Shown: positions 1 to 64,000 of the stretch, piece by piece | Layout: the number at the start of each line of letters is the position of its first letter | Numbering within the stretch: position 1 is the stretch's first letter | Source: Ectocarpus siliculosus | Taxonomy: Eukaryota > Sar > Phaeophyceae > Ectocarpales > Ectocarpaceae | Direction of reading: 5' to 3' | Assembly (NCBI GenBank): GCA_000310025.1 | Contig: FN649749.1 | Location: 2,299,025 to 2,363,024, forward strand | Length of the DNA: 64,000 nucleotides | Position numbers and translations under genes: made by a program | Notes under the pieces: model-generated | Told to the model about the DNA's origin: nothing | Database searches by the model: none | Seen by the model: only the letters and a program-made list of their open reading frames with translations

Positions 1-420
1 GCCGGATTTCGGCTGGTCCTTCGCCCCCCCCCAAAAAATAAGGTTTGGCCCGGTTTTTGCGTTTTTTTTTTTCGGGCCCGATTTTGTCCCGTAGGTGTTT
101 TCTTTTACCAGGGTGGGGGGAGGGGGGCCGGGTTTTGGAGGGCCAGTTCGGGAAGGGGTAAGGGGAGGGGGCCATTTTGCCAACCCTTTAACCTTGGGGG
201 AAATTTTTGGAGGATTGGGGGAAATTTTTGAAATTTTTCCTCCCTCGGGGGGGGGGGGGGGGGGGGCTTTGTGTCCGGAAATATTTTTCGTGAAGACCCT
301 TGAAGGAAGGGCAAAAAACACATACAAACGACAACGGGTAAAAAAAGCTAAGAGCGTCCAAAAATCAAGATGTACGTGCAGACTTCTCTGCTATATATGA
401 AGTATAAGTCCATTCATTGT
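1..420. other. low-complexity, probably low-quality sequence
   Basis: The first 300 bases or so are long homopolymer runs (T at 62-72, G around 247-266, repeated C and A runs) with no coherent reading frame. This looks like the poor-quality end of a sequencing read or a contig edge rather than biological sequence. Open frames here are artefacts of G and C runs. No gene is supported. Confidence 0.6.
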
Positions 421-2099
421 CGTTAGTTCCAAGACATGGTTGTTATGTAGTCCCGCAGGTTTGCTGTCTCTCTAGTGTTTGGGTGAGCAGACCCGAGATA
501 GCTTGACAAGACAACCGTATTCGTCTGACGAACGTTGAAACACGCACAACCCCGTCCTTGATACTACATATGGTGGTATAAGATTTGGTCACTTTTCATG
601 CCTCGGCATTTCTTTCTCTCGCCCCAGCGAGTTTTTTCTCGCGGCTCCTTCTCAGGGGCACGCAGGAGGCCCGTCGGTACAATAACGCCCGTGTCCGGAG
701 CTCGGCGGACCTCCGTGGCGCGTGTAAATAACCGTCAAAGTTGCGAAAATTAGCTCAAAACCCAGGGGACGCGTTCCGCGACGACAATGCCTCCCTAAAC
801 AATTCCTGAAACCTCTCTGTTGCATACCAGGAGATGTTTCCCCAGCAAGTTTAGAGAACACGGTCCCACACGGTCGAAAACGTTTTGGAATCATTTCGAT
901 GGTTCCTAATCGGTGTAGCATCATAGCAGCCTTCACACTGTGTGTGTCCATGCGTACGTTTCTATGTAACGTGGTTCTTCACCCACAGCTTCGGGGCCGC
1001 GACTCTGCTTTGAACTCTCACCTCCGGTTTGCAATTGTATTGTGTGGAAGATACAGTCACATACCTAATTCATGGTCCATGTTGATTAGAACACGTCATG
1101 CCAGTCACAGAATTTTTCGGATCTTTTCTTCATAGGTCAAATCTATCTCCCCGATTTTCTCCGAATGGGTGCGGGCCATCACTGCACCGGCTGCACGCTC
1201 CCCACAGATGGATTCACAACAGCAGTGTAACACATGTCTATTTATTCACACATACTGTGCGGTGTATGCATCGGCATCAGCACTCCTTCTCGGGGCTGGT
1301 CATGTATAGAACTATGTGTCTATAGTCTACATGTACAGGCAAAAGTCCTATTCCACACGAAAAAAGAAAAACCTGCTCCAAAAGCAAAACATTGCCGTGG
1401 CATGCAAATATTCGGCTGCCCGCACTCGCTCTCACGATGGCTCTCCTCGCATCCACTCCTTCTACACCCTCCCTCTCATCACAAATCACAGCTCACACCG
1501 CCAGAACAGCTTCCACCCTCTTTCTCTCCCTTCGTCAGTACACCGTACACCCATGCCTCGCCAAAGCGCCGCCAAGCCTCCAGCGCTGCTACCAACCCAT
1601 CGTTCCCCTTCCGCCTAACTAAATGGTTTTCGTGTTGCCACATCCGTCCCATGATACATGCGATGTTTTGTACGGGGGCGAGCACTACCGAACTTTGCAA
1701 TTTAATCCATGACTTCACTTTTTCCTTTCCTACTTGCGTCACCCCCGGGGGGGCTGACACCAACGTCCCGAAGGGGGACCTTGTTCCAGCATATATGTAG
1801 GTCGCCAAGAGCTTTCTACATGGATGGACTGCAGGCGACATGTAGTGTACAGTATCTACCAAACATCCACATTAAATTGAAAATGAATGCTTCGACTATT
1901 GGTCAAAGTGCCCGACTCAAACCATCCCTCTATAACAATAATTCTCTCAACGAGTTACTACATATATTCCAGCGGGCAAAAAGCACCACATATTGTACTG
2001 GTATTCAACACCGGGACTTCTCAGACCATCTTCAATATAGTTGATGTCTGAGCGACGCGCGGCATTGTGTAACTCCATCGGTTATCGGTGGCCCCAGAG
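421..2099. other. 3' flank of first unit; no gene seen
   Basis: This stretch holds the 3' flanking part of the first repeat unit, recognisable by matches to about 6,800-7,200 and 12,500-12,900. Open frames are short and overlap one another on both strands. A block near 1,300-1,650 has several overlapping frames caused by C-rich composition only. No exon can be supported. Confidence 0.5.
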
Positions 2100-4789
2100 C
2101 TAGGCGTGACCAGAGTGTGGGTTGAATCGGAACGAAGGCTTGATGCGCGCGTAGTCAATGAAGATGACCTGCCGATTGGTTTCCCGACATGGGCAAGCAG
2201 CGAGTGGCCACCCAAGGTGGGCGCGGAAACGGGTAGGTGTTGACGTCAAGGTGTGTCACTATCGGCGAGGGAACAAGTCATACATACGGTGGTGTGGAGA
2301 TGTATACGGTGGTACTGTAGTGAAAACTTGTCGCAGGGAACAGTGCCCGCTGGAGGGAGATGTCGTGGGCCGTGTGGTGGAGGTAGTCGAATACCGCAGC
2401 TACACTCGTGAATGTGCAGAGAGGTGTCCGACGAGGAACTTTGGGTTGGTCCGGTTGAAACTGGAAGGAAAGACAAACAAACATGGAACAGCAGTGCATA
2501 GTCTACAGTAGTCTACATTATATCTCGAGGGCATCGGTACCTCTTTCGATCCCGGTGTGTGAATACGGATGAGGACCTCGTTGCTGTCAGTATCGAAGTA
2601 GTCGCTGATGCAACGCTTGGACTTCTGGCTCTTCGTCCTCGTGGTATTGATGCGTTTCGGGGCATCGCCGCAACGATCGCCGCTCGCAACCACCAGGTTC
2701 GACGTGGTCCAATCAGAACCCGCCTTGGAGAGGTCACCGATCTTGTCCCACTTCTTCCCTCGTCTCGAGTTGAACATATCTACTTGCCAGCGGTCACCGC
2801 TGCCCTTCATGACCAAGGCAGAGAGCTCCAAGGTCAAGATCTGCCGGAATGTCAAGGCGCCCCGAGAGAGTAGAAAGTCATCTCAAGATATTTTCTGATA
2901 CCCAGCATTAACGTAATTTGGAACGAAGTAGGGGCCGAAACAATTGGAGTGGTTCGTTCCAAATTTTTGGAACCTTTTCCAATTTTTTTTTTTTGATATT
3001 TGGAAATTTGGAGCGAAATAGCGCTGCGTTTAAACGGTATGCCTGCTCCATTTCCCAGATCCAGTGAAACGAAACTCGCACTCACATTAGCGTCCACATC
3101 GCCGAAGAGCAATGGCGCGCTGAAACTGAACTCGTACTGGCGGGAATGCAGGAAAATAGGAGGGTGGCAAGAGGGTAGACGGCGGTGGGAAAGACGTGTC
3201 GGAAGGCCAACCCTATTCCATGTTATTGCATGTGGAAACGGGCGTTTCACCATTGACGGGTTGACGAGCGTTCGCCTCCCGCGTATGCATCTAACGGCAA
3301 CACTCACTCGTACACGTCGTGAACAAGCCGGCGACGACATGCATGACGATCAGAGGCCCAGCTAAAACTTCGTCGAACGCGCACTACCACACACACATAC
3401 CTGACCTCCTTTGAACTTCCCGCCTGCCGATTTCGAGGCGAGGCGAAGGTATGTCTCGTCGTTTGCACGCGAGATCGGTAAACCCTCCCCTGTCTGTCAC
3501 ACGGTGTGAAAAAGAAGAGGGTGATGATGCGGTGGACTGGTTGGGTGGGTCTGATACGGTACCCAAGGTATCCATTTTCCATGGAAGGTACAATTCGTCC
3601 ACGTGCTTTCCTGTAGTGACACGGAACATATTCCAACCTGCGTTAGATAGACCATGTCTGTCTGTCTCTGTTGCGCGCATATACCGACATTGCCAGCCAT
3701 TTCACCAGATGCCTTGCACGCCGAGGGAATTTCGCTGACCACGAATGGGAACGCTACAGGTGCCATGGACCCCAGACGGTCATGGTTTTCGCAGCAAACA
3801 AACCCAGCCTGTACGTCAGTGTGCTATTATATTCTGCTTTGTCACGACTTTACGGTACAGAAACTCAGGGTACCGGGCGCGCCGTGTATTGCCCTTCACT
3901 TGCCGTCAACCAACACGCGGATTTCCGCACACGCGGGACAAGACGATCATGCCACACGATTTTCTCCGACCTCGTGTCATTCCAGGCATAGTTGACACTG
4001 AAACTACTGTACAGTAGTATGTCTTCGGAAGAGTTCCTCTGCTACTGTGGGTTTGGTAGTCGAGCGTGAAGAGCGGCCTGAAGTCCGATTTCAATTTTCA
4101 CCAACTTAGTTCAGACGCTTGCAGACGCCGGCGAGAATCTTACCTGTTTCGATTCTTGAAATTGTTCATGTTTCGCAAAAAATGGCATTGTTAGTCAGTC
4201 AACCAACCTGCCTAGACCTACTGTTCGTAAATATTCGCCTTCTTCTGCTTCACGTGTTGGCTAGAATGGTGCGTTCTATCCGGGTCTCTCAGCACGCTCT
4301 GTCTACTACGTAGGGATCAGGGCTTTGGAAAGATTCAATCGAGCAGACTCTACAACAGAGGCATGGTGAGGGGCATACGATTCGTTCGCCGAACTGAACC
4401 AAGCCGGAAGTGCGCCCAGGTAATCGATCCAGGAAGGGCCAAATGTGATGAAATGGAACAAGCCGGATGGAGGGGATCTTGCCCTTCAGTACACGAACAT
4501 CTCTTTGAACCACTGAGGGCCGACACGACGACCACCTTCGGCCCAGCCTGGATCACAAAACGATCACCAAATTTTCGAAGCCACTCGCTTGGGTATGCAC
4601 CGATTTGTAGAACTTCGTCTTACGGACTGAGGGCCTTCTTACCCAGAGGGAGAATTCATCTTGACCTCGTTCGAATCCAGCCCCCGATATTTTCTCGACC
4701 ACGTTGCAGGTACCTCCTATGAATGGTGTCCATCCGAGGGCAGCCCCGAGAGCGCCAGCCGTAGACAAAAGAAGGAGACCACGACCCAT
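2100..4789 (-). CDS. small secreted jelly-roll-type protein, copy 1
   Basis: Five-exon gene, all introns in phase 0: exons 4643-4789, 3401-3493, 3086-3136, 2541-2840 and 2100-2168, giving 219 residues and a TAG stop. Exon 1 starts with MGRGLLLLS and a hydrophobic core, a typical signal peptide, so the product is probably secreted. Exon 2 contains GLPISRANDETYLRLAS, exon 3 FSFSAPLLFGDVDAN, exon 4 WDKIGDLSKAGSDW and NEVLIRIH, and exon 5 VIFIDYARI. Read together, the pattern (LTLELSA, W..iGD..., DYv, vLiRihT, fiDYa.I) is that of beta-sandwich accessory domains found in many secreted polysaccharide-active proteins; I infer carbohydrate binding, but the family is not proven. Splice sites are all GT-AG. 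Two cysteines flank a basic insert in exon 4. The same exon structure recurs in the next two copies. Confidence 0.75.
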
Positions 4790-7229
4790 GGTTGCACGTT
4801 CTGCACAGTCCACACTCTGTGCCCGAAAGAATGGTTATTGGGAAGAAGGGGGTGAAACTAGGGGCGCGAAAGGTAGACCGACAGACCGGGCGAAGAACGA
4901 CGAACGGAATCAAGACCACCCACAAACATAAGGATTGTTCACTGCTCATTGGATGAGCCACAAGCAAGCAAAAAGCGAAAGTTGGGAACGAGAACCCAAT
5001 ACATATGTAACGTGTTCACAATTTTGATCGACATCGTGCATATGGCCCGAGCGCATATGGATAATGGGCCATCCATGTAACCTCTGGGCCATTGAGACGT
5101 TCACAAGCCTCAGGGAAGGTCGTCCAACATCGCACCTCCCTCGCAGAACATTTCACAGGTGACAGGCATTTACGATCCGCATACGTGTTTTTGACAAAGG
5201 AGGTAACGATATCGTTAACCACAAATCGATTCCTTGACGCAGTACATCCATGGCACGAAGGTTCGGTGTCGCTCGAGCCAATGTACTCAACATCATAATG
5301 TGGCGCCTTGGGCGTATTCTCTTCAACACCCGTCTAAATTACCCTTATGTTCTCTTGCCTCACCGTTGTTGTTCTAGCTGAAGAGGCAGATTCTGATGTG
5401 AGATGGCGATGCATTCGCGGAGTAGGTATGTGAAGTTGTGTGTGAGGAGGACCAGATGTGTTCGACATGAAGAATGGAATGGATCTTTAATCTGGAGAAA
5501 CACGTTGAACTGGCGAGTGTCCCGTCGGTGCAATCCTGTTCAGCCAAAACTCTATATCGAAACAGGGACATCTAACGATACCATGGGAATCCTGAGGTCG
5601 AGGCTAGCTGTGCCAAGTCTTCGGAGACAGCGTTCGGCTTCAAGTTCTCCATTGAAAGCGCGTTCCAAAACAACACCAAATAAGGCCGTAGGGAACTCCC
5701 GTAGTTTGAGCCACTGGATTTCTTAAGGGAGGTGCAAGTTAGTGCAACATTCATACGCCGTGCGTCGTCCCTTTTAGTACGACGTTTGGATGTGTCCCAG
5801 CGTACCATGTAGATGGGCCGGACCTGCTGCTTTGAGGACCACAGCTCTTGACTTCGGATACAGACACGGCCGGCGGGGGACGGGGTGTGCGTGCTACCAT
5901 ATGATATTCTGAGGTGACACAACCAATACTTGTAGACTAGGTGAACAATGCGTGCGAAGTCTTCATCGTGGGAGTGATTTCAGACCGTGTTACTGTGTGT
6001 TGCTAACCCGCTGGAATGCGAATCCACACGCAGGCGAGTGTATCTGAACGTACAGTACATTATGTAGACATTTCGCTTCACCCGATGCTCTCTTTCATTC
6101 ATCCTTACAGGAAGATATCTCATTCACTATGCAACAAAACGAAACTTGTGAGCAACTACCATCGTAGAAGGTGCCATGATCTCCAGGAATATTCGGTTTG
6201 TAGTCTGGGCATAGTCGAATGGTAATCTAGGTGAACGTGCGACTCCAACTGTCGTTCTTCCATCACTATTGTGAGTGGCCAAACCCGCTGGCGTGTTGCA
6301 CTCGAGATGCGTGTGGCCGTTGAATGGGCGCACAGTCCGTGTATTCGAGCATGTTCAATCACTGAACGTTGTGACAATCCCGCCAAGAGTACCAATACTG
6401 TAGCCGTTTTCTAACTGGTCACAGTTGTTGCGGAATCATCGCCGCCAAACGCTTGGGGGAGATATCGGACTCGGTTGTGTTTCCTGGAATGAGAGAGATG
6501 TTTTATACCGCGGCGTTCAGAAAGGACTCAGTCCGAGGTGTTGCAGGCAGCATTCATTGTATTCCCAGCGCGACGACGAATGGCACATTCGAGAGGCGCC
6601 ATCATCCCCCCCATTGGTTAATGCTTGGTGTGTCTCAGAATTCATCGCATGGTTTGATTCACACTGGTTTGGCGGATACTGCTGCATCCAGGTACGTACG
6701 CTGCAATCACAGCATCCTCTACCCTTCGCAATAGTCGAGGGTGACGTCTCGGCAGAATTCAAATTCCATTGGTGTTGTTGGGATGAGTTTGCTGCCTTTT
6801 GGGTTGGCAGGTTTCTCTGTCTCTCCTGCGTCTGCCTGGGTCTGAACAGACCCAGAATAGCTTGTCAAGAAAATCACATCGTTCTGGCTTTGTGACGATG
6901 ACACACGCGCAAAGCAACCGTCGGTCGATACACCAACCGATCTGTAAGGTCGGAACGGAGATATCGACTGCTGAACATATCCGAACAACGATCTCAAACT
7001 GAAAGCGAATCAAATGCTTCCCACGTAGACTACCGTCTATATACCAGACCTTCGCCTTCACGCTACAACAAGAGTAACTCAAACAGTCACATGCTGCCCA
7101 CGGGCGACCACAGTGGACTTGCACTGGAATACAACACAGGGACATCAAACTTCATTGTTCTATCAAGGTGTTTTCTGAAGGTGACGTGCGGGGGATCGTG
7201 TCAGTCCATCAATTTTCCGTGGCCCAGAG
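4790..7229. other. spacer between copies 1 and 2
   Basis: This stretch holds the 5' flank of copy 1 and the 3' flank of copy 2. Two stretches keep a reading frame on the minus strand between units: around 5,580-5,660 (…LASTSGFPWYR; compare about 10,730-10,830, …LVSTSAFPWYR) and around 6,230-6,330 (FNGHTHLECN with AGLATH; compare 11,930-12,030, VNGHTHFMYL with AGLATH). They could be exons of a second gene in each unit or conserved upstream sequence. Neither could be assembled into a gene. Confidence 0.4.
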
Positions 7230-9956
7230 CTAGGCGCCACCAGCGTGTGGGTTAAGTCCGAAAGAAGCCTTTATGTGCGCGTAGTCGATGAAGACGACCT
7301 GCGGGGATTGGTTTCCCGGCATCGGCAAACAGGGGGTGGTCATCCACGGGAGGCGCGGAAACGAGCAGGTGTTGTCGTCAAGGTGTGTACAGTATGAATA
7401 TTGGCTAGGGAACCCATGGTATACACTGCGGTGTGGACATGTACACGGTGGCAGAGGTGGAAACTTGATGCGAGAACAGTGCCGGCTGGAGGGAGATGTC
7501 GAGGGCCGTGTGGTGGAGGTGGCCGAACGCCGAAGCTACACTCGTGAATGTGCGAGAGAGGGGTCAGACGAAAAACGGCGGTAGATAAGCTAGTCTACAT
7601 CGCGACACGCGGACATGGGCAAATGGAGGAGGAGCGGTACCTCTTTCGATTCCCGCGTGTGAACACGGATGAGGACTTCGTTGCTGTCGGTATCGAAGTA
7701 GTCGCTGATGCAGCGCTTGGGCTTCCATCTCTTCGTCCTCGTGGTATTGATGCGTTTCGGGGCATCGCCGCAACCGTCGTCGCTCATCACCACCAGGTTC
7801 GACGTGGACCAATCAGAACCCGCCTCGGAGAGGTCACCGATCTTGTCCCACCGTTTCCCTCGTCTCGTGTTGAACATGTCTACTTGCCAGTGGTCGCCGC
7901 TGCCCTTCTTGACCAAGGCAGAGAGCTCCAAGGTCAAGGTCTGCCGAAATTTCAAAGAAGGCGCCCGGAGAGGATTGACACACCACAGTAGTTGTGCTGA
8001 TAACCATCATGAACGTACACGTAGCAAAAGATGGTGCCTGTTCCATTTTCCAGGTCCAACGAACACAAAAATACTCGTACTTACATTGACGTCCACATCG
8101 CCGTAGAGCAATGGCCCGTTGAAGCTGAACTCGAACTGGCGAGATTGCAGGAGTACACGAAGGTGTCAGAGGGGTCGATGGCGGCGGTAACGAAGTTTGT
8201 CGCACGGCCAACCCAATTCCAACAAATGATTTTCCAGTGCGACCAGTTAGGTCAGACGGCGTGCTTTCGAATACTGTAGTCTAAAGCGTCCCGTCGGAAA
8301 TATCATACCCCGAAAGACCGTACACCGATTGATGTAGTCTACGAAGCGTTGCTCCGACTCGGGCATAGTGTGTCGTAAACCTCCCTGGTTCTAGGGTGGG
8401 AACGCCGTGGCTTGCACAGGTAGGTACATCTGGAACCGTGCGTTTCAGCATGGGTTGATGAACGTTCACCTCCCATGTATTGTATGCATCTGGCAATATG
8501 GCAACACTCGTAAACGCCGGGAACAAGCCGGCGACGAATGACAGAGCCCGCCCCAAAAACGTCGGCGAACGTGGTGCGGCCATACACACGTACCTTACCA
8601 CCCCCCTTGAACTTGCCGCGTGCCGGTCTCGAGGCGAGGCGCACGTATTCAGCCTTGTTTGCACGCGAGACCGGCAAGCCCTCCTTCGTCTGTCGCATGG
8701 CGTGAAATGGAAGAGACGTCAATGACCCGGTGGGTTGGTTGGATAGGCGGGTTTCATTCATAACCCGATGCATTCAGACTTTGTGCTATTCCTGATTACG
8801 TCGTTTCTGTGATGCGGAACCAACCGATCCCCACCAGGTCTCTTTCGTGCGCATATAGCGACATTGCCACCGAGACATTTCACCAGATGCCTGGCATGTC
8901 GATGGAACTTTGCTGGTCACAATTGCGAACGCTACAACAGGTGCTGTGAACCCCAGACATGTCTATTCGCAAATAAACTGAGCGTGCATGCATACCACGG
9001 TGCTCGGCATTGCCATGACTTTGCGGTACGGTGACATAGCGCACCGGATGCGCGTGTTGCGCCCGTCACGTGTTTTCCACGAACGCGCGGAATTGCACAC
9101 ACACGGGACAAGGCGAATCTGCCACTTGAGTTTCTTGGACCTTCCATCATCCCGGGCTCGCGTGACATTGAAACTTGGTACATCTTCAGACTACTATGGT
9201 TCGGTGTAGTCGGTGTGAAGGGCGGAGTGAGGTCAGATTCAATATTCACCGAATTTCTTAACGGATTCACGAGACGCCTGCTTGCTTCGATCGTTTGAAG
9301 ATATCGTTCGCGTTTCGGAAGGATCGGCATCATTCGTCAACCAGTCGCGCCCAGACCTACACCGCGCCAATCAGTGCCGCTTCATCAAGTCTTTGTCATC
9401 GGAATGATATGTGCTACCACGGCCTCTCTGGTACACTTTGTCTACCAAGAAGGAATCAGGACTTGGGATGATTCAACTGAGCAGCCTCAACAACAGAGGC
9501 CCGATGAGTGGCATGCAATTCGTTTGCCAAACTGAACCAAGACGGAAATAATGAAATAATAAATGCATCCACACAATCGGACCGCTGCGACGGGCCACGT
9601 CTGTCTCAGGAGCTTGAATAAGCCAGATGCAACGGGCCTTGCACTACAGTGTACACGAGTATCGCCATCAACCCCTTCGGACAACATCACCGCCTTCGGC
9701 CCAGCTATATTCCCAGCCTGGAACACACGAAACGATCGCCCATTTTCGAACATACTCGCTGGAATGTGCACCGACTTGCCATTCATCGACCGATGGAAGG
9801 CCTTCTTACCCAGAGGGAGAATTCATCTTGACCTCGTTGGAATCCAGCCCCCGATATCTTCTCGATCCCGTTGGGGGCGCCTGCTATGAGTGGCGTCGAT
9901 CCGAGGGCTAGTCCGAGAGCGCCAACCATAGACAAAAGAAGCAGACCACGACCCAT
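7230..9956 (-). CDS. small secreted jelly-roll-type protein, copy 2
   Basis: Second paralogue, exons 9810-9956, 8594-8689, 8085-8135, 7641-7940 and 7230-7298, all phase 0, 220 residues with a TAG stop. Exon 1 encodes MGRGLLLLSMVGALGLALG, a signal peptide. Exon 2 (GLPVSRANKAEYVRLAS) has one extra codon near its end and uses AAG|GTACGT as donor. Exon 3 encodes FEFSFNGPLLYGDVDVN. Exon 4 has the same 100 codons as copy 1, including WDKIGDLSEAGSDW and NEVLIRVHT. Exon 5 reads VVFIDYAHIKASFG. No stop codon or frameshift interrupts the model, so this copy looks functional. The third intron is only 144 bases. Start choice rests on the hydrophobic N-terminus shared by all copies. Confidence 0.75.
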
Positions 9957-12900
9957 GGTTGTACGTTGTGCGCTGCTCGCTCCCTACGCGAAACGTTGAA
10001 TGGGATGGAACATTGTTAGCACCACTCGCTCTGCACACGAAAAGGAGGGCGTGCATAGGGACGCGAGAGGTAGCCGGACATGACTCCCAAAGAGATGAGG
10101 CACGGTGTCAAGACCACACAGGTCATATTGCGATTGTTCACTGTACTCATCAGATGCGCCACAAACAAACCAAGGGCGAAAGCAGGGAGAACGAAGTAGA
10201 GTCGAAACGTCGTCACTGTTTTCATCGACGACGTCGTGAAAAGGGCCCGAGCGCACATGCATTACCTGCTACGGTAGTTATGTAAACTCTGGGTCATCAG
10301 CGGGTTCACAAGCCTCGCGGAAGGCTGTCCATCATCATACCTCCTGCGCAGAAAGTTCCGCAGGTGGTAGGTTTTGACGAGCCGCAGACACTACAAGGCC
10401 AAGGTCAATGACGAACGCTAGAAAAATATGGATTCTTTTTCCGCGGTACGATGGTTCGGCGTTGCCCAAGCCAATGTGCTCAACACCATCTACCCCCGTC
10501 TAGCTGTATGTACTCTTGCCTCACCGTTGTCTTGGCTGAAGAAATAGGTTGGTTCTGGTGCGAGATGGCGATGAACCGGCGGAGGTAGATAGGTATGTTA
10601 GGCTGTGTGTGACGAGGACGGGAACGTTTCGAGAGGGACAAAGGCATGGATCTTCAATCTGGAGAAACGAGTTGAATCGATGAGTGTCCCGTCGGTGCAA
10701 TGTCCTGTTCAGCCAAAGCCCTATGTCGAACAGACCAACGACAACGAACGATACCATGGGAACGCTGAGGTTGAGACTAGCTGTGACACGTCTGTGGAGA
10801 TGGCCTTCCGTTTCAAATACTCCGCCGTTGGGCCTGTTCCCAACGAACACCACACCCAAACACCAGAAACATCCGCAGGGAAATTCAGCCGATTTACCTG
10901 CGTTCTGGGGACTTGCCAAAGTTCGTGCAAAGATCATACTCATAACGTCGTCCCTTTCAGTACGCCATTGGGAAGTGTCCGTTTCCTGTCTCTACGGATG
11001 GAGGCAAATGTGACCACATCTTCTCTTGTCTTCGGAGACAGACATGGCGGGCGGTGGACGATATGTTCATTAGAGAATACGATGTAGGAGGTTTGAGAGC
11101 GCCTTGGAGAATCTGTAGGTCAATACTGTATGCGAGGTGTGCATCGTGAGAGTGAATTCAGACCGCATATTGTGTGTTGCGAACCCGTTAGAATGCGAAA
11201 TGCACGGGCAGGCGAGTGTGTCTGAATTCACTACCCTAGATATGCTCTATTTCATTCATCTTAGCAGGAGGGATCATCCACTATGAAACAAAAAGAACTC
11301 ATGAGCCATGGATGTCGTGGAAGATGGAGTGATCTTCGTTCGGGAATATTCGGTTTGCAGTCCGGACATTGTCCAATGGGAGATTTCGATTGGCGACTTG
11401 GTCATGATCGGCACTTTTGGTTTCAGTCGAAGCCCCGTCAACCGTCCAATTCGCGAGGCATTTGATACGACAAGAGGTCACGTCGTGAGCGATTCGCCGT
11501 GCCTCGCAACCAGGCTGGCGAGATTGTGTGCATTCAAAACGGACCCCTCCCCCCAACTGTCCTGAGTAATAGTGGATTGACAAATGTCCGTAACCCGAAG
11601 ACCTCCGACCTCCGCAGCAAGTGAACCCCAGTAGACAGACCAGAGGATTGGACTCACGAGTGAAAGGTCGAGTAATACTCTTGACAATTTGGCCAGGGCC
11701 AGCCCGCACTGAGGGGAATAGGAGCGTTTCCTTGGATGGGTCCAGCTGCACAGGTGTTGGTCAAAAATGATCTAAGATGGGAAATCCCTTCCTATCGCAG
11801 CGGATATCAGCGTAGCTTAGAAACGTGCGCGTGATGATCCTTGTCCCTGGTGGCTAGCCGAGAGGAAGTTTCCTGAGTGGTTTCGTTACCGCATCTAGGT
11901 GAACCTGCGAGTACCAGTGGCGCTCTCCGATCACAATCAGAGTTCTATAGTGAGTGGCCAAACCCGCCGATGCGTTGCAATCGAGATACATAAAGTGCGT
12001 GTGACCGTTTACTGTGCGCATAGTCCGTGTATTTGACAATTATATTGAAATCACTGAATGTTGTGAAAATCCCATCGAGAGTTCCACTATTGTAGCCATT
12101 CTCTAACTGGTGACGGTTGGTGCGGAATCATCGTCAACGTCAAACGCTCGGGACATATTTTGTAATTCGTTGTATTTCTTCGAATGAGAGAATTGTTACA
12201 TGCCGCGGCGTTCGTAAGAACTCAGTGTGTGTATTTTTTTTTCCTTAATTTAACTCAGTCCGAAAATATCTGCAAAGCTCACAAGAGCACCAGCACTCGT
12301 TGTGTTCCCAGCGCGACGATGAAAGGTATATTCGAGAGATGGCGTCACCCCTCCCAGTCGTTTCTTCTACTGTAGGTGTATCACATTATTCATCACATGG
12401 TTCGATTCACTGGTTGGCGCACACTGTTGACGCCACGTACGCTAAGCCAGGTGCGCAGTTTTCGAAAAAATCGAGGATGTCGTCTCGACAGAATTGAAAG
12501 TCCATTCCTGATACTTGTATTGCAAGGACTTTTCTATATAATCTGGTCAGCAGGTTCGCTGTCTCTCCTGTATCTAGCTGGGTTGAACAGACAACCACGT
12601 CGGTCTGACCAACGTTGACACACGCGCAAACACCCGTCCGTCCATACGCCAACCGATCTCTTGAGGTCGGAACGGAGCTATTTACATCGACTACATTGGT
12701 ACGTGTGCATATCGAACAATGATCTCAAACTGAAAGCGAATCGAATGCTTCCTACGTAGACTACCGTCGATATACCAGACTCATACCATGCCTCTCCTTC
12801 ACGCTACAACAACCATCGATTCAACAGTGACATGCCGCCCACGGGCGACCACAGTGGACTTGGACTGGTATGGAACACAGGAACATCCCACTTCTTTCTT

Positions 12901-12965
12901 CACTCAAGGTGGTTTCTGAAGGTGGCGTCCTCAAGTGTAGTCTATCAATTTGCGGTGGCCAAGAG
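9957..12965. other. spacer between copies 2 and 3
   Basis: This stretch is the 5' flank of copy 2 and the 3' flank of copy 3. Apart from the inter-unit similarities described for 4,790-7,229, no gene can be supported. Confidence 0.4.
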
Positions 12966-15900
12966 CTAGGCGTGACCGGTGTGTGGATTGAATCCGAAAG
13001 AAGCCTTGATGTGCGCGTAGTCGATGAAGACGACCTGCGGGGATTGGTTTCCCGACATGGACAACCAGCGGGTGGCCACCCAAGGAGGCGCGGAAATCGT
13101 CAAGATGCGTGTAAATTTTTGCGAGGAAAACCGTGATGTAGTCTAGTCAGTGGCATGGGAGGGTGTTGGGGGGACGGCGCCGATTGGAGACGGATCTCGC
13201 GAGCCGAGTGATGAAGTAGCCAAACGCCGAAGCCACGTTGGTGAAAGTGCGGAGGGATGTACAAGGACGAGGAACTTCCGGGGGGGGCAGATGAAATTTA
13301 AAGGAAGGACAAACATGAACGAGCACAGGTCAGATATCATGACTTGTGTACCTGTGATAAGGCGGCAGTAGCGTACCTGGTCCAATTGAAAAGTGTGAAT
13401 ACGGACAAGAACTTGGTTGTTGTTGTCCTTGTCCATGCAGTTGCGGACGCAACGCTTGTTGCTTGGCGCTTCATCGCTGCAACCATCGTCGCTTATCACC
13501 GTGAGCGTCGAAGTGGTCCACTTAGAACCAACCTCGGAAAGGTCACCAATCTTGTCCCACGTGTGGGTGTTGCTGTTGAGTAGTGCTACTTCCCAGTGGT
13601 CGCCGCTGCCCTTCTCCACCAAGGCTGAGAGCTCCAAGGTCAAGGTCTGCCGGAACATAACTCAAACGACCGGAAAGTATTGGAAAACGTCAAGCTGTCG
13701 TGCCGAAAAATCTGCCGTCGATGTAGCGAATAATACGATGGTCGAGTAGGACCTGGTCCAGTCATCTACAATATGGTACTTGGTGGTATGGTGGAATGTT
13801 TCATGGAGTTCCATGGAGTTCCTTCCATGGAGTTCCATGGACGTCCATGGAACGTTCCATGGAAATCCATAGAAGGTCCATGGAATCCATGAAAGTAAGT
13901 CCGTGAAAACAATGAAAAGTTTCATGGAATTCCTTGGAAGTTCATGACACCATGTCCATGGAAGTCCGGGGAAGTCCATGAAACACTTCAAGATGGAAGT
14001 GAAACAAATATTGTCAGGAAGCACGCAACAAGGGGGCACGAGCTTCGCCGTTTTCCCTACAAACGAGGAAATTTAATGTTTAGAAAAGAGGAAACACCTA
14101 CTACTGCTACTCTAGTTTCCATGAAAGTTCATGAATGTTCCGTGAAAATCCATGAAAATATTGATGGACTTCCTCCATGAACGTCAACGAAAAAAACATG
14201 GAATTCCATGAACGTCCATGAAAATTTTCATGGACATCATCCATGAACGAACACAACTGAAATATTTCATCGATGTTCATCATGAACCATGTGCCATAGA
14301 CTTCATGAACTCTCAAGAACTCTCATGGGCGTTCATGCAACATGTATTTCATGAACATTCATGGGCGTTCATTGAACATTTCTTCGGCAGCACATGGAAT
14401 CTTTCATGGACGGTTATCGACGTTTCATGTAGCCCATGAAAACTTTCATGGACGGTCATCGACGTTTCATGTACATCTATGAACTTTCATGACCGTCTGT
14501 GAAATGTGTCAAAGGGTGTTCATGCAAGATTCCGTGGAACTCCACGAGCGCTCATGAAACTTTTCGTGGGTGTCCGTCATTTCGTGGTTGTCCATCGACC
14601 ACACGTTCCATGACACATTCCGTCAACGTTCGTTCATGGGCGCTAATGACGCATGTCAGGAAATTTCAGGAAATGTTTTTATGAACTGTTTCACGACATG
14701 TAGTGTATTAATTTCATTACAAAATGTCGTGGACATCAACGGAACTATTCACGAAAGTTCTGAAAAAAAGTTTCAAACTTCCATCTATGGGATTCCATGG
14801 AATGTTCATGGAAGTTCATGGAAGTCCATGGAAGTCCATGGAAAAGTACGAAAATGTACAAGCCTGGTCCTTTTTCCTCGTCCAACGAAAACGTTAAACA
14901 TACATCGTACTCACATTTGCGTTCATATCACCAAATATTATCGGCTCGCTGAAGTCCAACAGGTACTGGCGAGATTGCAGGAATACATGAGGTTGACAGT
15001 GGGGCAGGGTGGTGGTGAGATGTTAGTTTGTGGGTCGGCCACGTCTATTCCAATTGTTGTCGTCAAACCGCACGGCGTGCATCAGGTTTCTGCGTCAATC
15101 GAAACCATCATACATACTCGTTTACACAAGACAACCCATATAGGCTACGAAACGTTGCCCCCACTCAGGCATAAGCCTGTCTGCCTCTAGAAGGCCGGGG
15201 CACCGCGACTGCCCAACGAGCTACCTGGACCAACAACTACTTACAGCATTCCCCATCTTCGCATTCTGTAACGAGCATGTCAGAACGGAATAGACAACAA
15301 GCGTCCCGGATTGTCTACAGCCAAACCCATTAGCAAATACCACCGAACAATCGAGCTGGTCACGGCTTCCATGACCGTCCGAGCTTCTCTCCGACAACTT
15401 CGTCATGCCCTCCGCACATACCTGACCGCGTACGGTGGTTCCGACTGTCGGAGTCGAACCGAGGCGAACATATGTGTCCTCGCTAGAATGCGCGATGGGC
15501 AAGCCGTCCTTTTCCTGTCGTATCGCGTCAAATGTCGGCGATTGTTTACATGGGCTGTTGAGTCTGTCTGATGCACTATTCGAGACTGACTGTGGATGGT
15601 GGTCGATGGGAGTAGACAGTAGACGTCACAATTCAACTACTCGGCGATTCCTGGCGGTCTTTTTTCGGTGACGCGCGACCAATTCCGTCTGAACGTCGCA
15701 TTCACAGGTACACGCGACATTCAATTCGTTTTGTGGACGGGGCCGCGACAAGTCTCCTCGCTTCGATTCTTGGCATTTGTCTTGTGGATGAATGGGCTAG
15801 ACAACGGTATCATGAATTTTTCCAGACCTTGTTCTATCTATGCACCTTGCTTGTTCTTCACCAAGCGGTGGCGACTGAAGGATGAGTTATGCCCACATCC

Positions 15901-16690
15901 CTCAACGCCTTCGCATTTCCTACTCTCAACGATGCGCAAGATTTAATCTATAGTAGGGGTCACGGTGTAGGAAATTGCAACCAGAAACAGAATGCAGGCA
16001 GGTACATACAATCTGTTTGAGCCGTTCTGAACCAAGAAAAATATTCTCAGCATGGGTGACTTGTCCACACACCTGGTCACCCAGAGTACACAACGACATG
16101 GTATGGTGAGAGCAACAGATTTGTGTTGGGAGTAGACTACATGCGAACGAGAAACCGGGGCAATTGCCTGTTTGCTATCGCAACTGTAGAACGGCCAGTC
16201 TTCGCAAGCGGTACCAGTGTTAGAGCGAGCACCGCATACCTTCAGGCGGACCTTTGGGACGGGTCAAATCTGCGGATCTGATCTGGAACAGGTCGGAGGC
16301 AACGGATCTTGCACTACAATAGGTACACGAAACACGTCCACCAATGAACCTTAGCACAAACACCGCCGCCTTTCGGCCCACCTTCCCAGTCTACATGTAA
16401 AACTGAGAAAACAACCACTACCTAAGGAACAATTTTTGGTGACCTACTCGCTGGAATATGCACCGACTTCGAAGTCGTTGAATAATCTCGAGGGACTGAT
16501 GATGAGAGCACGTGGAAAAAACGCAAGAATGTTGAATGCTTACCCAGAGGGAGAATGCATCTTGACCTTCTTGGAATCTAGCCCCGTAACGCCTCTCGAT
16601 TCCGTTGCAGGTACCCGCTATAAATGTCATCGATCCGAGGGCAACCCCGAGAGCGCCAGCCATAGACAGAAGAAATAGACTGCGTCCCAT
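12966..16690 (-). CDS. small secreted jelly-roll-type protein, copy 3
   Basis: Third and most diverged paralogue, exons 16544-16690, 15422-15514, 14915-14965, 13377-13646 and 12966-13034, all phase 0, 209 residues with a TAG stop. Exon 1 encodes a signal peptide (MGRSLFLLSMAGALGVALG). Exon 2 has GLPIAHSSEDTYVRLGS, exon 3 LDFSEPIIFGDMNAN, exon 4 is 30 bases shorter than in the other copies but keeps LTLELSALVEKGSGDHW, WDKIGDLSEVGSKW and QVLVRIHT, and exon 5 gives VVFIDYAHIKASFGF. Most amino-acid differences are substitutions in an intact frame, so the copy is probably expressed. Its third intron (13,647-14,914) is 1,268 bases against 245 and 144 in the other copies because of the CATGGA repeat insertion. 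Confidence 0.72.
13795..14850. repeat. CATGGA/CATGAA-rich imperfect repeat tract
   Basis: About 1 kb in which self-complementary words of the type tCCATGGa, TTCATGAA and aCGTCCATGAA recur every ten to thirty bases in imperfect tandem. The two ends (13,800-13,870 and 14,795-14,850) are nearly pure CCATGGA repeats; the middle is more degenerate and includes a stretch without the motif (about 13,980-14,100). The tract is wholly inside intron 3 of copy 3 and is absent from copies 1 and 2. It may be a satellite expansion or a foldback element. Confidence 0.85.
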
Positions 16691-18466
16691 GGTCGCGAAC
16701 GTTGTGCCCTGTACACAAAACATTGATCGGGAGAGAGGGGAGCGTGCACATGCGGGCGCGAGAGCCAGTCCGATTATGGCTGCCGAAGGTTGTCTATAGC
16801 ATCGAACCTCCTGCGTAGAAAGGTTCCAGGGTGGCATCGTGTGACGGCGCGCAATACAAGACGAAGAGGAGAATGAACAACGAAGCCAATTTGTGACTCC
16901 TTGCCGAGGTGCGTCCAAGGCACGACTGCTCGGCGTCGCGCTACAAATATGCTCAACACAATCGTGGAGCACCTTGCGCGAGGGAGAGGTATCCTCGTCC
17001 GGTGTATGTAGCTGGAGATACTGTACGCTGCTTCTCACCGTTGAATTAGTTGAACGAGAAGGTTCTGGTATGTGAAGTCGATGTACTCGCGGAGCAGGTG
17101 GTTGAGGTTGTGTGTGAGGAGTAAGGGGGAGGTGTAGGACATGAAGGAGGGGATCGTTGGTCGAGAGATGAGTTGAGTGATTACAGTAACATGGGACTGT
17201 CGGACACTAACAGAAGCTAATTTTACGATCTACCGGTGACGCGTCTGCGCAAACGTTGCACCTCTGTCCCCGTACATTCAAAATTTGCCAACGTTGCTTG
17301 GTTTCGAAACCTCCGCGGCAAAACACATTCCAAACGACACCAAAGAAATCGAAAACCTGCTGTTTTGATAACTGGAACCCTTGCTAATTGCAACACGTCC
17401 TGCATGAATTCACAGGTATTGATGCGTCGTCATCATTTCGGAAGGGCTCGCTGCCCAGCACGAGGTGACTCCAGGCAAACTGTTTCTCTACAGATGGAGG
17501 TACATCAAACGCCGCTAAATAGTGTCTTAGGAGCAAGGACGGCGGGTGCCTGTAGGATACGATTTGTCTACATTGTGAACGCTTGGCCGATAGGGTCGTG
17601 CGAGGAGTTTGTCGCGGAACGGTTGAAGTGCAAATTGTAACGTTCACCCGCTGGCGTTGGAGTGGTCCACAGACAGGTGTTAACGACCCTAGCCGCACGT
17701 ATTGCCCCACACCTTCCAACATCTGCGCCAGCCCAACTGTCGCGGTCCTTCCGTGGTCACAATTTAACTGCCCCGAAAGGGTGAACGCTACGAAAACCAA
17801 AAACAGAGAAAAATAAAAGGTACAACGCCTTGTTCTTCCATATCTGCCGGGTGGTACCCTCTACTCATCCCTCAGACATAAAAAAAATCCCATTAACCGC
17901 CACGCCTGCCTGTCCGTGTGTCCTGTAGTGGCTCGGCGCTAACGAACAAGTAATGGATGTGAAACACAAACGATTGGCGGAAGGCGGGGTTAATTCGTGC
18001 TTCAGACGAATGCCGTGGCAACAAGACAACACAAATTCCCTGCTCCACAACGTACCGTGCCGTATCTGCACGATGACAACGAGCACAGCCGCGCTTGAGA
18101 ATTACGAACGAGGGTATTCGCAAAAACTCAAGTTACAGCCTCAAAACCCTCCGTCAAAAGCAGCTCCGATCTAGAAGGAAACACGCGGAATCAACTCCTC
18201 AAACACCCATATCTCCAGCAAGAACATATCACTACGAGTCATTGCTGTTGATACAACTTCGCACATAAACAGGATTCCAGTCCTATAACATAAGCTGGTG
18301 GAATTTTTGGCATCGAAGGCACCTGGACGCGAAAAAAACAATGCATGCTCCTCCGGGGGCAAGTTCAATAGCGACAACACCCATGCTCGCGATCCGAAAA
18401 ATCAACTATGCTCCTTTTGTATTGTTCAGGTCTCTACGCACGTCTCTCCGACGACGCCCGAGACGT
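16691..18466. other. 5' flank of copy 3 and region before EXO70
   Basis: This stretch holds the conserved upstream block of copy 3, a possible fragment of a fourth paralogue (listed separately) and about 600 bases downstream of the EXO70 stop in which no gene is seen. Confidence 0.4.
17645..17750 (-). pseudogene. possible fourth-copy exon 2 fragment
   Basis: On the minus strand one frame reads VGLAQMLEGVGQYVRLGS followed by LTPVCGPLQRQ. This lines up with exon 2 of copy 3 (GLPIAHSSEDTYVRLGSTPT…RGQ). No matching exon 1, 3, 4 or 5 was found nearby, and the splice sites are not clear. I read it as a remnant of a further paralogue; chance similarity over about 25 residues is possible. Confidence 0.35.
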
Positions 18467-21400
18467 TTAGCCTGAAAAGAGCTGGCCGATGCCCTGGTCG
18501 ATGGCGTCCGGCGAGTACTTCAGGTACTGCTCCTGGTGCTTCTTGCTGAACTGCACGTCTTGGTACTTGCAGTACAGCTCTCTGCACGGCAGGGGAAAAG
18601 GGCGCGGGGAGTGAATTCAACGGCAGGGAGGCCAGGCAAGAAGGGTAGGGAGAGTGAAACTCAATTGAGAGGAGCGGTGTAGGGGCTGAACGCCAGCGTT
18701 GCCGGCCGTGGCGCATGGCGGACGATGTGGTCGTCGGTGTTTCGAGGGCGGCGCGTGTGCAAGAAACTCGTGCATGATGAAGTTTGCGGCACGCCAGACT
18801 CTGCGGGGGGGGGGTACTTTCTTTCGGACTGCTGAGCCACAAGGCACACCGTCAACAGGGTTCATTTCTTTCCTGCAGGACCACCACATATGTCATAGAA
18901 CGTGCGTTCGGGGGACGCGCAGTACGCTGCAGCATGCAGCTCGCTGACGACGTCTTTCCTGGATGCTGGTCTGGTAGGAGGGAACGGTCAGGCTGATACT
19001 TTCACCCCAGTACCCTTTCGGTTCAAAAGGTTGCCGAGATGAACCCCTGCCTTCGACAGCCATCCCCTCGTTGTCCGGATGCGCCCGTGCGCATATCAAA
19101 CCGTCCATGGAGGAACTCCAGGGGCAGCGAGTGGCAATTCACACAGAAGCTATCGAAACAGAACGCGCTGTCACCACCCACCTGTACGGGACGAGACACC
19201 TAGCCTTGGCCTCTTCCTTGAGCTTGACCCGTCGACTGGGGTCTACCACGGACACGGGCAGCTGCGAGTGGTACACCTGCGTGCCGAACCGCCCGACAGA
19301 CAACAGACAGACGATGCGACGAGTCCCACCCAGTCAAACCAAGTACATTCAGCATGCAAAACTTTACTCGAGATCACCATATAAAAAAACAACGGGTGCG
19401 GACGGATGCCCACCAGGCCATTCGTACTGCATCATCTTCTCAGTTGAGATCATAGCACCCGTATCGTCTGGATATCACCGCCTTTGAGCGTCATTCGGAT
19501 CTTCCAAATCGCGGGGTCGTATACCACTAGGTCTTCAAGGACCAGCAGGGTAACTCCAGTCTGCGGTGACTTGCTGCACAGAACCACCAGGGAGCGCCCC
19601 GTCAGAGACCATATGAGTGTTAACTTCCCACCACAGATCGACCCGGCGTTAATGTACCTCCTCCCAGCTCTCGTTGAAGGCGGTGAACTTGGCCTTCAGC
19701 AAGCGCCCGCAATCCAGCGTAAGGAGCTTGCCCCGCTGGTACCTGGCAACAGAGCAAGATGATATCAACACCACACGCCTCACCGAAGAAAAATTGCAAA
19801 CTTCTCAAGAAAAGAGGGTCACGTCGGTCAACCATACCCGTGGTCCCCGACAAAACCCACCAATCCCGCATTTACATTCTTGCTGCATCTTCTTTCGCGG
19901 GGGGTCTAAGCCACAGGTACGTCTGCTGGTGCTAAAAAAAAAAATCGAAAACAAGGATACAAGTTTACAAAAGGAAGAAGACAATGGATGGATTCACGCT
20001 TGGTCGCCAAAACGCGGGGGGGTTATCACCCCGACTGCATCATGGTGATAAATCCCAACGCATCTCAATACTATCCCCAACTTCAGCCTCCCACGACTTC
20101 AACAGCGGCAGCCGACAATGACCACCTACGGCAACGGCGAGACCGCTCACTTGAGTTCGCCGACATCGTCCTTGGCCGCCTCCGTGAGAGGCCTCATGAG
20201 GGTGTCCATGTAACCCGTCTTCTTTTCTTGCACCAGCCTGATCGGAACGAAGTTCGACGAATTTCGTGTGATATTAGTTACACACAAACGAGAGTAACCC
20301 TCGGGTACTTGGCTTGCACCACAGCTACCAGCAAAGAGGACACCGCCAAATCCGTAGGGTGCAGCGCGATACAATCCGTGCCGAAACGGAAGGCCTGCGC
20401 ACGGTCTTTACGGAGGAGCGAAGGCATGCTGAACTGATCAGCTTCAAAGGCGCTGGTTGGCATGCCTGCATGTCTTCAAGTATTCGAGTCGGCGATGCTC
20501 TGGTGCATGGAGAAAGCGTCCCCGTCTTCGGACGGACAGAAACAACGCCAAACCGCGTCTTATCTTCGGACGGACAGAAACAAGGCCTAGTCGCGTCTTC
20601 CTGCCCCTAACAAAAAGAACCCAAACACACTCCGCGCACACGAACCACCCGTCTTCCACAGCGCCTTCCGAACCGAAAGACTCAACGTTCGACGCTACCT
20701 AGTTTCACCATGTTTTAGTCCAAAGGGAAGAAAAAAAAAACGCCACGTCCGTGTACGAACAAAATAGAGCCGTGCCCTACAAGCCAAGCCGGCGCACCTT
20801 TTCAGCAGGGAAGACATGCTCTCCGTCATGAAGTCGGCGATGCTGAGGCCCTGCAGCTCGTCATCCCCGGCGTCCGGCCCCACCAGCCCTTCTGCAAGCG
20901 ACCGCGCCGCCGCCGCCCTCTTCACTGCGTCCTTGCTCTTGAAACCTCCGAAGCCCCATTTCCTCGGAGACCTCGGCCTGAAAGAGGGGTACGCAAGTCG
21001 GTGGGCGATGACCGGTGTGGGAGTCGGTGGGTGGTCGGTGGTAGTGCCAAACGTCTCCAACGTTACGCTCGGAGAAAAGGAGGGAGGGACCGCTCGCTGT
21101 TGCACGGAGGATGTCCTTCGGGCTCCTTGGTTGGGTGGTTGGGTGTTCCCTCAAGAGTGCAAGCCTTTTTTCCCTGGGTTTTGGACTTCGCGCCACCTAC
21201 ATGTACCCACGCATTGCTACAGGCTGGAGAAGATCATCCTCGACAACAACAACCAGACGCGATACTCACTTGACCCCCCCACCCCGCGGACTCCGAGCGC
21301 CGTCGGCGGCACTGACGGACGGGGCTTCACCAAAGATGGACCGGAACTCCTCCGCAGGCGATGGCGAAGGGGCTGTGCCGGGACTGTTCAAGGCCAGTCC

Positions 21401-24400
21401 CGAAAAAGGCATCTGTGTCGTTCGTGTCAAAGTTGGAGGTGTTCGTGTTGTGGTTACCGTAGCGCCGGTTGGTTCGAGAGCCCATCGGCAACAAGGGCAA
21501 GAAGGGGGTAGAACGATTGATTGCCAAATGTAGGGCTACCATCCACCAAGTGTCGCAATCGTACGTGCTCGCCTTCCCAGGCGCTTCGCATCTGTCCGCT
21601 GGTCACGGCAACCGTAGTGTCAATTCTCTCCATTGCGGGTACACGCTACTAGGTACAGTCGTCAGGCATCTTCCCCACGTTGTCACCCCCGCCGTTCCGC
21701 CGTAAAACCCTCCCAAACAGATTTCGCCATCAGAAGTGGGCCTGGAACACGTGAACGGGGTTGCCGCTTCCAACAAGCGACGCCGCTTCGTGTCTCTGGC
21801 TACCTCACGCACTCGCGGGCAGGCAAAGCAGCGGCACCAATAGAGATCTATTTTCGGACACGCAGAAAGCCAAGCCCGTGCACCAGCAAGACAGGGCTCG
21901 CACGTGCAGACCCATATGCATCAGGACAATCGCACAAACCTTGGCGTTGGCGAGGACGTACTCCGCGTTGTTGAGAAGGAACAGCTCTCTCAAGGCCGCT
22001 CCGGGCAAGGTCGCCTGCGACATGAAAGCAGGCGTGCACGTCGAGAGCCGGGGCGGGTGCGGGGGACAGTTGGCGCTTTACTCCACAACAGAAACTCCTG
22101 AGGTCTGACAATCCCATAAATGTGCAGGAACAGGTGATCCAAATGTCTTGTCGTTGGAGCGCTCACCGCCCGGGAGATTGCAAAAACACTCGTCGTGAGA
22201 ATCAGGCAGGATGATGACCAAACGCCAGCATGTCACGGAATAACGCCACTCAGCGGCCTTCCATTCTGTTGTCACCGGTACGCAGTCTCCGCCCAACATA
22301 CAAACCCAAAACACAAGAACGGCAGGCGTTCGTCGATCGGTGTTTTGTCAATATCTGCTTTTGGCGGGGCATGGATTATGAAACCGTACGTGGTTGCAAG
22401 CACAATGATAACATGCAATTTTTATATTCTTGGTTCTGGTTTTCGGGAAGGCGTGTAGAAAAGGCGACGGAAGCAAGAACAAGACCGCTCGTTCACGACG
22501 CAGCACTCACCGTGGGGTAGGACCCGGACTTCTCGGTAAGGTTGACGAACAGGGTCTTGATGAGGTGGTTCACGAGAGTCGTGAACCTCGGGCACGCGTT
22601 CGAGGCGCTCGTTGCTCCCCGCTCCCGCACGGGGCTGTTCTTGGAACCCCGGCTGGTTCGGTCCCCGGGCTACGGAGTGAAACGGAGACAAACATGAACA
22701 CGCATACATCGGTCAGCTGGTTAGCCGCGAACGATGCTAACGGCAAAGACACATGCACGCACACGAAAGCAGGTTAAAAATGCCAGAAAACAGCAGATTT
22801 GTTTGGCGGGTGCAAACAAGAAGATTGAAACGAAATCCACCCAATCCGAATCTGCACTCGAAGTACGTCGCGCGCGTTTCATACGAACACCACTGTTTCC
22901 ACGTTTACCACAGGTCAGCAACGGTTCCGAACACATCACGTGATGACCGGTCCATTCTCCAATAGACGCACGAGAGAGGGTAATGAAACCTCCTATGAAC
23001 CCCAATGCGAGTGGGCAAGACTAACCAGTCAAATGCGTTGCTAGTTATCCCCAGCCAACCCAATTACAGAATCTGTGACCTCTCCAAGTGGCAAGCCGTA
23101 CGCCTACAGCAGCCAAGCACTTTGCTACACACCACGGTGGAGCCCAAAAACATATTGAACTTAATAGATTAATCCAAAACAAATGTAGCAATCTTGATCA
23201 AACAAAAACACGCACCGCCGATTCCGGGTCCCACGGCATCTGTGCCCCCTGGACCAGCTCCTCGTAGCCCCTCCGGAAGCGCATGACGCGCTTGATTCCT
23301 CTCAGGACGTTGGAGGACAGGGGATGCACCGCACCGTTGTCTGGCACGTGCCGTCTCAGCTTGGGGTCCGTGCTGACCGCTTCCGCCAGGTCCGCGAACG
23401 TTTGAAGGCACGCCTGGGAAATGAATGGATGACGCACATTCATCAAATGTAAGGCGGGCGTTCGATAACACGCACAGAAGACCCAGAGTGCGTCAAGAAC
23501 TGAAGGCGCGCCTGGGGCACGAACGGAGCAGACCCACAAATGTAAGGAGGGGTGTCGCTCACTCGCACACGGAAATAAAATTGCGTCCAACAAGGCTCAC
23601 GGACGATTTGCGAACGGTAGCAATGAAACATACGACGGTCGGTTTCAACCAAGCGGAGAATGGTTCGGAGGGGATGGACGACAACGCGAAACTACTTTGC
23701 GGGGGGACTGACAACAAAAAAAAACATAGCTGCCAATGGTGGGCAGAGAACCTATAGAGAGCACCAACTCAAATATAAACATGCACAAAATTGTCGAAAT
23801 TGGCCGAAACGAACAATTGATACGGAACTCTGGGTGTTATCCAGTGTCCGTTATCGTTCCGACGGCTTCTGGGAGACAATATATCTGGAGATAGGGAAAC
23901 AACCAAACCGGGTGCGAAGCACAAGCAATGTGGCGAGCGCCACTTGTAACATTTCTACGGTGCTCAGAAAACAAACAACTGTGTTAGCTGCCAACATCGA
24001 CACAACCCCAACGCCAACACCAGCAGTCGCCCGCCGTACCCGGCTCAGTCTCCGCTGCACAGCGGCTAAGGCATCAGTAGCCTTATTGGTCCTCCCTCTT
24101 CGTGCTGCAGAGTCGGGTGAGGCGTAGACTGGAGACGGGAATCGGAACAACGTGGGCAAAAACACGGCGGAAAAAAGAACCCAAGAGAGAAAAAAGAGGC
24201 CTTGAGCTGAGGCAAGCGGGTGAGAGCGAAACAGCAGTCAAGAGCAAACTTTCAAAGACGACGCTCAGGTTGGGAAACAGTGAACAACGACAACAAGAGC
24301 ATCGTGAAGTTTCAGCATCACGCAACGCTAGCACCGCACACACTCACCGACGCTCCCTCTCCTACTCTGATACCCTCTGTCATCGCCCTTGGAGCCTGAA

Positions 24401-27400
24401 TCGTCGCCACCGACCTTCAGAATGTCCTGTCGCCACCAACAGACGAAATGTTCAAAAACAAGAAACAGCATGCATATTTGTCATCATGTAGCAGCAATCG
24501 AAAAACGCAAACAAAAAAAGGAAAACCAGAAAAAAGCGGCAAAGAGTCATCACTCTTGTCGAACACTGCGACCAATATCGTCAAGCAGCCAAGAAACCGA
24601 CCACCGGCGAAACCTCGGCCCCAGCGTCTGTACGGACAGGGCGAAAGCTGGAACATCAAGGTCAAGAGTGTGAGATGGAGGTAGCCGTGAGGGGGAGAGG
24701 ATACGACTGCAACCACACGGAATTGGTCCCGCAACGAGTGCAATCACTTCTATGTCCCTCTTGTAAGGTGTGCTCGCATCCAGAGAGGGACGCGCGCAAA
24801 AAAAAAGAAACTCTACAAACAGCCCTTGACAGAGTGAGATCCATCCGAAAGGACGAAGACGTTGGATCGCAAACATTTAGATTGAAATTAGGTTGAACAA
24901 GCGAAATGACAACATGACCACAGTATCGTAAGGCCAAAAACAGAAGCAACCGACGACACATACGCATTCACACGCCAAGACAACACGAGAAAAGGCTGAA
25001 ATAGGAGATAAATACTCGAGGCCGATATACTCCTGACACACCAGAGCAAAAAAACAAAAATATGCACACAGAAAACGGCAACTAGGCGAGTGTGTCGAGT
25101 TGGAAACAATACCGCGTAGCTAACTAAGTTGCCGTAGGCGCCGTAGGCACCGCACACGCCACATATAATAGTCAAACATCTGTGCTGTTCGCCCCGAACT
25201 TCGGTGGCGGGTACGGCGGTCCACCGCCGCCGATGTTGCCGGCGGAGCCGATTTCGTGGAAAAAATTGGAGAGAGATGACTCGTTTAGGTGTCCGGGAGA
25301 TTGCCCATGTCGAACCCTAGATACCGCATTCGCCGCGTCGAACTAACCTGCAGCGAGTAGGACCCCTTGTGGAGCGCGTCGGACATCTCCATCAGAGCCA
25401 CCACAATGTCGGCGGGGATGTCGCCGTCCTTCACCGCCGCTTGGGTCTGATGGATCGCAACCGCGGACAACACACACACGAGATGAAATTAAACAAACAT
25501 CGCAACCCATCATCGTTGCTTGGGTCTCTGATGGATCGCAACCGCGGACAACACACACACGAGATAAAAATAAACAAACATCGCAATCCATCATCGTTGC
25601 TTAGGTCTGATGGATCGCCACAAAAGGGGTTCGCACACACAAGACTTAAACACGCGACCCAAAAGGACAGCGGATCCCGGGATGACTCCAGGGTACGAGG
25701 CTAGCCGTGCCGCGAGCAAACGACAGTCGCCAAGAGCGGCGCAGCAGCGAGACCCCAAAAAAAACGGTCAAGGCCTACGCTGCTGAAGCGCTGCTCTTCA
25801 CGGGAAACAAACCCGCCCCTCACCGCCCGGGTCCACAAAAGCCACTGAAACATCAAGCCACAGACAAACGGACCCGCCACATGCGGCACTACGCGCCCCC
25901 CCAACCCACTGCCAATATAGGCAAAGAAGGAAAGGACGATTGGCCATCCGTGGTCGGTCTTGTGGGAACAATGCTCCGCCCTCTCGAGAACGCGTGGCCA
26001 ATGGTCAAACAGCTAACGCTAACGCACGCAGAACATGGTTACCCCCACCCTCTCCGAAGCAACTCTTACCGAAGACACCGGCCGTGTCCTCGCGCGGATC
26101 TGCGACGATGCACCGCCGCCGCCGCCACCGCCACCGCCGCTTGCGGCACCCGCTCCTCCGGCACCGGTGGCCCCTTCTTTCTTGCCGCTCCTGTCCCGCA
26201 CCTCCGCCAGGCTGCTTTGCAGCTTGCGGTCGACCTCCCTCACCTGAGAAAGGGTTTGTTGTTGCAAGTGGCGTGCGTCGGGTGTCTGCCGTTTCCATGA
26301 ACGTATAGCCTTGGCGAACGGAGAAGAGGTTTTATCGCGCCAATCATGCCCTCCAGCTGCTTGAACGTCATCGATGGTACCATGCCGTTTCATGTTGAAG
26401 GTGTGAGAAACTGATACTGTCGTGAGAGATACTTGTACGGAAACAGTCATTTAGATGCCACAAGGCAGGGCTAACACATCGCCGTGTGCAAGGACAAGTA
26501 CACCAGCTCCGACCGTGCCCTACTAGGCGAAAACCGTATCCATCCTTCGAAGATGCGCAAGAGAAGCCGTCTGCACATGCGACACACCGCATAACGGGGC
26601 ACGCGTACACACATAGGAGAGAATACAACAACGGTGGGAACAGGACATACACAACAGGGCTCACTGTCCACGGCCAAGTCCAACCATAACATGAGGCTAC
26701 GCATCAATCATAGCACACGCGTTCTTCTCGCGAGTATGCTGAGGTTCTACGATGTGAAAGGCGCACGTACATTATCCTTTACCGGCTCTCCATTTTACCC
26801 TCCCTCTTATATATAGATATACATCTACCTCACTCCGGCACACGCACAACTTCTAGATGGTACAGGTCACGGACCATTTGGGGAACCGTTTGCGGAGGGC
26901 AAAACTGAATTGGTCTTGTTCCCTGCGATTGCTCCGTTCTTACGAGTACCATGCTTTCGGGCCTTTTCCCTCTCACACAGATACCAGACTCTCGACCAAG
27001 GTTCTCACAAAACCGAACGCATGTCCACTTTCCCGCCATGCTCTCATGATTCCCAACCACTTCTCAAAAACGCCAAACAGCAGGAGCTCCCAGGTACTCC
27101 GGTTGCTACGTCTCTTCCTCTTGTCCCGCCCTCCGCCACACGCACCAACTTCTCGATGACGGGGTTGACGACCATGACAAACGCCGCCTCCGCCTCTTCC
27201 AAGCTCCGACTCCCCGCCCCCCTGCCGTCCTTGCCCGCGTCGCCCCCTCCCTTGGAAGAGGACGAGTCGCTCGCCTTCAGGGCCCGCTCCCACAGAAGCC
27301 TCTCCGCCGTCACGAGCTTCGTCGAAAAGTCCACGTAAAATCTGCAGTTTTTCGGTGGAGCGCATCTTCAAGACGGTTTCTTAGAAAATGCTTCGATGTA

Positions 27401-30400
27401 TGCCATGACCGGAAGACTACTATCCCGTTCAAGACATAACCACAGCAGTTGAACGGGTTTGTGCCGTTCCTGTTCACGTTGTTGAAAACGAAAACAAGCA
27501 TGCAGTTGGCGGGTGGAACGTTGTTTGCCGGTTGGCATTGGCTTCCGTGTTCCATTCGCTGAGGAGGGCAATGGGATGGTGGATCCGTCTCCGATGGTTC
27601 GACCGCAATACCCTCGCCTAGGCAACAGGCAGTCAGATTGCCTCGCTCTACCCTACCCTCCGCCCCACACGTGTACCTGGTAGCCAACTACGGTACACAC
27701 GTATTCGTGCCTACTTTACTGGCTGTGGCTCTCAACACACCCAAGAATCTACGATATCCAAAGAGAAGTAGAACAAAACAAATTGTACCGTATTCCCTTG
27801 TTTCCGGAGCGAGTTGTCGGTGTCTTAACCTGGGTTATTCTGTTTTTTGTTTTTTTCCCCACAACCTGGCTCTCTGCGGTCAAAGATCTTCCGAGCATGC
27901 GTGTACACCCATAAATCACGGCGGCAAGGATGGTGCAGCAGTGGGTCCATGTGTGGGGCTTACAGGGATGGGGACGCGGTATATGTAAGGGTGACGAACA
28001 GGAGTACAGTAGTACTACTGCTGTACAGCAGTAGCAGCTATGCGGAGAGAAATAGGTCGTACAGCAGCAGTAGTTCCTGAGCAGGTGTGCATGCCTGTCT
28101 CCGACAGTAACCGTCCGCACAGAGGATGTACCTGTGCAAGCAATACCTGTTGGCACATCTTCTCCACCTCATCCTTGGACAGGGCATACGCAAGCGCATA
28201 TACTAGCGGCGCTAGATGCGAAGACGCTGACGGGAAAACGCTTCACAGGAGCGCCAGATCGACGGAAAAAACGATCCGCTCATCAGAGAATCGAGACCAT
28301 CATCCACTATCGCACAAAATGCATACAAATCATGATAAAATAGAGAGCTGTGATCGGAGCTGTGATCGGAGCTGTAGTCCCGAAAACCCTTGCCTTTGAG
28401 CGAAATTTTGCACAAAGCAGACGAACCACCCTTCACTCCCAATACTGGGAACCACACGCACCGCAATCACAACAACATCAAGCACCGAGGGAGAACGTTA
28501 GCATCGGCTCCGGTGTGCGCTTTCTCTTCTCTCCTCCGCGGATGCGGCACCGGGTTGATCACATGTTCAGGGTGCTGTATGTACCCTCTCCGGTGATAGT
28601 TTGCGTTAAAATCTTACAACACCGGTAGGCAGTAGATTGGATTTGGAAAGGATATCTGCCCCACGTCAGAGAGATTAGGCATGGGTGAATAGTATTGTAC
28701 TATGTGAGTCCTGTGCGCATTGCTGATAAGCGTGCTTTTGGGGGTGGGCTGCCTGTGTCTCCTTGCTGGTCTCTATGGAGTATGTTTTTTGCTCTTTAGC
28801 CGAGGCACAACGGCGATCTTTCGGCACGTAAAGTGATCGGAGCTGAGAACGGAGCTGAATCGGCCTGTAGTCACGTAAGGATTAATACTACCATATATAC
28901 CATGTCGCGAATTTTCCGCCTACCTTAGCCAGGGCCCCCCTCCTCGTGCTTGCTGCCCTTTGGGGGTGATCTCGAACTTTGACTCCCACTTATCCAAGGC
29001 TGTCTTTACCGCCACTCTGCGCAGAAGAAAAAATGGGGGTGCATCCAAACCCAGACGGGATCCAGGGGATCAGGAAAGACAAAGATCCTCCCGGGCATGG
29101 AGTTATTCCGTTAAAAAACGGGATAGACGCACATTCAACACCCGGCCCAACGACCGGGGGACTGATCGCAGCAATAAGAGAACGTCACCCATACAAAAGA
29201 GAGAGAGAGAGAGAGAACGAGAAATGCGCTTGCGAAATGTACCGGTAAGCACACGAATGGGAGAGAGAATGCACGGAAGGGTGAGAGAGGACACGACGAA
29301 AAATAGAAAGGAGCAAAGCAACAAAGAAACAAACGAATAAACGAACGAAGGAACAAAGAAACAGACGAAAACGAAAGAGAGAAAATGAGAGAGCTCTCGA
29401 GTGCACTCACCTTCTCGCGGCGGTGTAGTTCTGCCGGAGCTGTCCGCTGTGTCTGAGGAGCGTGAGGCACTCCCCGATGGCCGCGAGGCTCTGGGCCACG
29501 TTGTCACTCAACGTGTTCACCGACTCGAACGTGTTGGTTTGCGTCTGTTCCCATGCGTTTCGATCCAATTTTGTCGCGAAGATGTTACCGCCAGGGTAAA
29601 AGGTGTTTTGTGCAAGGAAGGCGCGGGCAAGAAAGGCGCAGCGAGGACATCAGCGGATGGAAATGTCAGTGAAACCAAAGGCGTACAACCGTCAGGCAAA
29701 AAACTGTCGGGATATTTCGCACCCCTTGGCGCCAAAGACCGTTTGAAGTTCCGCCAAAAGCGTTGCGCACACTCCAAAATACGACGAAGAACACAGAGGA
29801 GCCTCACGAACTGTTGGTTGGTTCGCGCCCCTCCGTTTAGGATAGTTGCGCAGACTCGAATCCCAGACATTCACGTAAGTTGAAGGTCATCAGTTTCACC
29901 GCGGGAAACGACTGACGTCGGCTGGCAATACCACTAAGTGAAACTGCTGTGCATTGCGATCACGGCAACAATCTGCGAAGGCCATGACGCTACTGCCTAC
30001 TGTTGTGGGTCTATGTGCTTTCATGGTGCTAACTGGGTGGGCGGTATGCTGTTAGCTGGGGAACGTGATACCTATTTAGCACGCCAACAATGTGTGCCCA
30101 AGTCGACCGGTCACCAGACGCTTCGAACCCTTCCCCCGCGAGAGGTCGACACCAAAATCATGTTCCACTTTCTGCTGTGGTGTGCATTCGTGACGGATAA
30201 CACAACCCGCGTGCTGTAGGGTGTTATTGCTATGGTCAGCTACGACGGCGGCATGCTCGAAAAGACGATCGCTCTGGACCCTGCTGCCCAAGAAAGCTGT
30301 CGTCGTCGCTTCCGGCCGACCGATGTTCGGCAAACCAGCTTGCGTTTGGACACAGGCGAACCCGATATCAAACATTCTACGCACCATACGCACAGGGTCG

Positions 30401-31690
30401 TTAAGCCCTACTACAGTACCTGGAACTGGACAGCGGGCCCGACGGTGCGCATGAGCCTGTTAAACTCGTCGATGCACTCCTTGGCGGCCATGCTGGACAG
30501 CTCCTCCAGCCCCTTTATTGCCTCCTTCTGCGACTTGAGGCTGGGCCACTTTCGGAAGTACGCGATGGCGTCGTCGATGCGCCGCATCTGCGCCCGGTTG
30601 CGACACACCACGACACAATTACGCCGCATGTTCGACGAGAAAAAATCGTGCCTGGGCTTGTTGGAGACGAGTTATCCCGTAACCCCGCGGACTGCGCAAG
30701 GTTGTCAGTGTTTGTGCGTCTGTGTCTTTCATTGTAAGCATCGACCGCTCCAACTGCCTGACCAACGAGAACACATCAGTTTCAGTGCGGGGTAGGAAGA
30801 GGAAAACCCTTATGCAGGTCCTGCGAATGGGGAACCCGTGGATCACGGGCGAGGCTAGGCCTTCTCTCCGGGTTGAACGCATACATCTACTCGTCTTCGT
30901 TTTGGGCTCCCTCCGCGCACTGCTGCTGGTTCCGTTATCCTCCTTGTGCCCACTGCTCTCATCGCCAGCAGTGTGTTTTGCGTGTTTCCTCCTCTCAACC
31001 ATGTACCTACCTCCTCGAGATACTCGACGGCACCGACGTTGCCGCGCATGCCCTTCTGCACGACGCCCCTCAGCTCCTTCTCCAGCAGGAAGCACTCGTT
31101 GATGCTCTCCATCTGTGCACGAGTGTCGCGGCGGACAGGCGTTATCATTTCCGGATAAGCTTGGTGTTGCCGGTCATATCTCCAAGCCCCCTCCACCTCA
31201 ACCTCCTCCCGCCCGTTTGGACTAGGAAAACCACCGCCGCCTTTTCAGGCTACACGCGGCCGGTGTCCCGTCGGAGTTTGTATACCGTAAGAGGCGGAGA
31301 GAATGGCATCCCCCCAGACCGCCTTTCGAAGTTCCATTGCTCGACCAAGGGAGTGCGGAAAGAGCCCGATACATTTACGAAAAGCCCGATTTTTCCAAAA
31401 CCACCATTTTCGGTGTTGGCACAATCTGGGTTATGGAGCAATCTAGCTTTGAGAATCGCTCTACTGTAGGGGGGGTGCCGTTTCTCCGCCTCTTACGGCA
31501 TACAGCAGGAGTGCACCGGACAAAGCGGACAGTACCAACATTGCACATTGCCGTCGTCTGCATCGTACATACATCGATTGCTCTAGACATTTGTGCCCTT
31601 GAGAGTAACGCAAGTGGCGACCAACGTGCTATCCCTCAACGTGTTCACGTCGCCAGCAGGAGACAGGGGCCTCATCACCTGATTCTGTCC

Positions 31691-31766
<76 letters not shown>

Positions 31767-32247
31767 GGTCCTCTCTAACCTCTGCTGCGAAGTGCAGCAT
31801 GGAATGATTGACAACCCCGCCCAAGCGACAACCCCAGGAGAAGTCAGAGAATGGGTGGTGCCTTGGCTTGCACTTCACAACCATTGTACATCGTACAACC
31901 CTCAACGGTGAAGTGCGGTATGCATAGTGCGGTGGAACAGCAGTGCGGCCGGACCTTATCAACAAGTGCCATGAAACTCCGCACAATCACCCGACCACAT
32001 CCTTAACGGCAGGGACTCTCACCTTTTCGATGGCACTGATGATGTTTCGTCGCGACGTGCTCAGCTTCGCGCTGATTTCCTTCATGGGAAGCATCTCCCG
32101 CTCAAGCTTGCCGAGCCTGCCCTCGAAGTCCTCGCATATCCCCTTCATCTGCCGGGTCGACGACTCGAAGCTCGTCAACCCAGCGCCGAGAATCTCCACT
32201 CCCTTCGCCAGAGCCGCAGCGTTGACGATCTCTTTCTCGGCGCCCAT
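18467..32247 (-). CDS. EXO70: EXO70 exocyst complex subunit
   Basis: Subunit of the exocyst, which tethers secretory vesicles to the plasma membrane. Seventeen exons join in phase: 32023-32247, 31011-31112, 30420-30587, 29411-29544, 28924-29016, 27146-27341, 26070-26243, 25348-25446, 23216-23413, 22511-22669, 21940-22014, 21270-21412, 20798-20977, 20151-20237, 19658-19742, 19182-19276 and 18467-18581; 775 residues, TAA stop. An in-frame TAG lies just upstream of the ATG. Recognisable EXO70 stretches are the N-terminal coiled coil (FEGRLGKLEREMLPMKEIS), NGAVHPLSSNVLRGIKRV, LRELFLLNNAEYVLANAK, LLKAKFTAFNESWEE and the C-terminal YLKYSPDAIDQGIGQLFSG. Exons 6 and 7 add a Ser/Gly/Lys- and poly-Gly-rich insert, making the protein somewhat longer than usual. 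Two other stretches look exonic (28,147-28,173 and 24,348-24,426); the second sits where family length is short but does not fit the phase, so the junctions of exons 5-6 and 8-9 are the least certain. Confidence 0.88.
25440..25619. repeat. ~80-base tandem repeat covering an EXO70 splice acceptor
   Basis: Copies at 25,440-25,518, 25,519-25,599 and a partial one from 25,600. Each begins ctt(g/a)ggtct and contains tgatggatcgc, which on the minus strand is the CATCAG acceptor of EXO70 exon 8. The first copy overlaps the start of the exon by seven bases. Confidence 0.8.
25917..26037 (+). mobile_element. LINE 3' tail fragment in EXO70 intron
   Basis: About 110 bases closely match the 3' end of the retrotransposon at 46.6-49.9 kb (its positions 49,788-49,905), including gtgggaacaatgctccg and ctcgag(a/g)acgcgtgg. 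The fragment lies antisense to EXO70, ending about 33 bases before the splice donor of exon 7. It could be a severely 5'-truncated copy or a SINE that shares the LINE tail. Confidence 0.7.
28351..28857. repeat. paired tgatcggagctg direct repeats
   Basis: The 12-base word tgatcggagctg occurs twice in tandem at 28,351-28,374 and again, once exact and once altered, at 28,834-28,857, each followed shortly by gtagtc. The roughly 460 bases between them hold no recognisable gene. All lies in EXO70 intron 5. Confidence 0.55.
31281..31502. mobile_element. MITE with TA-flanked inverted ends
   Basis: The left end TACCGTAAGAGGCGGAGA (after TA) and the reverse complement of the right end (TGCCGTAAGAGGCGGAGA) match at 17 of 18 bases, and weaker inverted similarity continues for about 65 bases on each side. 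The element is about 220 bases, carries no coding capacity and is bounded by TA dinucleotides, as expected for a mariner/Stowaway-type non-autonomous element. It sits in EXO70 intron 1. Confidence 0.65.
31691..31767. repeat. (CT)n microsatellite
   Basis: Nearly pure CT dinucleotide tract of about 75 bases with one CTAT interruption, in EXO70 intron 1. On the sense strand of the gene it is a GA tract. Confidence 0.95.
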
Positions 32248-33572
32248 TCTGCGGGATTGTTGCTAAGCTTACTGTTCCTCAGGCGGCCGTCTGTGCAGCA
32301 GCACACAGCTGTGCTGCTACTGTACTTGTGCAGCTCGCAGCTCATCAAACCGCGCACGGAACATCTCAGGGGGTGACGCAGTTTGCAGAACCGCCACTCG
32401 CTCGGTGTGCTTATCGCTGATTGGTTGACATGTCACGTTGATTCAGGGTGTCGGGCGTGTACGCTCTCATGGATTATCGCCACGCTCACGGGTTCTTGTC
32501 GTGAGCGTCTTGCACAGAAGATGATTCCACATCCTTCTTTTTGACCCTGCTTGAGCACCCGCTGTATATGTTTTGTCTTGAATGCAGACTGGTCGAATTT
32601 TCGTCTTGATTTGAAACAAGGACGTGTGGAGGTTGGTTCCGCGAAACGCTGTGGGTATCTACATACATACATGTACAGACATTTGTCGGGGAACGGTCTC
32701 CTCTTTGTCTATTGTGTCCCGCGTGTGATTGCTGCCCCATCGGTTGTTGTCAAAATCTGTCAATATCAATTTCGAACAGCGATGAGAACACAGCTGTAGC
32801 TACCTGTACCAACGTTTGCCTCCCGGTACTTGTGCTTGGAGGCGGGCAGCTTGTTGTCAAAGGCGCAGAGAAGAAAGATTGACTCAGTGCGCCGGGCATA
32901 CTAGCCCATGCACAGCAGAAGGGGATCGCCCCTCTACCAACACATACCGCCAATGATACACGAAACCCCCTAAATCCCTGTTGATCAGTATCCAGTGCTG
33001 AGTATCCCTACAAACACATTGTGCATATTTTAGCACAAAACTCCGACACTCACACCACTTACCCCGGTGTTTCTGTAGTAATTGCGGCATGTAGGTAGCG
33101 CGTTGGGTGTGTGTTCGCTCAATAGAATTTTGTTGTTCGCTCTGATGTTCCTTGTGAACCTCTTTCATCAAAGCGCCCTTAGTCTCTCTCTCCAGACTAA
33201 TGCAGATATAGTGATGTGCGTGTGAGCCCGTCTGATGCATTGCAACAAAATAATAGAAACGCGTGCAAATTGACGAACACAATGAACAGGATACAACAAG
33301 CGCCAGGGTTGTTCGGCAAGTTACCGAAAATCTATTCATCGACAAAATGTGTCGACTTCCGAGTACAACTTCAGGCGAAAATCCAAGGGTGCATCAAACA
33401 ATGGACTCCCACGGTCGATTCGGAGGCGAGCGCACAAAGCCACTGACGCCAAGCCTGCTGCACATGCACACGGTGCTCTGTAGTATCAATTGTCTATCTA
33501 GTGGTTTGTAGTTGAGTCCTCCCCTTAGAAAACTCTACCGCAGTCATCGCAAGCGATTGAGGCAATTGGGAC

Positions 33573-33615
<43 letters not shown>

Positions 33616-33788
33616 TCTCTCTGACACTAGGGAAAGCAGGTGACGAAAAAGCAAAGATTGCGCAACACGAGAAACAACGAAAGCATCCCCCGACGACCTA
33701 CAACCAACCCAAACAACGACGACGACATCTCCGAATGTTTCCCGTGGAAGGCAGGCGCCTCTTCGCATCCCCAGTCCCCGCCCGGCAC
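32248..33788. other. intergenic region between EXO70 and fumarase
   Basis: About 1.5 kb between the fumarase stop and the EXO70 start, both genes on the minus strand. It must contain the fumarase 3' end and the EXO70 promoter. It includes a (CT)n tract at 33,574-33,622. No coding exon is seen. Confidence 0.6.
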
Positions 33789-42502
<8,714 letters not shown>

Positions 42503-42962
42503 TCGCGGTAAGCGGCCGATTGTCGTGAAGAATACGGCGGTGCAGGCTCTACAGCAGTGCCTACGTCGGGTGGAGGTGGAACATGACACCACCCACAGCT
42601 GCAATTGCGGCGGAACTACTGTGTACACAAGGAGCACCAGGTTCGGCGCAGGGGTATACCAGCGAATTTCTATTCCAATCTGCGGAGCTTCCTACAAACA
42701 CCGCACGAGATGTGACCGCACAGTCCACAACAGAAGCCCTGACTGGGTATACCAGCTGGTTTCTATAAGCTCCTGCTGCTGCATCATTCGAATCAACAGC
42801 ACAGCCATATCAGAGGCAGCACATAATGGACCCGTTCGCTAACAACGCGCGTGGGTGGCGTCGAGCGCATTTGAACCCACTACACACTGCTGCCCTTCCT
42901 TGCTGGTTCCCTATGTATGTAGAGCGGCGCACTCTAGCCGTTCGTGCTTGCAAAGAGCAGGA
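42503..42962. other. region between fumarase start and ankyrin pseudogene
   Basis: About 460 bases between two head-to-head genes; it should hold the fumarase promoter and 5' leader. The fumarase frame stays open for 45 codons upstream of the chosen ATG, but that part has no organelle-signal character and a further upstream start is less likely. No TATA box is evident. Confidence 0.45.
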
Positions 42963-44137
42963 TCGGTTGACATCGACCAAGGCGATGCTCAGCGTTGGGT
43001 CACTCCTCTGATGATGGCCACTCACGTGGGTAACTTCCGCATAGGAAAGGCCCTGATCGCCAACGGAGCCAACGTGTCAATGGTGGCCGTCGACAGCAGT
43101 CACACGGCCATCCATGCTGCACTATAATACTGTGCTGATGATCGGGGCTGGTGCCGACCTCGAGGTCATGACATCTCAAGGCTCCACACCGCTTCACAAG
43201 GACGCATTAGAAGGGAGATCTGAAGTGGTGGGAGTGATGATCAGGGCACTCGCGAATCCCAACAGTCGGATGTTATGCGGAGCGGCACCGTTGCACATCG
43301 CGGCTCAGTTCGGACCCGCGAACGCGACGGGGGAGCTGCTTCGTGGGAAGGCGAACCCGTTCTTGACCAAAAAAGGGAATTCATCATCGGGGGATACTGC
43401 CATCCCAATGGACGTAGCCGTCCAAAATGGGCACTCGGACGTGGTGCGCAAGCTAGTCCAGTGGAGAGGTTGTGGTGTCGCAAATGCCGGCAGTCAAGCT
43501 TGTCAAGCGCTCTTTTTTGCTGCGTCGGAACAACACCTGGTCATCATGGCCATTCTGACTGGAGCAGGCGTGGTGGACTGGGTGGGCCTATCTCTCTTGG
43601 GTGCCGCCGAAAGTGCCCTTGAGGCATCCGTCAAGTTTCTCTTGCGGCAACGGTACCACGAGAGCACACGGAGCGTTGAATACTCGTACGTCAACGCCAG
43701 CGACACTGACGGCTGGACGCCCCTGGCTCATAGTATTCAGCGGTGCTGTTCGCACGCCGCCAGGATCATACGTTTGCTATTTGACGCGGGAGCAGATGTG
43801 GCATCGGCTGTTCGAGTCACAAATTCGAATGGACAACAGGAATACTCCGGGACGCCTCTGGCTGTCGTGACGTCGTGCATCCGTGAGAAGGTTTTAGCGA
43901 ACGGCACGCCCGCTACGGAGGAGCACCTGTACATGCTGGAGGCCATCGGTCGCCTGCTGCTGTTGGAAATCGAGGGTGTCTTGGATGTGGGCAAGCGACG
44001 CTCCCCTCATCGGCCATGCTGGACCACCGCTGATGCTTATGTTGCCGACCCTGCAGCTACGGAAACAGCGACGTGGCGTGCTTGCGGCAGCGATCTTGAG
44101 GTGGGGAGGGCGACAGGTCACTGAATGTACGACATGA
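42963..44137 (+). pseudogene. ankyrin-repeat protein, frameshifted
   Basis: Ankyrin repeats are readable in three successive frames. The first (to 43,127) has WVTPLMMATHVGNFRIGKAL and GANVSMVAVDSS; the second (43,114-44,124) has GADLEVMTSQGSTPLH, GAAPLHIAAQFG, AVQNGHSDVVRKLVQW and DTDGWTPLAHSIQ; the third, from about 43,970 to a TGA at 44,135, continues with SWMWASDAPLIGHAGPP. Overlapping frames leave no room for introns, so at least two frameshifts have disabled it. Divergence from a good ankyrin consensus is modest, suggesting recent decay. Ankyrin proteins of this kind form large families in brown algae (established knowledge); this member has no other recognisable domain. Confidence 0.75.
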
Positions 44138-46346
44138 AGCGTTCGGTAGACGGAGCCCACCGCCAGATGACAACCGCTTCTGATGCTCGAGAATCGCGGC
44201 GTAATAATAGCCAAAACCAGCCACCTCGTTGCCAAGTTCTGGTTTCGGCCAACCATTGGCGCTGAATCGATTGTCGGTGTATCATGTACTTTAGACGACG
44301 AGTGGCCCCTTCATGACAACGTGGTGACTCTTCACTGGTTGCTTTTGGTGGGAGAGTATCCGTACAGTAGGTGGTGGCCGATAGGTTCATTTCATTTGCA
44401 GGAGGACTTTCTTCGGTTTTTGCCGCCACGCTGAGTGAAGCGAGTCACAAGACGAAGGTTGTTGGCGTTGGAATTCTTGACTTCTTCATGTTGTGCGTCG
44501 TTGTGTACAGGGAGTTTCAGCTGAGAGACGCACGTTTTTCGGACGTTTCTTTTTTCAAGATGATTTTCCTGCTGCCGAAAAGAGAAATTTCCGCAGTGCA
44601 GAGAGAAACAATATTCGTCTCCGTGCCATGCACGATAACAGCGGAGACGGTGATGCCACCCCAGAAAAAGGGGGCGACCCCTTCCACACAATCCACAGGG
44701 GTGCTGTAGCTGAAAAGCGCCTGTGGGTTGACCAGCCGTAGCCCAAGCACACGTTGGTAAGTTGCGCGAAGGATACATGCCTCATCAGGAGCCCGAAAAG
44801 TGGAGACCAGCAGCTTCCAGTCCTCCCCGAGCATAGCCTTGCCAGAAGAAAATCCGGGCGGCAGCGTGTCCCAGCACCACGGGGAGCAATCCCCCGCGAC
44901 CAGTTTCTTTCGCGTTCTGAGGCCAGCAGCGTGAGCGGTGTGCCGCTGGGGGCCTGGTTGGCCTGAAATCGAGGCTATACGCGCCAGCCTCGATCGCAGC
45001 GGGTGTCAACTACGGTAGCAGCCCTTGGAGATCTCATCCTGTGGCGTATGCGAGAAGGTGCGGAGAGTCTTCCCCGATGCTGCCGTGTTCTGGGAGCTCG
45101 GCTAAGCCGGCTGTGAACTCTGGCGTGCTCCGTCGGGGATGGGCGGGACATTCTTCGTCGGCTTGCTTGTTGCTGCTGGGCTTTGATCTCACGGCACGCC
45201 GCAGCTGGCCTCGACTGCACGCCGACAAGCCCAGGTGAGACGGATTTCTACCCCTGCTGCGGTTTCGACACCCTCACACACCCTAGGATCGAGGTAAAAT
45301 CGGACTGTTCGGCCGTTCCTTGCCCGTCGACCAGCAGCTGATCGAGTCTCTGCTTCCTCACTGCAGCAAATTGGGTCGCCGTTTTTTGCTGTGTGGTGCA
45401 CTAGGCGTGTGGAGTGCGTTTCGAACCTTGCTGAGGGCGCAAGGTTTGTTTGTTCTGCCTGCACCAAAGGGCATCCGCAGCCAGGAGCGAGGAAACGCAA
45501 AAAATATATATGCCGGTTTTTTTAAAGTCAGCGCCCCCTCTCCTATCACATGCCTTCACAAAAAATAAGTCAACCGTGTCTGCACTCAACGAACAAATGC
45601 AATTTTTCGTTTACTAGTAATGCCCTGTGTGCTCTCGCTGCGTTCCCCTTGTGTTTTTCTCTGTTTTCGCATAGCATATCATGCCACACAGCAATCCGAG
45701 AGGCTTGTTAAAGCACGATAAACACATTGAATTTTGTATTCTCCGCCTCGTCTTGCCCTCGGCACGAAAAAAACAAGTGAAAATTCAATCCCCTCCACAA
45801 CCGCAGCCTATTTTTGGTACACTTTTGCACCGCTGCTGTGCCATGCGGTTACCGCTTTATTTTGCGTCTCTACTCTACTGCACGTCGAACGAACATGAAG
45901 CAGTGCTGAAATGTACATGCACCATCCAAAAAACAAGCACCACGCAGGGCTGGCTCTAAAATCATCGCAGCACCTCCGACCCGAAAACTTGTCTGATGCT
46001 TAGCATATGTTACTGTTGTGCTTCGTGAAAATAATGGAGTACTGGAGAGCGCGAAAGTTTCTTCGTGGCTTTCTCCTTCGTTCTGCGTCCTGCCTGCTGT
46101 CTCCCATACCTTGCCCCCCCCAAAAAAGGCAACCCCCCTGTTGAAGTACAGCGCATTACTGCTGTAGGATGTGTGTAGTAGAATAGATGCAGCTGTATGA
46201 TTGCTGTATACAATGATACGTACATGCGGTGTGATATGTGACGTTTGGTAGAACGTAACATGTGTGACGAGTTCTAGCGAGGAGCTCACGAATGAATCGA
46301 TGGTTGAGCAGAGGATTGTATTTGTAGCGAGATCACGAGGTGTTGC
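44138..46346. other. no gene identified; a weak coding-like stretch
   Basis: The minus strand between about 44,520 and 44,960 has two overlapping open frames with protein-like composition (QANQAPSGTPLTLLASERER, then MLGEDWKLLVSTFRAPDEAC in another frame). I do not recognise them and cannot place splice sites. The rest is AT- and C-rich low-complexity sequence with nothing supportable. Confidence 0.35.
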
Positions 46347-46411
46347 GAGCCCCACCGGGTTCACTCCCCAACTATCCCTCAACATCTCACCTCTGCAACT
46401 GAGCTAGGCTC
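46347..46411 (-). pseudogene. tRNA-like sequence (tRNA pseudogene or SINE head)
   Basis: The minus strand starts GAGCCTAGCTCAGTTG, with a good A-box (TAGCTCAGTTG), and ends GGTGGGGCTC, whose last five bases pair perfectly with the first five as an acceptor stem would. The expected B-box GGTTCGAANCC is degenerate (GGAGTGAACCCGG) and the D and anticodon stems are poor, with only 65 bases overall. It is therefore not a functional tRNA. Confidence 0.45.
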
Positions 46412-46586
46412 CGGTGCCACCGGCAGGCAATAATGAAAGTCCCATTGAGGAAACAATGATACCAACTTCAGTCTCGCCGACTGCACACAGGCTTAACCGC
46501 CTGCAGACACGACCCTTGGGTACAGGGCACCTCGACACTACACATTTCTACACCCCCACCCCCCCGCGTGGTGGAAGTAGTGGTGA

Positions 46587-47138
46587 AAACGTAGTTCGAG
46601 GAAAGCCTATGGCTTAAGATACCTGGGGAGCGGGGTGAGAACGATTTTGTTTCTAGGGAACGTATACGTCCCACCGTCGTCGAAGAAAGTCGCAAGCAAG
46701 GCGCAGGAAAACTTCGCACAAATTGGGGAAGATGTCCAGGGGTTTAGTAGGAAGGGAGAAGTTGTCATGGTTGGCGATTTCAACTCCAGAGTAGGGAAAG
46801 CTTCCAGTAGAGGACAGGCGATCGGGCAGCACGGACAAGACAAAGTGAATGGCAACGGAGTGAGGATGCATGAATTCTTGGGAAGCAACGAGCTGATGGA
46901 TTTTACGGTAGGAGGGAATGCGATAAGCCGGAGTTCCCCCGGCAAAGGGCAGTTTGCAATGAATACTCCATCCTCGACTACATCCTGGTAGATAGGGGAG
47001 CACACAGATCCCAGAGCTGCACGTAAGTGCGATAGATATAGGTTCGACCGACCATTTCTCATATGGGCAAACATTGACCGATCTAGAAAGACGGAGAGTG
47101 AGAAACAGAGGAAAGTATTCCGTTGGAAAGTAGAACGT
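46587..47138 (+). pseudogene. LINE endonuclease domain, frameshifted
   Basis: Apurinic-endonuclease-like remains spread over at least three frames: LWLKIPGERG, then GNVYVPPSSKKV and MVGDFNSRVGK, then SILDYILVDRG and IDIGSTDHF before the frame used by the downstream RT. The catalytic-region GDFN and the DH near the end are still visible. No N-terminal part is present. Confidence 0.75.
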
Positions 47139-49196
47139 TTGGGAGACGAGGGGACACGGGATGAATTCCAGAAAGGACTGGCTGGTAGTGTAGAACTCTT
47201 CAGGAAACTGCTGAGAAGCGTCGAAGACGGACAGGTAGACGTACAAGCAGCAGGGGACAGGGTGATTGAAGGATGGGAGTCCATCGTGAACACAACGGCA
47301 GAGAGAGTAGTGGGAAAGAAGGTGGTACGATGTGGGGTATCGGTTAAGTGGTGGGATGACGAGCTGAAAGAAGAAATAGGGGAACGTAGAGAAGTCTTCA
47401 AGCAGTACCTGAGTGAGGGGTCTGAGGAGAGATGGGAAACGTACAGGGCCAAGAGGAAACAGGTGAAGGGACTAGTGAAAAAAAAGAATAAATTCATTTG
47501 GGACGAAGTAGTGCAGAAGGCCGACGGAGGCCTGGAGGGGAACGCCAAGCAGATGTGGGAAGGGATTAGTGGAATGGTAAAAAATACCGCGCAAGGGGGG
47601 GATACAGGGGTAGCAACTTTGCGAGGTGTGAACGGTGGATTAGTCAGCAGTGGGAAGGGAAAAAGGGAAGTTCTAGCAGGAAACTACAAGAGACTTGGAG
47701 TGCCTTCGGAGAACGAAGCTTTTGACCAAGTGTTTAAGAAGGAGGTGGACGAATGGGCCCAGAAAGAAGAAGAGATATCGAAGGCAGACGTTGGGAACGT
47801 AGAACTAGAGAATGAGTTCACTGAGGACGAGGTTGAGGCGTGTGTGAACAAGTTGCAGTGCCACAAAGCAGCAGGGGCGGATGGGATAGTCAACGAGTTC
47901 ATGAAGTTTGGGGGGAATGGGATGATCCAGTTGATGGTACTGCTGTACAACTCGGTGTGGAAAAACGAGTATGCGCCAAGTAGATGGAGGGGAGGAGGAA
48001 TTGTGAACTTGTCTAAGAAAGGAGACAAGACTGACCCAGGAAACTACAGGGGTATCACACTGTTGAACACAGTAGGAAAAGTGTTTTGTAAGTTGCTGAA
48101 AGATAGAATAGTGGGAGAATTGGAGAAGGAACGAGGCATTAGTGAGGGCCAGGCAGGTTTCCGACAGAAGAGGGGGTGCGAAGACCACGCATTCACGGTA
48201 GGGAGAATCATCCAAGGTAGAAAGAGGGCGGGAAAGCCGACGTACTGCTTCTTCCTGGACGTGAAAAAGGCATACGATACCGTATGGAGAAATGGGCTGT
48301 GGAAACAATTGTCCAAGTACGGGATCAAGGGGAAAATGTGTAGAGTGCTGAAGAAGATGACAGAGGGTACGAAAAGCGCGGTCATGCTAGACGGAGAACT
48401 GTCTAAGTTCTTCGACATTGAGCAGGGGGTCCCACAAGGTTGCACGCTGTCCCCAACATTATTCCAGATGTTCATCAACGATCTGTTGGAAGTCGTAGAG
48501 GCAGTCCGGAAGGGAGTAAAAGTAGGGGACACGGAAACTTCGGTGTCGGGAATGCTGTTTGCGGATGATTTTGATGGTACGTCGGAAACCCCTGAGGGAC
48601 TGCAACTTCAAATTGACGCGGCGAAGAAGTTTACTGATAAATGGAGATTGTCTGCCAACGTTAAGAAGAGTGCCGTCATGGTATGCAACGAGGACAGGGA
48701 GGAACCAGTAGAACATAGATGGAAGTGGGGGGTCGAGGAGATTGCAGTAGTGGACCAGTACACATACCTCGGAGTAGAGATCGCAAACGACTGCTCGTGG
48801 AATGCACGCATGTCCAAGGTAGCGGAAAAGGGCAAAGCACGAGCAGGGAAGCTGCACCCAATACTCGCAAACCGGCACCTCGATACACGCATCAAATTGG
48901 CGGCTTTGAAGAGCGTAATCGTACCGCCGCTAGAGTATGCCGGAGAAGTATGGGAAGGAAATAAGAAGGTAGTGAAAGAACTAGAGGCGGCGCAGATGAA
49001 AGCAGCGAAAATCATCCTAGGATGCTCCAAGCGCACAAGTAATGCAGCCGTAAGGGCAGAATTGGGGATCCAATCCCTACGGTCGGGAAGAGACGCAAGG
49101 AAGTTGACATGGCAGTATCGCATGTGCGGGATGGGAGAGGAGAGGTTGCCGAGAATAGTATGGGAGGCGAAGTGGGCAAACAATAAAGAGGGGTAG
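47139..49196 (+). CDS. reverse transcriptase of LINE (inactive copy)
   Basis: Open frame of 685 residues. It contains KAAGADGIVNEF, NYRGITLLNTVGKV, QAGFRQKRGCEDHAF, motif A FLDVKKAYDTVW, QGVPQGCTLSPTLFQMFIND and the active-site motif FADD at residues 474-477, then YLGVEIAND and a thumb-like region. All main RT motifs are intact, so inactivation came late or is due to the flanking frameshifts. The ATG is simply the first in the open frame; the true polypeptide would have been fused to the upstream endonuclease. The clade is not resolved by eye. Confidence 0.85.
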   Translation: MGDEGTRDEFQKGLAGSVELFRKLLRSVEDGQVDVQAAGDRVIEGWESIVNTTAERVVGKKVVRCGVSVKWWDDELKEEIGERREVFKQYLSEGSEERWETYRAKRKQVKGLVKKKNKFIWDEVVQKADGGLEGNAKQMWEGISGMVKNTAQGGDTGVATLRGVNGGLVSSGKGKREVLAGNYKRLGVPSENEAFDQVFKKEVDEWAQKEEEISKADVGNVELENEFTEDEVEACVNKLQCHKAAGADGIVNEFMKFGGNGMIQLMVLLYNSVWKNEYAPSRWRGGGIVNLSKKGDKTDPGNYRGITLLNTVGKVFCKLLKDRIVGELEKERGISEGQAGFRQKRGCEDHAFTVGRIIQGRKRAGKPTYCFFLDVKKAYDTVWRNGLWKQLSKYGIKGKMCRVLKKMTEGTKSAVMLDGELSKFFDIEQGVPQGCTLSPTLFQMFINDLLEVVEAVRKGVKVGDTETSVSGMLFADDFDGTSETPEGLQLQIDAAKKFTDKWRLSANVKKSAVMVCNEDREEPVEHRWKWGVEEIAVVDQYTYLGVEIANDCSWNARMSKVAEKGKARAGKLHPILANRHLDTRIKLAALKSVIVPPLEYAGEVWEGNKKVVKELEAAQMKAAKIILGCSKRTSNAAVRAELGIQSLRSGRDARKLTWQYRMCGMGEERLPRIVWEAKWANNKEG

Positions 49197-49895
49197 ACAA
49201 CCCACGGAATGGGTCAAGGTTGTAGAGGACGTATGGAAGGGGTTAGACATCAACGAAGATGAAACGCTGGAAACGGAGGGTCTACAGGGGTTCAAGGAGA
49301 AGATATCTGTTGCTTGTGCCACGAGAGAAGAACAGAATCTAAGGAAAGAAACCAAGGATAAGGAGGGTCTAGAAGTGCACGGAATGTTGAAAGAAGGAAA
49401 GGGTTCAAGGATTACCTACACGGACCAATGGATGCAGGGACAAAGCTTAAGGTTAAATTCAGGACCGGGGACATAGGCCTTCGAGAACGTCGACGAAGAC
49501 ATAGGACGGTAGACGACGAAGACGACAAGTTCAAATGTGATTGCGGCTTCGAATGCGAAGACCGTGTTCATGTAGTCGCGGAATGTCCGTGGTACGAAGA
49601 GGAGGGGGAAGTGTACATGACCGAGCTGGGAAAAATACAAGGGACGTACAGGGAGACGTTTGAGGCATGGAATAGAGAGGAGAAGACGGTAGCTGTACTG
49701 GGGAGTAGGAAGTGGTTTGAAAAGGCGGGAAGGGATATCGTTAGGATAGACAGACTAGGGAAGACATTTTTGAGCCACCTTTGGCAAAGTAGGAAGGAAC
49801 GATTGGCCATCGGTGATCGGTCCTGTGGGAACAATGCTCCGTCCCCTCGAGGACGCGTGGTCAATGGTCTAACCGCTAAGGCATGCAAAACATAA
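49197..49895 (+). pseudogene. LINE C-terminal region with Cys/His motif
   Basis: Continues the RT polypeptide after a stop: a second frame reads TEWVKVVEDVWKGLDINEDE up to about 49,430 (TDQWM), then a third frame (49,428-49,895) reads MDAGTKLKVKFRTGDIGL and CDCGFECEDRVHVVAECPWY. The C-x-C-x4-C…H-x5-C spacing is the kind of zinc-binding motif found at LINE C-termini. Two frameshifts separate the pieces. Confidence 0.75.
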
Positions 49896-49929
49896 GAGTA
49901 CGCCCCCCTCCCCCCCCCACCCCCCCGCG

Positions 49930-50853
49930 CGCGCCTCTTAAGAGACGTCGTGCAGCAGTGTCCCCGACCCCTGACCCTCCACAATTTGCGCACCTCGCCA
50001 CCCTTGGAATGAAAATTGACCTGCGAATGAATGAATACAGGAGCTTCTAGAGGTGCCGAGAATTGCGATTGGCTGCTGCTCGACGTGGTTCGTTGGAGCA
50101 CATGGAGCTCGGGGCCGCCGCGGCGAAGAGAACACCATGGGGGGGGGGGGGGGGTCTGCAAGGCGAATGAGATGCAAGATTCACTACTTCGTGCAGGGCG
50201 GGTAGAGGAGCCGTAGCAAGGCGTCGGGAAGGGGGTTATATTTTATTTGTTGGGCGTGGAGAGGCGCGTAGTGATGCCTAAAGTCGCCGCTCAGAGAGCA
50301 AGCTCAACGGTGGCACGTTTTTCATTCGTCGCCCCTGGCTGTTATGCAAGTTGAGGTCGCTTGGAAGTAAATGGTGCGTGTGAATAAACGGGCGGTCGTT
50401 TTTTGTGTGTCGCTGTTCATTGAACGGGGACTTGGCTGTGTCGTTTTGAAAAGGTATTACCTGCTCAACAGCTCAGCAGCTGTTTACTGCTCTGTGGGAA
50501 CGCACGGCATGTGTACAATGTATACACGCCCCAACGGACGGTGAAGTGAGCGTTGACACCGTAGCTGAGAGAGCGGCTGTGGAGTGTGCGTTTTCGGGAG
50601 GCACGAGAAAGAAGAGCATAAACAATTGCAACGGGAGCGAATCGGACTTCGCTGAGAATCAAATGGCTCTATATCCAAGTGAAAGGACGTGGTGGCCTGT
50701 CAGGTCTCGAAATATGGTGGTAGGAACGGCCGGAACTTGTAACGCTAAATCTGCCACGACGGACGGCCGTCTTTAGAACAAAAAAATTGTCACTCATTAT
50801 CGGTGTCCTGTTCTCGGCGAGAGGGCAAAGAGGGTACCACATCAATCGTCAGA
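49930..50853. other. no gene identified
   Basis: C- and G-homopolymer-rich sequence (for example a G run at 50,141-50,154) followed by unremarkable DNA. No exon supported. Confidence 0.5.
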
Positions 50854-53165
50854 TCAACTTTTGGTATTATCGGAGCGGTCGTAATATCCGGTGTACAGCA
50901 GTGACACGCCATGCTGCTTGACACCGGTAAAAAGAGCCCAGAGTGACTTTCTCTCGACCGAAGTGCACATACATCCGAAATATTCGCTCGGACGTGCCGA
51001 AATGACGAACAGCGGCGTGAAAACGATTCTACCATCTTCTCTCCAAGAAGCACCGCCAAGGACCTTCGACACATTAAGCTACACAGCCAGCGGCGGAGAA
51101 GCTTGAGGTGGGGAAATAGAGAACAATATCTTCTGAGATTCACGAGGGAGATTGTTGTAGAGGGTCAGCTATGTGGCATGGCTGCAAGGTTTGAAAATTG
51201 TTACAGACATACGTACCGTAGATGCAAGACACCGTCTGGCTCTGGAACGTCGTCCTTGTTCGATTGTGCCGGTCGTTTACTGACACGCCCACTCCTAGAC
51301 ACACCCGTTCTACGGTAGAGATCAATATGGAGAAGGCCGTTTGCTTTCCTCTTTCAGACGGAGAATCATGCCGAAGCGTTGCACCGAATCAGCGATGCGC
51401 TTTTTTCAATGTAACGAGCTCACACGCAAATAGCCTACCAAGAAGATCCTCGACATGAGTGAATGCGAGGGAGACAACTCTTCTGTCCGACACTGGCGTC
51501 CTTTCGTGTTCTGCTTCTATACTCCCAATCCGTTTCGGAAGAAAATTCTGGCACTTGGAACCTCCTTGCGGGCTCCATGACCATGCTGATGAACTCGCCG
51601 TCTTGCTCTATCGGTGGCAAGGCTGGGTCTGCGCAGTACTGGGTAGACAGCGTTTTCCGAGAAAAGAAAATATGTGAGAAGTCAGTCCCAAAAATGAATC
51701 TAGTGGGTCGTGTCCGAACAGGCCCAGCAACAGGTAACAAGTTATGAGTCCCATAGATTGGAGCGGCAGCATGCGCGTCTATGTTACGAGGAACACCCTT
51801 CCAGGATTCATCCATGGGTTGCGGGGTAATCACAACACCGTCGCTAGGAATATCAGCAAGAGTCTGAAAGGCCTGACCGCACACCTACTGTTGTATAATG
51901 AAACTAAAGGAGCCCCCGTCTTCGAATAAACGCCACAGCAAAAAAGTATATTCATGTCAACATAGGCTTACCCGAACGCATTGCATGTAGAATGTTTTCA
52001 GCATCAAATGGCAATCTCGCAAAGTTCTTCGTCCGGGCAACGGCTGGTCCTGTTTGTGGTTCTCTCGGGCACGCAATTTAACCGGTTCTCCTCCCCGTAA
52101 CACTTGTTTTATGTCCCGAACCACACCCTCCGCGTAGGAGGGATCCTTTAGGGCTTGCTGCCAGTCCAGGTCGTCAAATATGCTGTAGTAGCGGGACTCA
52201 TCGTGATCTCGATGGTCTTCAGCACACTGTCGCACAGCAATGCGGCTTTGCCTTGCAGAGGATATGCTTCCCGTCATCATGGACTTGGCGTCGTCGGCCA
52301 CGCTGCGGCAATATCCTCCATCGGGAGACTCGAGGCACACATCTGACTCGGCAAGTGTGTCACTAGTTTCAGCGTGGGGAAGCTGACGATGATACTCCCG
52401 GCCATTGCCCTCCTTCGCCCCAGAGGCTAGCAGAATCGAAGCAGCTAACGTTGCCCTTGCTAGGGGACCTGCTTCCGAGCGACCTAACCGCCACCACCGG
52501 CGCACCTCATCCATCGCTTTTTCTTTTTCCCGTTCATGCCGCTCCCGGTAGAGGCTTCGGATCGCGGACACACTCACCCCACGGTTTCGTTTACCACCGC
52601 CATCAAACGCGCTCAGCATGGTGGCTTCTACGTCAGGGTTGAACTTGCGGGCATCGTCCGGTTCGCCCCCTGACCTTGCGTACTTCCCAGCAGCTAGACG
52701 GTGGTCGTTGGACTTGGGTCGCCTTCTGCAAGAGATGGCGCCATTACCTCCAGTGTTTCTGGTGCTGATGTGGGGACAGCCAATGTCGCTGCCGGCGCGT
52801 CTCATCTTTTTCCCCGTCGTGCGAAGAGCACGTGGGGCGGCATGTGCGCTGTCCGAACGTGGCTGTCTCTTGACCTCATCAGCAGTCATTACTTCTTCTG
52901 CAGCTCCTCCTGATATTACTGGCGGTGGTGACGCTTCTCGTGCTGCTGCTGCTCCGGCTGCTGCTGCTGGGCCTGCACGCGATTCTTTTGGCAATGACGC
53001 TGCTGGCAAGTCGGGCGGCCGAAGCACCTGTTTTTGTGCGGGTTGGGCCGACCGCGCAAGACGTTGACGAGCCCAAACCTCGTTTGCCAACAGATTGAAG
53101 TCCGAGGGGCCAGGGCCCCCAACGCTGCTGAAGAAAGCTGGAGACAGGTTCCGCTCGTACATCAT
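50854..53165 (-). CDS. hypothetical protein, probably three exons
   Basis: Exon 1 is a 398-codon open frame (51972-53165) ending at a good donor CGG|GTAAGC. It has an Ala/Pro low-complexity stretch (GPAAAAGAAAAREASPPP), a charged helical part (SLYRERHEREKEKAMDEVRR) and a C-terminal part with DDLDWQQALKDPSYAEGVVR. Likely exon 2 begins near 51,873 in phase (AFQTLADIPSDGVVITPQP) and stays protein-like to about 51,540 (EFISMVMEPARRFQVPEF); its donor is unclear. Likely exon 3 starts after TAG near 51,080 and ends with TAA at 50,854-50,856 (GRIVFTPLFVISARPSEYF, LFTGVKQHGVSLLYTGYYD). I recognise no family, signal peptide or membrane segment. The start ATG is the first of two in tandem. Confidence 0.45.
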
Positions 53166-54145
53166 ACCCCACCATGCGTATGACGCGATCGTGTCAGAGG
53201 CCTAGACTACACAGATTTTGTCAGAAACTACAGTCAGTCGTTCCCGGTCGAGGTATTTTCACGCACAATTGCAATCGCGCCGCATTTCCTTCAGCAAGTG
53301 CCGATTCGAGCAAGGCAGCATGAAACCGCAACAAATATTAGTGAAGAAAGATGTGATGCCGTAATGAAAACAAACGCAGATATACAAGTACCACCTCCTT
53401 ATTATGATTTCAGTGGTACTGATCGGACTCTTTGCCTATTCGTAGAGATGAAAATCCATTTCGTCTGCCACGCATACTCTGTATGAATGAAGAAGACTTT
53501 GTCGCCGCAAGTACAAACTGTAGACTACACTTTTGAACAATCGGATGTTTCTTGCGAGCGGGAGAAAAAAAGCAGACTACATACAACAAACCTACCATTT
53601 GTAGTCCGTGTTGGTTCAAATCTCATGGGTCGAGTTTCAGGGCCTCGAAGATGTTGTTGATCATTATTTTTTTGCGTCGCCGCTCCGTGCGGCAGATGTG
53701 TGTGTCGCCTGAATTAAGTGAAATGAAGTACATAGGAAAGCAACTGATAGTCAAGTCGAAATGCAGATAAATAGCAAGGTACAGCAAAACGCGGTATTAT
53801 CCTTCCAGAGTTGGTACGACCCCTAGCCAAACGTTGCCTTTCTCCCGTCCACCCGCTCTGGAAACAATTTCGAAGGTGGAGGGGCGCAGGTGTTCACTGC
53901 ATGTTTCTACAACTGCACAATGGAAATACAGTAGAAGTTCCTCCGTGCGCAGTAGCACAGGTCGTGTGGGCGAGAAACGATAGATATTTTCTGTGGCTTT
54001 GCTTTGAGGTTCGAATACCACATATATATGCGACCACCCCTAGAGGGTACAGTTTTCCCAAACGACCCATGGAACTCCCATGCATGGGTGACCCAGAAGT
54101 GACCTATGGGCCCCCGTTAGGCCCATGGGCAAGCACAACCCATGG
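53166..54145. other. no gene identified
   Basis: Possible promoter side of the hypothetical gene, then sequence with only short overlapping frames. Near 54,060-54,150 several CCCATGGG-type words cluster just before the tandem repeat. Confidence 0.45.
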
Positions 54146-54385
54146 GAAGCCCATCGGCGGCCAATGAGAGCCCCAGTGTACTCCTAAACAATTTGCACTC
54201 TGCTTTGGAACGGGCACTACAGCGGTTACTACTGAACCCTAACGCAAACATTAACCCTAACCCCAAGCCTTGGAAGCCCATGGGCAGCCAATGAGAGCCT
54301 TACAGCCGAACCAGTGTTCGCCTAAACAAAAGGCAATCTGCTTTGAAATGGGCACTACAGGGGCTACTACTGTAACCCTCACGCA
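54146..54385. repeat. ~127-base tandem duplication with telomere-like tract
   Basis: gaagcccat(c/g)gg at 54,146 and 54,273 starts two copies that share ccaatgagagcc, cctaaacaa, tctgctttg, gggcactacag and tactactg. Between them is aaccctaacgcaaacattaaccctaacccc, a degenerate CCCTAA array. Confidence 0.75.
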
Positions 54386-55181
54386 CTTGTTTAAAGGTAC
54401 CTACCTGCGTTGCAGCATAGTCCACACAAAACTCGCTCATACGTATATCCCCGACACGACCCCACGTTGGGGGAAACACTGCAAAATGTCCTACGTCTGT
54501 GTCCAGGGAATCATTAATTCAAATAAATAAATGCAGAACACGAAGGAACTAACAAAACATGTATTTTCCCCGATACGCCCCGACGATGAAGGGAACACTG
54601 AGAAACAAATACGTGTGGCTTCAAATGTTCTCTGATCATGTTCAATGACTCACGGATCACTTTGGAGCCGATGAATCAGCGTTGTCACAATTCATCTCCC
54701 CCGCCCTCGATTCTCTACCTTAGTCATATCCATGTATGCATGTCTACTGGCTACATGTACACACCATGATCAATATTTACCACTCCTACATATATATATA
54801 TATATATCCCTTTCGAACCATCAACTATCTCGAAGGCCTTTTTTCCACACGCTTCTATCGATCTGTAGACTATGTCTCTCACAGTAAATCTGCATAGCTC
54901 TTACATGGGCGAGGATGACCGGGTTCTCGTGTTTGCGTGTCCTCGGCTTGTCTTGCCCTTCGGCTGAATATTTCATAGAACCAATGCTACGATCTCAAGC
55001 AACGAAATGAAATACGTGTTTCATGCCCGGGCATGCTTTACTAGTGAAATGAGGTGATCCTCGTTTTTTCCACCTCTGAGTGTAACATGTGACAGGTATT
55101 GCACGACGTTTAATGGTCTTGCCTGTGGACGTTGGAGCGACCCCAGACTCGTTTATTCCATGGCCCCTAGGGGATCTCCAC
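54386..55181. other. no gene identified
   Basis: AT-richer sequence with a (TA)n tract at about 54,789-54,807. Nothing supportable. Confidence 0.5.
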
Positions 55182-55720
55182 CTATCCCGGCCATATAACG
55201 TCTCCTGTCATCTCGACAATCTTGGAGCAGCTTGAGGTTTTGACAGGGTGATCGTCCTCCTCCGAGAACCGTTGCACCTGCTTTTCAGCGTGGAGTACCA
55301 AGTACGGCTCTGGACAAGGGCAACGGGGATCCATCATCACAGTGTTGAAGATCCTCGGGCCCTGCGCGCCTAAATAGTGCGATTCCATCCTTGCCGTGGG
55401 CGGCCGTCCACCCATGAAGATGAACGTGGATGGGGCTTGCCGTCCTTGTTTGGGGTGTTCGGTTGTGCCTCCTGTTTGTATTTCTCTTCCTGGTAGACGT
55501 CGCAATCGATGCGGAAGATACTTAGCTCCTGTCCAGTGTACCCGCCGTTCTCGCCGAACCGCACGTGCTCCATCAGGCGCCCATGTGAAGACGCCTCTGC
55601 CATGTTGTGCGTGAACAGGCAAATCTTTTCCTCGTGCGCGAAGTCGTCGCCGTCCGTCCACGCGGCAATGCACCTCCCGCCGTCTTCGACCGCCGGGCAT
55701 ACCTTCAGAACGAATTGATA
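55182..55720 (-). pseudogene. unrecognised coding fragment, frame-broken
   Basis: From 55,715 down to about 55,400 one frame has strong protein character: CIAAWTDGDDFAHEEKICLF, THNMAEASSHGRLMEHVRFG and QELSIFRIDCDVYQEEKYKQ, with GC-rich third positions. Near 55,400 this frame ends at a stop and another frame takes over (PRIFNTVMMDPRCPCPEPYL, VQRFSEEDDHPVKTSSCSKI) to a stop at 55,182. I do not recognise the family. Either a frameshift has broken an exon or a very short intron separates two. Confidence 0.5.
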
Positions 55721-55734
55721 TCATGTTATCATGT

Positions 55735-56790
55735 TATGTATATACTTACAGGATGGTCATCGTGACGTGACACATTTCTTGTTATGAGTATGGAAAAAAA
55801 TAAAAAAAAAAATGGCTGTGATAATTTTTTTCGTACAGCGGTATGGACCAGACGCCGACTGTACATAGAAGTTGGCGAGTGTCGACTGAGTTGTGTTGTG
55901 ACGGCATCTTCCACGCACTTCTGCCAGCGCTGCTTTGTTGTTTGGAGTCTTGTAGGTCGAGATACAGCCGTGGGATTCTCGAGTTGTGGAGGCAAAAGTA
56001 TGCCTGCAGCCACAGCAAAAAATTGCATGCATAGCTCGACTACCGTGCTGCTCTGTTTTTACTACAGACCAACTGGATGGGATACTTCCTGCCACGGCTA
56101 ACCATACTACAACGCGATGTAAACATCCGTTCTTGTGTCGTGCGGCTGCTTCGTGTATCGACGACAGATACACACGCAGGGCTCTCGCGACGTTGTCGTT
56201 ATTGCGCGGGAGGACCCCCCCGAGATCTTCCACATATATATATGGTGCTCCGACGACGGCAGTACTACTGTGCATCTAGATGTTGTAGGAGAGTGGAGTT
56301 GTGCTGTCACGGCATCTTTCCCGCACTCTCCTACCGGTGCTTGCGTCATGCAGTCTTCTACGCCGGAAGACGAGAGTGGTTTGGGTTCCCGTGTTGGTTG
56401 TGCAGCAAACGTGCCTGCAACAACAGAGGATACGGTGTTCCATTTATTATTATCCCGCTCACCTTTTTTTTTTTTTTTGCGACATGATGCAATTTTTTTT
56501 TTTTCTGAATATGACACAAGGAATCCATCTCTGTCATAGGCGAGTCAGAGTCAGATTAGCAATGAATTCATAGCGTCAGAAAAAGCTACCTGTATGTCTA
56601 CGATTTCCCAGACAGCATATAGGGACATGTATGTCCCCTGCGGCATTTTTCCATTGTCCTTTGGCACTGCCAAGAAGACCGCCGTATCTTTACGCAGTCC
56701 AACTTTTGCTTTTATAATTTTACATCGAACGACGGGGGACGGGTCGCGACCTTCATCATGCCCACCTGCGACTATCGTATCGACGAGACG
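55735..56790. repeat. module X, copy 1
   Basis: Begins tatatacttacaggatggtc and resembles 59,264-60,150 along its length (for example ggagtcttgtaggtcgagatacag, tggaggcaaaagt, gccactgcc…gaccgc, tctttacgcagtcca). Inside it, a block of about 400 bases is itself imperfectly duplicated. No coding function is seen; open frames are on both strands and not conserved between copies. Confidence 0.75.
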
Positions 56791-58284
56791 CCGACTGATC
56801 ATGGTCGTAAGAGTGTGGAGTTAGCTGTGTTGTGACGGTATTTTCTACGCCCTACCCCGTCCGATACATACAGCGGCGACTAATGCAAGCAAGTGTCCGT
56901 GCAACAACGACAAAAAAAAAACGCGTCCATGCATATGTAGATAAGTCGATATATATATATATATCTGTTTTGCTTCACAGCAGGACAACTGCAGGTTGAC
57001 ATTTTTGTTTGACACCACCGGAGGCCGGTGGATCTTTACGAAGTCCATGTTCCGTTTTATTTTTTTTAACGATCTTACCCCGGCGACGCAGGAAAGGATA
57101 AAATGAATGACAACATGTACCACTTCGTGACGTCACATAGATAGGATGACAAAAGAAAAGTTGGAAAAGAAGAATACGGTAACCTGTAGTCTATTTCACA
57201 TTAAATTTGTTAGTACACGCCGGACTTCTTCCACACATCTGGGTTCGAATCCAAACACCAAACTGAAATACCCTAATATTATCGATCGCCCTCGACAATT
57301 TGGGACGTTTGCCACCAGTTCGTCGTGCTCCGGCGTCCGACCCATTGAATATACCTCCTGGAGTGAGTACGCGAACAACTCATCACAACACTACACCGTA
57401 GTTCTCCACCAGAAGACCCAAAAACGTGTCGCAGGCGCTGCCAATTGAAATGGCTTTCTTCTTTGATGTACCCGCGAAGATTTGCATCTTTTGGGGACGG
57501 CTGCAGTGGTTATTCAATCAACTGCCATCACACTAGACACCCCGTGAGGATGATGCGTACTGCGGAATTACAGGAAAGACCGAGTACGTGTTGGAGTCCA
57601 TGCCAACTGCAAAGGGCAACAAAAACCATGATCGTGCGCCTGAGTGTCCCAAACATGTAATACTATCAGGTTGAAACAGCCGGACGCCAAGTGTGGAAAA
57701 AGGCTCGTATGACCCGACTTTCGGTGCACATCAGCATCAACTGATGAAGTAAGCAGTATGACACCGACACAGCAATCGGGAAAATTTGAATATTAATTGG
57801 GCCTTCCTAAAGATTCCGAAAGACGACACGCACGTCGTTCACACGTCCAGCCCCACCAATAGGTTTCTAGAGCTCAACCCTGCCACACAGCAACCCAGTG
57901 CTTTACCACGCACTGTACACCCCAACTCATGACCGATTCAAGAGATCGCGGCAACAACCGCCGTCGAGACGACACAAGCACAAGGAACCGCCGGTATACC
58001 GAGTTGTCAACGCCACCGACATAAACACGCGTCGAGGGGCTCAGCGTGCTGCCTCCGCCGATGCCCTCAACGCCCATCGTAGAGCACAATATTCCGCGTC
58101 GGCAGAGGCCATCAACAGCCGTCGTAGAACCGCCATGCCGACAGAGCACAACAGCTCAACGCCGCACGTCGACGGCGTAGAGCGACCGTCATCAACAACA
58201 AAAGGGGGTTGCCCTTCAACGACATCTTTCACGCCGAGGACGACTCCACCTCACTACGAGCCATTGTTGGAGACCGCCAGCGAT
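56791..58284. other. sequence separating modules X1 and Y1
   Basis: This stretch is absent between X2 and Y2, so it is probably an insertion. It includes a partial extra copy of the 3' end of X (about 57,000-57,110), a (TA)n tract at 56,950 and a fragment with an Arg-rich repeat (listed separately). Confidence 0.5.
57898..58260 (+). pseudogene. fragment with Arg/Ala-rich 18-residue repeat
   Basis: One plus-strand frame reads RGAQRAASADALNAHRRAQY then SASAEAINSRRRTAMPTEHN: two copies of a basic repeat of the form RRAQ.aaSAeAiNsRRR. Basic repeats of this form occur next to the N-terminus of large mobile-element proteins in protists (from memory, not verified). The frame runs into module Y sequence, so it is truncated. 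Confidence 0.35.
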
Positions 58285-58430
58285 CTTCTTAGCCGGCCTT
58301 CCGACTCCTCCCTGATAAGTCTCCGTGTCAGCTTCTCCGCGCGTGAATCATGTCCAGTTATGACCTTCGCTTTGACTTTCACAATGGGTATTTTACCTCC
58401 GGGTCTTGCATTTCTACTGTAGTGTAGGTA
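58285..58430. repeat. module Y, partial copy
   Basis: About 140 bases match 58,697-58,835 and 60,380-60,512 (agccggcctt, agtctccgtgt, acttctccgcgc, tttgactttcac(a/g)atgggtatt). Confidence 0.7.
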
Positions 58431-58514
58431 CCTGCGTTTTGAGGAAGGACTGCGTTCAAGTACCAATTTCTACCCCTTGCGTTTCCTTCCCCTGTACCTC
58501 TTCGCGTACCACAT

Positions 58515-59263
58515 GTGTGTCCTTCATCGTCGTCGGCTTCCATACTTGTGGATTGCCTCTTGGAAATTCTGGGAATCCCTCCATTCCAAGACAGCCATAG
58601 GTCGGCATCCGGCATTTTCTTTTTTTGTATGCATTTTTCTTCTTGTGCACTTTTTCCGTTGCGCTTGCCATCGTATGTTTGTGTCTTCAAACTTTCGCAG
58701 CCGGCCTTAAAACTTCTTCTTCATGAGCCTCCGTGGTAACTTCTCCGCGCACGGGTTATATGTAGTTATGTCCTGCGCTTCGACCTTCATGATGGGTATT
58801 TTACCTCCCCGTCTTGCATTCGTGAATACCTGCGTCATACAGAAGGTCGTTCCACGACGCAAACATCGACGTCTCTTTTTTCTTTTCTTCCCTTCGCACT
58901 CCTTCCTTCCGGCACTTCTCACACCAACTTCGAACGTGGGGTGCAATTTCCTCTCTTCGTACCTTTCTTGTCGGCAATCTCCATCATAATGTGCATAATT
59001 TGTACTTCGGTTTTTCGGCTTTACAATTTCCGATAGACCAGACTATGGACTCACACGTCCCTTCCCCCTCCGCAGGACCGCGCGCTCGTCGAGTGCCGAA
59101 AATTCTTCACAAATTCCTTACCTCTCCACTTCTTCCCCCTACAAATCCTCTACCCTTCTTCTTCTTCTTTGCTTCCCCACGGACACTCACTACCATCGGG
59201 CCGGGATGTTGGCCCCCAGGCCCATTGGGGGGCGGGGGGGCAATCCTTAACCCTAGTATATAT
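58515..59263. repeat. module Y, copy 1
   Basis: Matches 60,151-60,965 over its length: acttgtgga, ctttttttgtatgca, cacgacgcaaac(a/g)tcgacgtctc, acttcgaacgtggggtgcaa, accgcgcgctcgtcgagtgc and the shared end ccaatccttaaccctagta. Unclassified, no coding function seen. Confidence 0.8.
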
Positions 59264-60150
59264 ACTTACAGGATGGTCGTCGTGACGTGACACATTTCTT
59301 GTTATTAGTATGGAAAAAAATAAAAGAAAAATGGCTCGATTTTTTAATTTCTACAGCAGTATGGACCAGACGCCGACTTTACATGGAAGTCGTACGAGTG
59401 TCGACTTAGTTGTGCTGTCACAGCATCTTCCACGCACTTCTGCCAGTGCTGGTTTGTTGATTGGAGTCTTGTAGGTCGAGATACAGCAGTGGGATTCTCG
59501 TGTTGTGGAGGCAAAAGTGAACCAGAGCAAAAAATTTCATGCATAGCTCGATTACTGCTGCTGTGTTTTTGCTACAGCAGTATGGACTAGACGCCGAACG
59601 ACGTCCGCGTGCTACAAGTACCGCAACGACCTAACGGGATGGGATACTTCTTGCCACGGCGAACCATAGTACAATGCGATGCAAACATCCGTTCGTGTAT
59701 CGCGCGGCTGCCACATGTGTCGACGACAGGTACACGTAGAGCTCTCGCCATCTTGTCGTTACCGCGCAGGAGGACGCCTCGGAGATGTTCCACATGCATG
59801 CTACAACGACAGCAGTACTACTGTACATAGATGTCGTAGGAGAGTGGAGTTGTGATGTCACGGCATCTCCCACGCACTCTCCTACCGGTGCTTGTGTCGA
59901 TTGGAGTCTTGTAGGCCGAAATACAAGAGTGGGTTGGACTCCCGGGTTGTGGAAGCAAACCTGCCTGCAACAACAGAGAAGGCGGTGTTCTATTTACTAT
60001 AATAGAGTAATTCCGCTCAACTTTTTTTTTTTTCGCGGCATGTGGTCGCATATTTCTTTGCCACTGCCGAAAAAGACCGCTGGATCTTTACGCAGTCCAC
60101 CTTTTGCATTTATCATTTTACACTGAACGACGCAGGACGGGTCGACCTTC
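59264..60150. repeat. module X, copy 2
   Basis: Second copy of module X, directly abutting module Y copy 1 upstream and copy 2 downstream. Confidence 0.75.
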
Positions 60151-60965
60151 ATCGTTGTTGTTGTTGCTGTTGTCTCCACATTAAAAACCGTTCCGACGTC
60201 CTCCTCGATACTTGTGGACTACCTGTTGGAAATTGTGGGAATCCCTTCATTCTGAGAGAGAGAGTCGTAGGTCGCCATCCGGCCTTTTCTTTTTTTGTAT
60301 GCACTTTTTTTCTTCTTGTGAAGTCTTGACGTGGCGCTTGCCATCGTCGCCGCGTAAGTGTTTGTGTCTTCAAACCTTCTCAGCCGGTCTTCAAACTTCT
60401 TGTTGATCAGTCTCCGTGTGGTAACTTCTCCGCGCATGAGTCATATGCAGCTATGACCTGCGCTTTGACTTTCACGATGGGTATTTAACCTCCCCGTCTT
60501 GCGTTGGTGAGTACCTGCGATATACAGAAGGATCGCTCCACGACGCAAACGTCGACGTCTCCGTTTTTTTTTTGTTCCCTTCGCACTCCATCCTTGCCGC
60601 GGTTTTCACACCGACTTCGAACGTGGGGTGCAATTTCCTCTCTTCGTACCTTCCTCGTCGGCCTTCTCCGTCGTTGTGTACATAATGTACAATACCTCCA
60701 TTTTTCGGCTTTTCGATTCCGATAGACACAAGACTACGGACTGACATGTTCCTTTCATCCCCGACAGGACCGCGCGCTCGTCGAGTGCCGAAATTCTTCA
60801 TCACTTCCTTGCCTCTCCCAACACCGTCCCTTCTTCCCGCCCTTACAAATCCTCTCCCCTTCTTCTTCTTCTTCCCTTCCTCCCGGACACTCACCACCAT
60901 ATCCGTTCTGGATGTTGGCCCACAGCCCCATTGGGGGGCGGGGGGCCAATCCTTAACCCTAGTAG
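60151..60965. repeat. module Y, copy 2
   Basis: Second full copy of module Y, ending with the same ccttaaccctagta. With module X copy 2 it forms a 1.7-kb X-Y unit in tandem with the interrupted X-Y unit at 55,735-59,263. Confidence 0.8.
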
Positions 60966-63900
60966 ACCATAATAGTTAGTTGCTGTATGCTACTATAGGC
61001 ACGCATGCCGTGAGATGAGTGGTGCGGGTCGAATGTGTACACAACAGCTTAGAGACAAAGCACGTGTAGTGTACATGATGTACACATATCGGATGATGCA
61101 TGTATTTCTGCTGTATATTGTTGTGTTGTGTTCGCATTCAAATGGTGTGCCAATGAAAAGCCTTGGTGAGTGAAATGCTGTCCGGGTCAAGTCAACAGGA
61201 TACGGCACGTACCTCAACATTCCATTTCGGTGTATTTCAACCATCATCAGCAACAAAACACTCCCAGATAGAGACCATCATCAATCTCGTCTTCTACACG
61301 CACGCACGGGGTATACTTTAGGCGCGTAAGGAGTCAAATATGCCATGTACGTATTGTAGTACATGGACTTGGTCGTGCGCGTGCGTTGACGTGCGAGTAC
61401 CTGTGTGTATATGCTCAGCCTGCTAATTGTAGGCTAGTTAGCGTTCAAACTTGAAACTGTGGGCTGGAGATACGTCACACGTGTACTGCTGTATGCTGCT
61501 GCTGCTGGTGTGGCCTCAGCGTTGATTACGTTTGCGAAGAGGGAGAAAAAAGGCCCGTCGAGAACAGAATGGGTGATGACGTTGTTGTTGTTTTCTTCAC
61601 ATTAAACTCGTGTCAGTTGCTAATCCCAAAATCTAGCAAAGACTCGGCCTGTGGTCACAAAAATGCTAGAGCCATCAGAAGATCTAAAGAACACGCAAAC
61701 TATTAGCAAGAAAAGGGTACACAAGCCCGAGGAGGTACACCTACAATCAATCCCTGCAGCACGTTTGCGTGCTCACAACTGAACTACACGCCCGCACACT
61801 ACAATTCGACTACAGCAGCGGCATCACCCCCCTTGTCCCGCACTTCACCAAAATGAATGTTTGTCGACTACAGCGTACTGCTGTCTGAAGTGCTGTCTGT
61901 ACAAAAATAACACCATGGTGTATGGTACACAACAAGCTCGGGGCATGCAGCTGCTGTCTGAAGTGCTGTCAGAATGGGTCCGTGGACATACAATGAAGAA
62001 GAACAACCAACCAAAAAGCCATCATTGCAATTGACAATCGCCAGAATCTATCCAGATCATCTGTGTTAGATACAGCAGTGTAAACATCGACACTGTCTAG
62101 GAATCGTTCCACATTGAAGGGGTCTTCCACGATGCAGGTACACAATTAAGGCACCCGGGTTATCAGCGCCATCTCTGCCGCGTCTCTCTACAAAACCAGT
62201 GACGTCATCACACATACGTAACACCTATATTCAGGAACAAACGGAAAATAATTGACAACACAAGACAAGAGACGTTACTCGATGTTGAGGTTCTCCGCCG
62301 AAAGCCCTCCAATCGGAGTCCTTAATCCTTTATGAACGAACAGCCCGGCGTAGACTCTCCGGAACGCAGCGGGGAATCGGCCGGTTTCGCCCGATTTGGG
62401 CGCTCTTCGCGGTGGTGCAGTGCTGGGGGCGCGCGAAAGCTCAGCCCCGCGACGGGCGGGCGGCCGTGGAAAGACTTTGCTGGGGACGCCCTGAAGAGGA
62501 GACGTCCGCCGGAGCTCTGTGGCGGGCCCGCGGAAGAATCGGCGCTAACGTCTCGGGTTTAGTGTGGAGCCTTAACTGGCCGCCGCGCTCTCAGCGCTCC
62601 GGTTCTGCGCTCTCAGCGCTCGAGAGCTCAAGCATAATTGTCTACACGTCTATATCAGAAAATTGTACCTCTAGGGAATAGCTGTCTGCGACCATGGAAG
62701 ACTCCCGAGTCAGTTAGTTGGATCTACGAAGATTTAGAAGGTACTTGGTACTGACTATAATAGAGACCGGACCGAACTTGTTGTGTGAAGTCAACAACAA
62801 TATCAACAACATCCCTTCTCAGGGCCATCTATCTCTCTCTCGGAGGGTACTGAAGATCCAAAGGTATGCTCCGGAGGTTCTTCAAACGTGACTTTTGGGA
62901 TAACGTGTGAGGTGGAGTATTGTTGGTGGTTACCGTCAATACGTGTCCATGAGCAAGCAGAGTAAGTGGGACACACGGCCAGCAGGCCCACAACATCACC
63001 ACCCTGTCTTCCTACCGCTGCTGCAGCTAATTCTTCAGGTTACTTGGCCGAATCTCTGATGCGCTCCGCGAATGAATATTCTTCTCTCGCACTTTCTTGG
63101 CAGGGTTAAAGGGTCCTGTGCCCGACGCCCTGGCGAAGTTTAAGAAGACGCCAAGCTGGTTTGGGCTGATACCGTGAGCGGTCTTACCGCCGACGCCAGG
63201 GCTCTCCGGTAGTGCAACACCCTCCCCCAACTACGGAGGGCGCGATCCGAAACCCACAATTTAAACGGACAATATTTCCGATTGCGGGGGGAACTCCGCC
63301 ACCAGCGGCTCGCCCGACCGCCGCCCCGCGAGCGACTCAAGCACCCCGCCACCCAGGTACAGCATCGGGGGCCGAGGAGGAGGGGCTGGAAGAGGATGAG
63401 GTCGCGGCGACAAACCGGGGACGGTGAGGGCCCAGCTTTCATGAAGTGGGGCCGACATGCAAGGAGGGGGAACGAACGTGAAGCGGGTTCGATCGCCGCT
63501 GCTGACAGTAGGAGGACCCTACAAGCGAGTGCTGGAGCTCCTGTTCGATGCCGTTGGCGCCTCAGGTATGTAAAGGTGGCAGCCAGATTTCCGACCCAGT
63601 AACAAAGATATCTCCGACAAATGACTGCTTTGATACGATCTCATCCCGGAGCGTGGCAGACACCACGTGCCGTGAAGGTGGACCCCCCTTTGCGCTATCT
63701 GTTGGTGACAGAATAACGGCGGACATCAGATGTTTTCGCAGGAAAAACGTGCAATATGACACACACACATGGCGGACCCCGCGTGCGAAAGTATCTCTCA
63801 CCCACAACGGACGGCGGACACCGTTCGTGTGGAAAACAGGACCAAAGACAAAAGGATGGCAGACATGTAAAACTTTTACTCCAACACGACACACACGCCT

Positions 63901-64000
63901 GCTAGGCGACCATGCCAGCTCCTGACTGGTGTTCCGCTGAGAAGTGCGAGAGATTTTTCCTGAAATAAACCATTCCTCATCACGGGGGATCGCTCTCCTC
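60966..64000. other. no gene identified
   Basis: Three kilobases with only short frames. A GC-rich patch lies at 62,330-62,620. Weak protein-like frames exist on the minus strand at about 63,030-63,230 (ISPNQLGVFLNFARASGTG) and on both strands at 63,560-63,900, but no splice sites or family could be assigned. The window ends without a recognisable gene edge. Confidence 0.4.

Follow-up and report, generated by a model that had tools for sequence, protein, structure and literature searches.

Three tandemly duplicated genes of Ectocarpus siliculosus predicted to encode small secreted proteins of the GH114_assoc family

The window analyzed here is a stretch of 64,000 nucleotides from the brown alga Ectocarpus siliculosus (assembly GCA_000310025.1, contig FN649749.1, positions 2,299,025 to 2,363,024), and window coordinates are given from its first base. 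Three genes lie in a row on the minus strand, at 2100-4789 (gene 1), 7230-9956 (gene 2), and 12966-16690 (gene 3), with splice junctions predicted from the sequence. Exons 1, 3, and 5 have the same lengths in the three genes (147, 51, and 69 bases); genes 1, 2, and 3 have 93, 96, and 93 bases in exon 2 and 300, 300, and 270 bases in exon 4. The lengths of all 15 exons are divisible by three, phase 0 is kept throughout, all 12 introns are of the gt/ag type, and the spliced translations contain no internal stop. Gene 1 starts with the ATG at 4789 in exon 1 (4643-4789), continues through exons 2 (3401-3493), 3 (3086-3136), and 4 (2541-2840), and ends with a TAG stop in exon 5 (2100-2168). The corresponding exons of gene 2 are at 9810-9956, 8594-8689, 8085-8135, 7641-7940, and 7230-7298 (with the stop), and those of gene 3 are at 16544-16690, 15422-15514, 14915-14965, 13377-13646, and 12966-13034 (with the stop). 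Gene 3 exon 4 differs from that of genes 1 and 2 by one 30-base and two 3-base gaps. The predicted proteins have 219, 220, and 209 residues, and those of genes 2 and 3 are 78% and 59% identical to the protein of gene 1. Exon 1 of each gene encodes a hydrophobic N-terminus that is consistent with a signal peptide in hydropathy analysis. A preliminary description of this DNA had proposed a five-exon, phase-0 triplet with these exon lengths, a signal-peptide exon, and frames free of stops and frameshifts despite diverged introns; all 15 exons, their phases, and their splice ends were reproduced on the minus strand, the exon gaps are only 3 or 30 bases long, and the signal-peptide exon agrees with the hydropathy profile.

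Comparison of window positions 1-26000 with themselves revealed a tandem duplication over 1993-17154, with units at approximately 1993-7118, approximately 7119-12859, and from 12860 to at least 17154. The period is 5.1 and 5.7 kb, and homology extends across exons, introns, and the intergenic and flanking DNA. The three genes therefore derive from tandem duplication of a 5-6 kb unit, and the local array of three coding genes that had been proposed is borne out by the homology of the units and by the intact exons. A whole-genome DNA search (189,456,909 bases in 492 contigs) and a search with the gene 2 protein found no copy beyond these three on the contig of the window.

The introns of the array contain repeated DNA. 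An element of about 120 bases with short inverted repeats lies at 2915-3037, inside intron 3 of gene 1, and recurs 14 times elsewhere, spread over 13 other contigs, 82-96% alike over the whole or part of its length. Intron 3 is 245 bases long in gene 1 versus 144 bases in gene 2, a difference that this element may explain. In gene 3, intron 3 is 1268 bases long; by eye, many degenerate palindromic repeats resembling TCCATGGA were seen in it (13790-14860), and inverted matches appear there in the self-comparison.

Pairwise dN/dS, calculated by the method of Nei and Gojobori, which ignores transition bias, was 0.59 for genes 1 and 2 (bootstrap range 0.37-0.93), 0.60 for genes 1 and 3 (0.44-0.88), and 0.57 for genes 2 and 3 (0.39-0.82). 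Genes 1 and 2 have exon identities of 0.77-0.91 and intron identities of 0.66-0.76, and their proportion of synonymous differences (0.185) is below the intron difference of 0.24-0.34, so that gene conversion or constraint may have lowered dS for this pair and made the ratio too high. Between copies generally, the aligned introns differ by 24-57%. The intron indel rate predicts 9.8 to 12.2 frame-breaking indels per pair in 640 exon bases, whereas none was observed (Poisson P of 5e-6, 5e-6, and 6e-5 for the three pairs); the intact reading frames are thus more than chance. The three genes are under purifying selection, as the earlier suggestion of selection on the proteins had supposed, with all pairwise ratios below 1 and the value of about 0.6 indicating weak constraint. 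No pair or exon gave dN/dS above 1, the maximum being 0.95 for exon 2 of genes 1 and 3, and positive selection was rejected as a reading on this ground.

All three proteins match the Pfam family PF14741 (GH114_assoc), with scores of 89.4, 95.6, and 62.3 bits against a curated cut-off of 22, and E-values of 2.7e-25, 3.2e-27, and 6.4e-17 for genes 1, 2, and 3. The matches span positions 2-123, 2-123, and 3-117 of the 126-position profile, with exon 4 encoding the core of the domain in each gene. PF14741 is the only Pfam family above cut-off in the three proteins, and the GH114 catalytic domain was absent from them in the same search. By sequence, the three genes add new members to a family that has a name but is uncharacterized, and here, at 62-96 bits, the domain is free-standing. 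The preliminary description had taken the family to be undescribed; that view does not hold, since the PF14741 profile fits all three proteins and additional copies occur on other contigs. None of 5.39 million papers searched uses the name GH114_assoc or glycosyl-hydrolase-114-associated, and PMC12054363 mentions neither algae nor the domain.

Extending the search to the whole genome, as had been suggested, located PF14741 copies on contigs C48, C7, and C21. Nine candidates were scored and all nine matched at E up to 10, six of them above cut-off, namely the three window genes, two matches on C48, and one on C7, with the three weaker matches on C7 and C21; these counts are lower bounds because exons were scored one by one. 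On C48, two modules in one predicted gene reach 190.9 bits, and by eye the exon plan of both modules is again phase 0, with 51 bases in exon 3. The C48 gene has its own hydrophobic N-terminus as judged by hydropathy, a first intron of phase 1 in the N-terminal part, and one intron with a GC start, the latter two features also seen by eye. In the predicted C48 protein there is also an acidic stretch, and the C-terminal tail is hydrophobic and could serve as an anchor.

The C7 gene appears to have three GH114_assoc modules. One of them scores 56.4 bits with its exons joined; the first is weak, with a best exon E-value of 0.016 against our own domain profile, and, when joined by hand, it had no Pfam match at E up to 0.5. 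Pro/Thr-rich linkers lie between the modules on both C7 and C21. On C7, a single open frame leads from the final exon of the enzyme-proximal module across a Pro/Thr linker to a VDMVPC stretch, and C21 has the same order of module exon, linker, and VDMVPC stretch. Exons resembling the fungal deacetylase Agd3 follow the modules on the same strand on both contigs. Two of the C7 enzyme exon pieces, joined end to end, match PF25115 (Agd3_CE) with 33.2 bits (cut-off 27.6), although no single C7 exon exceeded the cut-off in the exon-by-exon genome search. The C7 pieces also align with Agd3 itself (PDB 6nwz) by phmmer, with E 0.014 and SHTMTH opposite SHTFTH. Between C7 module 3 and the deacetylase, two stretches had neither an Agd3 nor a GH114_assoc match (E up to 0.5), and one of these matched PT disordered repeats alone. 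In a set of six pieces that included the matching C7 ones, three had neither match, one being an unrelated frame of locus L022. Gene order, shared exons, and domain scores lead us to predict that module and Agd3-like enzyme form one gene on both C7 and C21.

Genome-wide, the 23 PF25115 matches with E up to 1 are confined to C7, C21, and C12. Above cut-off were five matches on C12 and one on C21 (29.3 bits, only with neighboring exons). The C12 matches cluster at C12:738561-838344 and around C12:2454000, and with five above cut-off they form a local expansion of CE18-like deacetylases that was not expected in a brown alga. One Agd3-like C12 locus without GH114_assoc has a VDLVPC stretch after its own linker, akin to the VDMVPC stretch, and in one 10-kb slice of the C12 array no GH114_assoc was detected at E up to 5.

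The name GH114_assoc implies a domain N-terminal to GH114, and the window genes have no such partner. The 22 matches to GH114 (PF03537) at E up to 1 are all on C2, C5, C13, and C26, and none is on C24, the contig of the window. GH114_assoc was absent from the GH114 loci L010, L011, L013-L016, and L025 when searched with our own domain profile at E up to 5, with flanks of about 1.5 kb (8 kb for L025), so that a distant 5' exon of a GH114 gene could be missed. Likewise, none of the loci L010-L017 and L025 appears among the best 60 matches of this profile, which extend to E 0.78. The GH114 partner that the name implies is therefore unseen among the examined loci of this genome, and we file the three genes by sequence family rather than as GH114 accessory domains, as there is neither a GH114 match on their contig nor the domain in these GH114 loci; a Pfam family takes its definition from the profile. 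In L010 (C2, 253-1101), the frame upstream of the GH114 gene lacks GH114_assoc, and inspection by eye shows instead a signal-like start, a stretch resembling a coiled coil, and a linker rich in Pro, Glu, and Ser. A 2024 survey of brown algal matrix CAZymes gives about five GH114 genes per genome, and its main text, as far as accessible, contains neither 'CE18' nor 'deacetyl' (PMC11468063). The GH114 enzyme Ega3 is specific for deacetylated regions of its polymer; in the accessible part of another source, GH114 is labeled as hydrolytic toward beta-1,2-glucan and not as a galactosaminidase (PMC9054022).

The modules differ in charge. The two C48 and two C7 modules analyzed all have a pI of 4.1 and net charges of -16 to -18, and the gene 3 module has a pI of 4.8 and a net charge of -10, in contrast to the unexpectedly basic modules of gene 1 (pI 8.7, +3) and gene 2 (pI 9.2, +5). 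Genes 1 and 2 encode a Lys/Arg-rich, 21-residue Cys-to-Cys loop within exon 4, Cys154-Cys174 in gene 1 (2610-2672, including one NTT sequon) with a net charge of +6, and Cys155-Cys175 in gene 2 (7710-7772) with +7, the coordinates being computed by hand from the exon. The matching stretch of gene 3 has 11 residues and a net charge of 0, and in the alignment the C48 modules have no Cys-flanked loop. Because these more distant modules lack it, a gain of the loop in the ancestor of genes 1 and 2 would be the simpler reading. The diversification proposed for the array is supported only indirectly: dN/dS never exceeds 1, and the support comes from the loop indel and the charge shift by which genes 1 and 2 differ from gene 3 and the four other modules analyzed.

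Relatives outside the alga were sought by several routes. No solved structure matched the window proteins by phmmer or by profile. An AlphaFold model of exon 4 alone, a piece too small to be well predicted (mean pLDDT 57.9), consists of five strands with a single short helix, and in Foldseek no match to this poor model was better than E 0.45. The gene 2 protein found no relative among viral contigs, and the protein of exons 4-5 of C48 module 1 found none among prokaryote genome contigs and plasmids. A Thalassospira genome with a GH114 relative had no PF14741 match, and 2 of 14 control genomes matched below cut-off; 398 genomes from the phylum of Thalassospira gave no match either, with the controls also blank, so absence from that phylum is not established.

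We consider the most probable function of the three genes, at a probability of about one half, to be that of secreted, non-catalytic carbohydrate-binding proteins of the algal wall or mucilage, each carrying one GH114_assoc module, duplicated and held under purifying selection. Repeated modules with Pro/Thr linkers before a polysaccharide enzyme are the usual plan of carbohydrate-binding modules, and it is from the predicted enzyme partners and linkers on C7 and C21 that we infer carbohydrate binding. The argument is indirect for the window proteins, since they stand alone with no enzyme partner. Tandem duplication produced three one-module genes, which purifying selection has kept, and their products are presumably secreted. 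On C7 and C21, the module would most likely hold the Agd3-type deacetylase on its polymer, and in the window, free of an enzyme, it may act as a lectin-like wall or surface protein. Known stand-alone lectins and carbohydrate-binding modules are likewise small, single-domain, arrayed in tandem, and, as predicted for the proteins here, secreted; the window proteins differ in matching no solved module, and their binding is putative. The ligand of the acidic modules could be an amino-sugar polymer, and for the basic genes 1 and 2 it might be a different glycan of the matrix, an acidic one.

The comparison with Agd3 bears on this reading. Fungal Agd3 is a CE18 deacetylase whose substrate, galactosaminogalactan, is a GalNAc polymer, and its N-terminal module CBM87 (residues 141-364) has an alpha/beta/alpha fold, according to the accessible part of PMC7229062. 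The C7 and C21 genes with GH114_assoc match its deacetylase domain, which the window genes lack. The mainly beta, weak model of exon 4 would, at low confidence, differ from the CBM87 fold, and no solved chain is matched in sequence.

A less probable alternative, which we regard as unlikely, is that the module serves the extracellular matrix as a structural or protein-protein domain, with the free proteins cross-linking wall proteins and binding no sugar. The two modules, acidic stretch, and hydrophobic tail of the C48 protein would suit such a role, as would the missing catalytic partner in the window and the lack of a match to solved carbohydrate-binding modules, but the repeated modules and Pro/Thr linkers that precede a predicted polysaccharide deacetylase argue against it. 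Still more doubtful is a role in defense or recognition, in which free modules would bind bacterial or fungal amino-sugar exopolysaccharides on the algal surface and the array would diversify under pathogen pressure. GalNAc polymers are known in fungi and agd3-like operons in bacteria (PMC7229062, accessible part), and the local array, signal-like N-termini, and differences in loop and charge among copies fit this proposal; the dN/dS values and the small size of the array, three copies with few others in the genome, do not. That the genes are relaxed, partly redundant paralogs heading for loss is very improbable, because stops and frame-breaking indels are lacking and all splice ends are kept while the introns differ by 24-57%, even if a dN/dS of 0.57-0.60 would be compatible with it.

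Beyond the carbohydrate-binding reading of the three genes, a wider and highly speculative possibility is that an extracellular system based on an amino-sugar polymer, comparable to galactosaminogalactan in fungi, operates in brown algae, with GH114_assoc as its binding module, set free in the array. Genes 1 and 2 would then have reversed their charge by gaining the basic loop, so that the target of the module shifted from a cationic amino-sugar polymer to the acidic matrix of the alga itself (alginate or sulfated fucan). A predicted fusion of GH114_assoc to an Agd3-like enzyme, in a genome with GH114 genes, provides PF14741 with a function that can be tested and is a hint that brown algae may have an amino-sugar polymer; this fusion and the change of charge are the parts most worth following.

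Other features lie elsewhere in the window. A long reverse-transcriptase frame at 46992-49196 (PF00078, 113 bits) is probably a LINE-like element, ankyrin repeats occupy a 355-codon open frame at 43057-44124 (PF12796, 59.2 bits), and a lyase exon at 38316-38783 (PF00206, 63.3 bits) presumably belongs to a fumarate hydratase. The EsV-1-7 domain is expanded in brown algae, and its repeats (PF19114) are very numerous in this genome, with 880 first-look candidates and at least 150 matches (150 of the 150 scored).
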